Below, one piece after another: positions 1 to 64,000 of a stretch of 64,000 nucleotides of DNA. Position numbers and translations under genes: made by a program. The stretch is taken from assembly GCF_018873765.1 (NCBI RefSeq), contig NC_057921.1:27005784-27069783 (forward strand), read 5' to 3'. Under the pieces are notes generated by a model. That model did no database searches. It was not told the DNA's origin and saw only the letters and a list, made by a program, of their open reading frames with translations. This stretch comes from Telopea speciosissima (taxonomy: Eukaryota; Streptophyta; Magnoliopsida; Proteales; Proteaceae). Each line of letters begins with the position of its first letter. Position 1 is the first letter of the stretch.

Positions 1-588
1 TTGAGGAGTATGAGAGCAACTGGTTTGGTGAAATCATACCATTATCCAAACAAAATTGAGAAATATGCTTTTGAACATACTCAAGGGCATTATTAGATTT
101 GAAAATTTTAATAGAAACACCAAAATGTGTTTTTATTTTTTGATAAAAATTCTTGAATACATTAAGAAACTCAGTTCGATCTTGTAACAAGTAGACCCAA
201 GTAGAACGAGAGTATCATCTACAAAGGTGACAAAATAGTGGAAACCAAACCTGTTACTAACACAACACGGACCCCAAATATCTGAGTGAACTAAATGAAA
301 TAACAACAAACTACTAGGCACGCCACGAGAAGGAAAAGAAGATCTATGATGTTTGCCTAATTCACAGGCTTCGCATTCAAGACGAGTAATGGATTTGCAC
401 CTGGGAACCATAAGTTGCAGCTTGGACAAAGATAGATGACCAAGACGATAGTGCCATTGTAGAGGAGAAGAACCACTAGTAGATATAGCAGCAACGGTAG
501 ATGGGCCTGTGCTGTCCAAATAGTACAAAATAGCTTGCTCAACCCCACCCCCATTGTCTTCCTTGTTTGAAGGTCCTGAAAAACACAA
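1..588 (-). pseudogene. Copia GAG-pre-integrase and integrase N-terminal part, frameshifted
   Basis: The minus-strand frame 588-133 carries the GAG-pre-integrase signature (WHYRLGHLS), a zinc-binding CEACELGKHH motif and the start of the integrase core (HSDIWGP, then FVDD with the first catalytic Asp). Near position 225 the integrase similarity (STWVYLLQDRTEF) moves to another frame, so one or two bases were gained or lost. Further on, where Copia integrases have S-D-N around the second catalytic Asp, this copy reads SNNALEY near position 95. The enzyme would be inactive even without the frameshift. Confidence 0.85.
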
Positions 589-589
589 T

Positions 590-1892
590 AAGATAGGAAA
601 AAAGTGATAGAACAGTTTAGTGATTTAGTAATTTGGCTAACAGACAATAAGGAAAAAGGTAAACGAGGAATATGTAGAACAAATGACAAAGTCATGGATG
701 AAGTAGGAGAAAGAGTACCATGACCTGTCACTGTAGTAGTAGAACCATCAACAAGAATGACTGGAGAAGACTGACGAATTTTAGAAAGAGAAGTAAATAA
801 ATCAGCCTTACCTGTCATGTGGGAGGAAGCACCAGAATCTATGATCCAGGGAGTGGTGGTAGTAAGAAAGGCTGAATTAATTGTGTGAGTAAGAGTGGTA
901 GTGGGAGGGGCTGTAGTGGCTTCAAGTTGTTGTGATCGTTTCAGGATCTGACTATAATCATCACATGAAATAGACACAGTGGAAGCAACTTCAGGTGTAG
1001 ACATTGGGTCACCAGAATGTATCTTCTCAAGAGTATGGTCGGTCATAGTAGTATTGGCCAACTCATTGGCCCACTCAAGCTTTCCATGCTTAGCCCAACA
1101 AGTATCAACAGTATGATTCTGTCTGCCACAATGGATGCAACAACGGTTAGACTTATCAATTTGCTGTCCACCACGTCCACCAGTACCACAGCCACGACCT
1201 CTTCCTTGGCCTCGACCATGACTAGGAAAGGAAGAACCACGGCCCCTACCAGTAATAAATGCTGAACTTTCCTTTGGAGAAGAAGAGGAATTAGCCTTAG
1301 TAGATGTAGATGTAGATATACGCTGAAGACAAGAAAAGGTTTCATTCAATGATGGGACTTTCTCACCAGCTAGAAGGTGACTCTTAATCGACTGAAAATC
1401 AGGATGAAGATCGGCAAGGAATTTAGCAACATGAAATTCTACCCGTTGGAGTTTCAGCTGCTCCAAGTCAGTAGTGAGTGGTTGATGGACTTGAAGTTTC
1501 TCAATAATCCCCTTGTAGCTAAGTAGTCTTTCATATAACTCATAAGTACAAGAGATATTTTTCTCCTAGGAGAAACTTTTCTTCAAGTCATTCCATACTC
1601 CCTTGGTAGTCTTGTGAAACATAACATTGGCAGTAATGGAGGATTCAATACTATTCCATTACTAGATTTTGAGTATGGAGTTTTCACGCATCCAATCATC
1701 ATGTGTTGTAAATGAAGTGGGATCTTTAGGATCAACAATGGAGTGATCGTTCATAAGATATTTCATTTTTTCATTGGCATGAATATAAACAAGTACAACT
1801 TGTGACCACAACATATAATTAGAAACACCATTAAGCTTAATATTGATAACATGGACATGGACACTTTCCACAGTAGGCTTTGAATCAGCCAT
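590..1892 (-). pseudogene. Copia gag, zinc knuckle and aspartic protease, broken
   Basis: The likely start is the ATG ending at 1892 (MADSKPTVES), followed by a Copia gag N-terminus (LNGVSNYMLWSQ). Stop codons near 1662 interrupt it, and the frame resumes from 1466. The later part has a Gly/Arg-rich stretch, a CCHC zinc knuckle (CIHCGRQNHTVDTCWAKH) around 1095-1150 and the protease active site WIIDSGASSHMTG around 805-845. Gag packages the RNA, the knuckle binds it and the protease cuts the polyprotein. A frame change near 580-600 separates this part from integrase. Confidence 0.85.
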
Positions 1893-2404
1893 CACCGAAA
1901 TTAGTAGCAACCACAGAGTTGAAAACCAAGGAGAAGCAGCAGCAGTAGCAGGTAAGCACCAGAAGTCGAGCAGAGCAATAGAAGTAAAAAAAACACAAAA
2001 AATATGCAGGGCTAAATACCTTAAACAATTAGTGCACGATTGCTGTAGATGGAGAAGAGTAGAGCCCCAAAAAACTTACTCTGATCAGCAGGCCTGATCA
2101 GTCTTAAGTGGCAGATGGAGGGTACAAAAAAAGTTCAGAAAATAGAGTATCCACCAGGTGTAGAGAGCAAAAAAACTATAGAAGAAAATCCAACCAGTAG
2201 AAGACTTCAAACTCTGGATCGAGTGAAGTACTAGTAGAAGCCAATGATCTCTGAAAAATTCATCCACATCATGTGGTGGACAATGGAATAAAGTTGATGA
2301 CTTGTTGCTGAAGAAAAACCCAATAACAGAGGAGCCGCAAGCACCATAGTAGTAGAAAATCGATCTCTTTCTTCAATATTTCTTCATGGATCGATGTGAA
2401 TAGG

Positions 2405-2427
2405 TAGTAGTAGTAGTAGTAGTAGTA
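2405..2427. repeat. (TAG)n microsatellite
   Basis: About eight TAG units in a row, inside the untranslated leader of the Copia element. Confidence 0.9.
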
Positions 2428-2528
2428 TGCAGCCCTAGTTTACTTTATATCATTAATAACTAGGGCAAAGCTGTGTGAGAATTACCAAGAAACCAGAATC
2501 GAAGGAGAAAGGAGTTACTGGTTTGTAT

Positions 2529-2540
2529 GCTCTGATACCA
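2529..2540 (-). promoter_or_regulatory. Copia primer-binding site (initiator tRNA-Met type)
   Basis: On the minus strand this reads TGGTATCAGAGC, the standard plant retrotransposon site complementary to the 3' end of initiator tRNA-Met. It directly abuts sequence ending in TAACA, the expected CA end of a 5' LTR lying to the right. Confidence 0.85.
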
Positions 2541-3480
2541 TGTTACGGGGATGGGTTTCTAAAGATGGTTCATCAACATTTGAGTGTTCCAGACTTCTCA
2601 ATGATTGAGTTAATACTTTGATTTCTGCAACACTCAAAGAGTGTGTTCCGCCGTTGTGCGTTTTAAGGTTTCTCTGCCATTATCGTGTTAGGGTTTCTCC
2701 GTCGTTGGGTGTGTTAGGATTTCTCCGCCTTAGTGTGTGTAATCCATACTTCTCCTCTTCTTCTCTGCTCCTTCCACCATGATCCTTGGAACCACCACTG
2801 GTGACGATGCCGATGATGTCGACGATGATGACAACAAACTTGCCTGGAAAAGCACCCCCTTTTATGGATCATCATCGCTACGCCTTCCACCCTACTTCCA
2901 TGCCCTCTGTGCCTGGCCCCCTTCTGCTTTGCTGAGACTATCGTCGGCTCTGAAGCTCCAACCGACGTTTAATCTTCACAATCTCTCTCTTGTCGCCAGA
3001 TGAAGCTCCACTCGTCGATCCAACAAATCCTTACAGATCTATTTAAAAGTAGGTTGTGACAACGGTTCTGGTGGCCTTCTTGCTGTCGGTCAAAGCTCCA
3101 CTCGTCTATCCAGTCGACCTTTGTCGATCCGACAAGTCTGTTTGAAAGTAGGTTATGGCAGCGTGTCAACACGCATAGGCAGTTTGGCGTTGGACTGTTC
3201 GGCATGTATGGGCCCCCTCTATTGGCACGCATGTGCATGCTCTTAATTTTTGCTGTGTCTACAGCTTTTTATCTTGGGAAGGGGTTGTGACCCATCCCCT
3301 AATCTAGATGACCTAGTCAATGGCATGTGAGACCGGGTCAATCTCCAATCCTTGATTTTGGATATCGTATATTTGTACCTTGTGTTTATCATGCTCTCTA
3401 TCTTTTTTATGTATCTTGATTTCTTTTGTTTGGCGTTGGGCACACATGAATGAATAGCCTTCTTTCTAGCAAAAAAACAA
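2541..3480 (-). other. Probable Copia 5' LTR and adjoining LINE-like tail, boundaries unresolved
   Basis: The segment begins at the LTR edge set by the primer-binding site (plus strand TGTTACGGGG), so at least its left part should be LTR. I could not find the other LTR end. A direct repeat sits at about 3004-3055 and 3092-3155 (both contain GCTCCACTCGTC followed by a GATCC-rich stretch and AAAGTAGGTT). The right end runs into a poly(A)-like tract (3471-3486), which looks like the tail of a retroposed sequence. No convincing gene is present. Confidence 0.4.
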
Positions 3481-3492
3481 AAAAAGATATCA

Positions 3493-3813
3493 TGTTACAA
3501 CATCAGAATATAAAAACCAACAGCAGGGAGAGACAAGGAGACGAAGAAGGAGAGAAGATAAGAAGAGAAGCTGTTGAGAGAACTCACAGCCTATGCATTC
3601 TCTTCTCTCCCAGATCTTATTTATAATAATAGAAGAGAAGGATTACAATGAGAACTTTCCTAATTAGAATAGGAAAGAAAATAAAAGAAAAAATCTCCTA
3701 GGAAGCACAACTACCTACTAAAAATAGTAGGAATAAAAATAGAAATTAAATAGTCCACGATAAAGGGACTCCTTCTATCGTGGCTTACAGAAGTGGGCCC
3801 CAATTTCTTAACA
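3493..3813 (-). mobile_element. Copia LTR, isolated or truncated copy
   Basis: The segment begins TGTTACAACA and ends TTCTTAACA, as a minus-strand LTR would. A damaged primer-binding-site remnant (GATATCA) lies just before it. On the minus strand a TATA box (TATAAATA) lies near 3620-3630. No matching 5-bp target duplication was seen and no internal region follows, so it is probably a remnant. Confidence 0.55.
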
Positions 3814-5639
3814 TAGGGGTTAAGCTCAAGTGAAAGATATAATGTTGGATTTCAAACTTAAGATAACTCTAATGTCTCAGGACAATAACCCACTAAGAAA
3901 TAAAAGAAAATTGTCGATAACAGATGAAGCAAGTATCAGTGTTAACTATGATGGGATTACTTAAGAAATACTTAACCAAGTAAACTTCGGTTACATGTTT
4001 TTGATTGGGAAAAAACAAGCTTTTGTTAAGCTTGTATTCCTATTATTAATAAGTTGATAGTTGCAACAACCTTGAATAACATGCCATCTTTTGGATTCTA
4101 TAACAATTGTCAAGTGTTTGAGTGATGATATTTGCCTAGATACCTTTGCCTTGTTTACCTTTGACTACAGAAGAAATTCTAGGTATAGATTGGATTTCTT
4201 TCTTATTGCTCCTCTTTTTCTCTCTCTTTCTCCAATGGTTAAGTTCATTGAAGTGCAAGATCTCAATTAAGGGTAGCACAGATTCTGGCATGTATTGGAA
4301 AATGACAAAGAATTTAAATGAGCTCAGATGTCGGTTGGGATGCATTTTTTTTAATTTAGATGTAAAAACTTCTAGTGGCTGTAACTTTGAGCTAGGATGT
4401 CAGATTAGGATGCATGTTTTATTATTTAGATGTAAAAACTTCCATAGGCGGCTTGCCCCTCTTGATTTGCAAAAAAACCTTTTGTTGTTTCTCAAATTTT
4501 ATTTTATAACTCTGTTGGAAGGGGTTTTCATAAAATTTTCTTCCGTAACTCATAGAATATCCATGCATTGAGAGAATGAAATATGACTAAGAAACCTACA
4601 ATCCACCTATGTCAATAAGGAACATCTAAATTGAGGAAATCAAAGTTTTCAAAACAACAAGGACTTTATGATAAATAACTTAAAGGAAAAAGAACACTAC
4701 TCGATCACGTGGTCCCTGTGCCTAGACACGAGTGCACGAATTTATTGTCCCATCCTTTGTGAAATAAAAAAACCCATCCAAGTTGATATCCATGCGCGTG
4801 CTCTCATTGGGCCCTATGCTGGTCCAGGGGCTACACGACCAAGCAACGATCTCTTGCCCATAATTTAATTAAGGAATTAAATAACATTATGAATTCTTTG
4901 TTGTGATTGTTAGTTATTTTGTTTCCAACTATAATGTCATTACTTCACTCTTGATAGACAACTCTTATACCATTTTACACTTTATAGCTTAGAAAAGAAA
5001 ATGTGTAAGCATATATGTCTTAAGGAAAACGGTTGGGCACATCACCAATGTACCGTAACCCATCCAAGTTCATTGACCCCCTGCCCTTCTTGTATGATAC
5101 CCTATCCCACATCCCCATTGGTGCCACCTGCTTGTTTACCATACATGGGCGATGTGCCTATCCGTCTCCATGTCTTAATTATACATTTTTTTTTATGTTG
5201 AGTGAAAGAAGCTTACATTTCTTTGTCATCACACCTATAATAACTAACGCTAATATGCTCCTTTTCTTTGAGAGAGAGAGAGAACTGGTGGTGGTGGGTA
5301 CCCAAACATTGGTTTAAAAAGTAAAATTGAAATTCTATTTTGATTTAGAACTAAACCTGTTAAGAAAGTACCCCAAATTTCGCTTTTAAAATATAAGATG
5401 CCCCAAACATCACTTTCGCAAACTTAGGGTACATCAGATGTAATTTACCCTAAAAAAAAAGGGAAAAAGAACTCTAATTAGTGGTGTTTTCCTATGCCTT
5501 CTCACAGGGCAGCTTGAAATGATGCCTCTACCCCCTAGATAGATACCCAGGTGTGTTCCCCTATTGGCCCAGAAGCTTGTGTAGAGGCCATTCGACCAAG
5601 TAGAGATCTGTTGCCTTAAAAAAAGAAAAAAAAGAGGAG
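3814..5639. other. Intergenic, AT-rich, with degenerate short repeats
   Basis: No gene recognised. A diverged tandem duplication of about 70 bp lies at roughly 4325-4455 (both copies contain TTTAGATGTAAAAACTTC). Three loosely related segments lie at about 4685-4870, 5030-5180 and 5500-5634; two share AACCCATCCAAGTT and two share a CGACCAAG-(N)-GATCT block near their right ends. The last one ends in an A-rich tail. These may be SINE-like relics. A GA microsatellite is at about 5270-5283. Confidence 0.4.
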
Positions 5640-6211
5640 TAATCCCTTATGTTATCAGTTTGGTGGTTTCGGGTAAAGAGGTGCTTATTAAATCTGTGCC
5701 TACTAATATCTTTATCTGATGTCTATGTTTTTGCTTCTCATTTTTATCCGAATGAAACTAAATAAGCTTCTTAAATAATTTTGGTGGAAGGATGACTCGG
5801 GAAAAGGGTCTCTTGGATTTGATGGGACAATCTTTGTTAGAGTAAATTTGGGGGGGGGGGGGGTTGGAATTCCGTGATTTCCATTGTTTTAACATGGTGC
5901 ACTCTCCCTCGCAAAAGTTGGCAGACCCTTATGAACATGGATGCCTTGTGAGTCCGTATCCTTAAAGGAAAATATTTTCCCACTCCTTTTTTTTTGGAGG
6001 CTAGCTCAAGGAATTCTTGCTCATGGGCTTGGCATAGCCTTTTACAAGGCCACTCCTTATTTGTTCACGATCTTCGTTGATCTATTGATGATGAAAATCA
6101 ACTGATATCTACAGGGACTTATGGGTTCCCATCCTCCCGAGTGGTAAGATTGTCTCTCCTAGCCGATATGAATCTATCTGATGGGTGGATGACCTAATTT
6201 TAAGGACATCC
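5640..6211 (+). pseudogene. LINE (L1-type) ORF2 fragment, left piece
   Basis: Conceptual translation, with frame changes, shows the region after reverse transcriptase in plant LINEs: a GKEVLIKSV-like stretch, then a segment like LLAKxxWRLL-xxxxLWxRxLKGKYFP (seen as VRILKGKYFPTPFF), then SCSWAWHSLLQG. It is 5'-truncated next to an A-rich tract and contains a 14-base G run (5850-5863). It stops at 6211, where a solo LTR is inserted, and continues at 9944. Many stop codons. Confidence 0.75.
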
Positions 6212-9200
6212 TGTCACACCCCTATCCCACACGAGGGATATAAAAGTGAAATACTCGGGCATGATTGGGATGACACGTGTCACCTAACCATAACACCAAG
6301 ATCCTGATGCTTTGGCTTGGATCACAGTCAAACTAACATAATACCATAGGCAATAGGGGTGTCAACCGGTCAGGCTCAGTCGGTCTTGGTCGGGCCTAGC
6401 CGGGCCTCACCAATTTTATAGGCTGCACCGTGACCGACTGTTTAGGCATTCGGGTTTGCCTTGGGCCGGCATGGTACGGTTTCATTTCGGTTGGTTAGTG
6501 TTTGGTCTTTAATCGGGGCAGTCTTATTCGGGCTAAAGGGGCCTAAACTGGGTCCAAAATGGGCTAAGGAGCCGTTTAACTCTAAATGGTCTCTAAACGG
6601 TGTGGGCTTACTAATTGACATGCAACCAGAATTTTAAGTTCAAACCATCACATCGTTGGGCAGTCACGGTACACCTCAACTCAAAGTCAAATAAAGCTTA
6701 TCCGAACTAAAATAGCACCACAATATCAAATAGAAGCACATCTAATAAAGTAAGTAGAGGGAAAAATAATAGCATCACAACACCGAATAGATACATAACT
6801 AACAAAGTAAGTAGAGGGAAATAAAAAAATAGTAGCACAACACCGAATAGAAGCACATCTAACAAAGTAGATCAAAAAACTAAAACTAGACCTCATCTCA
6901 CCTACGTTAAGTGTATCAAACCAATAAATCTCAAAGACCAACAAAGAAACAAACAAAAAAAGGAAATTTGGAGGGAAGGGGAGAGGAAGTTTATAAGTTA
7001 AAGGGTCGGGCTGTAACCGGGCGGTCTAGGTCGGGCCTGGAATTGATCGGTCCGGTCGGGCGCCCGATGGGATAGGACCCCACATCGGGACCGCTTGATT
7101 ACTAAATGTGTCAGGCTTAATCGGGCCGGGCTTTAACTAGGGGGGCTCAATCGAGCCTGGCAGCCCGGGCCTGGAATTGACACCCCTAATAGGCAATATC
7201 AGAGTGCGGAGAACGAGAAATAATATATGTTTCTAATCAAAAGGATGATAGCGGAAGCGTTTAAAGTATATAGTTACAGGATGTTCTAAATGATAATACT
7301 GCCATCTTACATTTCCCAAAAAGACCATCACATAACTACACAAGAAGTAAATGTATAACAAAAGTTTATAAAAGGGCAAAGCCCCAAAAAGAATAAAAAA
7401 GGGGACAAGTCCTCAACTCAAGGTGCCCCGAAGGCACAATCGTAATAGGGACAGTCGTTGCCATGATCCTCAACCACTGGCTCCGACTCCTCAACCCCAA
7501 TACAATCATAATCACCAAAATGAACCTCAAGGTTCGCCAAGTAGCCCTCATCTGCGAACAAATCCAAAAGTGTGCACAAAAGGGGGTAAGTAAGCTCCAC
7601 TGAGCTTAGTGAGGGTATGGGGGACATACAAGTAAATAAAAATAATCCATGATGCATGAATCATTATCCAATTAGCCACCTAACAAACATGTCTAAGTCA
7701 TTAGGTTCTTGCTACGACAATAACTCGGGAGACATCGTCGGGTCACTTATGCAATCGTCGAGATATCACCTCAATTGTTACCTTGGGCTCAAACCGGTCG
7801 AAGCCACATGCCACCTAGAGGCAGACCTTGATAACTAAGGACCAACCTTGACTGGCCTCGAATCACTGCTCAGGCACACATGGCTCCTTGATTACCCAAC
7901 ACCTAACCCCTATTGGTAAGGGTCGTAGCAAGGGGATACATTACCCTAACCACATGATACTATATGGATCTATCGTGTCAAGAGGTAATCCAGGTGTGTC
8001 AAAGACCCATACCATCTATCGGCCCGTTACCAACATGTCACGGCACATGACATTGAATTATAACACAGTGCGTGATTCCAATAGCACATAATCACCAATA
8101 CACATACATTCCGTTAACTATAATCGAAACATAATATAAATATACAAGATTGATATATGAATGATAATGGCATACATCGTATATTGTAATGTCAACACTC
8201 CCAAATTAAATTCAAAACCTGAACCCACTCACCGAAAGGCTTAAGAGTTGAAATTTAGGTTCGTCGTTCAAAGTCTGTTTAGTACGTCTCCTTACACAAG
8301 TGTTGATGCCTAAGAGGGTGAGGAAGAGTATTAGAAATAGTAGGTGGGGTCCCAAGAGAATCCCCTTAGGGTTGCTTAAGGCTAGGGCCTTTAGAACAGG
8401 AATGGTTGCACGGGTGGTTACACAAGCAACTTGCAACCGCCCAAGTATGAGCTCTCGGGTGGATAGCAGTTTCAAGGGCGGTTTCACATTTACTGTGCAC
8501 CCGGCCCTATGACCGCCCACTGGCAGAGCCTAACGGTTGAACACCCGGTTACAACCAGTCGTGTGACCACCCAAGGTAAAATACTAAGCCCAATGGTTTT
8601 ACGGGCGATTGTAAGGACAACCTTACAATCGGCCGTGCGACCACCTTAGGTAAGACCCAAAATTTGAAGGGCCTCACCTCCCCAACACATTCCACTTGGG
8701 CTTTAATGCTCCAAGGGCTAGCAGAAGGTATCCTATGGTCCACTAGGGTCTTATTAAACCATTCAATCCAAAGGTTCCAAGGGAACCAATGGATCGAATC
8801 ACCAAGCTTCAAAATCTAGGGTTTTGGGTGTTTGAAACCCTAGGATCAAGAGAGGGTTCAAAGAGAGGTCTTAAGGGATGTAATTAGAGGGCAATGCCCT
8901 ATGAAGAGGGTCCAATGAAAGATTAAGGCCATATCTTCGGTTCCAAGTGGAACCCTAGGTCAAACCCACCCATTAGTGCCCCAAAACTCAAAACAGAAAT
9001 AGAGGGGAGAGGGGATCAGATGTCCAAGAGCTTACCTAGCCAAGGGGAAGAAGCTCCAAGGGTTGCCTTCCTTGTGGGGTCCAAGCTCCACCAATCTCCT
9101 TTCTTCCCTCCCTTCTCTCTCTCCTCCTTAATTCCACGATTTGGGTAGGTAGAAAATGGTGAATGAGCAATGAATGGCCATTAATCGCTATTTATAGTAA

Positions 9201-9938
9201 GGTCCCACTTAGGGCTTGTTTGGCTAGGGTCTTAAGTGCTTAAACTCATTTAACACCCAAGTTGGGCCTTGTAGGCCTACACCCTTGGCTTTAAATGGTG
9301 AGGATGGATGAGTGGTGGGGTCCACCATGTCCGGGGGTACTAATCCTATGCCCGGAACATGGGATTAGTGGGTCCCACATAAGAACCATTTCAAAAGAGG
9401 TTTAACAGCACTGGCAGTTGCAAGGCCGGTTGCATCAGCAGCCTTACAACTGCCCTTTCAACCGTCCATAGAGAAAAGGGCTATTTATAAAGCTTTTGCT
9501 CGCGGGCTTTGGCACACACTTCAATGGCTTATAGAGAAGTGTGAACAAGCAACAATTAGGGTTAGGAACTTACCCCTCGCGTGGTCTCCTTGCCCATCAA
9601 AGTGTGCCTTGTCAGGCCTCGAAGAGTTTCCTCATTTCAGTGCATACTTCACAAAAGTATTACGGGTCTAGGTGGCACGACATCGGGTTCTCCTTTCGAA
9701 ACTCCTCACTTCCGGGGTTCATGCTTGGAGGGTAGTCGGTGAAATCATCTTCAATGAATTTCCCCCCACTCCTGATTGAGGAATCTATCCTCGACAGCCA
9801 ATCTAGTGTGTTGATCGATGACCTTATGACTTGGCTTGATGATCATCGCATACAAATCACCAGCATAGGTGGCAACTTCATCTACGTGGCACAAAATAAA
9901 TAATCAAAATATTAGGGTCCCGGGTTACGGGTATAACA
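6212..9938 (-). mobile_element. Solo LTR of a Gypsy-type retrotransposon with CATCC target duplication
   Basis: The segment begins TGTCACACCC and ends GGTATAACA, with identical CATCC at 6207-6211 and 9939-9943. Removing the nested MITE and its duplication leaves about 2.9 kb. A TATA box on the minus strand (TATAAATA, about 9189-9196) and the ends (TGTTATACCCG ... GGGTGTGACA when read on minus) support minus orientation. No gag or pol was found, and the flanking LINE reading resumes outside it, so it looks like the product of LTR-LTR recombination. Its ends resemble those of the 3-kb LTRs at 26593 and 34574. Confidence 0.8.
6354..7188. mobile_element. Non-autonomous hAT element (835 bp) with 8-bp target duplication
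   Basis: Terminal inverted repeats TAGGGGTGTCAA and TTGACACCCCTA are perfect, and the flanks 6346-6353 and 7189-7196 are both ATAGGCAA. Eight-base duplications and this terminus are typical of plant hAT elements. Both subterminal regions are rich in CGGGC/GGGCC motifs. The centre (about 6725-6870) has a short tandem repeat of about 65-70 bp. There is no transposase, so movement would have needed an enzyme supplied from elsewhere. Confidence 0.93.
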
Positions 9939-11215
9939 CATCCCTTCAATGGAATATGCCCCTTCTCCGTGCTCTTTTTTTTTGTTGCTAAATGAGGTTC
10001 AGGCGATAGTGCAAATTCCTCTTTGATCTTTCTCATCTACTGATAGTTGGATTTGGGGCTAACAAATAATGGGAAATTCTCGGTTAAATCCGCATATCAT
10101 GTAGCATTTCAAATTCACTTAGGTTTATCCTTGGGCAACAATTCCTCTTCTAGTCCTAGGTTTTGGTCCACCCTTTGGTATCTGAATATTTTGCCTAAGC
10201 TGCAACTTTTCTTGTGACGATGTTGTGTAAATGCTGTTGCAGTTCCCAACTTTTATTCCATTGATCTCTATATATTTTTATCTCTTTGCCCTTTATGTCA
10301 TATGTAGGAAGAATCGGTGGTTCATGTGTTTTCTTAAACGCTCTTTTTGCAGTTTCTTGTTGGAAAGCTTCTCGTTCCATTTGGATACATCATTATTTCC
10401 TTATGAGGAATTTTGTGCATGGCTTTCCATTCTTTTATTTTTTCTTTCAGAATTCAAGGATGTTGTTGACCAAAATGATTACCATATTCAATGGTCATCT
10501 TTATTGTGATAAATTTGGAAGTCTCGTTACAAGGTACTATTTAATTTTGAGTAATTAAATCTTCATTTGACTATTTCAGCTTTTTTGTATACGATTGAAG
10601 AGAATACAATAGGTAATGGCTAGTCTTATTTCTAATGGTTTATTTTCATAAGGCAACTTTCCTATTTTTTCAGGTTCATCCCTTAATAATCCTAATTTAG
10701 GTTGGGACTCTGCAATTGATTTTACAAATGGAGTTCGTCATCAAAGAAAGGGGCAAGAGGAACTATTCTCTTCGATCAGGGCAGGCGCTTCATTGGTGCT
10801 CATTGTAAAGTTGGTTGGAGTTTCTCTACAGCTGTTCAGGAAGCTAAGGGAATTAGGGATGCTCTCTTTTTGTCCCGCGCTTTGGAGATCAGGCGTATCA
10901 TGATCTTTTCTAACTATTCAAGTGTTATCAAGGCCTTGAATGGTGCTTCCTTGGGCATGGATTGTGCGACGACAACTATTATTTAGGATATGTTGTCTAT
11001 TACTCAAGAGTTGATCATCTAGATCTTTGTTTTGTTACTAGATCGTCAAATTGGGAAGCTCACTACCTCACTTTGGGCTCTTTGAAATTCTGGTTGTCAA
11101 AACCTGGTGGCTCTCTCCACCTCCTTTTCTTGTAAACTTTGCTTTCCTCGGAAGAGGTTCTCCTTGTCTATCTTCACATAATATAATTCTTAGTTTCATG
11201 TCAAAAATAAAAAAA
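9939..11215 (+). pseudogene. LINE ORF2 fragment, right piece: zf-RVT region and RNase H, with A-rich 3' end
   Basis: This continues the piece ending at 6211. Conceptual translation gives DSWIWG then a GKFSVKSAYH-like motif, a region with WKSRYKVLFN (the LINE WxIWxxRN motif) and a C-terminal RVT_3-type RNase H segment near 10790-10940 (VGWSFSTAVQEAKGIRDALF, SNYSSVIKALNG). It ends near 11190-11220 in an A-rich tract, as a LINE 3' end should. Frame is lost many times, so it is a relic. Confidence 0.8.
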
Positions 11216-11505
11216 ATAAAAAAAATTTTGTGGTTTCAAGGAAGATGAACTGAAGATATCTAAGAGAAAGCCTGTTGAAATCACAACTCTACACAACATT
11301 AATTGGAGAACTTTCCAATCTCTGAAAAGAATGGATCTCTGTCTAATAATGGGACTAAAATGATGTTGAAAACGCACTCAAGTTTCAACCTTCAGTTGGG
11401 CAACTTCCATTAGTTTGATGAGAGATATTGAATGTGCTTTTGCGCTTCGCCATAAAATGTGGAGCATTATTTGAATGGAATTTTCAATTATTTCTAGCAA
11501 CTCTT
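11216..11505. other. No feature seen
   Basis: Unique-looking AT-rich sequence between the 3' ends of two oppositely oriented LINE relics. Confidence 0.5.
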
Positions 11506-12129
11506 TTTTTTGGAAAATGGAAAGAAATATATATATTATAAAAAGAGAACTTTACATCCTATAATAACAGTGACCAAAAGCATCTCACAGAGACCTCGAG
11601 GAAGGCTATGTATACAAAAGTGAACTTCCTGAGTCACTTTGACAAAACCAGCCAAGTAGTCTGCACAAAACTTAGTTTCACGCACTTGAAAGTGAAACTC
11701 ACTAGCAAAGAAGGAATCACGAAAGTCCCATATCTGATGAAGAATATCCAAGTAGTGCCAGGGAGTCGAGGTAGATCCATTAATGATATTAATGGTTGAA
11801 ACAGAGTCTGGCGACAATGGATGTGATCTAGTCCAAAACAAAGAGCTTTATGTAGGCCAACCCGAATGGCCCACAATTCCATACGAAGGATGTGTAGTTC
11901 CACCCGCCATTGCAAAAAGAGGAGTACCAAAATGGTTTCAGCCAATAGTACCATAGCCACCAGTCAAGGAGTGAACAACCCCATCACAATTAATAGCCAT
12001 CCAGTCCAGGGGAGGAGTCATCCCCCAAAAAGGAATCTCTTTATAAAAAATGAAAGAGACAGGAAGACGCCATCTCTAAAAAAAAACATGAGAAGAAGGG
12101 GAGTCCTTCACCTTTTGGTTCAACCCTAT
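11506..12129 (-). pseudogene. LINE ORF2 3' part: RNase H domain, minus strand
   Basis: Minus-strand translation shows INCDGVV (first catalytic Asp of RNase H) near 11990, then AIRVGLHKALCFGLDHI, STINIINGSTS and RETKFCADYLAGF. This is the RVT_3 RNase H layout of plant L1 elements, split over two frames. The tail at about 11505-11512 is a T run on the plus strand, matching a poly(A) tail on minus. The upstream part of the same element lies at 18020-18240, on the far side of the Gypsy insertion. Confidence 0.8.
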
Positions 12130-12664
12130 TGCATTGAGAAATCGCTCAACGGTCCTTCGAGTGCCGTAACTTGCAAAAGACCCTGGGTGACAAAGGAGAA
12201 CCGGTGTGGTTCTGGCCTAGGACTCTCCGATGCCAAAGTTAGATCTCTTTGAGCAAACAGATGAGTGAATAGTTAGAATTCAAGATGTGTTCCAATCTCC
12301 CTTGATGGGGTAGAGTACCTTTCCTTTTATAGTGGAGTGTGGCGGTATGGAGAGTCCCGATTGATGTAGAGTGGCCTTCGTAGTTGATGGAGTCCCTGAG
12401 TAGCAGGGTTCTTCTTTAGTTGGTTGTCTTCCTCTAGGAGGTAGTGTCCTAGTAGGGTTGATGTCCTTAGTGGATAGACCCTTCTACATGGTAGATAAGG
12501 TCCCTGGTGTTTGAGTCCATTAAGACTACGTGACTGGCCGTGGAGTGTGGTCATTCGGAGCAGTGCCTGCGGAGTGTGGTCATTCGCTGGTCCTGTCATG
12601 GTCCACCTCCTGGGCCAGAACACGTGGCGGCCTCTAATTGATTGGTGTGAATTTGGGTTTATCA
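12130..12664 (-). repeat. 3' LTR of the Tat element
   Basis: 535 bp, ends TGATAAACC ... ATGCA on minus. By eye about 95% identical to the copy at 17484-18019. A plus-strand CTTTTATAG near 12333 may mark a TATA-like site on minus (CTATAAAAGG). Confidence 0.9.
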
Positions 12665-12684
12665 TTTGCCCCCCACTCTCTTGG
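12665..12684 (-). promoter_or_regulatory. Polypurine tract of the Tat element
   Basis: On minus this is GAGAGTGGGGGGCAAA immediately before the LTR start TGATAAACC. It is the expected primer for plus-strand DNA synthesis and fixes the element's orientation. Confidence 0.85.
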
Positions 12685-14943
12685 AACGGAGTGCTCAAGA
12701 GAGTATCTCTTTCATTTTTGTTTTGAAGCTTTGTCTCCCTTACTCTCTTCTGGTTTCTTCCTTTCTTGGCTATTAGCCCTTGGCTTTCCTAGTAGCTTGC
12801 TTACTCTTGATCTTGATCGCGTTCGTGGTATTAGTCATGAGCTTGTCACCTCCTTGTGCCCATGTTGCTCATGCCTCGGTCTCACTTTCTTTGCTTTGCT
12901 CGTACCTCAGCCTGTTTGTGCTCGTCCAGGCCCATTGGCACCGCTTGACTGTCCGCTCCTGTTGGCACTGCTCATCGATCCGCGCCCGTAGGCCTCGATT
13001 CGTACCTGGTTGTGCTCGATCCTTGATCTGTGCCCGCAGGCTTCGATCCGCGCCTGGTTGTGCTCGATCCTCGACCCTTGGCGGGGACCGCACCCTTGGC
13101 TGGTCTGCGGCCCTTGGCCGTGGCCAAACAACCCTTCTTTTCTTTTCTTTTTTTTTCTTCTCTCTCTCCTACTTTTTCTTTTCCCTCTTCTCTCTCTTCC
13201 TTTCTCTCTTCTTCTCCCTTTGATGTGATGCCCATTGATGGCTTTCCCTTTCTTTTTTTTTTTTTCAATCTCTCTTCTCTCCTTTCTCTTTCCAAGGGTC
13301 GGCGCCTATTTGGGAGTGGACCCTTGTCCTTTTTTTTTTTCAATCTCTCATCTCTTGGGCGTGGACCCTTGTCCTTCTTTTTTTTTCTTATTTTTTTTTG
13401 CACGCTATCAGCGTCTGGTGACGACGCCCATTCGATTCATGCCCAATGATGCTCGTGTTCCTTGTTCGGTCGTCGCCTGTTTCACGCTCATCGATTGATG
13501 CTCCGGTTGCGTCCTTCTCGATCGATGCCCTGGTTCACGCCCATCTTAATCGATGCCCTGGTTTGCTCCCATCGATTGATGCCTTCCGGTCCGTGCCCTT
13601 CTCGATCTACGTCTTGGTTCGCTCCAATCCCGACCGATGCCCGTCCTGTCCATGCCTCGGTCGACGCCCGTCTGGCTATCCGCGCCTGTGCTGCCCCTTT
13701 TTTTTTGTATTGAGTCGAATTGGTCTTTGGCCATAGACACGTCTTTATTCGAACCTTGATCTCGATCCCTCACGAACTTCGACCTCGGACCTCTAACTTT
13801 GACCTCGGACCTTGACCTCGAAGCTCGAACCTCGTCCTCCGACTTTGACCTCGAAACTCGCCCATGTCCATGGCCTGTCGCCTACGGCCTTTGGCCATGG
13901 CAAATTTTTTTTTTTTTACCTTTCTTCATGAGTTTGCTGGTTGGTCGTTACAGCTTGCTTTCCACTCTCCTGGGTCGGTGGCTTGACGTTGGGGGACTAC
14001 TACTCAAGTAAGTAGCCTTCCTTGCCATTGTCCATGACGTCTAGCGAATCTGACTCCGCCACTGTTGTGGTTGGATCTGTACTCCTTTGTGTATTGTTCT
14101 TCGTCACTCATATATGGCTGATAGGCCTTGGTAGTCATTCCACCTTGGTGGCTTTAAGCCTTGATAGTTCTTGGACTCTGGTGGTCTGTGGGCGGTGGTC
14201 CATGGACTTGGGTGGCATTGCGCCTTGGTGGTCAGCGGACCTTGTTGGTCATCGGACCTTGGTGGTCATCGAACCTTGGTGGTTGGCGGACCTTGGCGGG
14301 CAGCAGACCTTGGTGGTCATCGGACCTCGGTGGTCAACGGATCTTGGTGGTCATCGGACCTTGGTGGTCATCGAACCTTGGTGGTCTACGGACCTTGGTG
14401 GTCATCAGACCTTGCGCCTGATTGATCATCGAACCTTGGTGGTCATCGGACCTTGCGCCTGATTGGTCATGGGACCTTGGTGGTCTACGGACCTTGGTGG
14501 TCGGCGGACCTTGGCGGTCAGCGGACCTTGGTGGTCATCGGACCTCGGTGGTCAACGGATCTTGGTGGTCATTGGACCTTGGTGGTCATCGAACCTTGGT
14601 GGTCTACGGACCTTGGTGGTCATCAGACCTTGCGCCTGATTGATCATCGAACCTTGGTGGTCATCGAACCTTGCGCCTGATCGATCATCGGACCTTGGTG
14701 GTCTACAGACCTTGGTGGTCATCGGACCTTGCGTCTGATTGGTCATCAGATTTTGGTTGCATTATGCCTTGACGGTCTGGAGACCATGATGCTTTGGAGG
14801 TGGTCGACCAATAGGTAGGAGTAGGAAGTTTCAAATTATCCTTGAAAACTGTAATGTAACTTACCGTGTGCCATGGCTGACAGCCGACTATGCTACTGCT
14901 ACTGCTACTCTTACTGGTAGTACTTCTTCAGGTGTTCTGAGTT
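12685..14943 (-). other. Long repetitive 3' region of the Tat element
   Basis: Between integrase and the polypurine tract lie about 2.2 kb of low-complexity sequence. 12960-13130 and 13480-13720 hold degenerate repeats built on CGATCCGCGCC- and CGATGCCC-like units. 13130-13420 is a pyrimidine-rich stretch. 13745-13870 repeats GACCTCGGACC/CTCGAACC units. The clearest array is listed separately. Tat elements are known to carry tandem repeats in this position. Open frames through it are by-products of the repeats. Confidence 0.75.
14205..14770. repeat. 17-bp tandem array with a 218-bp higher-order period
   Basis: The basic unit is 17 bp (CGGACCTTGGTGGTCAT and variants). Some units are replaced by a 24-bp variant containing CCTTGCGCCTGATTG. 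The block starting near 14293 is repeated near 14511 with the same order of variants, an offset of 218 bp, so a group of units was duplicated as a block. Confidence 0.93.
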
Positions 14944-16080
14944 TCAGGTGCGATCTATGTTCTTGCCCCCCGGAGTCTTCAAGCGGTAGGTCCCTGGACG
15001 TATCTGGTTGAAGACTATGTAGGGTCCTTCCCCGTTGGCCGACAGCTTCCCTTTCTTCTGTGGCTGTGATGCGCTTGCCCTTCTTAGGACTAGGTCTCCC
15101 TGGTGGAATAGCCTCTCTCTAACTTTGACATTGTAGTACTTGGCAGTTCGTTGCTGGTAGGCCACGTTCCTTAGGAGTGCCTTCTCACGGATCTCATCTA
15201 TGAAGTCTAGGTTCACCCGTAGTCCGTCGACATAGGTGCGCTCATTGAAGTGTAGTACTCTGTGGGACATGGCAAGGACCTCTACTGCTACCAGTGCCTC
15301 AGTACCGTAGGCTAGGCAGAATGGGCTCTCTCCTGTGGGTGTCCTTACTGTGGTTCGGTATGCCCACAGAATGCTTGGTAGTTCCTCGACCCACTTCCCC
15401 TTGGCTCCCTCTAGCCTCTTCTTGACCCCTTCTAGCAGTGTTCTGTTGGTCACCTCCACCTGACCATTGGCCTGTGGGTATGCTACCGATACAGGACGAT
15501 AGTCAATGTTGTAGCTCTGACAGAAAGCTCTGAATGTAGGGTTGTTGAATTGCTTGCCATTGTCTGAGACTAGGATCTTTGGTACCCCGAACCTGTAGAT
15601 GACATCGTCACAAACAAACTTCTCCATTTTATTCTCTGTTATTTTGGGCAATGGCTTAGCCTCCACCCACTTGGAGAAGTAGTCAATAGCGATGACTAAG
15701 TACTTGTGGTTCCCTGATGCTGCAGTGAAGTCGCCTAGGATGTCCATCCCCTACATGACAAAGGGGATGGGGTTGAGGATTGATGTCAGTTTGGTGGCAG
15801 GTAGATGGGGTATTAGGGCGAACAACTGACATTGCTCGCACTTCTTGGCATACAGTATTGCTTCCTCTTGCATTCATGGCCAGTAGAGTCCTTGGCGGAG
15901 GACTTTGTAGGCTAGGGCTCGTCCCCCCATGTGGCTTCCTCAAATCCCCTCATGGACCTCTGCTAGGGAGTACTGGGATCCCTTGGGTCTTAGGCACCGA
16001 AGTAGTGGTGCCGTGGCCCCCTTCCTCTTGTATAGTACTCCGTCTAGGATGGTGTACTTTGTAGCTCTCATCCTTACTTT
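14944..16080 (-). pseudogene. Tat integrase
   Basis: The N-terminal zinc-binding part (EVHEGICGSHMGG ... CEQCQLFA) lies around 15810-15970 and is broken by stops. The core, 15747-14944, is open for 267 residues from MDILGDFTAAS. It has the catalytic triad: Asp in AIDYFSKWVEA, Asp in VSDNGKQF, and Glu in NGQVEV. The C-terminal part (KVRERLFHQGDLVLRR ... GEGPYIV) is also present. Stop codons before the core (for example in GLYWP-stop-MQEE) mean the full enzyme is not encoded. Confidence 0.9.
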
Positions 16081-16755
16081 CCTTGCCTCGACTTTGTCTT
16101 CTGGTAAGACGTCGTTCTGCAGGTAGTTGAGTATAAGGTCCATCCAGCTAGGCCTTTCCTCAATCTCATTGACCCGTTTCTCCTGATACGTTGGCTCATG
16201 TAAGATCTCAATGTAGATTGCATTGGCCAAGTTTCGGAGCTCATCATTGGCTAGCCTTGATAGGGCATCGGCGGTGGCATTCTCGATCCTGGAAACCCAA
16301 ACCATCTCAAACTTCACGAACTCCCCGATCAATGCTCGAGCACGTGCTAGGTATGACGCCATTCGCTCGACCTTCACCTTGTACTCTCCATTCACCTGGT
16401 TCACTACAAGCTGGGAGTCACTCCAGATGGATAGGTGTGTTACTTGGATGGCCTTGGCTGCCCAGAGTCCAGCTAGTAGTGCTTCGTACTCTGCTTCATT
16501 GTTGGATGCTTGGAAGGTGAATCGGAGAGCATACTGGATTCAGAATCCCTCGGGAGTGGTGCGTATGAAGCTAGCCCCACTTCTTGCTGCATTGCTCGAG
16601 CCATCCATGAACATTTCCCATGATTCGCGATCATGCTCCTCTGGTTCTTTTGCTTCTGGTTCGACCTCAGATAGGGTGCATTCGGCGACGAAGTCCGCCA
16701 AAGCTTGGCCTTTGATGGCCGTCCGTGGTTGGAATCTGATATCATGCTCACTCAA
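16081..16755 (-). pseudogene. Archaeal-type RNase H domain of the Tat element
   Basis: Minus-strand reading gives ALADFVAECT, then MFMDGSSNAARSGA (first catalytic Asp), NNEAEYEALLAG (Glu), SDSQLVVNQVNG (Asp) and NATADALSRLAN (last Asp). This second RNase H, in addition to the one following RT, is the marker of the Tat/Ogre group. A stop sits at the EGF-stop-IQYAL position near 16540. Confidence 0.85.
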
Positions 16756-17483
16756 CTCTACCGCCTATGCTATCAGTCATCCAAAGACTTCTGGCTTGTG
16801 GAGTACCTTCTTTAGTGGTAGGTCTGTGAGCACTGTGATAATGTGGGCCTAGAAGTAGGGTCGTAGCTTTTTGGCCGCGATCACTAGTAGATGGGCCTCT
16901 GTGCCTTAGCTTTCTCCTTCAACAGTACTGCGCTTACCGCGACTGGGGTTGCGGCCAGGTAGATCTACAACTCTTCATTGGGTTCTGGTCGTCTGAGTAG
17001 TGGTGGACTTTCCAGGTACTCCTTCAGCTCCTCGAATGCTTTTTGACACTCCTCTGTCTAAGCAAAGTCTTTTAGACTTTGGAGGTTTTTCAACGTCTTG
17101 AAGAAGGGTAGACATTTGTCCCTCAACCGTGATACGAACCTCGAAAGGGCTGCGACCCTTCCATTCAACCTCTGTACTTCTCTAGCCGTCCGAGGTGGTG
17201 CAATCTCCTGGATGATCTTAACCTTGGATGGGTTGGCTTCTATGCCCCGTACTGAGACCATGAACCCTAGGAACTTCCCTGACGTCACTCCGAATGCACA
17301 CTTCGCCGGATTTAGTTTCATCTGGTTCCTTCTCAGCACAGTGAATGCTTCTTCCAGGTCGGTCAGGTGTTGGTGGACTCGGACGCTTTTCACGAGCATG
17401 TCATCCACGTACACTTCCATGTTGCGCCCGATCTGTTCCTCGAGCATCCTGTTGACCATCCTCTGGTAGGTGGCCCCAGCTAT
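16756..17483 (-). pseudogene. Tat reverse transcriptase (C-terminal part) and first RNase H, with several stops
   Basis: The piece starts abruptly at AGATYQRMVN, directly against the LTR. The catalytic motif VYVDDMLVKS is present (about 17390-17420), followed by LNPAKCAFGVTSGKFLGF. Stops follow at FA-stop-TEEC, YF-stop-AH and in the FG-stop-LIA-stop-AVELS segment. Most stand where family members have Trp or Gln, so they look like single C-to-T or G-to-A changes. Confidence 0.85.
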
Positions 17484-18019
17484 TGCGTCGAGAAATCGCT
17501 CAGTGGTCCTTCGAGTGTCGTAACCTGCAAAAGACCCTGGGTGACAAAGGAGAACCAGTGTGGTTCCGGCCTAGGACTCTCCGATGCCAAAGTTAGATCT
17601 CTCTGAGCAAACAGATGAGTGAATAGTTAGAATTCAAGATGTGTTCCGATCTCCCTTGATGGGGTAGAGTACCTTTCCTTTTATAGTGGAGTGTGGCGGT
17701 GTGGAGAGTCCCGATTGATGTAGAGTGGCCTTCGTAGTTGATGGAGTCCCTGAGTAGCAGGGTTCTTCTTTGGTTGGTTGTCTTCCTCTGGGAGGTAGTG
17801 TCCCAGTAGGGTTGATGTCCTTAGTGGATAGACCCTTCTACGTGGTAGATAAGGTCCCTGGTGTTTGAGTCTGTCAGGACTAAGTGACTGGCCGTGGAGT
17901 GTGGTCATTCGGAGCAGCGCCTACGGAGTGTGGTCATTCGCTGGTCCTGTCATGGTCCACGTCCTTGGGCCAGAACACATGGCGGCCTCTGATTGGTTGG
18001 TGTGAATTTGGGTTTATCA
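17484..18019 (-). repeat. 5' LTR of the Tat element
   Basis: 536 bp, TG...CA on minus. Right of it the plus-strand sequence returns to the split LINE. Left of it the internal region begins inside RT without a primer-binding site. Confidence 0.9.
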
Positions 18020-18240
18020 AGCCCAGTAAAACGAAGCTTGGTATCCGTAAGGATGGAATGAATGATCAAAGAGTGTTGTTGAGCTTGACCTTGGAAGGCC
18101 CTTGGATTTCTTTCTGCCCATATACTGTAAATAGCAGCCGAGAAACAAAATTTCTTGATACAAGCAGTAAATATTTCCAGCAAATATGTATTTTCACAGA
18201 TTTTCCCTCCAATCAAATGGGATGTTCATTGTGAATTATG
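18020..18240 (-). pseudogene. LINE ORF2 fragment upstream of the Tat insertion
   Basis: Minus-strand translation contains FCFSAAIYSIWAERN and SLIIHSILTDTKLRFTGL, the segment between the zf-RVT and RNase H parts of a plant LINE. It joins logically to the RNase H piece at 12129-11506. The 5' end is truncated near 18240. Confidence 0.75.
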
Positions 18241-18566
18241 CATTTGACAGAAAACCCATAAAAGGTTAGGACTGATTTATGCCAAGAAACTCTAAAATCG
18301 TTGAATATTCAGATATGAGAGCAAATTTTAGGATTCTTAAATACAGATTTTGATGAATTCCATTCCATCCCCGATTCCGTGTTTGGAAACATTGGGAGCA
18401 GTGTTTGGTATGCATTTCAAGTAAATTTTACATTGTCAGATGATAAAAATAATTATTTTTATCTACCTGGGATGCATTCTAGGATCTTTGTCCCCTCCAG
18501 TCCCGTGCCCGGCTCAGTTCCCAATGCCTGTAATAGGTGGGGGGGGGGACTAAATATAATTTTCGG
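18241..18566. other. No feature seen
   Basis: AT-rich sequence with a G run of 10 at about 18540-18549. No gene or repeat recognised. Confidence 0.5.
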
Positions 18567-18580
18567 TGTATACGTCTTTC
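18567..18580. repeat. 14-bp target duplication, left copy
   Basis: TGTATACGTCTTTC, identical to 20104-20117. It directly precedes the T run that is the LINE's poly(A) tail on the other strand. Confidence 0.95.
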
Positions 18581-20103
18581 TTTTTTTTTTGGTAACTGAG
18601 CATTTATTCAGAGGAACGGGGTTTACACATGGTATCACCTTTGCAAAGGTTGATTATCCATGAAGAGGAAACTGGCCAAGTTGTCATACCCGTAATAGAC
18701 AACGCCTTCTTGGCCAAGGTATCAGCGACAACATTGCTTAACCTTGGAATATAAACAAACTGGCATTTACAAAACATAGTAGACAGGTATACGATGTCCT
18801 CAACTATGGGGAGAATGTATATGGGAGGAGAGGAATCCTTGCCACGAGAAAGAAGATCCAACAGCTCTTTGCAGTCCGACTCTACCATGATGTCCTCAAT
18901 GCAGTCACCCAATGCGTGTAGTAATCTAGACCTGATAGCCAAAGCTTCTCCTTGAAGAGGAGTAGTGAAATGCAGGGGATCCGATACCGCCAGAGTGCAA
19001 AGTCCAGTTGAGTTTCTTACAACAAAGCCAATACTGGATAGCTTACCTTCTCCATGAATAGACGCGTCACAGTTCAGCTTCATAGAGGGGTAAGGAGGAG
19101 GGGTCCAGCCTTGTACTGTTGGCGTGCTATGAGGTGAAGCTTGGTTTGGCAATGCTGTATCTCCTTTTGAGCTCCAAAATTCCTCATAGGCCTTGACCGC
19201 CATAGAGCAAACTGCTGAAGGAGAGGTAGTTGTTTGATTGAAGATGGAGTTATTCCTCGCTTTCCAGATGAACCAGCAGAGAAAGGAACAGAGACTAATG
19301 ACTAAATGACCATTAGCTTTATCCTTAGCGAGAAGTTTGGTCCAGCTAGATATCCACTCCACTAAGGTCATATTCTCACTTCCAAAGTTAATAGTAAGAG
19401 GGGAGCCGAACCAGACTGCCCGAGCAAACTCACATTGAAAGAGAATGTGATCGATGGATTCAATAGGTTCACTACATCGATGACAAGCTGGGTCCACAGT
19501 AATCTGCCGATGGTGGAGGCCTTCACCTGTTGCTAAGCCAAAACCGCAGGCCTTCCAAAGAAAAGTCTTAATCTTGGGAATGGTCTTACAGCCCCAAATT
19601 AATTTCCATACCGGCTTGGGCACTTGAGGGATAAGAGTACCGGAGGATGAGGCTTTAAGCTTGTCTTTGAGAGCTTGTTGATTACACAAAAAGTGATAAG
19701 CTGATTTAACTGTGAATATCCCATTTTGAGTACCACCCCAAATTTGAATGTCCTCTTTTGGAAATAAAGGAAGTTGGACTTCTAAGATCACTCTGATATC
19801 ATCTGGATGGAACCATTTATTAAGCTCTTCTTCTTTCCAGACCATGTTGGTAGGATCAATAAGTTGAGAAACCCAAATAAGAGGGCAATCTTCAGTTTCC
19901 GATGTTGCACTTTAAAATCTGGATTACTAGGTAACCAATTATCATCCCAAATCAGTATTTGGTTGCCTTTGCCCACCACCCAGAGAAGACCAGCTTTAAG
20001 AACATCTCTCCCTTCAATTATACTTCTCCACCCCCAAGAGGGTTTTGAACCTGCTTTTGCCTGAAGAAAGTAGCATTTGGGAAAATAGATTTGCTTCATT
20101 AAC
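18581..20103 (-). mobile_element. 5'-truncated LINE with poly(A) tail and 14-bp target duplication
   Basis: Poly(T) at 18581-18590 (poly(A) on minus), a 1.5-kb body carrying the C-terminal half of ORF2, and identical 14-bp flanks. This is the classic result of target-primed reverse transcription that stopped early. The long open frame and exact duplication suggest that it is younger than the two other LINE relics here. Confidence 0.95.
18604..19845 (-). CDS. LINE ORF2 C-terminal fragment: zf-RVT and RNase H domains
   Basis: Open for 413 residues. It starts in the linker (WKEEELNKWFHPDDI), then the zf-RVT region (GTQNGIFTVKSAYHFL, and CHRCSEPIESIDHILFQC with C-x2-C...H...C), the WFIWKARNNSIF motif, and an RVT_3 RNase H with LNCDAS, GEALAIR, VESDCKELL and ADTLAKKAL, so all catalytic acidic positions are kept. 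Further upstream sequence (20099-19788, IIEGRDVLKAGLLWVVGKGN, ILIWDDNWLP) is in another frame. Endonuclease and RT are missing because of 5' truncation, so it cannot move by itself. Confidence 0.9.
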   Translation of the reverse strand: MVWKEEELNKWFHPDDIRVILEVQLPLFPKEDIQIWGGTQNGIFTVKSAYHFLCNQQALKDKLKASSSGTLIPQVPKPVWKLIWGCKTIPKIKTFLWKACGFGLATGEGLHHRQITVDPACHRCSEPIESIDHILFQCEFARAVWFGSPLTINFGSENMTLVEWISSWTKLLAKDKANGHLVISLCSFLCWFIWKARNNSIFNQTTTSPSAVCSMAVKAYEEFWSSKGDTALPNQASPHSTPTVQGWTPPPYPSMKLNCDASIHGEGKLSSIGFVVRNSTGLCTLAVSDPLHFTTPLQGEALAIRSRLLHALGDCIEDIMVESDCKELLDLLSRGKDSSPPIYILPIVEDIVYLSTMFCKCQFVYIPRLSNVVADTLAKKALSITGMTTWPVSSSWIINLCKGDTMCKPRSSE

Positions 20104-20117
20104 TGTATACGTCTTTC
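20104..20117. repeat. 14-bp target duplication, right copy
   Basis: Second copy of TGTATACGTCTTTC, at the truncated 5' end of the LINE. Confidence 0.95.
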
Positions 20118-20762
20118 ATGGTTGATGCACAGATGTGCCTGTAAGACCTACACCTTTTTAAAAAACTATATTCCAAGATTCATTCAGATACCAAAAACGA
20201 TGCGTCTCAGCATCTGCAACCTTCGATTATTAAAAAAAGGAATCGAAACTAAATATTAAAAAAAATGTTGAATAAAACTCCAATTCCAATGCTGAGTTAC
20301 AATGAAGCTCTTAACAACCACAATAATTGAAATTTTTTTAAGCCAATTCTTTATGAAAGGGAGGTAATTCGCATGAATCGTGGCGGCTGCAGAGGTCATG
20401 TGCACCATGTGGGGTCCACTGTGTCACATGGCCTTTGCAACGCCGCACGATGCAGTACTGCACCGTGCAAGAACAGAAGAGGATAAAAATTCAATTCGCA
20501 TTAAACCTCATTAAAATCGTAGCAAGATTCCAATCCAACGTCTATAAACAAAGTCTTCAATCCTGAACCAGCAGTGTCCACTTGCGTACCAAAAACAACT
20601 ACTTTCACCGAAAGATTTCAGATTCAGAGATTCATCTGCAGAAAAATTCGCCACCAGAAAAAAACAAAAATAATAGAAAGATTTCTGTTTGTAGACACGA
20701 CAGAATTAAGAACCCAATTGTAATTTGTTCTTGAATTATATAATCATCGATGATCACAGAAC
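20118..20762. other. Intergenic, downstream of the host gene
   Basis: The region lies 3' of the minus-strand gene at 20763-21338. No ORF or repeat was recognised. The first 60-100 bp left of 20763 should hold the 3' UTR; no perfect AATAAA was seen. Confidence 0.5.
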
Positions 20763-21338
20763 TCAATCAGTTACAGTAACAGTTACTGGAGGAGGAGAAG
20801 AAGAAGAACAGAACAACTGAATCTGTTCAAGAAAAGTAACATTTTGAGCCCTCTCAGTCCTCCTAATGTACCCACTCGCTTCTTTCTCGGAATATCTGCA
20901 AAATCCTTTCTTTCCATTGCTCCGCCACAGCTCCTCCCCGTAACTCCGATGGGCGTAATACGCCTCTACTCCGCCCGTCACTGCAACTCTCTTCTCAATA
21001 CCGTCGTCAGCGGTTTCTTCCGCCGGGAAAATCTCTATCGGCAACCTCTCGTAGTGCCCAAGACTTATTCCTTCCAACTCATCCATCCGTTCAAGCCCTT
21101 TCGCCGTAACTTCGTAAAGCTCTCCCCAGATTTGGTCGCCATGGCCGCTGAGGTTGATGAGGAAAGGAACACGATAGGGTCCACAGACGAGTGGGAATCT
21201 CTCGACGGTTCGGTAAACTCCGAGAAAAATGGCATCACCTGTTGGCATCAGGGCTTCGATTAAGCCGTGGTTGGGGAAGCCTCGTTTGAGAGTCCCGTAG
21301 GTGAAGATGAGTTTTCGGTTCTGCTGTTCACAGCTCAT
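20763..21338 (-). CDS. Gamma-glutamylcyclotransferase / AIG2-like protein
   Basis: A complete 191-residue single-exon frame beginning MSCEQQNRKLIFTYGTLKRG. The YGTLKRGFPNHGL motif binds the gamma-glutamyl substrate in the GGCT-like fold, and the ELEGISLGHYER segment contains the Glu expected as the catalytic acid. Family members release 5-oxoproline from gamma-glutamyl amino acids or amines, usually in the cytosol, linking to glutathione turnover; in plants several are named AIG2-like. The length fits the plant form (about 170-200 residues). The Ser/Pro- and Thr/Val-rich tail after QIQLF is low in complexity. It is the only intact non-mobile gene here. The exact substrate cannot be told from sequence. 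Confidence 0.93.
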   Translation of the reverse strand: MSCEQQNRKLIFTYGTLKRGFPNHGLIEALMPTGDAIFLGVYRTVERFPLVCGPYRVPFLINLSGHGDQIWGELYEVTAKGLERMDELEGISLGHYERLPIEIFPAEETADDGIEKRVAVTGGVEAYYAHRSYGEELWRSNGKKGFCRYSEKEASGYIRRTERAQNVTFLEQIQLFCSSSSPPPVTVTVTD

Positions 21339-21404
21339 CTTATCTTCTCTCTTTGTTTCTCAGAAGCCTGTAAAGTAAATATTGGTTCGTTTCAATTGGA
21401 CGAA

Positions 21405-21412
21405 CTATATAT
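21405..21412 (-). promoter_or_regulatory. Possible TATA box of the GGCT-like gene
   Basis: ATATATAG on minus, about 70 bp upstream of the start codon, which leaves room for a short 5' UTR. Position and sequence are suggestive only. Confidence 0.45.
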
Positions 21413-22513
21413 GTGGGTTATGGGTCCAAGATGATTTGTTTTAGGGTTAAATACGCATACCCCCTAAAATGGGCTATTTAAGTCCACCCCGTTAATTTTA
21501 GGCGATCTACAATTATACTCTTTCTAGGACTAAATTATCAAAATACCCATAAATTAAAAAACATAAGTCACCTTATCTGACCGGTAAAATACCCAAATCG
21601 CCCTCCCTGCAAAGCTGGAGCTCAACGGCGCCCCCTTCATCTTTTCCGATCTTTCAACTTGTTGGAGGCTTGGAGCTCAGGGGCGTTGCTTCTCACCGGA
21701 GACGACGATGACACAAGTAATCATCTTTCACATTACCCTCTCTCTCTCTCTCTCTCTCTCTCTTTTTCATATGTGAAACAGAAACTTGAAAATGGTATTG
21801 TGGCACCCCTCTCACCCCCCCTCTCTGGCTCGCTCGCTACTTACTAAATTCATAAGCCACCTTATCCGACCGTCTATAGCTTTCATCTCCGGCAATGACG
21901 TACGGACCGAATGGAATTGGTCACCAGAACTCTATCATGTCTGGCAGATATATCGGATTGTGATGAGCACATTTATGTGTGAAATCTTAGGGTATAAAGC
22001 ATGCATTTTACCACATTGAACAGAGTTACTCGGGTGCTTTCCTATACTTTTCAGATTTTTGGTCATTTTATGTTATTCTGGGCCTTCGGGAGCTGTATCT
22101 CCTAATCTACAGGTAGAGTCATCATATTTGTTTCCATGGCTGTAAAGAGGACTGAATTATGAGCAAGATGGACGTGACAAAATTTAAGTACGCATTCGTT
22201 TAGACTATCATGCAACTGATTACTCTTTATGGGCCAGAAAAGAATAATGGACCAAAAAGGAGGTGAAATGCAAGCCCGAGCCCAGAACCAAGGTGGATAG
22301 ACTTCTCCAAAGTGAGCCAATTAAAGCTGAACTAGCATGATACAAGTTGCCAACCATGACCAAGTGGGCTCTTCTCTCGTTGAGCTTTACTTTCAAGAAG
22401 ATCCTGCTTCCCGAATTATGATTGGATATTATTTTGGAGATTTGCTATTGGTGGAGATGTGTGGTGATGTGGCTTCATTAAATATTATTTTTCTACACAA
22501 ATGGGACTCACCT
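21413..22513. other. Intergenic, upstream of the host gene
   Basis: It contains a stretch starting near 21432 (TTAGGGTTAAATACGC) that resembles the end of a short DNA element, but no partner end was found. A TC microsatellite is at about 21738-21763. No gene recognised. Confidence 0.45.
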
Positions 22514-23124
22514 TAGGGATGTAAATGGATATTCGTAAATCCTTATTCGATTCGCGTTCGTATCCGCTTAGGAGAATCCGAATCTGTCCGAAACTAATCG
22601 GATACGAATATGATAATCCCCCTATCCGATCGATTATTATCCGATTCGGTTAGCAATCTGACGGTAATAAAATATCTGAAATATAACTTTGTGTTTGTCT
22701 ATCCTTTTAAGTTACCTTATTGGATTTTATTATCTTATTTTATAAATTTATAAGTTTAGATAATGTGATTCTTTTTCGAGCTTTGCTATTGGTTTATATA
22801 TATTGTTTTATGCAATGTGATACATAGAATTACATAATTATGAAAAAATCAAAAGTAAAAAATGTAAGAAAATCAAAGACTAAGAAGAGTAGAAGAAATG
22901 GTAGTTGCTAAACTCTCAAGTCTCAACCTTAACCCTCATCATAAAAACGGTAAATATATCAATGGATAGTCGAAAATTCGTATTCGATCCGTGTTCATAT
23001 CCATTTAGGAGAACCTGTATTCAAAAAATTACTATCCGGAAATTATCCGAATCCGTCTAAATATATTCGGATATGAATATGATAATGCCACTATCCGACC
23101 AAATTCGATCCGTTTATATCCCTA
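22514..23124. mobile_element. Non-autonomous hAT element (611 bp) with 8-bp target duplication
   Basis: Ends TAGGGATGTAAATGGAT and, on the other side, the complement of TAGGGATATAAACGGAT. The flanks 22506-22513 and 23125-23132 are both ACTCACCT. The subterminal regions repeat ATCCGA/TCGGAT motifs, the likely transposase-binding sites. No coding capacity. Confidence 0.93.
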
Positions 23125-23600
23125 ACTCACCTACATAGTCCAATAATTTTTGGTTTCAAGAGGGAGGAGATTCTTCTCTATTTTATCTCTCCTTATTTTC
23201 TTTCTTTCTTTTCTATCTCCCCTTTCTAATTCTTCTCTTCCTCTTTATTTCCTCTCTCCAAACCAAAACCAACCCCCACGTTTCATTCTTTTAAAAAAAA
23301 AATTACTTTTCTAAAATCGCTCCTCCCTCCCACGTTATCTCTCTCCCATATCTTTATTTATTTAATTTTTTTTTTCTTTTTTTATTTTATCTCCTCTTTT
23401 TCCGCCCTCTTTCCTAAAACCTCTCCATTTTTTTAATTCTACTACCGGCCAGTGAATATCCCCTTCTCTAATTAGATTTTCCCATTTTCTCTCTCTCTCT
23501 CTCTCTTATTTCTTATGTTCTATCTTATTTTTTTTCTCACCCACTCTCCACGTTTTTTTTAGAGCACCCAATCTCCACTATTTTTGAAGGACAATGTGGG
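23125..23600. other. Pyrimidine-rich intergenic sequence
   Basis: A long T/C-rich region with TC microsatellites (about 23490-23508). No gene recognised. The left edge of the Athila LTR must lie at or after this stretch. Confidence 0.4.
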
Positions 23601-24994
23601 GATTTAATAAATCCTTGAATGGAATCCTAGTCATCATTTTCTCTCTCCTCCAAATCTCCAAGGGTATTATAGGAATTTGACTATGGATGGATATCTTGTG
23701 GAGAATATTCTCATCCTTGGAAGGTTGAAAAGTCAAAGATTGGAGATGCCTTGATCACATTACTTGGAGAAAACACTGCAAAGAAAAGGAAACACAAGAA
23801 TTAAATTGAAAAGTCTACTTTTTAGAAAATAGCAGGTCTATTGGACTAAGCCTTGTACACCTCTTACTTTCTATTTTTTTCTTTTCCTTGGGATTCAAGC
23901 AAGTTGTAAAGGAAAAAGAGATGAGAGAATCAAATTTTGGGAGGATTCTCTCTACACTCCACGATTTTTAGAGGAAGGCTGTGGAGGCTTCCCTCCTCTT
24001 CTCTCTTCTTTCTCCTTCCCCTATAAATACCTAAGGGGTTGGGGTTTGTAAGGTGTTCAGTTCTTAATGAAAATTTTCTTCTTCTTCCTCTAATTTTTTG
24101 CTTTTAGTTTCTAATTTGATTTTATGAATTTGATTTCCATGGTTGTAATAATTTTATGCAAGTTTTAATTCAATTATTGTCTTCAATATGGTTGTAATCT
24201 CTTAATCTCTAGTTCCTAGTTTTTTTAAGCTTTCTAGTTCTAGGTTTCTAATTCTTGTGAGAAGACTTAGAGATTTGAAAGAAGAAGACATGCAAAGTTC
24301 ATTCAAGTTTTTCAAACTTCATCAACTATATCCATCCAATGCCTAATCAATTCATGCAATTACAAATTTAGTAGAAGGGAGTATTGGTTCAAAGTTCTTA
24401 TTTTTTTTCTTTCTCTTATTCTTAGTCTCTTATTTCTTCCATTCTTTTTATTTTGTTCTTACTCTCATCCCTTCTAATTCCTCCATTCTAGTAGGATTTT
24501 ATTTTTCCACTCTTTTTATTTTATTCTCATTCTCTACCTCTCTAATTCTTCCATGTTTTTGGGATTTTATATTTTATTCATCATCATACCTTATGTTAAG
24601 CTCTTAGTTTAATTATTTTTGTTTTATTTTTCAGATTTGGTATGTGCATTCAAGTGTGGTAGAGAAAGCCAATCAACTTCAATCCAGTTCAAGCAATAAT
24701 TCGTTAGTTTTATTTCTTTGATTTCTAGTTTTTGATTGTGTGGTTGTGGTGTGGTTGTGGTAATTTTAATTCCTCCAATTTCGTTAATCCGCGTTAGATG
24801 CATAGTAGGTTAGATGGATGTGTGTTAGGACGTAGATGTTTGTGAGTTAGGATTCGTTAGTTTAATTAAACATCTTAATTAATTTGGTTCACTTTGCGTT
24901 GCTTTTAAGTGAGTCAGACAGAGTGGCATACATCTCCTTGTGTTCGAACCATAGCTACGATTGACCCATATGCTTGCGGTATTATTTAAAATCA
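23600..24994 (+). repeat. Athila 5' LTR (left boundary approximate)
   Basis: The right end is set by AAAATCA about 10 bp before the primer-binding site. A TATA box lies at 24022-24029 with a run resembling a leader after it. No second LTR is in the window, so the start could not be confirmed. Confidence 0.6.
24022..24029 (+). promoter_or_regulatory. TATA box in the Athila LTR
   Basis: CTATAAATACC after a C/T-rich stretch. Transcription would start roughly 30 bp downstream, near 24050. Confidence 0.6.
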
Positions 24995-25004
24995 AATAAG
25001 TTTT

Positions 25005-25022
25005 TGGCGCCGTTGCTGGGGA
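25005..25022 (+). promoter_or_regulatory. Athila primer-binding site
   Basis: TGGCGCCGTTGCTGGGGA, the form typical of Athila elements (complementary to a tRNA-Asp 3' end in characterised members). A leader of about 570 bp without an ORF follows, up to gag. Confidence 0.88.
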
Positions 25023-25593
25023 GATAATTATTCACTTTATTTTTCTTATTTTTAAGTAAATCGAAGAGCTTTATTTTCTTTTTCTTTTTCCTTTACTTTT
25101 CAAAAAAAAAAAAAAAAAAAGAGAAAACCTCATCTTGTTCCTCTTCTGTTTCAAAGAATGTGCGTTCAATCTAAAATTTTTCATATGCCCAAACCCAGCC
25201 AATCTTGGTGTCCCTCATAGGGTTTAGTCACCTATGACGCTACCCCTTGATTCGTTTGGGTGGTTTGGATTGGCATGTGAATTATCTTTGGAGGTGATCA
25301 ACTTTGATAACAGGAAAGCAACATAGTGAGTGTTTTTGTTTGGAAATAAAAACGTATAGTAGCCCTCCACTCTACATCAGAATCCACTTGGAGTCGCACG
25401 TAGGTGGCTATTGAAGACTATACGGGTTCCCTTGCTGTCAACCTATATGGCAACCTTACAGCTTTAGAACCATTGTTTCAATCCTTGAGGGCAATGCACC
25501 AACTGTCTATTAAATTCCCTCATGTTTTTTTTAGTCCTTTTATTTTTCTTTAATTTCTCTAAAAAGAAAAGGGAAGACTTCTTATCTGTTTAG

Positions 25594-26592
25594 GTGGCTA
25601 CAGTGTGGACCCGTGATTCAACCAACCGTCTTATTAGAATACCACTTTCTCCACCACCTTTAACCATGGTTGACCAACCCCAACTCAAGACTCTTAAGGA
25701 TAGGTTTTTCCCTACCAGGGTTGCACAGCCTTCCTGCATCAGTCTACCAATTGCTACAGGAAATAATTATGAACTCAAGGCCAACTTCATTAGTATGTTG
25801 CCCCATTTCCATGGGATGACCAATGAAGATGCCTATGTCTTCCTTAGGGAATTTGAGGATTGTGTTCTGATTAAGATCCAAAATTTATCTGATGATGCAG
25901 TTAGACTTCGGTTTATTAGACTTCGGTTTATAACCTTTGTCCTGAAGGACCTTGCCAAGAAGTGGCTCTATGGACTGCCGACTAATTTCATTACTACATG
26001 GGATCAGTTTACAATTGTCTTCTTGAGAAAAATTTTTCTTCTTCACAAGACCAATAAACTCAAGAGTGACATATTTCAATTCAGGCAGAAACCACACGAG
26101 TCATTCTCTAGATTCATGGAAAGGGTCAAGGACCTCTTGTTAGATATGCCCTCACCACGGTATTGACTTATGGCAAATCTGCCAAATCATTTATGAGGGC
26201 ATTGACTTTCAGACCAAGCAACTTTTAGAGTCTATGTGTCCTACTGGCTTGACCTCTTTTACTGATGAGAATGAGGCCTAGACATTTTTGACCAATTTGG
26301 CTGATAAGACTAGGGAGTGGGAATCCACCCAAGAGGCTGAAAGACCACTAAGGGTTACCTCATTGATAGTGTACCAGCCAAGGAAGTCAAACTAGATAGT
26401 CTTATCAAAAGGTTGGAATCCATAATTCCTAAAGAGCCTATACCGATTAACTAAGTCAACCATGTCTCCATGTACAGTGGGTGCCATACACCTGGTTATC
26501 TTTTGGAGGAATACCCCAATACCTTTGTGGGTAATTCCAACACTGAGAATATAAGTGCTCTTTATCAAAATAATCCATATAGTAGCATTTAC
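25594..26592 (+). pseudogene. Athila gag, first part
   Basis: The open frame to 26166 carries Retrotrans_gag: LKDRFFPTRVAQPSCISLP, NFISMLPHFHGMTNEDAY, FVLKDLAKKWLYGLP, WDQFTIVFLRKIF, and SFSRFMERVKDLLL. A 15-bp tandem duplication near 25905-25935 (LRFIRLRFI) adds five residues in frame. After 26166 the frame shifts, and the capsid end (SMCPTGLTSFTDENEA) is read in other frames with stops. The gene is cut at 26592 by the nested element and resumes at 37570. Confidence 0.88.
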
Positions 26593-29578
26593 TGTTACAC
26601 CCGCACCCCAAATATTTCCTTATACCCCGGGGCAATCCAGACCTTACCCAAAGGGTAATGCCTTATGGCGATGGTCAACATTGGTGACCTTGAACTAAAA
26701 TTACCATAAAAAGAACCCCCTCGAAGACTTGGAAGTGTAGGCCAAAGCCCCACAACTTTCCTTGAAATTTGGACCATGACAGCAACACCGGAGTCACGAA
26801 CGGACTTACTCTTGCTGAATCCGCTCAAGGATCCGCCCGTGCTGTCATCAGCCTTTTTGGATTATTTTTCTGTGGGATCCACATGCCCATGTCCTAGACA
26901 CCCTAATTGACCCTTTGGACCATATGGACCCTTGCCCTCACCATTTCTTGGTTGAGTGGGCCATGAAAGTGGGCCCACAAGGCTTAACTTAGGTGAATAA
27001 TGGGTTTTATACACCCTGGCCTAAACCAAACAGACTTTAATGGACAATTGAGTCCTATGGACTTAGGGTGTACCCCAAACATGACCTAATGGACCTAATG
27101 GTTATACCTAAGGCCAAACAATCCCTAAGACCTAACTAGAACCCATTTAACGATCTAAGGGCTACTAAGTGGTTGAGGATACCTAAACCAAATACACCCT
27201 AAGGTCCATCTAACCCCTTAAAGGATAGGAGAACCCCTCTCTTTCACTTATCTCTCTCCCTCCCCCATAAACCGTGGAGGAGAAGAGACAAGAGAAGAAG
27301 GAGAAGAAGGAAAGAAGAAGGAGAAGTAGAAGTAGGAGAGGAATAGGAGCGGAAGGGAAGAAGGTGGAAGCCATGCAAAGATGGCTGGCTGCTCCACACC
27401 TCCTCCCAAGCTAGCCGGACCCAAGGGAGAAGAGAAAGAGGAGGAGAAGAGATGGAGAGAGTGGCTGGAAGAAGGAAGCTCACCAAGGTAAGCTCCCCAA
27501 ACCTAGCTCTCCCCCATTTCTCTTTGATTTTGATGATTCTTGAGCTAGGGCTAACCTAGGGTTCCATTTGGGACTCAAGGTGAAGTTCGGCCTTAGTTGG
27601 GAACTCTAATGATGCTGACCTAGGCGTCTAAGTGCTACATTTGCAGCCATGGCTAATGAATCCCTGGTTTGAACCTTGAATTCCTACCCTTGGATCAATG
27701 TGAGACCCAAACCATATAGGATCTTGGATCCTTGATGGTGAGCCTAGGATCTAGTGACCCTAGGAAGGCTTAGACACCTCTCCTATGACCCTCAGGTGCT
27801 AAGGAGCTCCAAGCTTTAAGCTGAAGCAAAAGCCCTCTGAAATCTCGAAAGAGATTATTGACGGACGAAAGACTGGATCCATCTATTATGCTACCGCCCG
27901 TTAGTTCGCCTAGTATAAACCCTATGTGTTGGCCTGAGCGGACGAAGGCACGGATTCACACTAGTTGCCTCCGCCCTAAGCCTGTTGCTCTCGGGTCTGT
28001 CTCAGGAATTGAACGAATGCAGGGGCGGACCCAAGAAGCACATCCACCCGTAGATTCGCTCCCTTTTAGGAGTGTCTCAGGTGTCAAACGGATGCACGAT
28101 CGGGTCTAAGTGAGATGTTCCGCTCGTGGATCCGTTCTCTCTGTTTTCACCTTTTGGCCTGAACGAAGTCAGGGGCAGATTCACCTCTACTAAGACCGCC
28201 CGTGAGTCCGCGCGTGCTGTCTTGGTTGAAATCTGATTTTAACCTTATGGGCCTAACATGGGACCCTTCTATGCATGCTTTAATGATTGTTTTTGTATTC
28301 CTAGGCTACCCAACTCGATGGTTGGAGGGAAGCCCAGGTGAGATTCATGTCAACCACACGAGGCGGCGCCCGTGTTGGGTGAGTAGGTTATGGGTGATTT
28401 GTTGGGTTTGAATATATAATTAATATGGAATCTTAAGCATGCTAGTATATATTTATAAGCATTGTGCGCATTGGATTATTATTCAAATGTGAATTGTTAT
28501 GAATGTTATAGCATGCTCACCATTCTATCGGGCTACGGTGTCGGGTGTGCCGGTACCGGAACCCCAATTTATTTAATTATGAAAACTACTGTATGACATC
28601 CTGATCTGTATGTGCCATGTCGTGTTGGTACCCGAGTACCATATGGAATGGGACGTTGATGCACCCAGAATACCTCTCTGGACGATAGGACCTGCATATA
28701 GTATATCTGTGGCTAGGATGCTTGTTCCCTTATGCTACGACCCTTGCCAACAGGGGTTTATGTGTTGGATAGTCTGAGCACCTGTGGTCTGTGGAGGTGG
28801 GAGAGGCCAGGACAGGGGTAGTGATGGCTATTGGGGTTTGCCACTGGGTGGTCATGATGGCTTCTACCAACGCAGGTCCCTTCGTGATAATTGAGGTTTC
28901 ACTGGGGCGATAGGATAAGTGACCCTCAGTGTCTCCTGAGTTATCATAGTAGCATATACTTGACCGATAGAATTGTGTGCTAGGTGGAAAATGAATCTAA
29001 CATTAGCATGCATCATTCTAGTTGATATTGATTGTATGGTGTATATGCATTCCCCTTTGCTCCCTCACTAGCTAGTGTAGCTAACCCCATTGTACAACCC
29101 CTTTTTAGTTGTTATGCAGGAGGTACTATTTAGATGAGCACTGTTGGATGCGAATCAAGTGGAGCCAGTGGCTGAGACTTGGATGTAGATGTACACCCAA
29201 GGATGGTGCTCTTGGGGCAATTATTTGTTATTTTATTATTTTCTGTCTTCATTCCACAATCATGTATAAACTATGTGTTTATTTATAGGGAGAGTAATGG
29301 ATGGTTACTTATGTTAGAATTGTAATATGTGTTATCATTAGAGAACCGATGCTCTATAATTTCACATGATTTAATTTAATTTCGCTTCCACTAACTCTGT
29401 ATCTAGAACAGTTTATTTCCTTTTGTACGTTCCTATCTATTATCAATACGTAATGACAGGGTGAACTGTGACTCGGGGCACTGTATCTGCGATCCTGGTA
29501 GGTGTTGGTATGATGTGGAATTGTCCCAGTCATACCCCTATGTGGCAAAATATTTTACATCGGGATAGAGGCGTGACA
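26593..29578 (+). repeat. 5' LTR of the nested element
   Basis: 2986 bp. In the first 150 bp, about 10 differences from the other LTR can be counted (roughly 93% identity). It contains a cluster of GAACGGAC/GTCCGCCC-like modules at about 27855-28215 and one at 26790-26845, a purine-rich stretch at 27280-27480, and a perfect palindrome CACTAGCTAGTG near 29067. Confidence 0.93.
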
Positions 29579-29581
29579 GAG

Positions 29582-29593
29582 TGGTATCAAAGC
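29582..29593 (+). promoter_or_regulatory. Primer-binding site of the nested element
   Basis: TGGTATCAAAGC, one base off the initiator tRNA-Met site, three bases after the LTR end. Confidence 0.85.
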
Positions 29594-30474
29594 ATGATGC
29601 TCTGCACCGACTACAGTCCAGTGTAACCTCTTAATTTACTCTCCATAAATAGATTCTAAACTAAAAATCTCAAGAACATAAAGTGTTGTATGTGGACACA
29701 GGGAGAAGACTGATTGAAATGAAAACAAGAACCTAGAAGGATAATAGGCAACATGGAACTTAGCACTTGAAAATATAGGTTGTTGAATGATAATTACGTA
29801 AATGCTTGGTTGAGTCCTAAGAAGATATTAGTTGGGTAAGTATATGCTATAATTCATCAACGATAATGAAATAAACATAATCAATCCACAATAATCCACA
29901 ATGATCTAAGCAAGAGAAAATTAAGTGGATATATATATAGGACTAATTATATATAGGACTAATTACAATTTCCATACTGTCCCAACTCTTCCGTGAAGTC
30001 AGTCAAGCCTTTCCCAACTTTGAACCTGTGATTTCATTCATTCCAACCTGAGCATGTGATTTTACCCTGTCAAATCATGCATACAAATTCAACCATTAAT
30101 TTGTTCCAAATTTCTGCTTGGGCATGACTGTGCCCATTCTAACCTCAAGCACAAGGTTTCAAGGATCCAACCCAAAGCACCTAATTTGTTCCACCCAAAT
30201 TAAGGGTACATCCATCCATTACAATAAAAGTTCTTGAAAGTTCACAAATGTTTACCAAACCATCTGATCAAAAGAAAGGAGAAAAAGGGATAACTAAAAT
30301 AAATGAGTAAAATAAAGGAGCTCCACAAAGATCCATCAAGGACCGGATAAACAAGAGCTGAATTAAAATAACTTCAGAGAACTGTTGGGGGAGAATTGAG
30401 CTAGGCATCTGCACCACCTCTACCACCGCGACCCAGGAAGGCATTGAGATCTTTCACCCCTCACTCGATGCTCT
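29594..30474. other. Internal leader of the nested element
   Basis: AT-rich, no ORF. The right part, from about 30400, is the 3' end of the antisense ORF (original C-terminus rich in Gly/Arg, now out of frame). Confidence 0.5.
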
Positions 30475-31554
30475 CTAGGCGTTGAGACTGATCAGAGAAT
30501 TGCTTCTTGACATCATTAAAGCCATCCGCCATCCGCCATCTGCCATCCTTAGGGTCAGTCGCCGAATAGCCATCATGATGTTGTTACCTCCCCCATGTGC
30601 ACTAGAAGTACCTACTGTAGAAGGCCCCGAGCCCATGAACTCCAGGTCATCATCACTGTCGCCCTCATCCTCCTCCCTGGCCCCTCTACCATCCCCGTAC
30701 TGCACCTGCTCTCCTGCACTGTCATAATCATAATATAAATTCATCTTCTGCAGCACATTGAACCCAATAGGTCCCTCAGTGCATGTTCCCTTGGGTTCAC
30801 GGTCAAGATCAACCCCAAGGAATAAGAAAATCCTGGTGATCAGTCGGCCATAGGGTAAAGTGTTGTTTCGGGCAGGATTCATCACCGTACGGGCCATGTG
30901 CTGCATGACCACGTGAGGTAGACAGCTAGGATGGCCAGTGTATAGAGAATGAGCCAGAACCGCATACATCAGAGGAGGAAGAGTGTTGTGAGCCTTGGAA
31001 GGAGCCAAATTAGTCCTGGCAATAAAGATCAGAACACGCTGTGAAGGAGGGAACTTGGAAAGATCTTCGTTCTCCTCGAACCTGTCATTGGAGAGAACCT
31101 TAAACAATTTCTGCCTCTCATCTGGAGAAAGACACTAGTCTGGATGATTGCCTGGAGGATAGTATACTCGCTCACCTTCTGAGGATACACTGAGAAGAAT
31201 CCCCAACTCTGTTGCAGTGAAACCAATGGTAACTCCCTTCACAAAGGAAGTCAGCTTATACTCATCATCTTCCTCCTTGGTCAGGACCAAATTTGCATAA
31301 AACTCTCTGATCAGTGTGGGATAGTAGAAGTCCGGTTGAATGAGCATGTTGGTCCATTGCAATCTCTCAAACCTAGCCCCCACCTTGTAAGCTAAAAGCT
31401 CCTCTACTGTGACATCTCTCTCTATAAGAATCCTCCTATTGAAGAGATGCTCCCTGTAGATCCCTTTGGTCTTTCCGGAACTGAATCAGTGTATATTATA
31501 GGCCGTAGGAATAGCTTGTACCATGGCCAGATTCCTCTTTCTCTTGGGACCCAT
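30475..31554 (-). pseudogene. Antisense plant-transposon-type ORF (FYANL domain) with two stops
   Basis: The frame opens at the ATG ending at 31554 with a basic, nuclear-signal-like MGPKRKRN. It is in one frame to 30475 except for two stops, IH-stop-FSS (about 31485) and HPD-stop-CLS (about 31134). The central LIREFYANLVL ... SFVKGVTIGFTATELGILL pattern, then LPPLMYAVLAHSLYTG and LITRIFLFLGVDL, match from memory the 'putative plant transposon protein' domain (PF20167-like) common in plant repeats. An acidic tail (EEDEGDSDDD) follows. A GGATGGC 7-bp repeat expansion near 30520-30545 shifts the last segment out of frame. The role is unknown. It lies wholly inside the LTR element, opposite to it. 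Confidence 0.75.
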
Positions 31555-32734
31555 GGTTAGAATCACCTACACATAAGGCATCAACAAAGAAGGACAGCAA
31601 ATGTAAGTTAAATTGAAATAATGACATCCGATTGGTAAATAAATTATAGGAATGGAATGTTTAAATGACATGGAAATGATGAGAAGGAAAGGTTATACGT
31701 GATGAGGAAAATCAAGATATACACATGTGAATGATGAAATACTGATACTATTGGAGATATATTGAGAAGAAAAGAAATAACATCAAATCATACATGAAGT
31801 CTACATGAGATCCCTAGTGTGCTTAGAGGTGAGCATTGAGGTCAACACAAGCAATGTGGGTGCTTTTGAATATTATATATTTCAACCAATGTCAAGTAAG
31901 CAAGATGTTGAATGAGATATCCCAATAAGAGACAAGAATTATTTGATAGAGACAAAGGGGATGAGCACCAAGAGTTTTTGCAATAATCCCAAAAATAAAT
32001 AATGCATAGAGGATACACCAAGTGAATGTTTTATTTGGAAGATAAAGGATGGATTTCAAGGATTTTGTCAACAATCATACAAGTAAGAGAGTATACTTGA
32101 AGATAAGACAATGAGATAATTCCGATGAGATTCTAGGGCACATAAAGAATTAAGCATAAACTTGAGGATTTCCCCAAAGCATTGAAGGATGGAGGTTTTA
32201 CCCTAATGTAAACCTAGAATTGCCCAAGTAGATTCAACTACACTTGACAACCATAGAAAATAATCTTCAAAATGCTTGCAAGGGCTTTAAAAATTATAAG
32301 ATATACAATGCACAAACAAGGAATCCGACCATATAGTGCCATTGATCGATTAGAGCTTGATTTACACCCAAAACCCTAGCCTAAAATCGATTTTAGGCAT
32401 GATCTTGGCATACATGGCCATGAAAGTGCAAACCAAATCAAATCCAATCACAACCTAGGCTTATCCATGCCCAATCCTAGAGAGAAAGGGAGGAGAATAT
32501 GAAGAGACTCAAGCCACAACTTCACCAATGAAAAGAAAGAAGAATGGAAAAGAGAAAGGAGAAGAGGAATCTTACCTTGAGAGTGTAGAGATAAACTTTG
32601 AGGTTTGAGATTGCAAGAAGTCCACCCAAGAGAGTACTAGGAAGCCAAACGAAGAACCCTGTAGAGCCCTCTCCCCTTACGATTGTGTTTCCCCTCTTTA
32701 GAGCCAAAAGTGAGTTTTAAAACTCGCGGCTCTG

Positions 32735-33045
32735 TTTTATTAAAATTCTGCGAACGGACGAATGAACGGAACCACTTATCGTGATTCTGCCCGTCAATCC
32801 GTCCCACTTAGAACTTGAAATTTTGGATTATTAGCCTGAGCGGATCAATGAGCGGATCCACATTCATAAGTCCGCACGTAGATATGTTCGATCCATTTCC
32901 TCTCAGCCTTTTGACCTTTTGAGAACGGACGAACGAACGGATTCACGTTCCGCATCCGCCCGTTAGTTTGCTCTCCCTATTTTCGCGGAGGAGCCACAAA
33001 CGGACCCAGAGTACTGAGACCGCTCGTGAGTCCGCCCGAGTTATT
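32735..33045. repeat. GAACGGAC / GTCCGCCC modules, internal cluster
   Basis: About three to four modules of roughly 90 bp, each with CGGACGAA-GAACGGA at one end and a CCGCCCGT or GTCCGC block at the other, so the ends are partly complementary. The same kind of module fills part of both LTRs (27855-28215 and 35835-36205). Confidence 0.65.
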
Positions 33046-34555
33046 TTAGAATTTTGAGCCCAAATTTTTGGAGACCTTTTGACCCCACCCATGTATGATG
33101 ATTGTGTGCCTATACCCTAGATTGGACACCCCTCTTGCTTGGCCCATGCATGATTATTGCTTGCCTTGAATATAAACTATGGTGTCTACATTCTTGGGCC
33201 TACATTGACCAGGCCAGCCAATAAGAGGGCAGGCATCAGTGTATGTTGTGACTCCCCTCCTATACGAGAGAAGGAGAGTTGCCTTGTGGATGCAAACCCT
33301 TAGATCCGTTAGTGAGTGAACCTAAACCTACGTGGTGTAGAAACCCTTATAGGGGTACATAGGATCCAACTCTTAGCTAGGCCTGGAGAAGGAAACATTA
33401 GGCTGGTTTGGACAGGTTTAGTCGTGTGAGCCATTAAGGCCACGTGTGTTGGGAGATCATTCATGACACCTTAAGCTAGTGACGACTCTATTTGTACTTT
33501 ACTTGGTTCATCCAAACCTTGTATAGACTCATAGAGGAAATCCTACACCGTGACTTGGTTTCCAAAGAGACCTAGTATACCATACATAGGACTACCCTTG
33601 TTCCTATGGATCAACTTAAGTTAGAGATATGTCCATAGGGATGTGAATGTAATTATTAAAATTATACCTATGACTGTTGTGAAAATAAATAAATAAATGT
33701 ATCTCTTTCACCCAGTGTGTGGTTAGATTAGTTCTCCTAAGCCACAAGTGTGACTTTGGATTGACTTTATCATGATAGTTAGTTGACCCATGACCATGGA
33801 CCATCAGACCTTAAGTTAATAGGGAATTAATTTATTAATGACAGGGTAGGTTAGTGATGGAACCTGCCTAAAGGTTTTGACTTAGCCTAACCATGAATGG
33901 ATTGTGTGGTTCTCAATAGAGGACCTAGTATGGACTTTTCCCCTGTGGGATAACTGGTGATAAGGTTAAAGATTGTGAAGGCTGGAACTGAAGGATGTAA
34001 CAAGATCTTTTCCAATGACAAATATGAAGGGAGTAATGGGTCGCCAATGCGTTCCCTCCGTACTGGGATTGACACATATGGAGGTCCCATCAATATTCCA
34101 AATCATTCTAAAGTTGGGTTAGGTAATGAGATAACCTGAAATGAAAGCATTTAGAATGTAAACCCTGTACTGGGAACTAGATAGGTTAAGCCCTGCAACC
34201 CAAGAGTAACCAGACTAGTGAAGGCCTGAGTGGTATCACTTGATGTGGAGGATCTAGAGAACTTTCTGCCCCTTATGACTTAGTTTAGTGTAGAAGACAA
34301 TGTGGTTATCTCTGGAATGTGATAACTACTGAGTCTTAACCCAGTAGAGCTTAGGGTTACTATGAACCACACCTCGGTGGGAATGTGACCATGTAAGGGA
34401 AGAAGTATAGAACCTGACCTGTTGTGTCAACTAGACACTACCTTACCTTGACCTGGCCTTGACTTAGCTCCAGTAGTGGGTATTTAGAGGTATTGTCGTT
34501 CAATAAGCTTTCACCCTTGAAGCCCGGGTTACCTCAAATTTCGAGGATGAAATTC

Positions 34556-34573
34556 TTAATAAGGTTGGGGGGA
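34556..34573 (+). promoter_or_regulatory. Polypurine tract of the nested element
   Basis: AATAAGGTTGGGGGGA just before TGTTACACC, confirming plus orientation. Confidence 0.8.
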
Positions 34574-37564
34574 TGTTACACCAGCACCCCAAATATCCCC
34601 TTATACCCCGGACCAATCCAGACCTTACCTAAAGGGTAATGCCTTATGGCCATGGTCAACATTGATGACCTTGAACTGAAATTACCATAAAAAGAACCAC
34701 CTCGAAGACTTGGAAGTGTGGGCCAAAGCCTCGCAACTTTCCTTGAAGTTTGGGCCATGACAGTAGTACCGGAGTCACGAACAGACTTACTCTTGCTGAA
34801 TCTGCTCGAGGATCTGCCCGTGCTGTCATCAACCTTTTTGGATTATTTTCCTGTGGGACCCACATGCTCATGTCCTAGACACCCTAATTGACCCTTTGGA
34901 CCATATGGACCCCTGCCCTCACCATTTCTTAGTTGAGTGGGCCATGAAAGTGGGCCCACAAGGCTTAACTTAGGTGAATAATGGGTTTTATACACCCTGA
35001 CCTAAACCAAACAGACCTTAGTGGACAATTTAGTCTTATGGACTTAGGGTGTACCCCAAACATGACCTAATGGGCCTAATGGTTATACCTAAGGCCAAAC
35101 AAGCCCTAAGACCTAACTAGAACTCATTTGAAGACCTAAGGGCCACTAAGTGATTGGGGATACCTAAACCAAACACATCCTAAGGTCCATCTAACCCCTT
35201 AAAGGATAAGAGAATCCCTCTCTTTCACTTATCTCTCCCCCTCCCCCATTAACCATGGAGGAGAAGAGACAAGAGAAGAAGGAGATAAAGGAAAGAAGGA
35301 AAGAAGAAGAAGTAGAAGTAGGAGAGGAATAGGAGGGGAAGGGAAGAAGGTGGAAGCCATGCAAAGATGGCTGGCTGCTCCACATCTTCTCCCAAGCCGG
35401 CCGGACCCAAGGGAGAAGAGAAAGAGGAGGAGAAGAGACGAAGAGAGTAGCTGGAAGAAGGAAGCTCACCAAGGTAAGCTCCCCAAACCTAACTCTCCCC
35501 CATTTCTCTTTGATTTTGATGATTTCTTGAGTTAGGGCTAACCTAGGGTTCCATTTGGGACTCAAGGTGAAGTTCGACCCTAGTTGGGAACTCTAATGAT
35601 GTTGACCTAGGCCTCTAAGTGCTGTATTTGCAGCCATGGCTAATGAATCCCTGGTTTAAACCTTGAATCCCTACCCTTGGACCAATGTGAGACCCAACCA
35701 TATAGGATCTTGGATCCTTGATGGTGAGCCTAGGATCTAGTGACCCTAGGAAGGCTTAGACACCTCTCCTATGACCCTCAGGTGCTAAGGAGCTCAAAGC
35801 TCCAAGCTGGAGAAAAAGCCCTTTGAAATCTCAGAAGAGACTGCCGACGGACGAATGATCGGATCCATCTATCGTGGTACCATCCATCAGTCCGCCCAGT
35901 ATAAACCCTATGTGTTGACCTGAACGGACGAAGGCACCGATTCACTCTGGTTGCCTCCGCCTGAAGCCTGTTGCTCTCAGGTATCTCTCAGGAATTGAAC
36001 GGATGCAGGGGGGGACCCAAGACGCACATCGGCCTGTAGATCTGCTACCTTTTAGGAGTGTCTCAGGTGTCGAACGGATGCACGATCGGATCCAAGTGAG
36101 ATGTTCCGCTCGTGAATCTGCTCGCTCTGTTTTCACCTTTTGGCCTGAACGGAGTCAGGGGCGGATTTACCTCTGCTGAGACCGCCCATGAGTCCGCTCG
36201 TGTTGTCTTGGTTGAAATCTGATTTTAACCTTATGGGCCTAGCATGGGCCCCTTCTATGCATGCTTTAATGATTGTTTTTGTATTCCTAGGCTACCCAAC
36301 TCGATGGTTGGTGGGAAGCCCAGGTGAGATTCATGTCAACCACACGCGGCGGTGCTCGTGTTAGGTGAGTGGGTTCTGGGTGATTTGTTGGGTTTGAATA
36401 TATAATTAATATAGAATCTTAAGCATGCTAGTATATATTTATAAGCATTGTGCGCATTGCATTATTATTCAAATGTGAATTGTTATGAATGTTATAATAT
36501 GCTCACCATTATATCGGGCTACGGTGCTGGGTGTGCCGGTATCAGAACCCCAATTTATTTAATTATAAAAATAACTATATGACATCCTGATCTGTATGTG
36601 CCGTGCTGTGCTGGTACCCGGGTACTAGATAAAATGGGACGTTGATGAACCCGGAATACCTCTCGGGATGATAGGACCTGCATATAGTATATCTGTGGCT
36701 AGGATGCTTGTTCCCTTATGCTACGACCCTTGCCAGCAGGGGTTTATGTGTTGGATAGTCTAAGCACCTGTGGTTTGTGGAGGTGGGAGAGTCCAAGACA
36801 GGGATAGTGATGGTTATTGAGGTTTGCCACTGGGTGGTCATGATGGCTTCTATCGGTGCAGGTCCCTTCGTGATAATTGAGGTTTCACTGGGGTGATAAA
36901 ATAAGTGACCCTCAATGTCTCCCGAGTTATCACAGTAGCATATATTTGACCGATAGAATTGTGTGCTAGGTGGAAAATGAATCTAACATTAGCATGCATC
37001 ATTCTGGTTGATATTGATTGTATAGTGTATATGCATTCCCCTTTGCTCCCTCACCAGCTAGTGTAGCTAACCCCATTGCGTAACCCCTTTTTAGTTGTTA
37101 TGCAAGAGGTACTACGTAGATGAGCACCGATAGATGCGAATCAAGTGGAGCCACTAGCTGAGACTTGGATGTAGATGTACACCCAAGGATGGTGCCCTTG
37201 GGGCAATTATTTGTTATTTTATTATTTTCTGTCTTCATTCCACAATCATGTATAAACTATGTGTTTGTTTATAGGGAGAGTAATGAATGATTACTTATGT
37301 TAGAATTATAATATGTGTTATCATTAGAGAACCGATGCTCTATAATTTCACATGATTTAATTTAATTTCGCTTTCGCTAACTCTGTATCTGGAACAGTTT
37401 ATTTCCTTTTGTACATTCCTATCTGTTATCAATACGTGATGACAGGGTGGACTATGGCTCGGGACACTATATCTACAATCCTGGTAGGTGTTGGGATGAT
37501 GTGGAATTGTCCCAGTCATACCCCTATGTGGTAAAATATTTTACATCGGGATAGAGGCGTGACA
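34574..37564 (+). repeat. 3' LTR of the nested element
   Basis: 2991 bp copy of 26593-29578 with scattered substitutions and small indels. Module cluster at 35835-36205. Confidence 0.93.
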
Positions 37565-37935
37565 CTTACAATCCAGGATGGAGAAATCACCCTAATTTCT
37601 CCTAGAATCAGAGGAACCAAGCAGGCCCATCCAAATTTCACCATCATGGTCAGCTTGGTCTCCAAAGGCCTAATTTTACACCACAAAACCCAGGTATGTC
37701 TCATCATCCCCTTTCCCCTCGTCCTCATTTAGGACCTCCAATGAATTCTGCTAGTCCACCTCTCCTTGCACCTTATCAGCAACCCCCAGGGTTTACCAAT
37801 ATAGGAGAAGCAATAAGAATAAGTGAGCTAGAGAAAAGCATGGTCCTTCTCATGACAAGCCATAATAATACGGAGAAGTAACTCACCCAGCTTGTTATAA
37901 TCATGCGTGAGAGGAAAAAAGGGAAATAGCCTAGC
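37565..37935 (+). pseudogene. Athila gag, second part
   Basis: Resumes with YNPGWRNHPNFSW-like sequence, the gag motif of Athila elements, in sequence order with the NNPYSSIY end at 26592. A Pro-rich stretch follows (HHPLSPRPHLGPPMNSASPP) and then ISELEKSMVLLM. The frame is broken at several places. Confidence 0.8.
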
Positions 37936-38179
37936 TAACCTGAGCTGAATCCTAGACATCAGGCTCTAATTTAGTAAGGTACCCAAGCTCCTCAGTTCAA
38001 TGTTGCACAAGGTCAACAACATCAAGGGCCCTCCAGCCAGATCAATGCTGTATATGCTTTACGGAGTGGCCGTGAGTATCAACAGGTTAGTACCCCTCAA
38101 TCTTTACCATCTCACACTGCTGTTGACTCTCCCTCTACTGATGAGGCAGTTGTAGTGCCTTCTGTTCCAAGTTCGTCTA

Positions 38180-39130
38180 ATGAACCTGACGAAACTCAAG
38201 ATGATTTGGTTGAGGAAACCAAAGATTGGGGAAAGTATGTATACCCCACTTGCCCCATTCCCAAATAGGTTGGTTAGCAAGAAGTCTCCTTCTGTGGAGA
38301 AAATACTTGATGTTTTTAAACAGGTTCAGGTGAACATTTCTTTGTGGGGGGATGCTATAGCCAAGGCCCCCGCTTATGCTAAAGTCCTCAAAGACTTATA
38401 TACCCAAAAGCCCAATGTACCCAAAAAGGCATTCTTAGCTGCTAACATTAGTTCTCTCATCGCACAGCTAGTAGCAGTCATGCATAAGGATCCTGGAAGC
38501 CCCACCATATCTTGCACTATAGGCAACACCACTATTGATCATGCTTTATTAGACCTTTGTGCAAGTGTGAACCTATTGCCTTTTCATGTCTACCAACAAT
38601 TGGGATTGGGAGAGCTGAAACCCACTAGAATCACTCTTCAGCTTGCAGATAGGTCGATAAAAATTCCTAAGGGGATGGTTAAGGATGCCCTACTTAAGGT
38701 TGTGGAATTTGTATTCCCTGTGGATTTCATTGTCTTAGATACCCAACCTACTGCAAACTTCATGGACCAAATCCCTATCATCTTGGGTAGACCATTCCTT
38801 GCTACCAGTAATGCCTTAATCAATTGTAGGTATGGTCTCATGAAATTATCTTTTGGCAATTCTTCTGTGGACTTTAATGTGTTTAGGTTGCGCAAGCAGT
38901 CTGATATAGATGAAGATGTACATATGCTTCAGGGATTCCCCGATGATGTTGAGACTTTCTTTGAGATTGATTTTGATTTGGGATTTCAGGAATATATGAA
39001 GGAATTGGAAGGTGTTGATGATATCACCTTATCTGAGGTTTGGAGCATCCAACCACCATTGGAGCCCCTTGGACCCCTATCCACCTCCATTCCTAAACCC
39101 TCCATTATTGAGCCCCCCACATTAGAGTTG
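38180..39130 (+). pseudogene. Athila aspartic protease region
   Basis: An open reading region with YTPLAPFPNRL, then AFLAANISSLIAQ and the protease core. The active site reads ALLDLCASVNLLPFHVY, where Athila members have D-L-G: the Asp is kept but the following Gly is Cys. IPIILGRPFLATSNALIN is the second protease landmark. The enzyme would mature Gag-Pol, but the Gly-to-Cys change is likely to damage it. Confidence 0.85.
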
Positions 39131-40831
39131 AAAGTGTTTCCCTTCAACCTAAAATATGTCTTCCTAGGGCAATATCACACTCTTCCTGTAATTATTGCTT
39201 TTGATCTGACTTCTAGTCAAGAAGAAGAGTTGATCAAGCTTCTAAAAGAACATAAGGAAGCCATAGGTTGGACCATGTCAGACATCAAAGGTATTAGTCC
39301 CTCCATTATTCAGCATCATATTCTTATGATGGAGAGTTTCAATCCTTCTAGGGAACCCCAAAGAAGGATTAATCCTGTGATGAAAGAGGCAATTAAGAAA
39401 GAGATCCTAAAGTGCTTAGATCATGGCATAATTTATCTTATTTTTGATAGCCAATGGGTGAGTCCTGTGCAGTTTGTGCCTAAGAAAGGAGGAGTCACTG
39501 TAGTTGAGAATTCAAATAATGAACTGATTCCAACCCGTATCCAAACGGGATGGAGAGTGTGCATTGACTATAAGAAGCTGAATGCGGCAACATAGAAGGA
39601 CCACTTCCCCTTACCTTTCATTGATCAAATGTTAGAGAGACTAGCTGGTCATGAATATTATTGTTTTCTTGATGGATATGCAGGCTATAACCAAATCCCT
39701 ATTGCTCTAGAGGACCAACACAAGACCATATTTACATGCCCTTATGGAGCTTTTGCTTACCGGCGTATGCCTTTTGGGCTTTGCAACGCCCTTGCTGCAT
39801 TCCAAAGGTGCATGATGAGTATCTTTTCTGATATGGTAGAACACTTCCTAGAGGTGTTTATGGATGATTTTTCTATTCATAGCTCTACTTTTTCTAATTG
39901 CATGCACCATCTTTCTTTGGTTCTCAAGAGATGCATAGAAAAAAACTTGATCTTGAATTGGGAGAAGTGCCACTTCACGTTGAAGCAAGGCATAATTCTT
40001 GGTCACATTATGTCTAAAGATGGGATTAAGGTTGATAGATTTAAGGTTGACCTTATTGTCAATTTACCACCACCCAAGAGTGTGAAGGATATTAGATCTT
40101 TTCTGGGTCATGCTGGCTTCTATAGAAGATTCATCAAGGACTTTAGCAAGATAGCTAGACCTCTAACTACCCTATTGGCAAAGGACCGCCTCTCTGAGTT
40201 CTCCCCTGAGTGTCATAAGAGCTTTGAGCAATTAAAAAGAGAGTTGACCTCAACACCCATTATTCAAGCTCTGAATTGGACAGTGCCATTTGAGCTTATG
40301 TGTGATGCCTCTGGTTTTGCTATAGGGGCTGTTCTTAGGCAGAGAATCAATAAACTGCCCCATGTCATTTATTATGCAAGTAGGACTCTAGATGATGCAC
40401 AACTTAATTATACCACTATTGAGAAAGAATTTTTAGCTGTTGTATTAGCATTAGAGAAGTTTAGGCCCTACTTGATAGGCTCACATGTGATTGTGTACAC
40501 TGACCATGCAACTATCAAATATCTTATGCAGAAAAAAGATGCCAAGGCTCGCCTCATTAGGTGGGTCCTCTTGTCGCAGGAATTTGATCTTGAAATTAGG
40601 GATAAGAAAAGTAGTAAAAATCTGGTTACAGATCATCTATCCCGGCTGTCGAATTCCTTGACTGATGATTCTCCAGTTAACGAGAACTTTCCTAATGAGT
40701 ATCTGATGGCAGTGTCTAGTGAACCTTGGTTCGCTGACATTGTTAGTTATCTGGTTACGGGAGTGACACCTGCACATTGGTCCACCCAAGATAAGAATCG
40801 TTTCTTTTCTCAAGTTAAATATTTCTTTTAG
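39131..40831 (+). pseudogene. Athila reverse transcriptase and RNase H, one stop
   Basis: RT runs from HHILMMESFNPSREPQRR through WRVCIDYKKLNAAT, is stopped by TAG at 39593-39595, then continues [31 protein letters not shown] and the catalytic [10 protein letters not shown] (FMDD is usual for this group). RNase H follows: [41 protein letters not shown] and VTDHLSRL, with all catalytic acidic residues. Apart from the stop the two halves look complete. Confidence 0.9.
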
Positions 40832-41535
40832 GACGATCCTTATCTTTTTAAGACCTATCTGGATCAAGTCATCCAGAGGTATGTTCCTGATCATGAGCAA
40901 TAATCTATCTTATCTTTTTGCCATGATCAGGCTTGTGAAGTCCATTTTGGGCCCAATAAGACAGTGGCCAAGGTTTTATAACACAGATTTTATTGGCCTA
41001 GTCTTTTTAAAGACACTTTTACTTATTGCAAGGCGTGCTCATCATGCCAACCTTTAGGGTGTCTCTCTAGGACAAATATGATGCCACTCAATCCAGTTCT
41101 GGTAGTTGAGGTGTTTGATGTATGGGGTATAGATTTCATGGGGCCTTTTCTTAATTCTATTGGTAACCTATACATTTTACTTGTTGTGGACTATGTGTCC
41201 AAATGGATTGAAGCAATTACTTGCAGGACCAATGACCACAAGATGGTTATCAAATTTCTAAAGGAGAACATTTTCTCCCGTTTTGGTACTCCCCGTACTA
41301 TCATTAATAATCGGGGCAAGCATTTTTGCAACCATCCTTTTGAGGCCCTCATGAGAAAGTATGATGTCATTCACAAGTTGGCCACACCCTACCATCCCCA
41401 GATCAACGGCCAGGTTGAGGTTTCAAATTGGCAAATAAAGCAAATCCTTAAGGAAACCATCAACCCAAACCACAAGGATTGGTTTAATCGTTTGGTAGAA
41501 TCTTGTGGGCCCATAGGACCGCCTTTAAGATCGAC
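40832..41535 (+). pseudogene. Athila integrase, first part
   Basis: The zinc-binding segment has stops (FCHDQACEVHFGPNKT, CKACSSCQ). The core has GIDFMGPF, VVDYVSKWIEA (first Asp) and INGQVEVSN (Glu). The second catalytic Asp is lost: IINNRGKHFC stands where family members have S-D-G-G. A one-base deletion near 41508 shifts LVESLWAHRTAFK out of frame. Cut at 41535 by the Ogre-like insertion. Confidence 0.88.
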
Positions 41536-42772
41536 TGTAAGTACCGTGGTCCTCGCAGCGACGAGGTTTCCGTAGCCTTATTGGCGACAGATGGGTTAAT
41601 ACGGATAATATTGTCAATGTACAAAAATGAAGTTAGGGGATTGGGATCATGTATCAACATATATTAAAATAATGTGAAGTCGCCACCTAGGGTTAGGGCT
41701 GAGGACCCACTAAGTATAGTCCTATCCATTATGAACGGAATCGGGCTATGTGACTCCATATGGTCCGACCAGAGGTTCGGGTAAGGGGTCAGGTTACGAG
41801 TGTGGGAAGGTGTTAGGCATCCACCTCACTCGGCCAAACCGGTCTCTTTGTAATAGATGCTACATAATGACGAATATTCTCTCTCTTTTATTACGGGGAC
41901 GGAATATTATGAACTATATTATGACATTATGGACTACATTAGATATACAAAATGTATATTAAAATGATGAAACATGAAAGGACTATATTGAATCGATGAA
42001 AAATGCAGTAATTATACCTGTGCAAATGTATTCCCTTGGCTCAGGGGAGACGGGCGAACGGACTGAAGTCGATTCCTTTTGGGCAGAATAACAACTCTTT
42101 TTGGTAATTTGGTAGCAAACAACTGGACAGAATGACATCTGTATTGGGGGGATTTCACTTGTTATCCGTGCATTGACGGGATAACAATCTCTAAGAGCAG
42201 AATCGCTCTATATTCGGATGGGTAATCGAAGGATCTACCCACGCTGAAGAAGCTTCACTCACTCACGCCCTCACAAGAGGAAGAGGAGGGAAGGAGGGTA
42301 AAAAAAGGGGAAAAAGGGGATGGAAATCACCTATGGAGGGTCTCCCAGCCCAAAAATCCATTGAAAACAAGGGAGGGGGACCCTCTTATTTATAGGGGAG
42401 GGGGGACCCTCACCCCTGGCCAGATAACACCTTTACGGCGCCATGGAGGTGCCCACGACGCCGTGGGGGACTTTTCCATGACGTCGTGGATGACATCAGT
42501 AGGCTGATATCACACCCCTTTGCGGCGCCGTGGAAAAAGTACAGTGGTGCCATGGTGGGTTCCCACGGTGTCGTGGGAATGTCCACGGCGCCGTGGGGGC
42601 GCAGTGCCAATTTTTCTTATTTTGGGCCTTAAATGGGCTCCTTTAGTATTGAGGTTCTTTCTGGGCCTATGGGCTTTCTTTTTAGGGCTTTTCTAGGGGT
42701 AGTGGTGCGGTCTCGTTCATCCATGTCCCTTTGTCATCATTGCCAAGGGGGTGACAAAATCCAGTGTCTATA
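41536..42772 (-). repeat. 3' LTR of the Ogre-like element
   Basis: 1237 bp. A TATA box on minus lies at 42387-42394 (TATAAATA). The terminal TG on minus is mutated to TA (TATAGACACTGG). It lacks the MITE found in the other LTR and so shows the uninterrupted site near 41550. Confidence 0.92.
42420..42605. promoter_or_regulatory. Cluster of CACGGCGCCGTG-type palindromes upstream of the LTR TATA box
   Basis: At least six copies of a near-palindrome (best copy CCACGGCGCCGTGG; variants such as CCACGACGCCGTGG and CCATGACGTCGTGG). They lie directly upstream of the minus-strand TATA box, which suggests protein-binding sites. The other LTR has the same cluster at 61850-62000. Confidence 0.7.
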
Positions 42773-43400
42773 GTTTGCCCTTCTTTGGCCGAGGCCTGTG
42801 CCAACAGCCGAAGGGTAAAGACAAAAGACCAACTAATTTTGTCACCAAGAGCATGTACTACTGACGCTTTGCTCAAAGGCGGCAGAGTTGCAAAATCACT
42901 TGATTAAACCACGCTGAAATCTTTTTTATGATAAAAACGATATATATCCGTCTATCCCTACTGAAAGGGACCCAGAGGGCGAGCCAGAGCTCAAAAAAAA
43001 ATATTTGACTGATCTTGATTAAGAGTAAGAGGACTCGACTGATCTTGACCAAGAGCAAGAGGACTCGATTGATTTATCTTGAGAGCAAGAGGACTTGATT
43101 GATTCCAAGAATTGGATCGTTCAATCTCGCTTTGAGAGAATTCAATTGATCTTGAAAGCAAGAGGACTCTAATATGACTTGATCGATTCCAAGGATTGGA
43201 CCATCTAATCTCGATTTGAGAGAATTCAATTGATCTTGAAAGCAAGAGGACTCGATTCAATTGATCTTGAAAGTAAGAGGACTCGATTGGTTGATCTTGA
43301 AAGAATTCAATTGATCTTGAAAGCAAGATGGCTTGATCGCATTATTTATTTTTATTATGTATAAAATTTTCTCTCTTAGGAACTCCCCTCTTCTTTTTTC
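42773..43400 (-). other. Polypurine tract and degenerate tandem repeats next to the 3' LTR
   Basis: On minus AAAGAAGGGCAAAC ends at the LTR edge, the probable polypurine tract. 43015-43330 is a degenerate array built on TTGATCTTGAAAGCAAGAGG and a longer unit containing CCAAGGATTGGA. No coding sequence was recognised. Confidence 0.7.
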
Positions 43401-43459
43401 TATTTTTTTTATATTATATATATATATAAATTTTTTTTTCTTCTCTTTTTTTTTTTTTT

Positions 43460-43613
43460 TTGTGGTCCACGGCACCGTGTTGGACGACACCGACCTGGCA
43501 TGGCTCCGTGTTCACAGCACCGTGCCAAAATGCACGGCCCAGTGTGAGCTGCCCCACCGCGCCGTGGAGACCTTCACGGCGTCGTGGACGCGGCAGCGTC
43601 AGCTCTATAAATA
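43460..43613 (+). promoter_or_regulatory. Promoter-like module of the antisense gene (palindromes and TATA box)
   Basis: Copies of the CACGGC-CCGTG motif (for example CCACGGCACCGTG and CACGGCGTCGTGG) are followed by a TATA box, TATAAATA, at 43606-43613. The context CTCTATAAATAGGGGGGTCC then TTTGTTTTC resembles the LTR promoter read in its own direction (CTATAAATAAGAGGGTCC then TTGTTTTC). It points rightwards, opposite to the element, into the plant-mobile-domain gene. Confidence 0.65.
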
Positions 43614-43707
43614 GGGGGGTCCCTATTTGTTTTCTACACTCATTTTTGCTCCCAGACTCTGCCAAATTTCCTTCTTGACCCCATTTCCTGACTTTTTTGA
43701 CTACTTC

Positions 43708-46700
43708 ATGGCATTCTGCAAACGTGCTCTCCAGCCCTCGCACGATGTGCTCCTCAGCACGGACACCAGGGATTCTCGCGCCGCCTGGTACCCGACAGGA
43801 GTCACGCTTGCCGATACTGCTCGCCATGGCTGTTGCGCCATCTGGGGCCAGGTTAGCCATCTTACCCTTTTTATTTCAATCTCTTGTATTTGTAATTAGA
43901 TGTCCTGGGTACACACTCGACATCCACTTATTGTATGTGATAAAAAATAGACATTCTAGGTTCACAAATCTAGGTGATGCCTCTAGATACTAACTTAGGC
44001 ATCCATTGACCTGCAAACCGAGGTGAAGCCATTAGACACTACCCTAAGTGTCTTTTGGCACACAAATCAAGGCGATCACCCTAGATACCATCCTAGGGAC
44101 CTATAGGTATGCAAATCGAGGCAAGGCCATTAGACGCTACCCTAAATGTCTTTTGGCACGTAAATCAAGGCAATGCCCCTAGATACCATCCTCGGTACCT
44201 ATTGACACGCAAACTAAGGCGAGACCATTAGATACCATCCTAGGCGTCTTTTGGCACACAAATCAAGGCGATGCCCCTAGATACCATCCTCGGTACCTAT
44301 TGACACGCAAACCAAGGCGAGACCATCAGATACCATCTTAGGCACCTAATGGCATGCAAATCGAGGCAGGGCCATTAGATACTACCCTAAGTGTCCTTTG
44401 GCATGCAAATCGAGGCGATCCCCCTAGATACCATCCTAGGCACCTATTGACACGTAAGTCGAGGCAGGGCCATTGGATACTACCCTAAGTGTCCTTTGGC
44501 ACATAAATCAAGGTGATGCCCCCAGATACCATCCTAGGCAACTATTAACACGCAAACCAAGGCGAGACCATTAGATACCATCTTAGGCACCTGTTGGCAC
44601 GTGAATTGAGGCAATGCCCCTAAATACCCTCTTAGGCACCTATTGGCATGCAAATCGAGGCAAGGCCATTAGACACTACCCTAGGTGTTTTTAGGCACAT
44701 AAATCAAGGCGATGCCCCTAGATACCATCCTTGGCACCTATTGACACGTAAACTAAGGCGATGCCCCTAGATACCCTCTTAGGCACCTATCAGCACGTAA
44801 ATCAAGGCGAGGCCATTAGACACTACCCTAAGTATCTTTTGGCACACAAATCAAGGCGATACCCTCTTAGGCATCTATTGGCACATAAATTGAGGCAAAG
44901 CCATTGGACACTACCCTAAGTGTCTTTTGGCATGCAAATCAAGGCGATGCCCCTAGATACCATCCTAGGCACCTATCGGCATGCAAATCGAGGAGATGCC
45001 CCTAGATGCTACCCTAAGTGTCTTTTGGCACATAAACCAAGGTGATACCATTAGATACTATCTTAAGCACCTATTGGCACGCGAATTGAGGTGACCCCCC
45101 TAGATAGCATCCTAGGCACCTATTGACACCACTCCTCCTCTTTTCATTTTTATTTTCATTTTTTAATTTTTATTGCTTATTGATTATTGCCTGAGTTATC
45201 TTACTTAACCATCTCTTTTTATCTTGATTTTTTGGCAGGGCAAACCCCTCCGCCCAAGAAGTACTGTGGGCTGGAGAAGGTATCCGAGTGGTATAGAGCA
45301 CTCTGCCCGGAGGTGCAAGCCAGAGTGAGGAGGACCGGGCTAGGGCACATTGCTGCATGCTCTGCTCGAGAGTTGGATAGCTCGACAGCGAGGGCTTTGA
45401 TAGAGAGGTAGTGGCCGAGCACCCACACATTTCATCTTCCCTTGGGTGAGGTGACGGTCACCCCTCTAGACTTCTATATGATCACCGGGCTTCCCTTTGG
45501 AGGGTTTCCCATGACGTTGACCTTGGTGGAGCGGGTGGTGGCTTTGACGGAGCCTACATAGCACCTCAATTACTACAGGCAGCTTTTAGGGTTTTAGGTC
45601 GCTGATAGAGAGATCCCTACAGTGGTCCTGAGGAGCTTTTGGGACGAGAGGGTGGTGACGGATCGATCGCCCCCCGAGCAGCTCGACCAGATGGCTAGGT
45701 GCCTCCTCCTCTTTCTACTGGCGGAGGTCGTGTTTTGCCACATGATGGGGAGGGTGACTGTTGATGCTGCCTATGTCCATTTTTTTGAGGCCTTCAATCA
45801 AGCCGCGGGCTATGATTGGGGAGGTTCGGCATATGTCCACTTCCTCTACATGATGGATTTCTTGGTCGTGGGGTCGCCAAACCTGATCGCCTGCTGCTAT
45901 GTTCTCTGGGTGAGTTGTCTCACTATTTTTTTTATTATTTTATATTTATCTGGTTTTTTTTCATTGACTCATTTCTGTTTATTGCAGACATGGAGCTATG
46001 AGGTTCTTCGGTTTCGGGTCCCCACTTTCAGGATTGGGGATGACCCCGGGACCACCTTCCCTAGGTCTACGCAATGGCGTAAGACCCATCTTCTTAGGAG
46101 TGGCCGCCACAGGGATCTTGATTCCATACGCAGCCTCCTGAATGAGTTGTAGCTTGATGAGGTATATCCAAACTTGCCTTTCTTCTTTCTTATTCCTTTT
46201 TGTTTGTTTGTTTTTTTATTTTATTATTTTTTTTTGTGCTTACCTGCCTTTTATTTGACAGACTTCTCTCCGCCCATATTTGGCGGAGATCATCCTAGAG
46301 CTGGACTTATTTGCTAGGGCCTCGGCTCTCTCCTCCTACCGGATTCTCTTCAAGGGTCTGTGGGGGTTCTCCTTCTACATGGGAGAGCGAGTGTCCCTGC
46401 AGTGGTCCGATGCTCAATTTGTCCCTTGCCTGCCTCCAGCTCGGGTCCATGATCCATCCTTGATGGATTGAGAGGAAATTGACCACTAGAGGGCCAGCGA
46501 GCAAGGGATTGGCTTGGTGTTGGTCGACACAGACTACACCACCTTCCTCCACTGGGAGACTGTCTGCATCCCCCTTACTCCAGAGGGGCCTCGGGTATGA
46601 CTCATTACTCCTTCCTCTCTTTTTTTATTATTTTTCCTTTCGGATTGTTGAACTAACCCTTATTTTTTTTTTCTTGTAGTATCCTGATCGCCCCCTATAC

Positions 46701-47235
46701 CCAGGGGTCTTTGGTGGTGGGAGCTCTTCCCATGCCTCTCGGGCGGTGGGAGCAGAGTCCGAGGCTGGGACTTCTGACGGGGTCTCCGCGTTATGGATCA
46801 CTGGACTCGATGATCACATCCTGGGCTAGCGTCCGTGGTTCGTTCGGCATCCCGAGCCTGGGAGAGTTGAGATCGTCCTGGAGCCTCCTCGTTCTGAGGA
46901 CAGGGACCTAGGCCTTCCCTTATAGTATGATGGGGTGAGTGGATTCTCTCATCATTCTTTTTTTGTTGTTTATTTACACCTTGATGGATTGGTGTATTCC
47001 TTGCTTAGGTGAGTGCTGATCGATACGCCGACATGAGGCGTATGTTGGCGAGCCTGGATGAGGTCATCATCACTCGCGTAAAGGCGGCGCACCAGAAGGT
47101 GAGCCTCCTATTCTTATCCCCTCTTCTCTTTTTTTTTTTATGCATTTGTCTCTCGATACTTAACTTTTCGATTTCTTTTTGTAGAGGACCGAGCTTGATT
47201 TCTATCGGAGAGAGAATGAGAGGCAGAGGCCCTGA
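43708..47235 (+). pseudogene. Antisense plant-mobile-domain (PMD) gene with six canonical introns
   Basis: Proposed exons: 43708-43851, 45239-45909, 45988-46161, 46262-46594, 46680-46934, 47009-47098 and 47185-47235. All introns start GT and end AG, and introns 2-6 are in phase 0 with continuous protein similarity across the joins (CCYVLW/TWSYEV, LDE/TSLRPYL). The signature THTFHLPLGEVTVTPLDFYMITGLPFGG identifies a PMD protein (MAIN/MAIL1 relatives, often carried by plant transposons); in hosts these affect silencing and genome stability. Stops (ER-stop-WPSTHT, EPT-stop-HLNYY, and in exons 3-5) show decay. The frame of exon 1 does not match exon 2, so exon 1 is uncertain. Confidence 0.75.
43905..45130. 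repeat. About 25-unit tandem array, 49-bp unit, inside intron 1 of the PMD gene
   Basis: Each unit has GGCACGCAAATCGAGGCGA-like sequence followed by TAGATACCATCCTAGG-like sequence. Two variants (GCCCCTAGATACC and GGCCATTAGACAC) tend to alternate, giving a partial 98-bp dimer. It is unrelated in sequence to the 17-bp array of the other Tat element at 14205-14770 but sits in the same place, between integrase and the 3' LTR. Confidence 0.93.
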
Positions 47236-47563
47236 GAGCGTCTCAGAGTGGTGATGACATGGGTTTGGATGTCTCTGTAGAGGACTATCCTACGGAGTGA
47301 CCCTTCTCTTTTTTTTTTTTTGTTATTACGCATTTTTTTTTGTATGGATAATATTGACATTATCATTATTGTATATATTTTTTTTGTATTTGGAAAATGG
47401 TTCAATTGTACATATACTTTATATATACTTATTGCATGTTTCCTTCCTTCTTTGTGTATGCATTCTTATGTTAAATCAATCTCTCTTTTTAGAAGCACAA
47501 GTTCCATTGATAGGAGATTTAATTACATGAGAAAGGACAAATGAAACATTGGTTTGATATCAT
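47236..47563. other. AT-rich spacer between two convergent genes
   Basis: T-rich and A-rich stretches, no ORF. It separates the 3' ends of the PMD gene (plus) and the DUF7745-like gene (minus) and may hold poly(A) signals for both. Confidence 0.5.
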
Positions 47564-48629
47564 TTATTTACAACATTTTTCCCACGTCTGGGACAACAGA
47601 ATCACCACTTCTTGAGTCAACATCTCTGGGACTCTGAAATTCTTCAACTTAAGCTGTTCCTGCTTTGGGGACACCAAGGAGGGAATATAAAAACTAGTGT
47701 GAGTCAAACCCATGAATCTCACGTGATTGCACTCGGGTATTTCTGGTTCCTCTATCTCGGCCTTCATCCAAGGGCAGTTCCATTGGATTTCTTGAACAAC
47801 TTCTTCCATCCGAAAATTTCTTCCAATCTTGGATCTTGTGAAATTCTGACTTTTCTCTTCTCATTTGATAGTGTATGAGCCGAAGGTGAGGACATGGAAT
47901 CAGCTATACTAATTTCAATTTTTCCATCAACCACATTCGAAACACCGTCGGAGATCCGTGAAAGAAATCTGTTCCATATTTTTTAGACTGACTCATGACA
48001 TCAAACCCTTTGAAAGTCTCTGCTAAAATGGTGAGGACAATGTCACATCCTTCTTCTACCTATTTAACCACTTCCGCAATCATTGGAGACATGCCTTTTC
48101 CTGGAGCCGTTAGTAGGTACTTCCCGATCATACAGAATAGGTATGCTCGTTTCCTGCCTCGGATTTGACCTTCTTCTTCAAACCTGTTGTTGTTGAAGAT
48201 CTTTACAACTTTCAACGCATCCACCTGGTCATAATTGAGAATCTGCTTTATCTCTTTCTTATTCATGACGAAGAACTCTTCTAGATTTTTGAAGAGTTGC
48301 TCTTTCTGCATGATCGGGAGGAACAATTTTCCTCGAGGGGGTGTTAACATACAAGCCCGGAATTCTTCAATAGTTGGAGTCAGCCAGACTTTTCCAAAAT
48401 GAAAGGCGTGCAACTGAGGATCCCAGCATTTTGACGCTTCCCTAAGTAAGTCATGATGAAGCTTGAAGCATCTGATCCTACCCAGTATCATCAGATGGAG
48501 ATCATCTAGAAGAGTAGGACCATCCGTATTCATCCGGAGAGTCCACTGGTGCAGCTGCTCGTCTAGCCCCTCTTTCTTTGGTTCCCGCATGCTACCTGCA
48601 TCAAGGATCATATTAGCACTTTGTGACAT
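47564..48629 (-). pseudogene. DUF7745-like accessory ORF, sense to the Ogre element
   Basis: Open for 189 residues from MSQSANMILDAGSMREPKKEG. The pattern LHHDLLREASKCWDPQLHAFHFGKVWLTPTIEEFRAC matches a plant domain of unknown function related to PMD (DUF7745 as I recall it), common near Gypsy elements. After MIAEVVK a TAG stop interrupts, and similarity goes on (VEEGCDIVLTILAETFKGFDVM) in frame. The downstream part is further broken. Function unknown. It lies downstream of integrase on the same strand, separated from it by the MYB-bearing element. Confidence 0.65.
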
Positions 48630-48801
48630 AGAATGAATAAGCCCTTTGTTAATAACTAGCTCTAAATGACCCTATACCTAAACTAAGTCCAAAGAATGGG
48701 TTGGAGGCCAAATGGCGAGATTTACCCATTTTTGCAGGGGATGCCGGGTGGCAAAATTGCGGAAGGAAATCAACACAATGCCCTCTGCTTCTTCTTTTTT
48801 T

Positions 48802-50513
48802 GGGTTTTTTACAATTACCACCCCAAAATCTTTACTATCTACTATTACCCCCCCCAAAAACTTTGAAACAACTGTTACCCCCCTCTGTTGCATACTAATA
48901 ACTAACTGACCCCCACCGTTACATTTCTGTAATGGAGAGGGTTAGTCGTGACAGTGTGCCGTTGGCACGGATTTTTTAAGACCAAAATACCCTTTTGGGG
49001 TTTTGGGGTGGTAATTGTAAAAAAAAAAAAAAAAAAAAAAAAACCCATCACCGTCCCTTCTCCTCCTCCTTCTCCTCCTTCTTCTTCTTCTTCCTCCTCT
49101 GCATAAAACCAGTTTCACTAGATCAAATTCTTTCTGGAACAACCTTTACAGAAATCAAATAACAAAAATATGGAAAGAGAAATCTCTCTCCCTCTCCCTC
49201 TCGTTTAAATGATGAGATTTCGTTTAATTTCTTTTAACTCTCATGAAAAAGTAGACCTACCTACCAAATCCCATTCAGCATTGAGCATCTCTTTTCCGAT
49301 CCTATCTTGTAACTACTCGTCTTCCTCACTAAGTCGGTCAAATGCCCACGAAAGGGTTCGACTCAATTGGTACTCAAGAGTTTCTTCCTCATATAAATCC
49401 TCTTGTTCCTTTGTTCCAGTACTCCTTTCCATAAATCCTCTCTCTCTCTAATTAAAAGGGCACAAAACACATAAAAGAAGCAACAGCAGAACACATAGAA
49501 GAGAGATAGACAGATGGGTCGTTCTCCTTGCTGTGAGAAAGCCCACACCAACAAAGGTGCATGGACCAAAGAAGAAGATCAGCGCCTCATCAACTACAAC
49601 AGAGCCCATGGCGAGGGCTGCTGGAGATCTCTCCCCAGAGCCGCAGGTAACCCATTTAGGATTAACCTAACCCAAATCAGCCAAGCTAGAGAAAACCCAT
49701 GTCGTTACTTCCTCTCTAACTCTCTTTCTCTCCATTTATGTGTGTGTTTCAGGTTTGCTGCGTTGTGGAAAGAGTTGCAGATTAAGATGGATAAATTACC
49801 TGAGGCCTGATCTCAAAAGAGGCAATTTTACTAAAGAAGAAGACGAGCTCATCATCAAACTCCATAGTTTACTTGGAAACAAGTAAGCCCCCTTCTCTTT
49901 CCTTCTCATCAATTCTTTTCGATTACACATTTAATTGAGAATCTGAAAGCACTTCCAGTATGAACTCATTTGGGACTTTTTTCAAATATTTAGATGGTCT
50001 CTAATTGCTGGTAGATTACCCGGAAGAACGGACAATGAAATCAAGAACTATTGGAATACCCACATCAAGGTACTCCAGACGCCACTTATATGGGTGAGAA
50101 TTTAATTGGGTTTTTCAAATGGGCCTGAAAAAAACCTGAATTTTCTATCGGTCCAAGGTTTTTGATTTTGGTTTGATGGCAGCCACATTTTGGGGTTGGG
50201 GTTGCAGAGGAGGAAGAGGAGGAAAAGGAGGAAGAGGAGGAAGAAGAAGAAGAAGAAGGAGAAGGAGGAGGAGAAGGGGCGGTGATGGGTTTTTTTTTTT
50301 ACAATTACCACCCCAAAAGGGTATTTTGGTCTTAAAAAATCCGTGACAACGGCAAACTGTCACGACTAACCCTCTCCGTTACGAAAATGTAACGGTGGGG
50401 GTCAATTTGTTATTAGTATGCAACAGAGGGGGGTAACAGTTATTTGAAAGTTTTTTTGGGGGGGGGGTAATAGTAGATAATAAAGATTTTGGGGTGGTAA
50501 TTGTAAAAAACCC
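48802..50513. mobile_element. Inverted-repeat (MULE- or foldback-like) element carrying MYB exons
   Basis: 1712 bp bounded by GGGTTTTTTACAATTACC at 48802 and its complement ending at 50513. The two arms (48802 to about 49100, and about 50206-50513) are inverted copies of each other, including a CCCATCACCG(T/C)CCC stretch and a polypyrimidine run further inside. Each arm's outer 230 bp also looks like a small MITE with its own inverted ends. The insertion site is a T run (A run on minus), compatible with a 9-bp duplication but not provable. The cargo is the MYB gene fragment. No transposase. Confidence 0.82.
49514..50105 (+). CDS. Captured R2R3-MYB gene fragment, open 124-residue MYB-domain-only protein
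   Basis: Exons 49514-49646 (133 bp), 49753-49882 (130 bp) and 49994-50105, with canonical GT-AG introns; the first two lengths are the standard ones for R2R3-MYB genes. The protein starts [20 protein letters not shown], like subgroup 4 (MYB4-type) factors. R2 and R3 are complete to NYWNTHIK, including the bHLH-contact motif ([20 protein letters not shown]). After THIK the captured sequence ends and [11 protein letters not shown] plus a stop follow. Unusual: Asn for Ile in [11 protein letters not shown]. It lacks any C-terminal EAR-type domain. Some 5' flanking sequence (CATATAAATCC near 49391) came with it. Expression is unknown. Confidence 0.85.
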
Positions 50514-50610
50514 TTTTTTTTTTTTTGAGACCGCACTCGGATGTATCGAGTTGCCTATGTATCCCTTGGGAGGAATCAGGTCGAACGTAGTTCATGTTAC
50601 TTCAAGCAAC

Positions 50611-52371
50611 TCAGACTAAATACTTCTTTAATTGGTCCATGTTGACTAATCCCCGAAGATCTTCTCCATCAAGGTCAGAGAGTTGGACTGCCTGACCTGG
50701 CAATATGGTCTTAACTTTATAAGATCCGCTCCAATTAGGCCGGAATTTCCCCCTTGGGTTATGAATAGGAGCTCGCTGCTCTCTTAGGACCAAATCTCCT
50801 TCTTCAATGCTTCGAGTACGTACACCCTTATTGGATGCCCTAGCCATTCTTTGTTGATACTTCTTGAGATTGTCCATGGCTTTCATTCTTTTCTCATCCA
50901 AGAGATTGAGCTCTTCGTATCTAGCTCTCATCCATTCTCCTTCTGGCAATTGGCTATCGAGTAAAACTCGAAGAGAGGGGACTTGGATTTCTACAGGCAG
51001 CACAGCCTCTACTCCGTACACAAGAGAGTATGGGGTTGCCCCAGTAAAGGTTCGGATGGATGTCCGGTATGCCCATAAGGCGAATGGGAGCTTCTCCGCC
51101 CAGCCATTGTGTGTATCTGCCATCTTTTGCAGTATGACCTTCATATTTTTTTTAGCTGCTTCTACTGCTCCATTAGTCTGTGGAAGGTAAGTAGTAGAGT
51201 TATGCCTCTTAATGCCAAATCTGTCACAGAGTTCCTCCACTTTTCCTCGGAAATACAACCCTTGGTCTGAAATCAATTGCTGAGGTATGCCATATCTGCA
51301 AATGATGTTTTCTTTTATGAACTTTTCCACCTTAGCGGAAGTCAAAACTGCATAAGACTGAGCTTCCACCCATTTTGTGAAATAGTCGATGGCGACTAAC
51401 ACGAATTGGTGACCGTTAGAAGCCTTTGGGGTTATTTTGCCAACTACATCAATACCCCAAGTAGAGAATGGCCAAGGGGCATTCAGCGAATGTAACTCTG
51501 TTGGAGGGATATGAATAATATTGGCAAATATCTGACATTTATGGCATCGTTTCTCAAAGGCGGCACACTCGGCTTCCATTGTTGCCCAATAATATCCCAT
51601 CCTGAGGATCTTCTTGGCAAGCATCTTTGCATTCATGTGCGGTCCACATATTCCTTGGTGGGTTTTTTTCATAATGGTTTGAGCCTGATCCTCATCTACG
51701 CATAATAGCTGGATGCCATCATAAGACCTCTTGTATAACAAGTTTCCTTGGAGGATGAATTGAGTAGCATATTTCTGCAAGTGCCTCTTCTCTCTTTCCG
51801 AAAAGTGTTCAGGGTACCTCCTTTCCTTAATGTAATTAGTTATCGGGGGGTACCAAGGCCTTCCATCCTTGGTGAGCGCATTGACTGGCTCCCCATATGC
51901 TGGGCTGGCTCTTCTTTCTATTAAAAAAGGTTGGATCCTGTCCCGAGGATCGCACTCCACCATGGATGCTAAAGTGGCTAAGGCATCAGCAAATCGATTG
52001 TTGTCTCTAGGCAGATATTCAAATAATATTTCTGTGAAGCATCGGATTAATTGCTCCAAATAAACTTGGTAGGGTTTTAATTTTTCGTCCTTAGTCCTCC
52101 ACTTTCCTTGAGTTTGACAGATCACAACAGAGGAATCTCCATAAACCTTGATCCTTTTCGCTCCTACGGACAAAGCCATTTCCAACCCAATGACGCAGGC
52201 TTCATACTCTGCTATGTTATTGGTGCAACTGAATTCCAACCAGACCGCCATTGGCAAGTAGAAATCCTCTGGGGTTATCAGTAATACCCTAGCCCCAAAT
52301 CCCTTTTGATTTGCCGCTCCATCAAAATACAACTGCCATCCTTCATTTGGTTCTGCTTCTATAGAGTGCAA
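50611..52371 (-). CDS. Ogre archaeal-type RNase H and integrase, open for 586 residues
   Basis: Residues about 12-140 are the second RNase H (LYFDGAANQKGFGA, NNIAEYEACVIGLEMAL, VYGDSSVVICQ, NNRFADALATLA). Integrase follows: zinc-binding HQGICGPHMN ... CHKCQIF, core Asp in AIDYFTKWVEA, Asp in LISDQGLYF, Glu in NGAVEAAKK, and a C-terminal part (SIEEGDLVLREQR). Integrase joins element cDNA to host DNA. All catalytic residues are present and there is no stop, in contrast to the upstream RT. It would be the C-terminal end of the Gag-Pol product; the first Met is not a true start. Confidence 0.92.
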   Translation of the reverse strand: MHSIEAEPNEGWQLYFDGAANQKGFGARVLLITPEDFYLPMAVWLEFSCTNNIAEYEACVIGLEMALSVGAKRIKVYGDSSVVICQTQGKWRTKDEKLKPYQVYLEQLIRCFTEILFEYLPRDNNRFADALATLASMVECDPRDRIQPFLIERRASPAYGEPVNALTKDGRPWYPPITNYIKERRYPEHFSEREKRHLQKYATQFILQGNLLYKRSYDGIQLLCVDEDQAQTIMKKTHQGICGPHMNAKMLAKKILRMGYYWATMEAECAAFEKRCHKCQIFANIIHIPPTELHSLNAPWPFSTWGIDVVGKITPKASNGHQFVLVAIDYFTKWVEAQSYAVLTSAKVEKFIKENIICRYGIPQQLISDQGLYFRGKVEELCDRFGIKRHNSTTYLPQTNGAVEAAKKNMKVILQKMADTHNGWAEKLPFALWAYRTSIRTFTGATPYSLVYGVEAVLPVEIQVPSLRVLLDSQLPEGEWMRARYEELNLLDEKRMKAMDNLKKYQQRMARASNKGVRTRSIEEGDLVLREQRAPIHNPRGKFRPNWSGSYKVKTILPGQAVQLSDLDGEDLRGLVNMDQLKKYLV

Positions 52372-52379
52372 ATCTTCAT

Positions 52380-52982
52380 CTAGAAGGAATCCTCTGCTGG
52401 TTGGGAACCAGTTTCTACAGGGAACGCTGCCAAATGGTTTGAGATTGCTCGTCCTTTTATAGATTTTTTATTGACATAAATTATGTCGAATTCTGATAAT
52501 AACAACAACCACCTAGCCATCCTTCCAGTCAATGCCAGTTTCTCAAAGAGGTACTTGATTGGATCCATTTATGAGATCAATTTGACTGGATGTGATATCA
52601 TGTAATGCCTCAGATGCTTAGTTACCCAAACTAGGGACGTGCATGTCTTCTCAACAGGAGTATAACGAGTTTCGTACTCTAGCAATTTTCTGCTCAAGTA
52701 GTAAATCGCATGCTCTTCTCCATCTCTTTTGTCAATTTGTGCCATCATTGATCCGATCGACGTCTCTCCTACCGACAGGTATAGGAGCAAAGGTTAGCCC
52801 AACGTGGGAGGGATCAGTATAGGAGGAGAGAGCAGATACTCTTTGACCTTCATGAAGGCATCCTGGCATTCTTCATTCCACTCTTTCGGTTCCTTCTTCC
52901 TTAGAAGTTTGAAGATGGGTTCACAGGTTGACGTCAACCGAGATATGAACCTACTGATATATTGGATGCGGCCTAAGAATCC
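52380..52982 (-). pseudogene. Ogre first RNase H domain, with stops
   Basis: Contains EWNEECQDAFMKVKEYLLSPP, LLLYLSVGETSIGSMMAQ, EHAIYYLSRKLLEYETRY and ARWLLLLSEFDIIYVNKKS, the order of the Ty3 RNase H. The catalytic Asp positions are changed or absent (LYLSVGE), as is usual for the first RNase H of Tat elements. Stops at PPTLG-stop-PLL and KLIS-stop-MDP. Confidence 0.8.
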
Positions 52983-53745
52983 TCACACCTCTTTTTCTGT
53001 CCTTGGCGGCGGCATTTCTATGATGGCTTTTATTTTTTCAGGGTCCACTTCTATCCCTCTTTCGCTGAGGAGGAACCCTAACAGTTTTCCTGCTCTTGCC
53101 CCAAACACACACTTCTGAGGGTTTAGCCTTAGCTTGTATTCTTTTATTCTTTCAAAGAATTTTCTCAGAGCTGCAACATGGCCTTGCCGATCAACGGATT
53201 TGACTATCATATCATCGACATACACCTCTACTTCTTTGTGTATCATATTATGAAGTATAGCCGTGGCCGCTCTTTGGTATGTTGCCCCTGCATTCTTCAA
53301 CCCAAAAGGCATCACCTTGTAACAAAATGTTCTCCATGGCGTGGTGAAGGCAGTTTTCTCTCTGTCCTTCGGACACATGCTGATTTGGTTATACCCTGAG
53401 AAACCATCCATGAAGGATAGCAGAGCATGGCCTGTAGTATTATCCACCAAGATGTCGATGTGGGGTAGCGGGAAGTCATCCTTAGGGCTGACCTTGTTTA
53501 GGTCACAAAAATCCACGCACATTCTGACTCTTCCATCTTAATTTCTTGGGAACTGGGACAATATTGGATAACCATTGGCGGTATTGAGTTACTTGGAGGA
53601 ATCCCGCGTTCCACTGTTTTATGATCTCTTCCCTGATCTTCTCACTCCATTCTGGCCGCATCCTTCTCAACTTTTGCTTGATTGGGCGAGCATCCGGATA
53701 CGTCGGTAATCTATGTTGCACAATCTTCGGATCAATGCTAGGCAT
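52983..53745 (-). pseudogene. Ogre reverse transcriptase, frameshifted
   Basis: HRLPTYPDARPIKQKLRRM and NIVPVPKK start the domain. Next to KK a 4-base gain (about 53536) shifts the frame, and RT goes on as MCVDFCDLNKVSPKDDFPLP, FMDGFSGYNQI, FGLKNAGATYQRA and the catalytic VYVDDMIVKS, then LNPQKCVFGARAGKLLGF. Otherwise complete. Confidence 0.9.
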
Positions 53746-54054
53746 GTCCTTGTAAGATCAGGCGAAGACTTCCTCAAATTCCTTGAGAAGAGAGATCATT
53801 TGGGATATTTTGTCGTTGTTGAGAGAAGAACCAATCTTAATCATTCGAGGGCATTGGTCAGTCCCTATATTTATGAGATTGGTGTCCTCTCGAACGGGTT
53901 GAGCTCTTCTTTGCTCCAATTGCTCTAACAGGTTACGATGCTCAAGAATATTATCATCATCAGAAGAATAAGAAGAAGAAGAGGAAGAAGAATCATACTC
54001 GGAATCAACAATTTCATTCGTGATAAGTGGAAGAGTACAAACAGACTCAATAGA

Positions 54055-54654
54055 CTACACATTTCCACTTTCTTTAAGAGACTCAGACACAGACTCAGAG
54101 ACAGACTCAGACAGGACTAAGCTTGAGCTGGCTATAACTTCAGACTTATTAACATGGATATTTTCCATCATTCTTGCCCAATTTGCAACGGATCCTTGAA
54201 GAGGCTGTATGAGGAGATGTGGTGCTGGTCCTTCTTCTTCTTCCTCAATGATAACTGCTACTTCGAACAGCTCGCGGATCCCCTGATCTCCTTGAACTTC
54301 TTTCTTGCTTGCTTGATCCAGTTCCATGGCCACCCAATCCACTTCATTTTTGAAGAATATTTCAAGCCCTGGTAGACGCTTGCCCTGCTCTTGATCAAAC
54401 CATGGTTCTTGATTTCCACAGCAGGGAAAGTTTTCTCCTTCCTTCATGAAGTACCCGTTCAGAGTCTTGAAGTACGGGGTACCACCTGCTGCACTGCTTC
54501 TTTGTCCTAAGGCATTCTTCTTCAGATCCCTTGGATTGAATCCTAAGCCGTAACGGTTGGCATTGGACTGTATTTTTGGAAATGTTGGGATTCCTTGTTG
54601 ATTCTTTCCTAACCCCAGCCCTGGAAAATACTTCATCTTCTTCATGATCTTCAC
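54055..54654 (-). pseudogene. G-patch-like segment between protease and RT
   Basis: Begins MKIMKKMKYFPGLGLGKNQQG and continues with RYGLGFNPRD. The spaced glycines and the hydrophobic start match a G-patch, an RNA-related motif also present after protease in some retroviruses. An acidic Ser-rich tail (SESVSESVSESLKE) follows. It is in frame with protease except for one stop at 54661-54663. Confidence 0.7.
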
Positions 54655-54660
54655 AGAGGG

Positions 54661-55407
54661 CTAGCTCCACATCATTGGGAACTTCTTTGAAATTAAATCT
54701 TCTTCGTTTGCAGAAGTAATGCAGACGTGACTGATTTCAAATCCTCCCAATTGCACCTCATGTAAAGGCGAATGTCCCACCTCTATGTTAGCCAAAGTAT
54801 GCACTATTTTTGGATCTCCGAAGATGGTGACCACTTTCTGGTCATGTAAAAATTTCAGCTTCTGATGGAGACTTGATGCTAGAGCTCCTGTTGAGTGCAA
54901 CCATGGCCTTCCAAGCAATATATTGAAAGATGCTTGAATGTCGATGACTTGGAAATCTATGGTGAAGCAGGCTGGCCCAATCTTGACATCGGTGGTGAGA
55001 ATCCCGATCACTTCTCTCCTGGAATTATCATATGCCTTGATGGTTTGACTGGACGACCTCATTTTTTCAAGAGGTAAACCCATGCACCTTGCAGCTTTGA
55101 GAGGAATTACATTGAGAGCAGAACCATTGTCGATCAATACTTGGGGGACCTGATTTTTATTACATTCCACGGTAATGTAGAGTGCCCTGTTATGATTCTT
55201 CCCTCCTGGGGGTAAGTCTTCTTCTGAGAAAAATAGTGACTGGATGGCATAAGTGGCCCCCACTATGTGAGATAATTCTTCTGGTCCCATCTCTATGGGC
55301 ACTTGCACCTTGGTAAGGGCTTTCAAAACAGCTTCTCGGTGAGTGGGTGAGGCCATTAACAATCCACAAATTGAGATATTGGCTTGAGCCTTCTTCAATT
55401 GGTCCAA
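54661..55407 (-). pseudogene. Ogre aspartic protease
   Basis: 248 residues open. Active site VLIDNGSALNVIPLKAARC, where D-N-G is the form seen in Tat/Ogre proteases, then IDFQVIDIQASFNILLGRPWLHS (second landmark) and CITSANEEDL near the end. It would cut the Gag-Pol product. Upstream the frame passes stops in the linker. Confidence 0.88.
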
Positions 55408-57615
55408 TACTCGATTTTCTGGCTCGACAATCGACCTTGCTTGACTAGACTAATATTCTTTCACCGTCAAATCATTATTCTTGAAGTTTTTGCCCCTTCT
55501 GGTCTCTGTGACTTCTGCCTCCCTTCCCTTAATGATTAGTTTGACTGGACAAAGATTGTCATCCTCCTCATCACTATCAGTGATAATGGGGCCCTTGGGA
55601 TGACCTTGCATTTTTACATCTTCGTCTGATAGGGCTACAATAAACTTCTGGGCTTTGTCTAGGATTTCTGACAGAGTTTCTTGCTTCTTGGTAACTTACT
55701 GGACCATGTGAGAATCTTCTGGTATCAATTAGCTAATGGCTTGAAAAGCTTCTAGGGCAGCTTGGTACATTTTCTTTGCCTCTGCCAAGGACTTGTAAAA
55801 GTTGCAATTTTTCTCTTCTTCTTAGGAATCCGAACTTTCAGAGCTTTCTTCAGGACTTGAAATGATTGGGTAAATGTTCCCTGTTGGGTCATTAATTGCT
55901 CCCTCTCTGTTGACATGACACATATGGAACTCCTCATTCGCTCTTGCCCATGCACGATATTCTTTGTTTCCCTAGTCCAGGGATGGAGGAGGAGTCCCAC
56001 ACAAGTCTTGTGCCAAAGCCAGAGTCAGTTTCACAGAATTCTCCAAGTGATGGATTGCTTGAGGGAGTGACCAGTGTTCTTTGACGGGTTCCAGCTATTG
56101 GAGTTCCTCTTGGTACTTATCATCTAAAACCACCATCCTTATAAGCATTTCCTGAATTTTGTCCACATTCTGGTGGATCTTGTTTACCTGAAATGACAAG
56201 GCCCATGGTGCTGGCTCACAGATGTTCTCGTACTTTTCCAGACGTGTTCTTGGTTGCCAAGGCACTTCATCTTCGGTTTCTTCTTCTTGTTCGAACTCTT
56301 CGTCATCTGATCCTTCTAGTATAAATTCTTACTCACTTTCATCTTCTTCGGATGACTGTTCACCTTCTGAATCTTCATCACCTCCATCGTCGACATCCAT
56401 AGGAAAGATACCTTAAGTCGGGTCGATCTGAAATTCTCCGAGACTGATGTCATTAATCCATGCATCCCACATTTCACTTCTTCGGGGTGGATCAGGATAG
56501 GGAAATGAATCCAAATATAGGGCAAGATCTTCAGGAGGGGTTTCGAATAGATCTCAAGCCAAGGCATTGGCTAACCAGGTCATATTTTGTAACTCATGGA
56601 GGGTCTGAGCGAGCACATCATTCTCATTTCGCATCACCAGCCTCTCACAACGTACCACAAAATTGCTGCACACTAGATTTGGAAACAAAGAAGTGGCCTT
56701 GTAGAGGATTTCTTGAGTATTGGTGGACATGTCCAGTATGTCAGCTACCTGGTAGAACACACTCATGCTCCATCGCTCGAAACCTTCTCTAGACACAGTC
56801 CAATCCCCTCTTGGAACTTCTGGCGAGGATATCTCCTTATCATCTCTACTTTCGTCATCATCTGACGATATGGGTTGGATGAGGTCGGTTGGATCGCTAT
56901 TATCATCGCTCTCGATGTTGTTCACCCAATCCATTGTACCGAATCCTTCATCATCCATTGCTGTATCTTATTCTTTCTCGGTGTATTCCATCCACTCCTC
57001 ATGACCTTCTAGATCATCTGCCTCTTCTGAACTGTCATCAGTACCTCCCCCTATGTGGATAAGAGAGACTTCTTCTGATAGAACTTGACCAATGGCCAGT
57101 GCCAAAACTACTTTGAAAAGATGGGGAGTGATTTTGGTGATCTCGTTCTCCTCTACTTCTTCAGGGATTAAGTGATATATTTTGGATGGCGAGAAGTCAT
57201 ACATGCGCAATGGTGCCCTTGCATCGAAACCTTCTAACCCAAATTCTAAGAAATCCAACTTTCAGAGCCGATTGTTGGATGCTATGCCCCTACCATGATC
57301 ACACGGTTGTCCACTTGTTCGGACATTCCCATCACAGTTGGTTCTGGCACAATAGACGCAGACTTGCATCTTCTCTGCCCGCACTTGATGTGACTGTTCA
57401 TCTTTCCCTAAATACCATGGGATAGGTTGGCTCAGTGTGGTAGGATCCTGTACCGGTGCTTCTTCTCGCAACATGTTAACCGATCCTGTAGATGATTCTG
57501 GAGAATAAGTCCCCTTCAAAAGTGGTTGTGGTACTTTCCATGCTGGTATTGGGTATTCCACCCATGTGGCGCCCTCTGACCTTGGATGATAGAAAGGGGA
57601 ATCTGGTCGATCCAC
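55408..57615 (-). pseudogene. Long acidic linker between gag and protease, broken
   Basis: About 700 codons of weakly conserved sequence with many Asp/Glu/Ser runs (ISSDDDESRDDKEISS, GGTDDSSEEADD) and at least seven stops. It contains a Cys-rich patch (VCVYCARTNCDG) and a LFKVVLALAIGQVLSEEV segment. Long regions of this kind are usual in Ogre elements. I do not recognise a catalytic domain. Confidence 0.6.
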
Positions 57616-59195
57616 TTCTTGAGAAATTTCTTTCTAGGTTGGGCATCTTTTTCTTCTTTAAGTCTTTTGGCCAAAATTGCTCTATAAACATGTGCCTTCA
57701 TCAATTTCCTCTTGTTCACAACCGGATGGATCAAAGTGGTAGGGTCTATATGCTGAACATCTTCTTGGAGCGTGTTTACTCCATGAGCGGGTAGAGGGTT
57801 TGTGGTAACATTCGACTGCTGCTTCACCTGAAGTTCTATCTTACCCTCATTAATCAAATCTCGGATTACGTGCTTGAGAAATGCACACCTATCCGTGTGA
57901 TGGCCTTTCTGGTCATGATAATGGCTGTAAAGATTGGGCTTATACAACGTAAGTGGATTGTTCAGGTCCACGGGTCTAGGGGGAACTGAACTGATCATAC
58001 CTTCCTTCTTGAGCTTGGTAAACAGCAACGAGGGCATCATCCCTCAGAAGTTAAAAGTCCTTTTAGGAGGTTCTTGTTCAGCTTGTATCACAAGGGGTGT
58101 GATTCCCGTGGTTACTACCTGGACTTCTGTTGCTTGGTTACTTGTCCCTGCCGCATTTCCTCCTTTTGCCCTTGGACTCTTCCTTGGAACATAATTTCCT
58201 GTAGTTTCCCGAGCTACACCTTGGTTTTGCCTTTCCTTGAAGATCTTGTCTTCAATATTCTTGCCAATAGTCATGAGGGCATCAAACGTCTTGATATGCT
58301 GGTAATATATCTTCTCATGGTACTCCCCATATAGGTTTTCTAGCAGTATCTCGACTTGTTCCTCTTCAGTAGGGCGGTTCCACATTTTTGCAGCTTTTTC
58401 TCTGAACCTCATGATGTAGTTCGAAAACTCTTCGCTTGGCTCTTGCCTCAGAGTCTCCAACTCTCTCCGGGTGATATCCATCTTAGTATTGTAGGAATAC
58501 TGCTTTGTGAACGCCTTTACAACAGACGCCCAAGATTGGGTTTGGGTGTGGTCCAGTTGGGTCAACCATCTTAAAGCAGATCCAGCCAAGGAATACAAGA
58601 ATGCCTATCCCATTTGATTCTCAGAGAGCCCCCACGATCTAACGATGGTGGCAAAAATCTTGAGATGAGCTCTAGGGTCCCCTGACCCATCGAACTTATC
58701 CAACTTCCACTTGAAATCTTCGGGAATTTTTCCTTCAAGAAAGAACACCAAATCCTCTTCTTCTTTCTCCTTAACTTTGCCTTTGACAACTACCTTTTCT
58801 CTCATTTTCTTTTCCCTTTCAGTTTCAGGAGGATCTAAAGGACGACTATCATCCCCCTCCTCTACCAATATGGTGACTGGAGTCTTGGGGGTTGCAGGGA
58901 CGGTCTTCCTAACTTCTTGCTCCATTGGCCCAGATGTGGATCCTCCCTTAGAAATCACGTTGACTGACTGCACCAGTTGTGCCATGAGCTGTCGCATTTC
59001 GGCCATGTCTATCTGCAACCTATCCACTCGATGCTCGACGTGACTTTCAGATAAGTGGTCGTCTGTCGGATCCATGCTGTTCACCAGTAATATCTCCGCC
59101 AATGAACTAGAGGAATGAGAAGAGGACGGAGGGCTTGATAAGAATGATGGACTTGCTCGAGTTAGCCTTCCATCACGTCGGATCCAGATGGGCAA
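57616..59195 (-). pseudogene. Ogre gag, broken
   Basis: Gag-like parts: EGKIPEDFKWKLDKFDGSGDPRAHL, SLAGSALRWLTQLD, FTKQYSYNTKMDITRRELETL and FSNYIMRFREKAAKMWNRP. A single degenerate zinc knuckle follows (SHYHDQKGHHTDRCAFLKH, first Cys missing). Stops at QMG-stop-AFL (about 58602) and NF-stop-GMM (about 58042). The start at 59195 is approximate. Confidence 0.85.
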
Positions 59196-60436
59196 GAGTG
59201 GAATTGGGCCTCTACGAAAAAGAGAAGAAGATCTAGTTCAGATTCTAAGAAGGAAGGAAGCTTATTAAAAAAAAAATTTGTATTTTATTTATCACTGTTA
59301 TATTTTTTTATTTTCTTTTTTATCATTTTTTTTTATTTGGTTTTTGTCATTTTTCGTGTATTTCATAACATTTTTTTTATATTATTTTGTTTGGCTCAAG
59401 TAATCGAAGCTGTCATCAGAGTTTCAGTAGAACCCCTCTGAGACCGGATTTCAAATGCCATCATTGCCAAAGCATTTTTTTTTGCTTTTTTTTTAAACAA
59501 GAATAAACAAAAAAAAGACCCTAGTCATCGGGTTCTTGATGATCATGTCTGGAGTCAACACGAGATGCCCTTATTTTGAGGGACATGTAAGTTTTCATCA
59601 TATGGAAGCGGGCTTCCATTTTTCTTCGCGGGACCATCGCGGGACTATGAAATTCCTTACTTTGGGTGGCGTCTCATATTGAAGCCAGATTGATCGTCAA
59701 GCAACCCTAAACTCGGTCTTTCTTACAGCTAACAAGGGTTAGTTTGTGTCGTACCCTAATCATATATGGTCTATTTTCCTACATGATGCATGTAAGGGGT
59801 AGGCTTGATAGGACAGAAAAAGGTCACCCTTGATAGAACTGATATACCTATCGCTCGTGATTGCGAATTGCGGGTACGTGGTTCTTTTAATATATCTGGA
59901 GAGTAGGTCACACAATCTCAGAGTAATCGAGCTAGTGCCTTTTTTGAGTAGCTAAAGCACCCCACAGCACACTAGTGATTACCCTCGCTGGTGATTCTAA
60001 ACTCGTACAATAAATATCAAGGGCTGTAGCTTTGTCACAAATTACCCATGACTACTCATAGGGTCCAACGACTAACTACGGGGGTAAAAGGGGTTCCCAT
60101 GCAGTGTGTGTGTGCAGGAAAGTGGTACAAGAAGCGGCTATCATCCGATCTCAGAGTACTCAGTATGACGTGCCTCACCTCCCCGGGGTTAAAGACACGA
60201 CAGGGAGTACCCTCGCCATTTGATTTCACTTCGAGCACTATGCATGATGCAGTTAGTACACACAGGGGTTAGCCAGACACATATATTATTGTATTTTATT
60301 ATTTTATTATTTTTAAATATTTTTATATATATATATTTTTTTGGTTTTACATAAAAACCCGGAGAGAATATTCTGACATTTGTCGGTAGCATCTATGTTA
60401 GAAAGCTTGACCTCAAGTGAACGTTAGTCCACTCTA
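59196..60436 (-). other. Leader of the Ogre-like element
   Basis: Between primer-binding site and gag. AT-rich near 59270-59500 and 60290-60350. No ORF1-like gene (seen in some Ogre elements) was recognised. Confidence 0.6.
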
Positions 60437-60455
60437 TCCCTAGTGGAGTCGCCAC
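60437..60455 (-). promoter_or_regulatory. Primer-binding site of the Ogre-like element
   Basis: GTGGCGACTCCACTAGGGA on minus, directly after the LTR end CTTACA. It proves minus orientation. Confidence 0.85.
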
Positions 60456-62170
60456 TGTAAGTACCATGGTCCTCCATAGTTGTCACGGCGTCACGGCGAT
60501 CCAAGTCGGTGGAGGGGTGTCACGTCGATATATCGACATGTCGCCCGCCATGGCGTTGCCATGGCGAGCATGTCGATCATGTTTTATTTTTTATTTTCTC
60601 TATTTTTAATGTGTTAATTGATGTATACTCAAGCCATGTTTTATTTTTTCTCTATTGTTTCTCAAGTTTTAAGAAGAAAATTCAGAAATCGAAGAGGGAA
60701 AGAAGAAATCGAAAGAAATCGAAGAGGGAAAGAAGACAGGAAGAAGAAATTGAAGAGGGAAAGAAGACAGGAAGAAGAAATCGAAGAAGAAATCGAAAGA
60801 AATTGAAGAGGGAAAGAAGAAATCGAAGAGGGAAGAAGAAATCGAAGACAGGAAGAAGAAATCGAAGAGGGAAAGACAGTCAGGAAGAAGAAATCAAAGA
60901 GGGTCGCCATGGCGTAGGTCGCCATGCAGCCCTCTCCAGCGCCAGGACGCCATGACAACTATGTGGTCCTCACGACGACGAGGTTTCCGCAGCCTTATTG
61001 GTGACAGATGGATTAATACGGATAATATTGTCAATGTACAAAAATGAAGTTAGGGGATTGGGATCATGTATCAACATATATTAAAATAATGTGAAGTCGC
61101 CACCTAGGGTTAGGGCCTAGGAACCATTAAGTATAGCCCTATCCATTGTGAACGGAATTGGGCTATGTGACTCCATATGGTCCGACCAGAGGTTCGGATA
61201 AGGGGTCAGGTTACGAGTGTGGGAAGGTGTTAGGCACCCACCTTGCCCGGCCAAAACTGGTCTCTCTGTAATAGATGCTACATAATGACGAATATTCTCT
61301 CTCTTTTATTACGGGGTCGGAATATTATGAACTATATTATGACATTATGGACTACATTAGATATACAAAATGTATATTAAAATGATGAAACACGAAAGGA
61401 CTACATTGAATCGATGAAAAATGCAGTAATTATACCTGTGCAAATGTATTCCCTTGGCTCAGGGGAGACGGACGAACGGATTGAAGTCGATTCCTTTTGG
61501 GCAGAATAATGACTCTTTTCGGTAATTTGGTAGTAAACAACTGGACAAAATGATGTCTGTAGTGGCGGGATTTCACTTGTTATCCATGCACTGACGGGAT
61601 AACAAACTCTAAGAGCGGAATTACTCTATATTCGGATGGGTAATCTAAGGATCTACCCACGCTGAAGAGGCTTCACTCACTCATGCGCTCACAAGAGGAA
61701 GAGGAGGGAAGGAGGGTAAAAAAAGGGGGAAAAGGGGATGGATATCACCTATGGAGGGTCTCCCAGCCCGAAAATCCATTGAAAACAAGGGAGGGGGACC
61801 CTCCTATTTATAGGGGAGGGGGGACCCTCACCCCTGGCCAGATAACACCTCCACGGCGCCATGGGGAACTTTTCCACGGTGCCATGAATGACGTCAGTAG
61901 GCTCATGTCACACTCCTTTGCGGTGCCGTGGAAAAGGTACAGTGGTGTCGTGGTGGGTCCCCACGGTGCTGTGGGAATGTTCACGACGCCGTGGGGGTGC
62001 AATGCCAATTTTTCTTATTTTGGGCCCTAAATGGGCTCCTCTAGTATTGGGGTTCTTTCTGGGCCTATGGGCTTTCTTTTCAAGACTTTTCTAGGGGTAG
62101 TGGTGTGGTCTCGTTCATCCATGTCCCTTTGTCATCATCATCAAGGGGGTGACAAAATCCAGTGTCTACA
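60456..62170 (-). repeat. 5' LTR of the Ogre-like element, with a MITE inside
   Basis: 1715 bp, or about 1218 bp without the MITE and its duplication. Ends TGTAGACACTGG and GGTACTTACA on minus. TATA box on minus at 61805-61812, palindrome cluster at 61850-62000. A stretch of about 90 bp near 61015-61110 is unchanged between the two LTRs. Confidence 0.92.
60475..60963. mobile_element. Non-autonomous hAT element (489 bp) in the Ogre LTR
   Basis: Ends CATAGTTGTCACGGCGTC and the complement of CATAGTTGTCATGGCGTC. Flanks 60467-60474 and 60964-60971 are both TGGTCCTC, and the other LTR has a single TGGTCCTC at the same place (about 41548-41555), the empty site. Subterminal GCCATGGCG-type repeats. 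The middle (60670-60900) is a purine-rich GAAGAGGGAAAGAAG repeat, which produces meaningless long ORFs. Confidence 0.95.
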
Positions 62171-62274
62171 CTGACCTTGGTCAATCTCCATACCATCTGG
62201 TGTATGGAAAGACGTGTCACTTACCTGTTGAGCTAGAGCACAAAGCCTTTTGGGCTATTAAAAAGCTTAATTTT
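62171..62274 (+). pseudogene. Athila integrase, continuation
   Basis: Translates as TDLGQSPYHLVYGKTCHLPVELEHKAFWAIKKLNF cut into its two parts (TDLGQSPYHLVYG and KTCHLPVELEHKAFWAIKK), the conserved region that follows the piece ending at 41535. The reading stops resembling Athila at about 62275. Confidence 0.88.
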
Positions 62275-62319
62275 AACTACAAGAAAATGGTGCAACAATA
62301 GCACATTGGGAGGAGATAT

Positions 62320-62640
62320 GGCGGCGTTTTTGGTAAACGTCGTCATATATGAGTATGCAACGGCGTTTTTTGATAAACCCCATCACATATGAGTATTCAA
62401 CGACGTTTATAAACAAACGCCAATATATATAGGTAAATGTACATATTTTGAGGTGTTTTTTCAATAAGCACCGTTGTAGATAACAAAACAACGACATTTA
62501 GTAATAGTGCCGTAGATTGTCTATTGGTGGAATAAGGGGAAGATAGAAGGTCGAAGAGGATATAGTGTTTCTATTAACGGCATTTCTTATAAAGTGCCGC
62601 TGTAGAATACAATACAATGGCATTTCTTGTTAAACGCCGC
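62320..62640. repeat. CACTA-type subterminal repeats
   Basis: Many short copies of GGCGTTT, ACGCCG and ACGTCG in both orientations, often as hairpins (for example GGCGTTTTTGGTAAACGTCG). Repeats of this kind near the ends are where CACTA transposase binds. Confidence 0.65.
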
Positions 62641-63139
62641 CAAAAATCCTAAGCCTTATTTCCTTTCCACTCGAGCCCGCACTCCCATCTTCTTTCAACT
62701 CTCAAATCTCTCAAATTCCCAAACCCTATATTCACTTCGTTTTCTGACTCAATCTCAACCCTAGTTTCAGACTTCCTCCTCCTATGTTCTCAGACTCTCA
62801 CGGTATGTGTGTGTGTGTTTTTTTCTTTTTCTTCTCTCCTCCCCCTCTTCTTCTTCTTCTTCATCTCTCACTGTGGTTGAGAGTCACTCGAATCACTCCC
62901 ACGAATTTTTTCCCCATCTTCCTCTGCTCCTCACGATAATTTTTTTTTCTTTTTTCTGTTGCTGTTGCTGAAGACGCTGCTCATAGCCAATTATGCGTTC
63001 TCTCCTCCCATTCTCAAGCTCCTAGGCGAGAACAGATTGCTGATGCCACTGATTAGTGCTCTCCCACCTTCTCCCTCACTCACTCTCTTCAACTTGCCAT
63101 AGACAAACACAACAATCAGAGCCTTTCTTTTTGGGTGTA
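62641..63139. other. Captured-looking UTR-like sequence, source unknown
   Basis: A C/T-rich leader-like stretch, then ATGTTCTCAGACTCTCACG followed by GTATGTGT (possible short exon and donor near 62783-62804). No protein similarity recognised. Confidence 0.35.
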
Positions 63140-63298
63140 GGGAAGCTTGCTAGCTATATCCTTCCCCAGTTGTTTGCATATGCCATAAATTATCCAATGC
63201 AAAAGTTTTTGCAGGCTCAGAGGAAAGTAATGGTAATAGCTTGGGTGTCAAGAACAGTTATGGTGATACATGTATTTCTTAGTTGGTTGCTCATATTT
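63140..63298 (+). pseudogene. Fragment of a MATE/DTX transporter gene
   Basis: Begins after an AG (GTAG/GGAAGC) and translates as GKLASYILPQLFAYAINYP then MQKFLQAQRKVMVIAW and VIHVFLSWLLIF. PQLFAYA and the QKFLQAQ motif are typical of plant MATE (DTX) efflux carriers, from one internal membrane-spanning part. About 53 of roughly 480 residues are present, so no transporter can be made. Confidence 0.82.
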
Positions 63299-63304
63299 GA
63301 GCAG

Positions 63305-63940
63305 TTGCTGCAGTTCCTGATGGTTTAAACGCATGGGAGGCACTAAAGGGGAGACCTCATAATGTAGATCTCATCTTGACAGAGGTGGAATTTCCATTAA
63401 TATCTGGATTCACTCTTCTTACCTTGATAATGGAGCATGAGATCTGCAAGAAAATTCCTGTTATAAGTATGATATGATGAAAAGACATCATTTGGATGAT
63501 ATTTGGATAACATCTTTAATATTTAGCATTGTGGATTTCCATTCCGAATAAGTCTGAATTTCTGTTGTGATAATGCAATTATGTCCTCAAATGATTCAAT
63601 TAGCATGGTTCAAATGCATGATGAGGGGTGCTGCTGAATTTCTCATTAAACCTCTTAGGAAGAATGAACTTCGGAATTTGTGGCAGCATGTTTGGAGAAG
63701 ACAATCTGTATGCCCTGCATGTCCCTACATTTTTCCTTTAAATTATGTCTTTTAAGACTGTGAATTCAAATTGATCTTGATTTATTTGTGTTTTCTTATT
63801 AGTCAGTTGGTGACAGAAGCCTTGCACAACGAAACGTTGAAGCAATATCTAAAAACAATGTGGCGAGTAATCACTCAAGTGATTATGTGGCTTGCACACA
63901 AAAGAACAAGACAAGCAGTGGAAAAGGAAGTGATGCTCAA
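63305..63940 (+). pseudogene. Fragment of a pseudo-response regulator gene (PRR5/PRR9-like), three exons
   Basis: Exon pieces: 63305-63466 ([40 protein letters not shown]), about 63582-63707 (MSSNDSISM, then [29 protein letters not shown]) and 63803-63940 (SVGDRSLAQRNVEAISK, NHSSDYVACTQKNK, GKGSDAQ). This is the receiver domain and the start of the linker of circadian-clock PRR proteins; HVWRRQ fits the PRR5/PRR9/PRR95 side. The first intron has lost its AG acceptor, and two bases are missing at SMV-CMM. The CCT domain is absent here. It touches the MATE fragment, so the two form a chimera. Confidence 0.82.
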
Positions 63941-64000
63941 GTAAGTGTTTTCTAGCCACCCAGTAGTACAAATTTTCTACTTATATCATATGTCTTTGGA

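Follow-up and report, generated by a model that had tools for sequence, protein, structure and literature searches.

Probable serial gene capture by a Pack-MULE of Telopea speciosissima, with a MYB piece that is most likely a passenger

What is an open MYB reading frame doing between two inverted repeats? The question was raised by an initial annotation, made from the letters of one stretch of the Telopea speciosissima genome, which saw there an inverted-repeat transposon that had captured an R2R3-MYB gene. The stretch, which we call the window, is 64,000 nucleotides long (C6:27005784-27069783 of the 823-Mb assembly), and the object in question, 1,712 bp in length, belongs to the non-autonomous Mutator-like elements and has inverted arms of about 300 bp (Table 1). 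We hold with high confidence that it is a Pack-MULE with serial gene capture and that its MYB piece is, most likely, a passenger. The element sits between two minus-strand Ty3 retrotransposon frames, a pol frame (50611-52371) and a DUF7745-like frame (48060-48629) whose Pfam score is slightly below the cut-off. A putative LTR pair of this host retrotransposon, 91.6% identical, lies at 41546-42770 and 60963-62168. The annotation had described nearly all of the surroundings as riddled with stops, which was an overstatement, the adjoining pol frame being open for 586 residues. Elsewhere in the window there is a tandem array (43867-45185, within the retrotransposon region) of units of about 49 bp, whose identity in register is roughly 60-80%. 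Two stretches of about 3 kb in direct orientation (26593-29578 and 34574-37564) are 92.5% identical and are perhaps LTRs or a segmental repeat, and a 191-aa frame at 20763-21338 is presumably AIG2/gamma-glutamylcyclotransferase-like.

Table 1. Features of the element, in window coordinates.
Feature	Position	Strand	Remarks
Pack-MULE	48802..50513	+	in T-run of antisense Ty3 retrotransposon; flanks TCTTTTTTT / TTTTTTTTT
Left terminal inverted repeat	48802..49100	+	299 bp; outer 193 bp match the arm at C5:60112466 (88%)
Left capture junction, TGCA	49100..49103	+	also in parent MYB; shared with TIR provided the left arm formerly continued like the right
Captured MYB promoter/5' UTR	49101..49513	+	about 413 bp
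TATA-like box	49390..49400	+	CATATAAATCC; in 16/16 copies and parent
MYB exon 1	49514..49646	+	contains I29N
MYB exon 2	49753..49882	+	E72K in window copy only
MYB exon 3, part	49994..50105	+	MYB to 50067, then PPR-derived codons; stop TAA at 50103-50105
Right capture junction, TCA	50065..50067	+	common to parent MYB and PPR cargo
Remnant of earlier PPR (At3g02650-like) cargo	50068..50151	+	
Possible splice donor, AAG/GT	50070..50071	+	homologous AGG/GT used in models P0002 and P0123
Possible splice donor, TGG/GTGAGA	50094..50095	+	homologous site used in model P0126
Inner part of longer TIR	50152..50232	+	without left counterpart in window element or four PPR elements
Right terminal inverted repeat	50233..50513	-	281 bp

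The arms are much as the annotation had them. Aligned with each other they agree in 265 of 277 ungapped columns (95.7%), with a further 26 gap columns, and the ungapped blocks between them are 93-97% identical. Each arm has inverted 24-mers of its own (48805-48828/49001-49024 and 50295-50318/50487-50510) that bound its outer 227-245 bp, and such MITE-like ends invite the thought that two independent MITEs happened to land on either side of an old MYB pseudogene. The inverted match, however, continues inward of the MITE-like unit (49033-49100 with 50233-50300, 97%), and arms and MYB recur together at 16 sites with 9-bp duplications on the outside. These whole-unit copies, together with the match beyond the MITE-like unit, refute the idea of two independent MITEs, whose chance of being right we put at practically nil.

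The 16 complete or nearly complete copies, found by searching the genome with the whole element, are spread over 8 chromosomes: two each on C1, C4, C6 (the window copy included), C10 and C11, single copies on C2 and C3, and four on C9. With the cargo alone as query (49101-50068) and the best 40 candidates scored, the search returned the same 16 at 96-100%, then a single gene at 93%, and then MYBs at no more than 84%, which is a sharp fall. Pack-MULEs duplicate 9 bp of their target, and here 11 of the 16 copies have perfect duplications (three of them single-base runs, and L024 counted with its left end shifted by 3 bp), two match at 8/9 and three at 7/9. The window copy is one of those at 8/9, a weak match because its insertion site is a T-run. 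In a control that paired the flanks of different copies, 17% reached at least 7/9 and 1.7% reached 9/9, with a mean of 4.0 matches. The element has transposed as a unit, to 16 sites on 8 chromosomes.

To what family does it belong? The family's TIR reads GGGTTTTTTACAATTACCACCCC, and the TIR 23-mer, allowing at most one mismatch, matches the genome 537 times (271 forward, 266 reverse), against 0 for the reversed pattern. Thirteen exact-end pairs were fetched, 12 of them with 9/9 duplications and one with 4/9. At C5:60112466 an exact TIR is followed, from about 2.6 kb inside, by ORFs with transposase domains: DBD_Tnp_Mut (1.8e-13), MULE (1e-6) and SWIM (4.9e-6). The right end of that element was not found in the 1.6 kb fetched beyond. 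These transposase ORFs, with the arm match to the window, place the family in the MULE superfamily and make the window element a Pack-MULE. The annotation had suggested a search of the genome for further elements that share these arms but enclose something else, and there are such elements: L042, L045, L048, L062, L066, L068 and L069 have the same ends around different contents, with cargo in common within the pairs L042/L048, L062/L066 and L068/L069. Three more family members of about 6.17 kb (L057, L058 and L059, at C2:7775847, C3:17292888 and C5:62036652) are 97-98% alike, with intact ends and 9/9 duplications. Of the transposase frame they retain the beginning, about 340 codons, with one internal stop in two of the three, and scans of two of their ORFs, the first from L059 and the second from L057, showed no transposase domain. 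L057 and L058 also have an antisense ORF, that of L057 matching a GRF zinc finger. Further afield, an arm 21-mer had 0 matches in IMG/VR and one in prokaryote genomes, which we take to be chance.

The arms have changed faster than what they enclose. Between copies they differ by 4-8% (window 48802-49046 and 50287-50513), against about 1.2% in the cargo. C>T and G>A make up 50% of events in the arms versus 31%, and by the same counts transversions are raised as well. Methylation-driven mutation might account for this, or exchange with the many other members of the family. We also considered homogenisation of the two arms within an element, and saw no sign of it: mean left-right identity is 0.916 within elements (n=14) and 0.916 between them (n=182), L023 and L024 being left out of the comparison as their arms are damaged.

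The MYB piece itself is about 970 bp long and comprises promoter-side DNA, the first two exons and a portion of the third. The annotation had proposed a search for its parent in the same genome, and there is one full-length parent, the gene at C3:23340443-23341557. It is 93% identical to the cargo and encodes P0124, a subgroup-4-like protein of 283 residues. Given this parent, the 16 copies and the elements with other contents, the refutations that the annotation had named fail at the level of DNA. The exons of the 16 copies differ from it by about 1-5% and their promoter/5' UTR by 6.65% on average; the parent has an extra 119 bp between the two blocks that match 49101-49513. Copy L014 (C3:23582090-23583777) lies some 241 kb from this gene, yet it is not the deepest copy; by a rough estimate, the chance that any of the 16 copies would lie as near is about 1%.

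Most of what had been read from the letters about the product stands. GT-AG introns join the three exons, and the frame closes 11 codons after THIK to give 124 residues. A bHLH-contact motif had been claimed, and the bHLH-contact pattern fits residues 76-95. The product has no C-terminal repression domain, stopping where it does, whereas the parent P0124 has LNLDL, a motif also absent from the annotated element-derived protein P0001. Subgroup 4 is defined by R2R3 plus a C-terminal LxLxL repression motif, and of these the window product has the R2R3 part. The claim of a complete R2 and R3 was right in that Pfam finds both repeats (Myb_DNA-binding, 5.8e-37), but the core of R2 is altered, the window copy having N29. 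Among 233 relatives, which are the best-scoring matches listed rather than a random sample, residue 29 is I in 222, V in 7 and N in 4, all four of the last being element-derived; W57 is invariant in 233 of 233. The parent has I29 and shares R42 with the copies. I29N is present in 15 of the 16 copies and the exception, L022, keeps I29 but has W57S. N29 would be expected to damage R2 through an effect on folding.

The last 11 residues of the window product have a different origin altogether. By their match to the cargo of sister elements they derive from a PPR gene. Four elements with the same arms (L030-L033, two with 9/9 and two with 5/9 duplications) carry the beginning of a PPR gene, which in L030 reads MWRFRAGALLF...EEFVVRVLQTPLIVGENLIEFFKWAWKKPEFS and is 92% identical to P0234, an At3g02650-like Telopea PPR protein. 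A search with 655 bp of PPR sequence, in which nine of nine candidates were scored, returned the four elements at 97-100%, a gene copy at C3:26088549-26089203 at 96%, a C7 sequence at 88% and three partial matches; the C3 gene copy is the PPR parent. In the MYB elements, PPR cargo is retained from (R)VLQTPL onward only, the MYB piece being joined to it in frame and replacing most of it, from which we infer that the PPR piece was captured first and the MYB piece second. Between this remnant and the right arm lies a stretch (50152-50232) with a homologue beside both arms in the sister elements L034, L037 and L038, and partly in L039 and L040.

The junctions have something to say about how the pieces came together. 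The left arm of the MYB elements ends CCTCTGCATAAAA, and the TGCA there is shared by the parent gene and by arms that continue in the manner of the right one (CTCTGCAACCCC). In the four PPR elements, however, the left arm ends short of this motif, so the TCA at the right junction is the sole clear case of shared sequence. The MYB element's left arm also extends a few bases (CCTCTGC) beyond those of the four PPR elements, and its left end was therefore not simply inherited from them. If the left arm was not copied from some other arm at the time of capture, the TGCA match is a matter of chance. For animal Pack-TIR elements, microhomology at breakpoints is reported and read as a sign of template switching (PMC8277862). 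Capture in Telopea may likewise have proceeded by template switching, in repair or replication, and the transposase would have been supplied in trans by a member of the family.

The copies also preserve what became of the fusion afterwards. Originally the MYB-PPR fusion was in frame over 148 residues. Such a frame persists in L020 (its splice donor lost), L022 and L023; L022 is the deepest branch, with support of 93 for the other 15 copies. Five copies (L013, L014, L015, L019 and L021) end at a TGA in place of TGG, after 132 residues. In another six (the window copy, L010, L011, L012, L016 and L024) a 1-nt deletion in the PPR remnant shifts the frame, and those of them with an otherwise unbroken frame end at 124 residues. 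Two replacements, E72K and R113K, are found in the window copy only. The MYB frame is kept as far as the junction in 11 of the 16 copies, and with all four splice sites in 10 of the 16.

Could a product of this kind be doing something useful? R2R3-MYBs of subgroup 4 are repressors, and CPC and MYBL2 are small MYB competitors. The cargo is the R2R3 part of a subgroup 4-type repressor gene, and the annotation had imagined that the transposon thereby made a short MYB, able to compete with the full-length repressor for DNA or for bHLH partners. Such a competitor would be well served by a complete R2R3 frame, an intact bHLH-contact pattern, the loss of the parent's LNLDL and a captured promoter side whose TATA-like box, intact in all 16 copies, makes transcription possible. 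What it should leave is a trace of constraint, and none was detected in omega or indels, in a test of low power. Divergence among copies is 1.2-1.3% for the non-coding cargo and about 1.1% for the exons (weighted over the three). Of 24 exon changes mapped on the tree after capture, 23 could be classified, 16 as replacements and 7 as silent, where the non-coding spectrum predicts N:S:stop of 0.70:0.24:0.06; no stop has arisen by substitution, against about 1.4 expected. For these 23 substitutions omega comes to 0.77 (binomial range 0.30-2.2), and to 0.73 (0.26-2.35; 13 N, 6 S) once changes private to frame-broken copies are set aside. The exons (338 bp) show 4 indel patterns, the non-coding cargo (630 bp) 7. 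With so few substitutions and so wide a range the selection test is weak, so partial constraint, or function in one copy, is possible; as far as such a test goes, the exon changes and indels would fit neutral drift. The frame is open mainly because the copies are young, about 1.2% apart. A maintained competitor finds no support here: the exons seem to drift like the non-coding cargo, and every copy is altered at a conserved R2 position, by N29 in 15 of them and by W57S in L022. The element's product differs from the subgroup 4 repressors and from CPC and MYBL2 in its missing C-terminal repression motif, its I29N and its want of any sign of maintenance. We regard the competitor as highly improbable.

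The annotation had offered a second role, in which the element yields small RNAs against the parent MYB. Sixteen copies with exons some 1-5% from the parent, and arms of 300 bp in inverted orientation, would suit trans silencing. Published statements point the same way, namely that Pack-MULEs are a possible source of small RNAs and that the donor gene can be silenced by sequence captured from it (PMC8277862 and the review PMC13317346). A hairpin of the arms, however, would not include the MYB, because the MYB sits in the loop outside them, and an antisense transcript would be required. Silencing of the parent in this way is unlikely.

A third possibility comes from the gene catalogue. Among the proteins listed, four from Telopea derive from the element, P0001 on its own and P0002, P0123 and P0126 as fusions with flanking exons; all four are NCBI annotation gene models. 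The flanking exon lies 332 bp beyond the element in P0002 (copy L021), 2,080 bp beyond it in P0123 (copy L015) and 2,935 bp downstream of it in P0126 (copy L012), in each case across a GT-AG intron, and the donors are at or just past the MYB-PPR junction. These three models give some substance to the view of the cargo as a mobile first exon, whose transcripts are spliced to flanking acceptors to make MYB-domain fusions at some insertion sites. Against it, the three fusions are gene models, all three have N29 in R2, and the acceptor in P0126 falls inside the open frame of a putative truncated U-box gene piece, the U-box-like part being skipped. We take that piece to be U-box from its looks; Pfam PUB10_N on the P0126 flanking piece reached 0.0025 only, below the cut-off. 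Splicing of this sort at some sites we consider distinctly unlikely. The grander version, in which a promoter side, a start codon, R2R3 and two outward donors together form a mobile start exon that seeds varied MYB-domain fusions genome-wide, is very unlikely. The MYB piece is most likely a passenger, which would be open since it is young, would be drifting neutrally and would at most be transcribed occasionally from its captured promoter.

How does the element compare with its better-known relatives? No paper on it was found among the matches listed in the open-licence PMC literature. A paper on Pack-TYPE transposons is reportedly by Gisby and Catoni. In PMC8903248, Pack-TYPE transposons are described as capable of fusing coding DNA to exons in their neighbourhood; ours too is a TIR element that moves coding exons, and differs from those described there in carrying a near-complete DNA-binding domain plus promoter side. 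The rice Pack-MULEs (Jiang et al. 2004, as cited in PMC8903248 and PMC13317346) are its closest match in kind: non-autonomous, with long MULE TIRs, 9-bp duplications and captured fragments of host genes, multicopy, and with parents elsewhere. Compared with them, the species and the cargo are new, two captures are ordered through surviving sister elements, the MYB-PPR junction is in frame and the arms have inverted ends of their own. The soybean Tgm-Express1 (Zabala and Vodkin 2007, PMC1947982) likewise holds several captured gene fragments in one element, and there they serve as exons, spliced together with those of the host. It is a CACTA element with five fragments, located in a known mutant gene and with cDNA proof, unlike the MULE here and its gene models.

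What the Telopea genome provides is a well-resolved case of stepwise gene capture, with the PPR-only sisters, the parents of both pieces, the junctions, the deepest copy and the decay that followed all preserved in one genome. The two-step capture is unusually readable; function is unlikely. There is also a caution in it, that in gene catalogues of this Telopea genome MYB pieces carried by transposons appear as MYB genes. Should any of the fusions be expressed, nature would have provided a test of whether Pack-MULEs shuffle transcription-factor domains.
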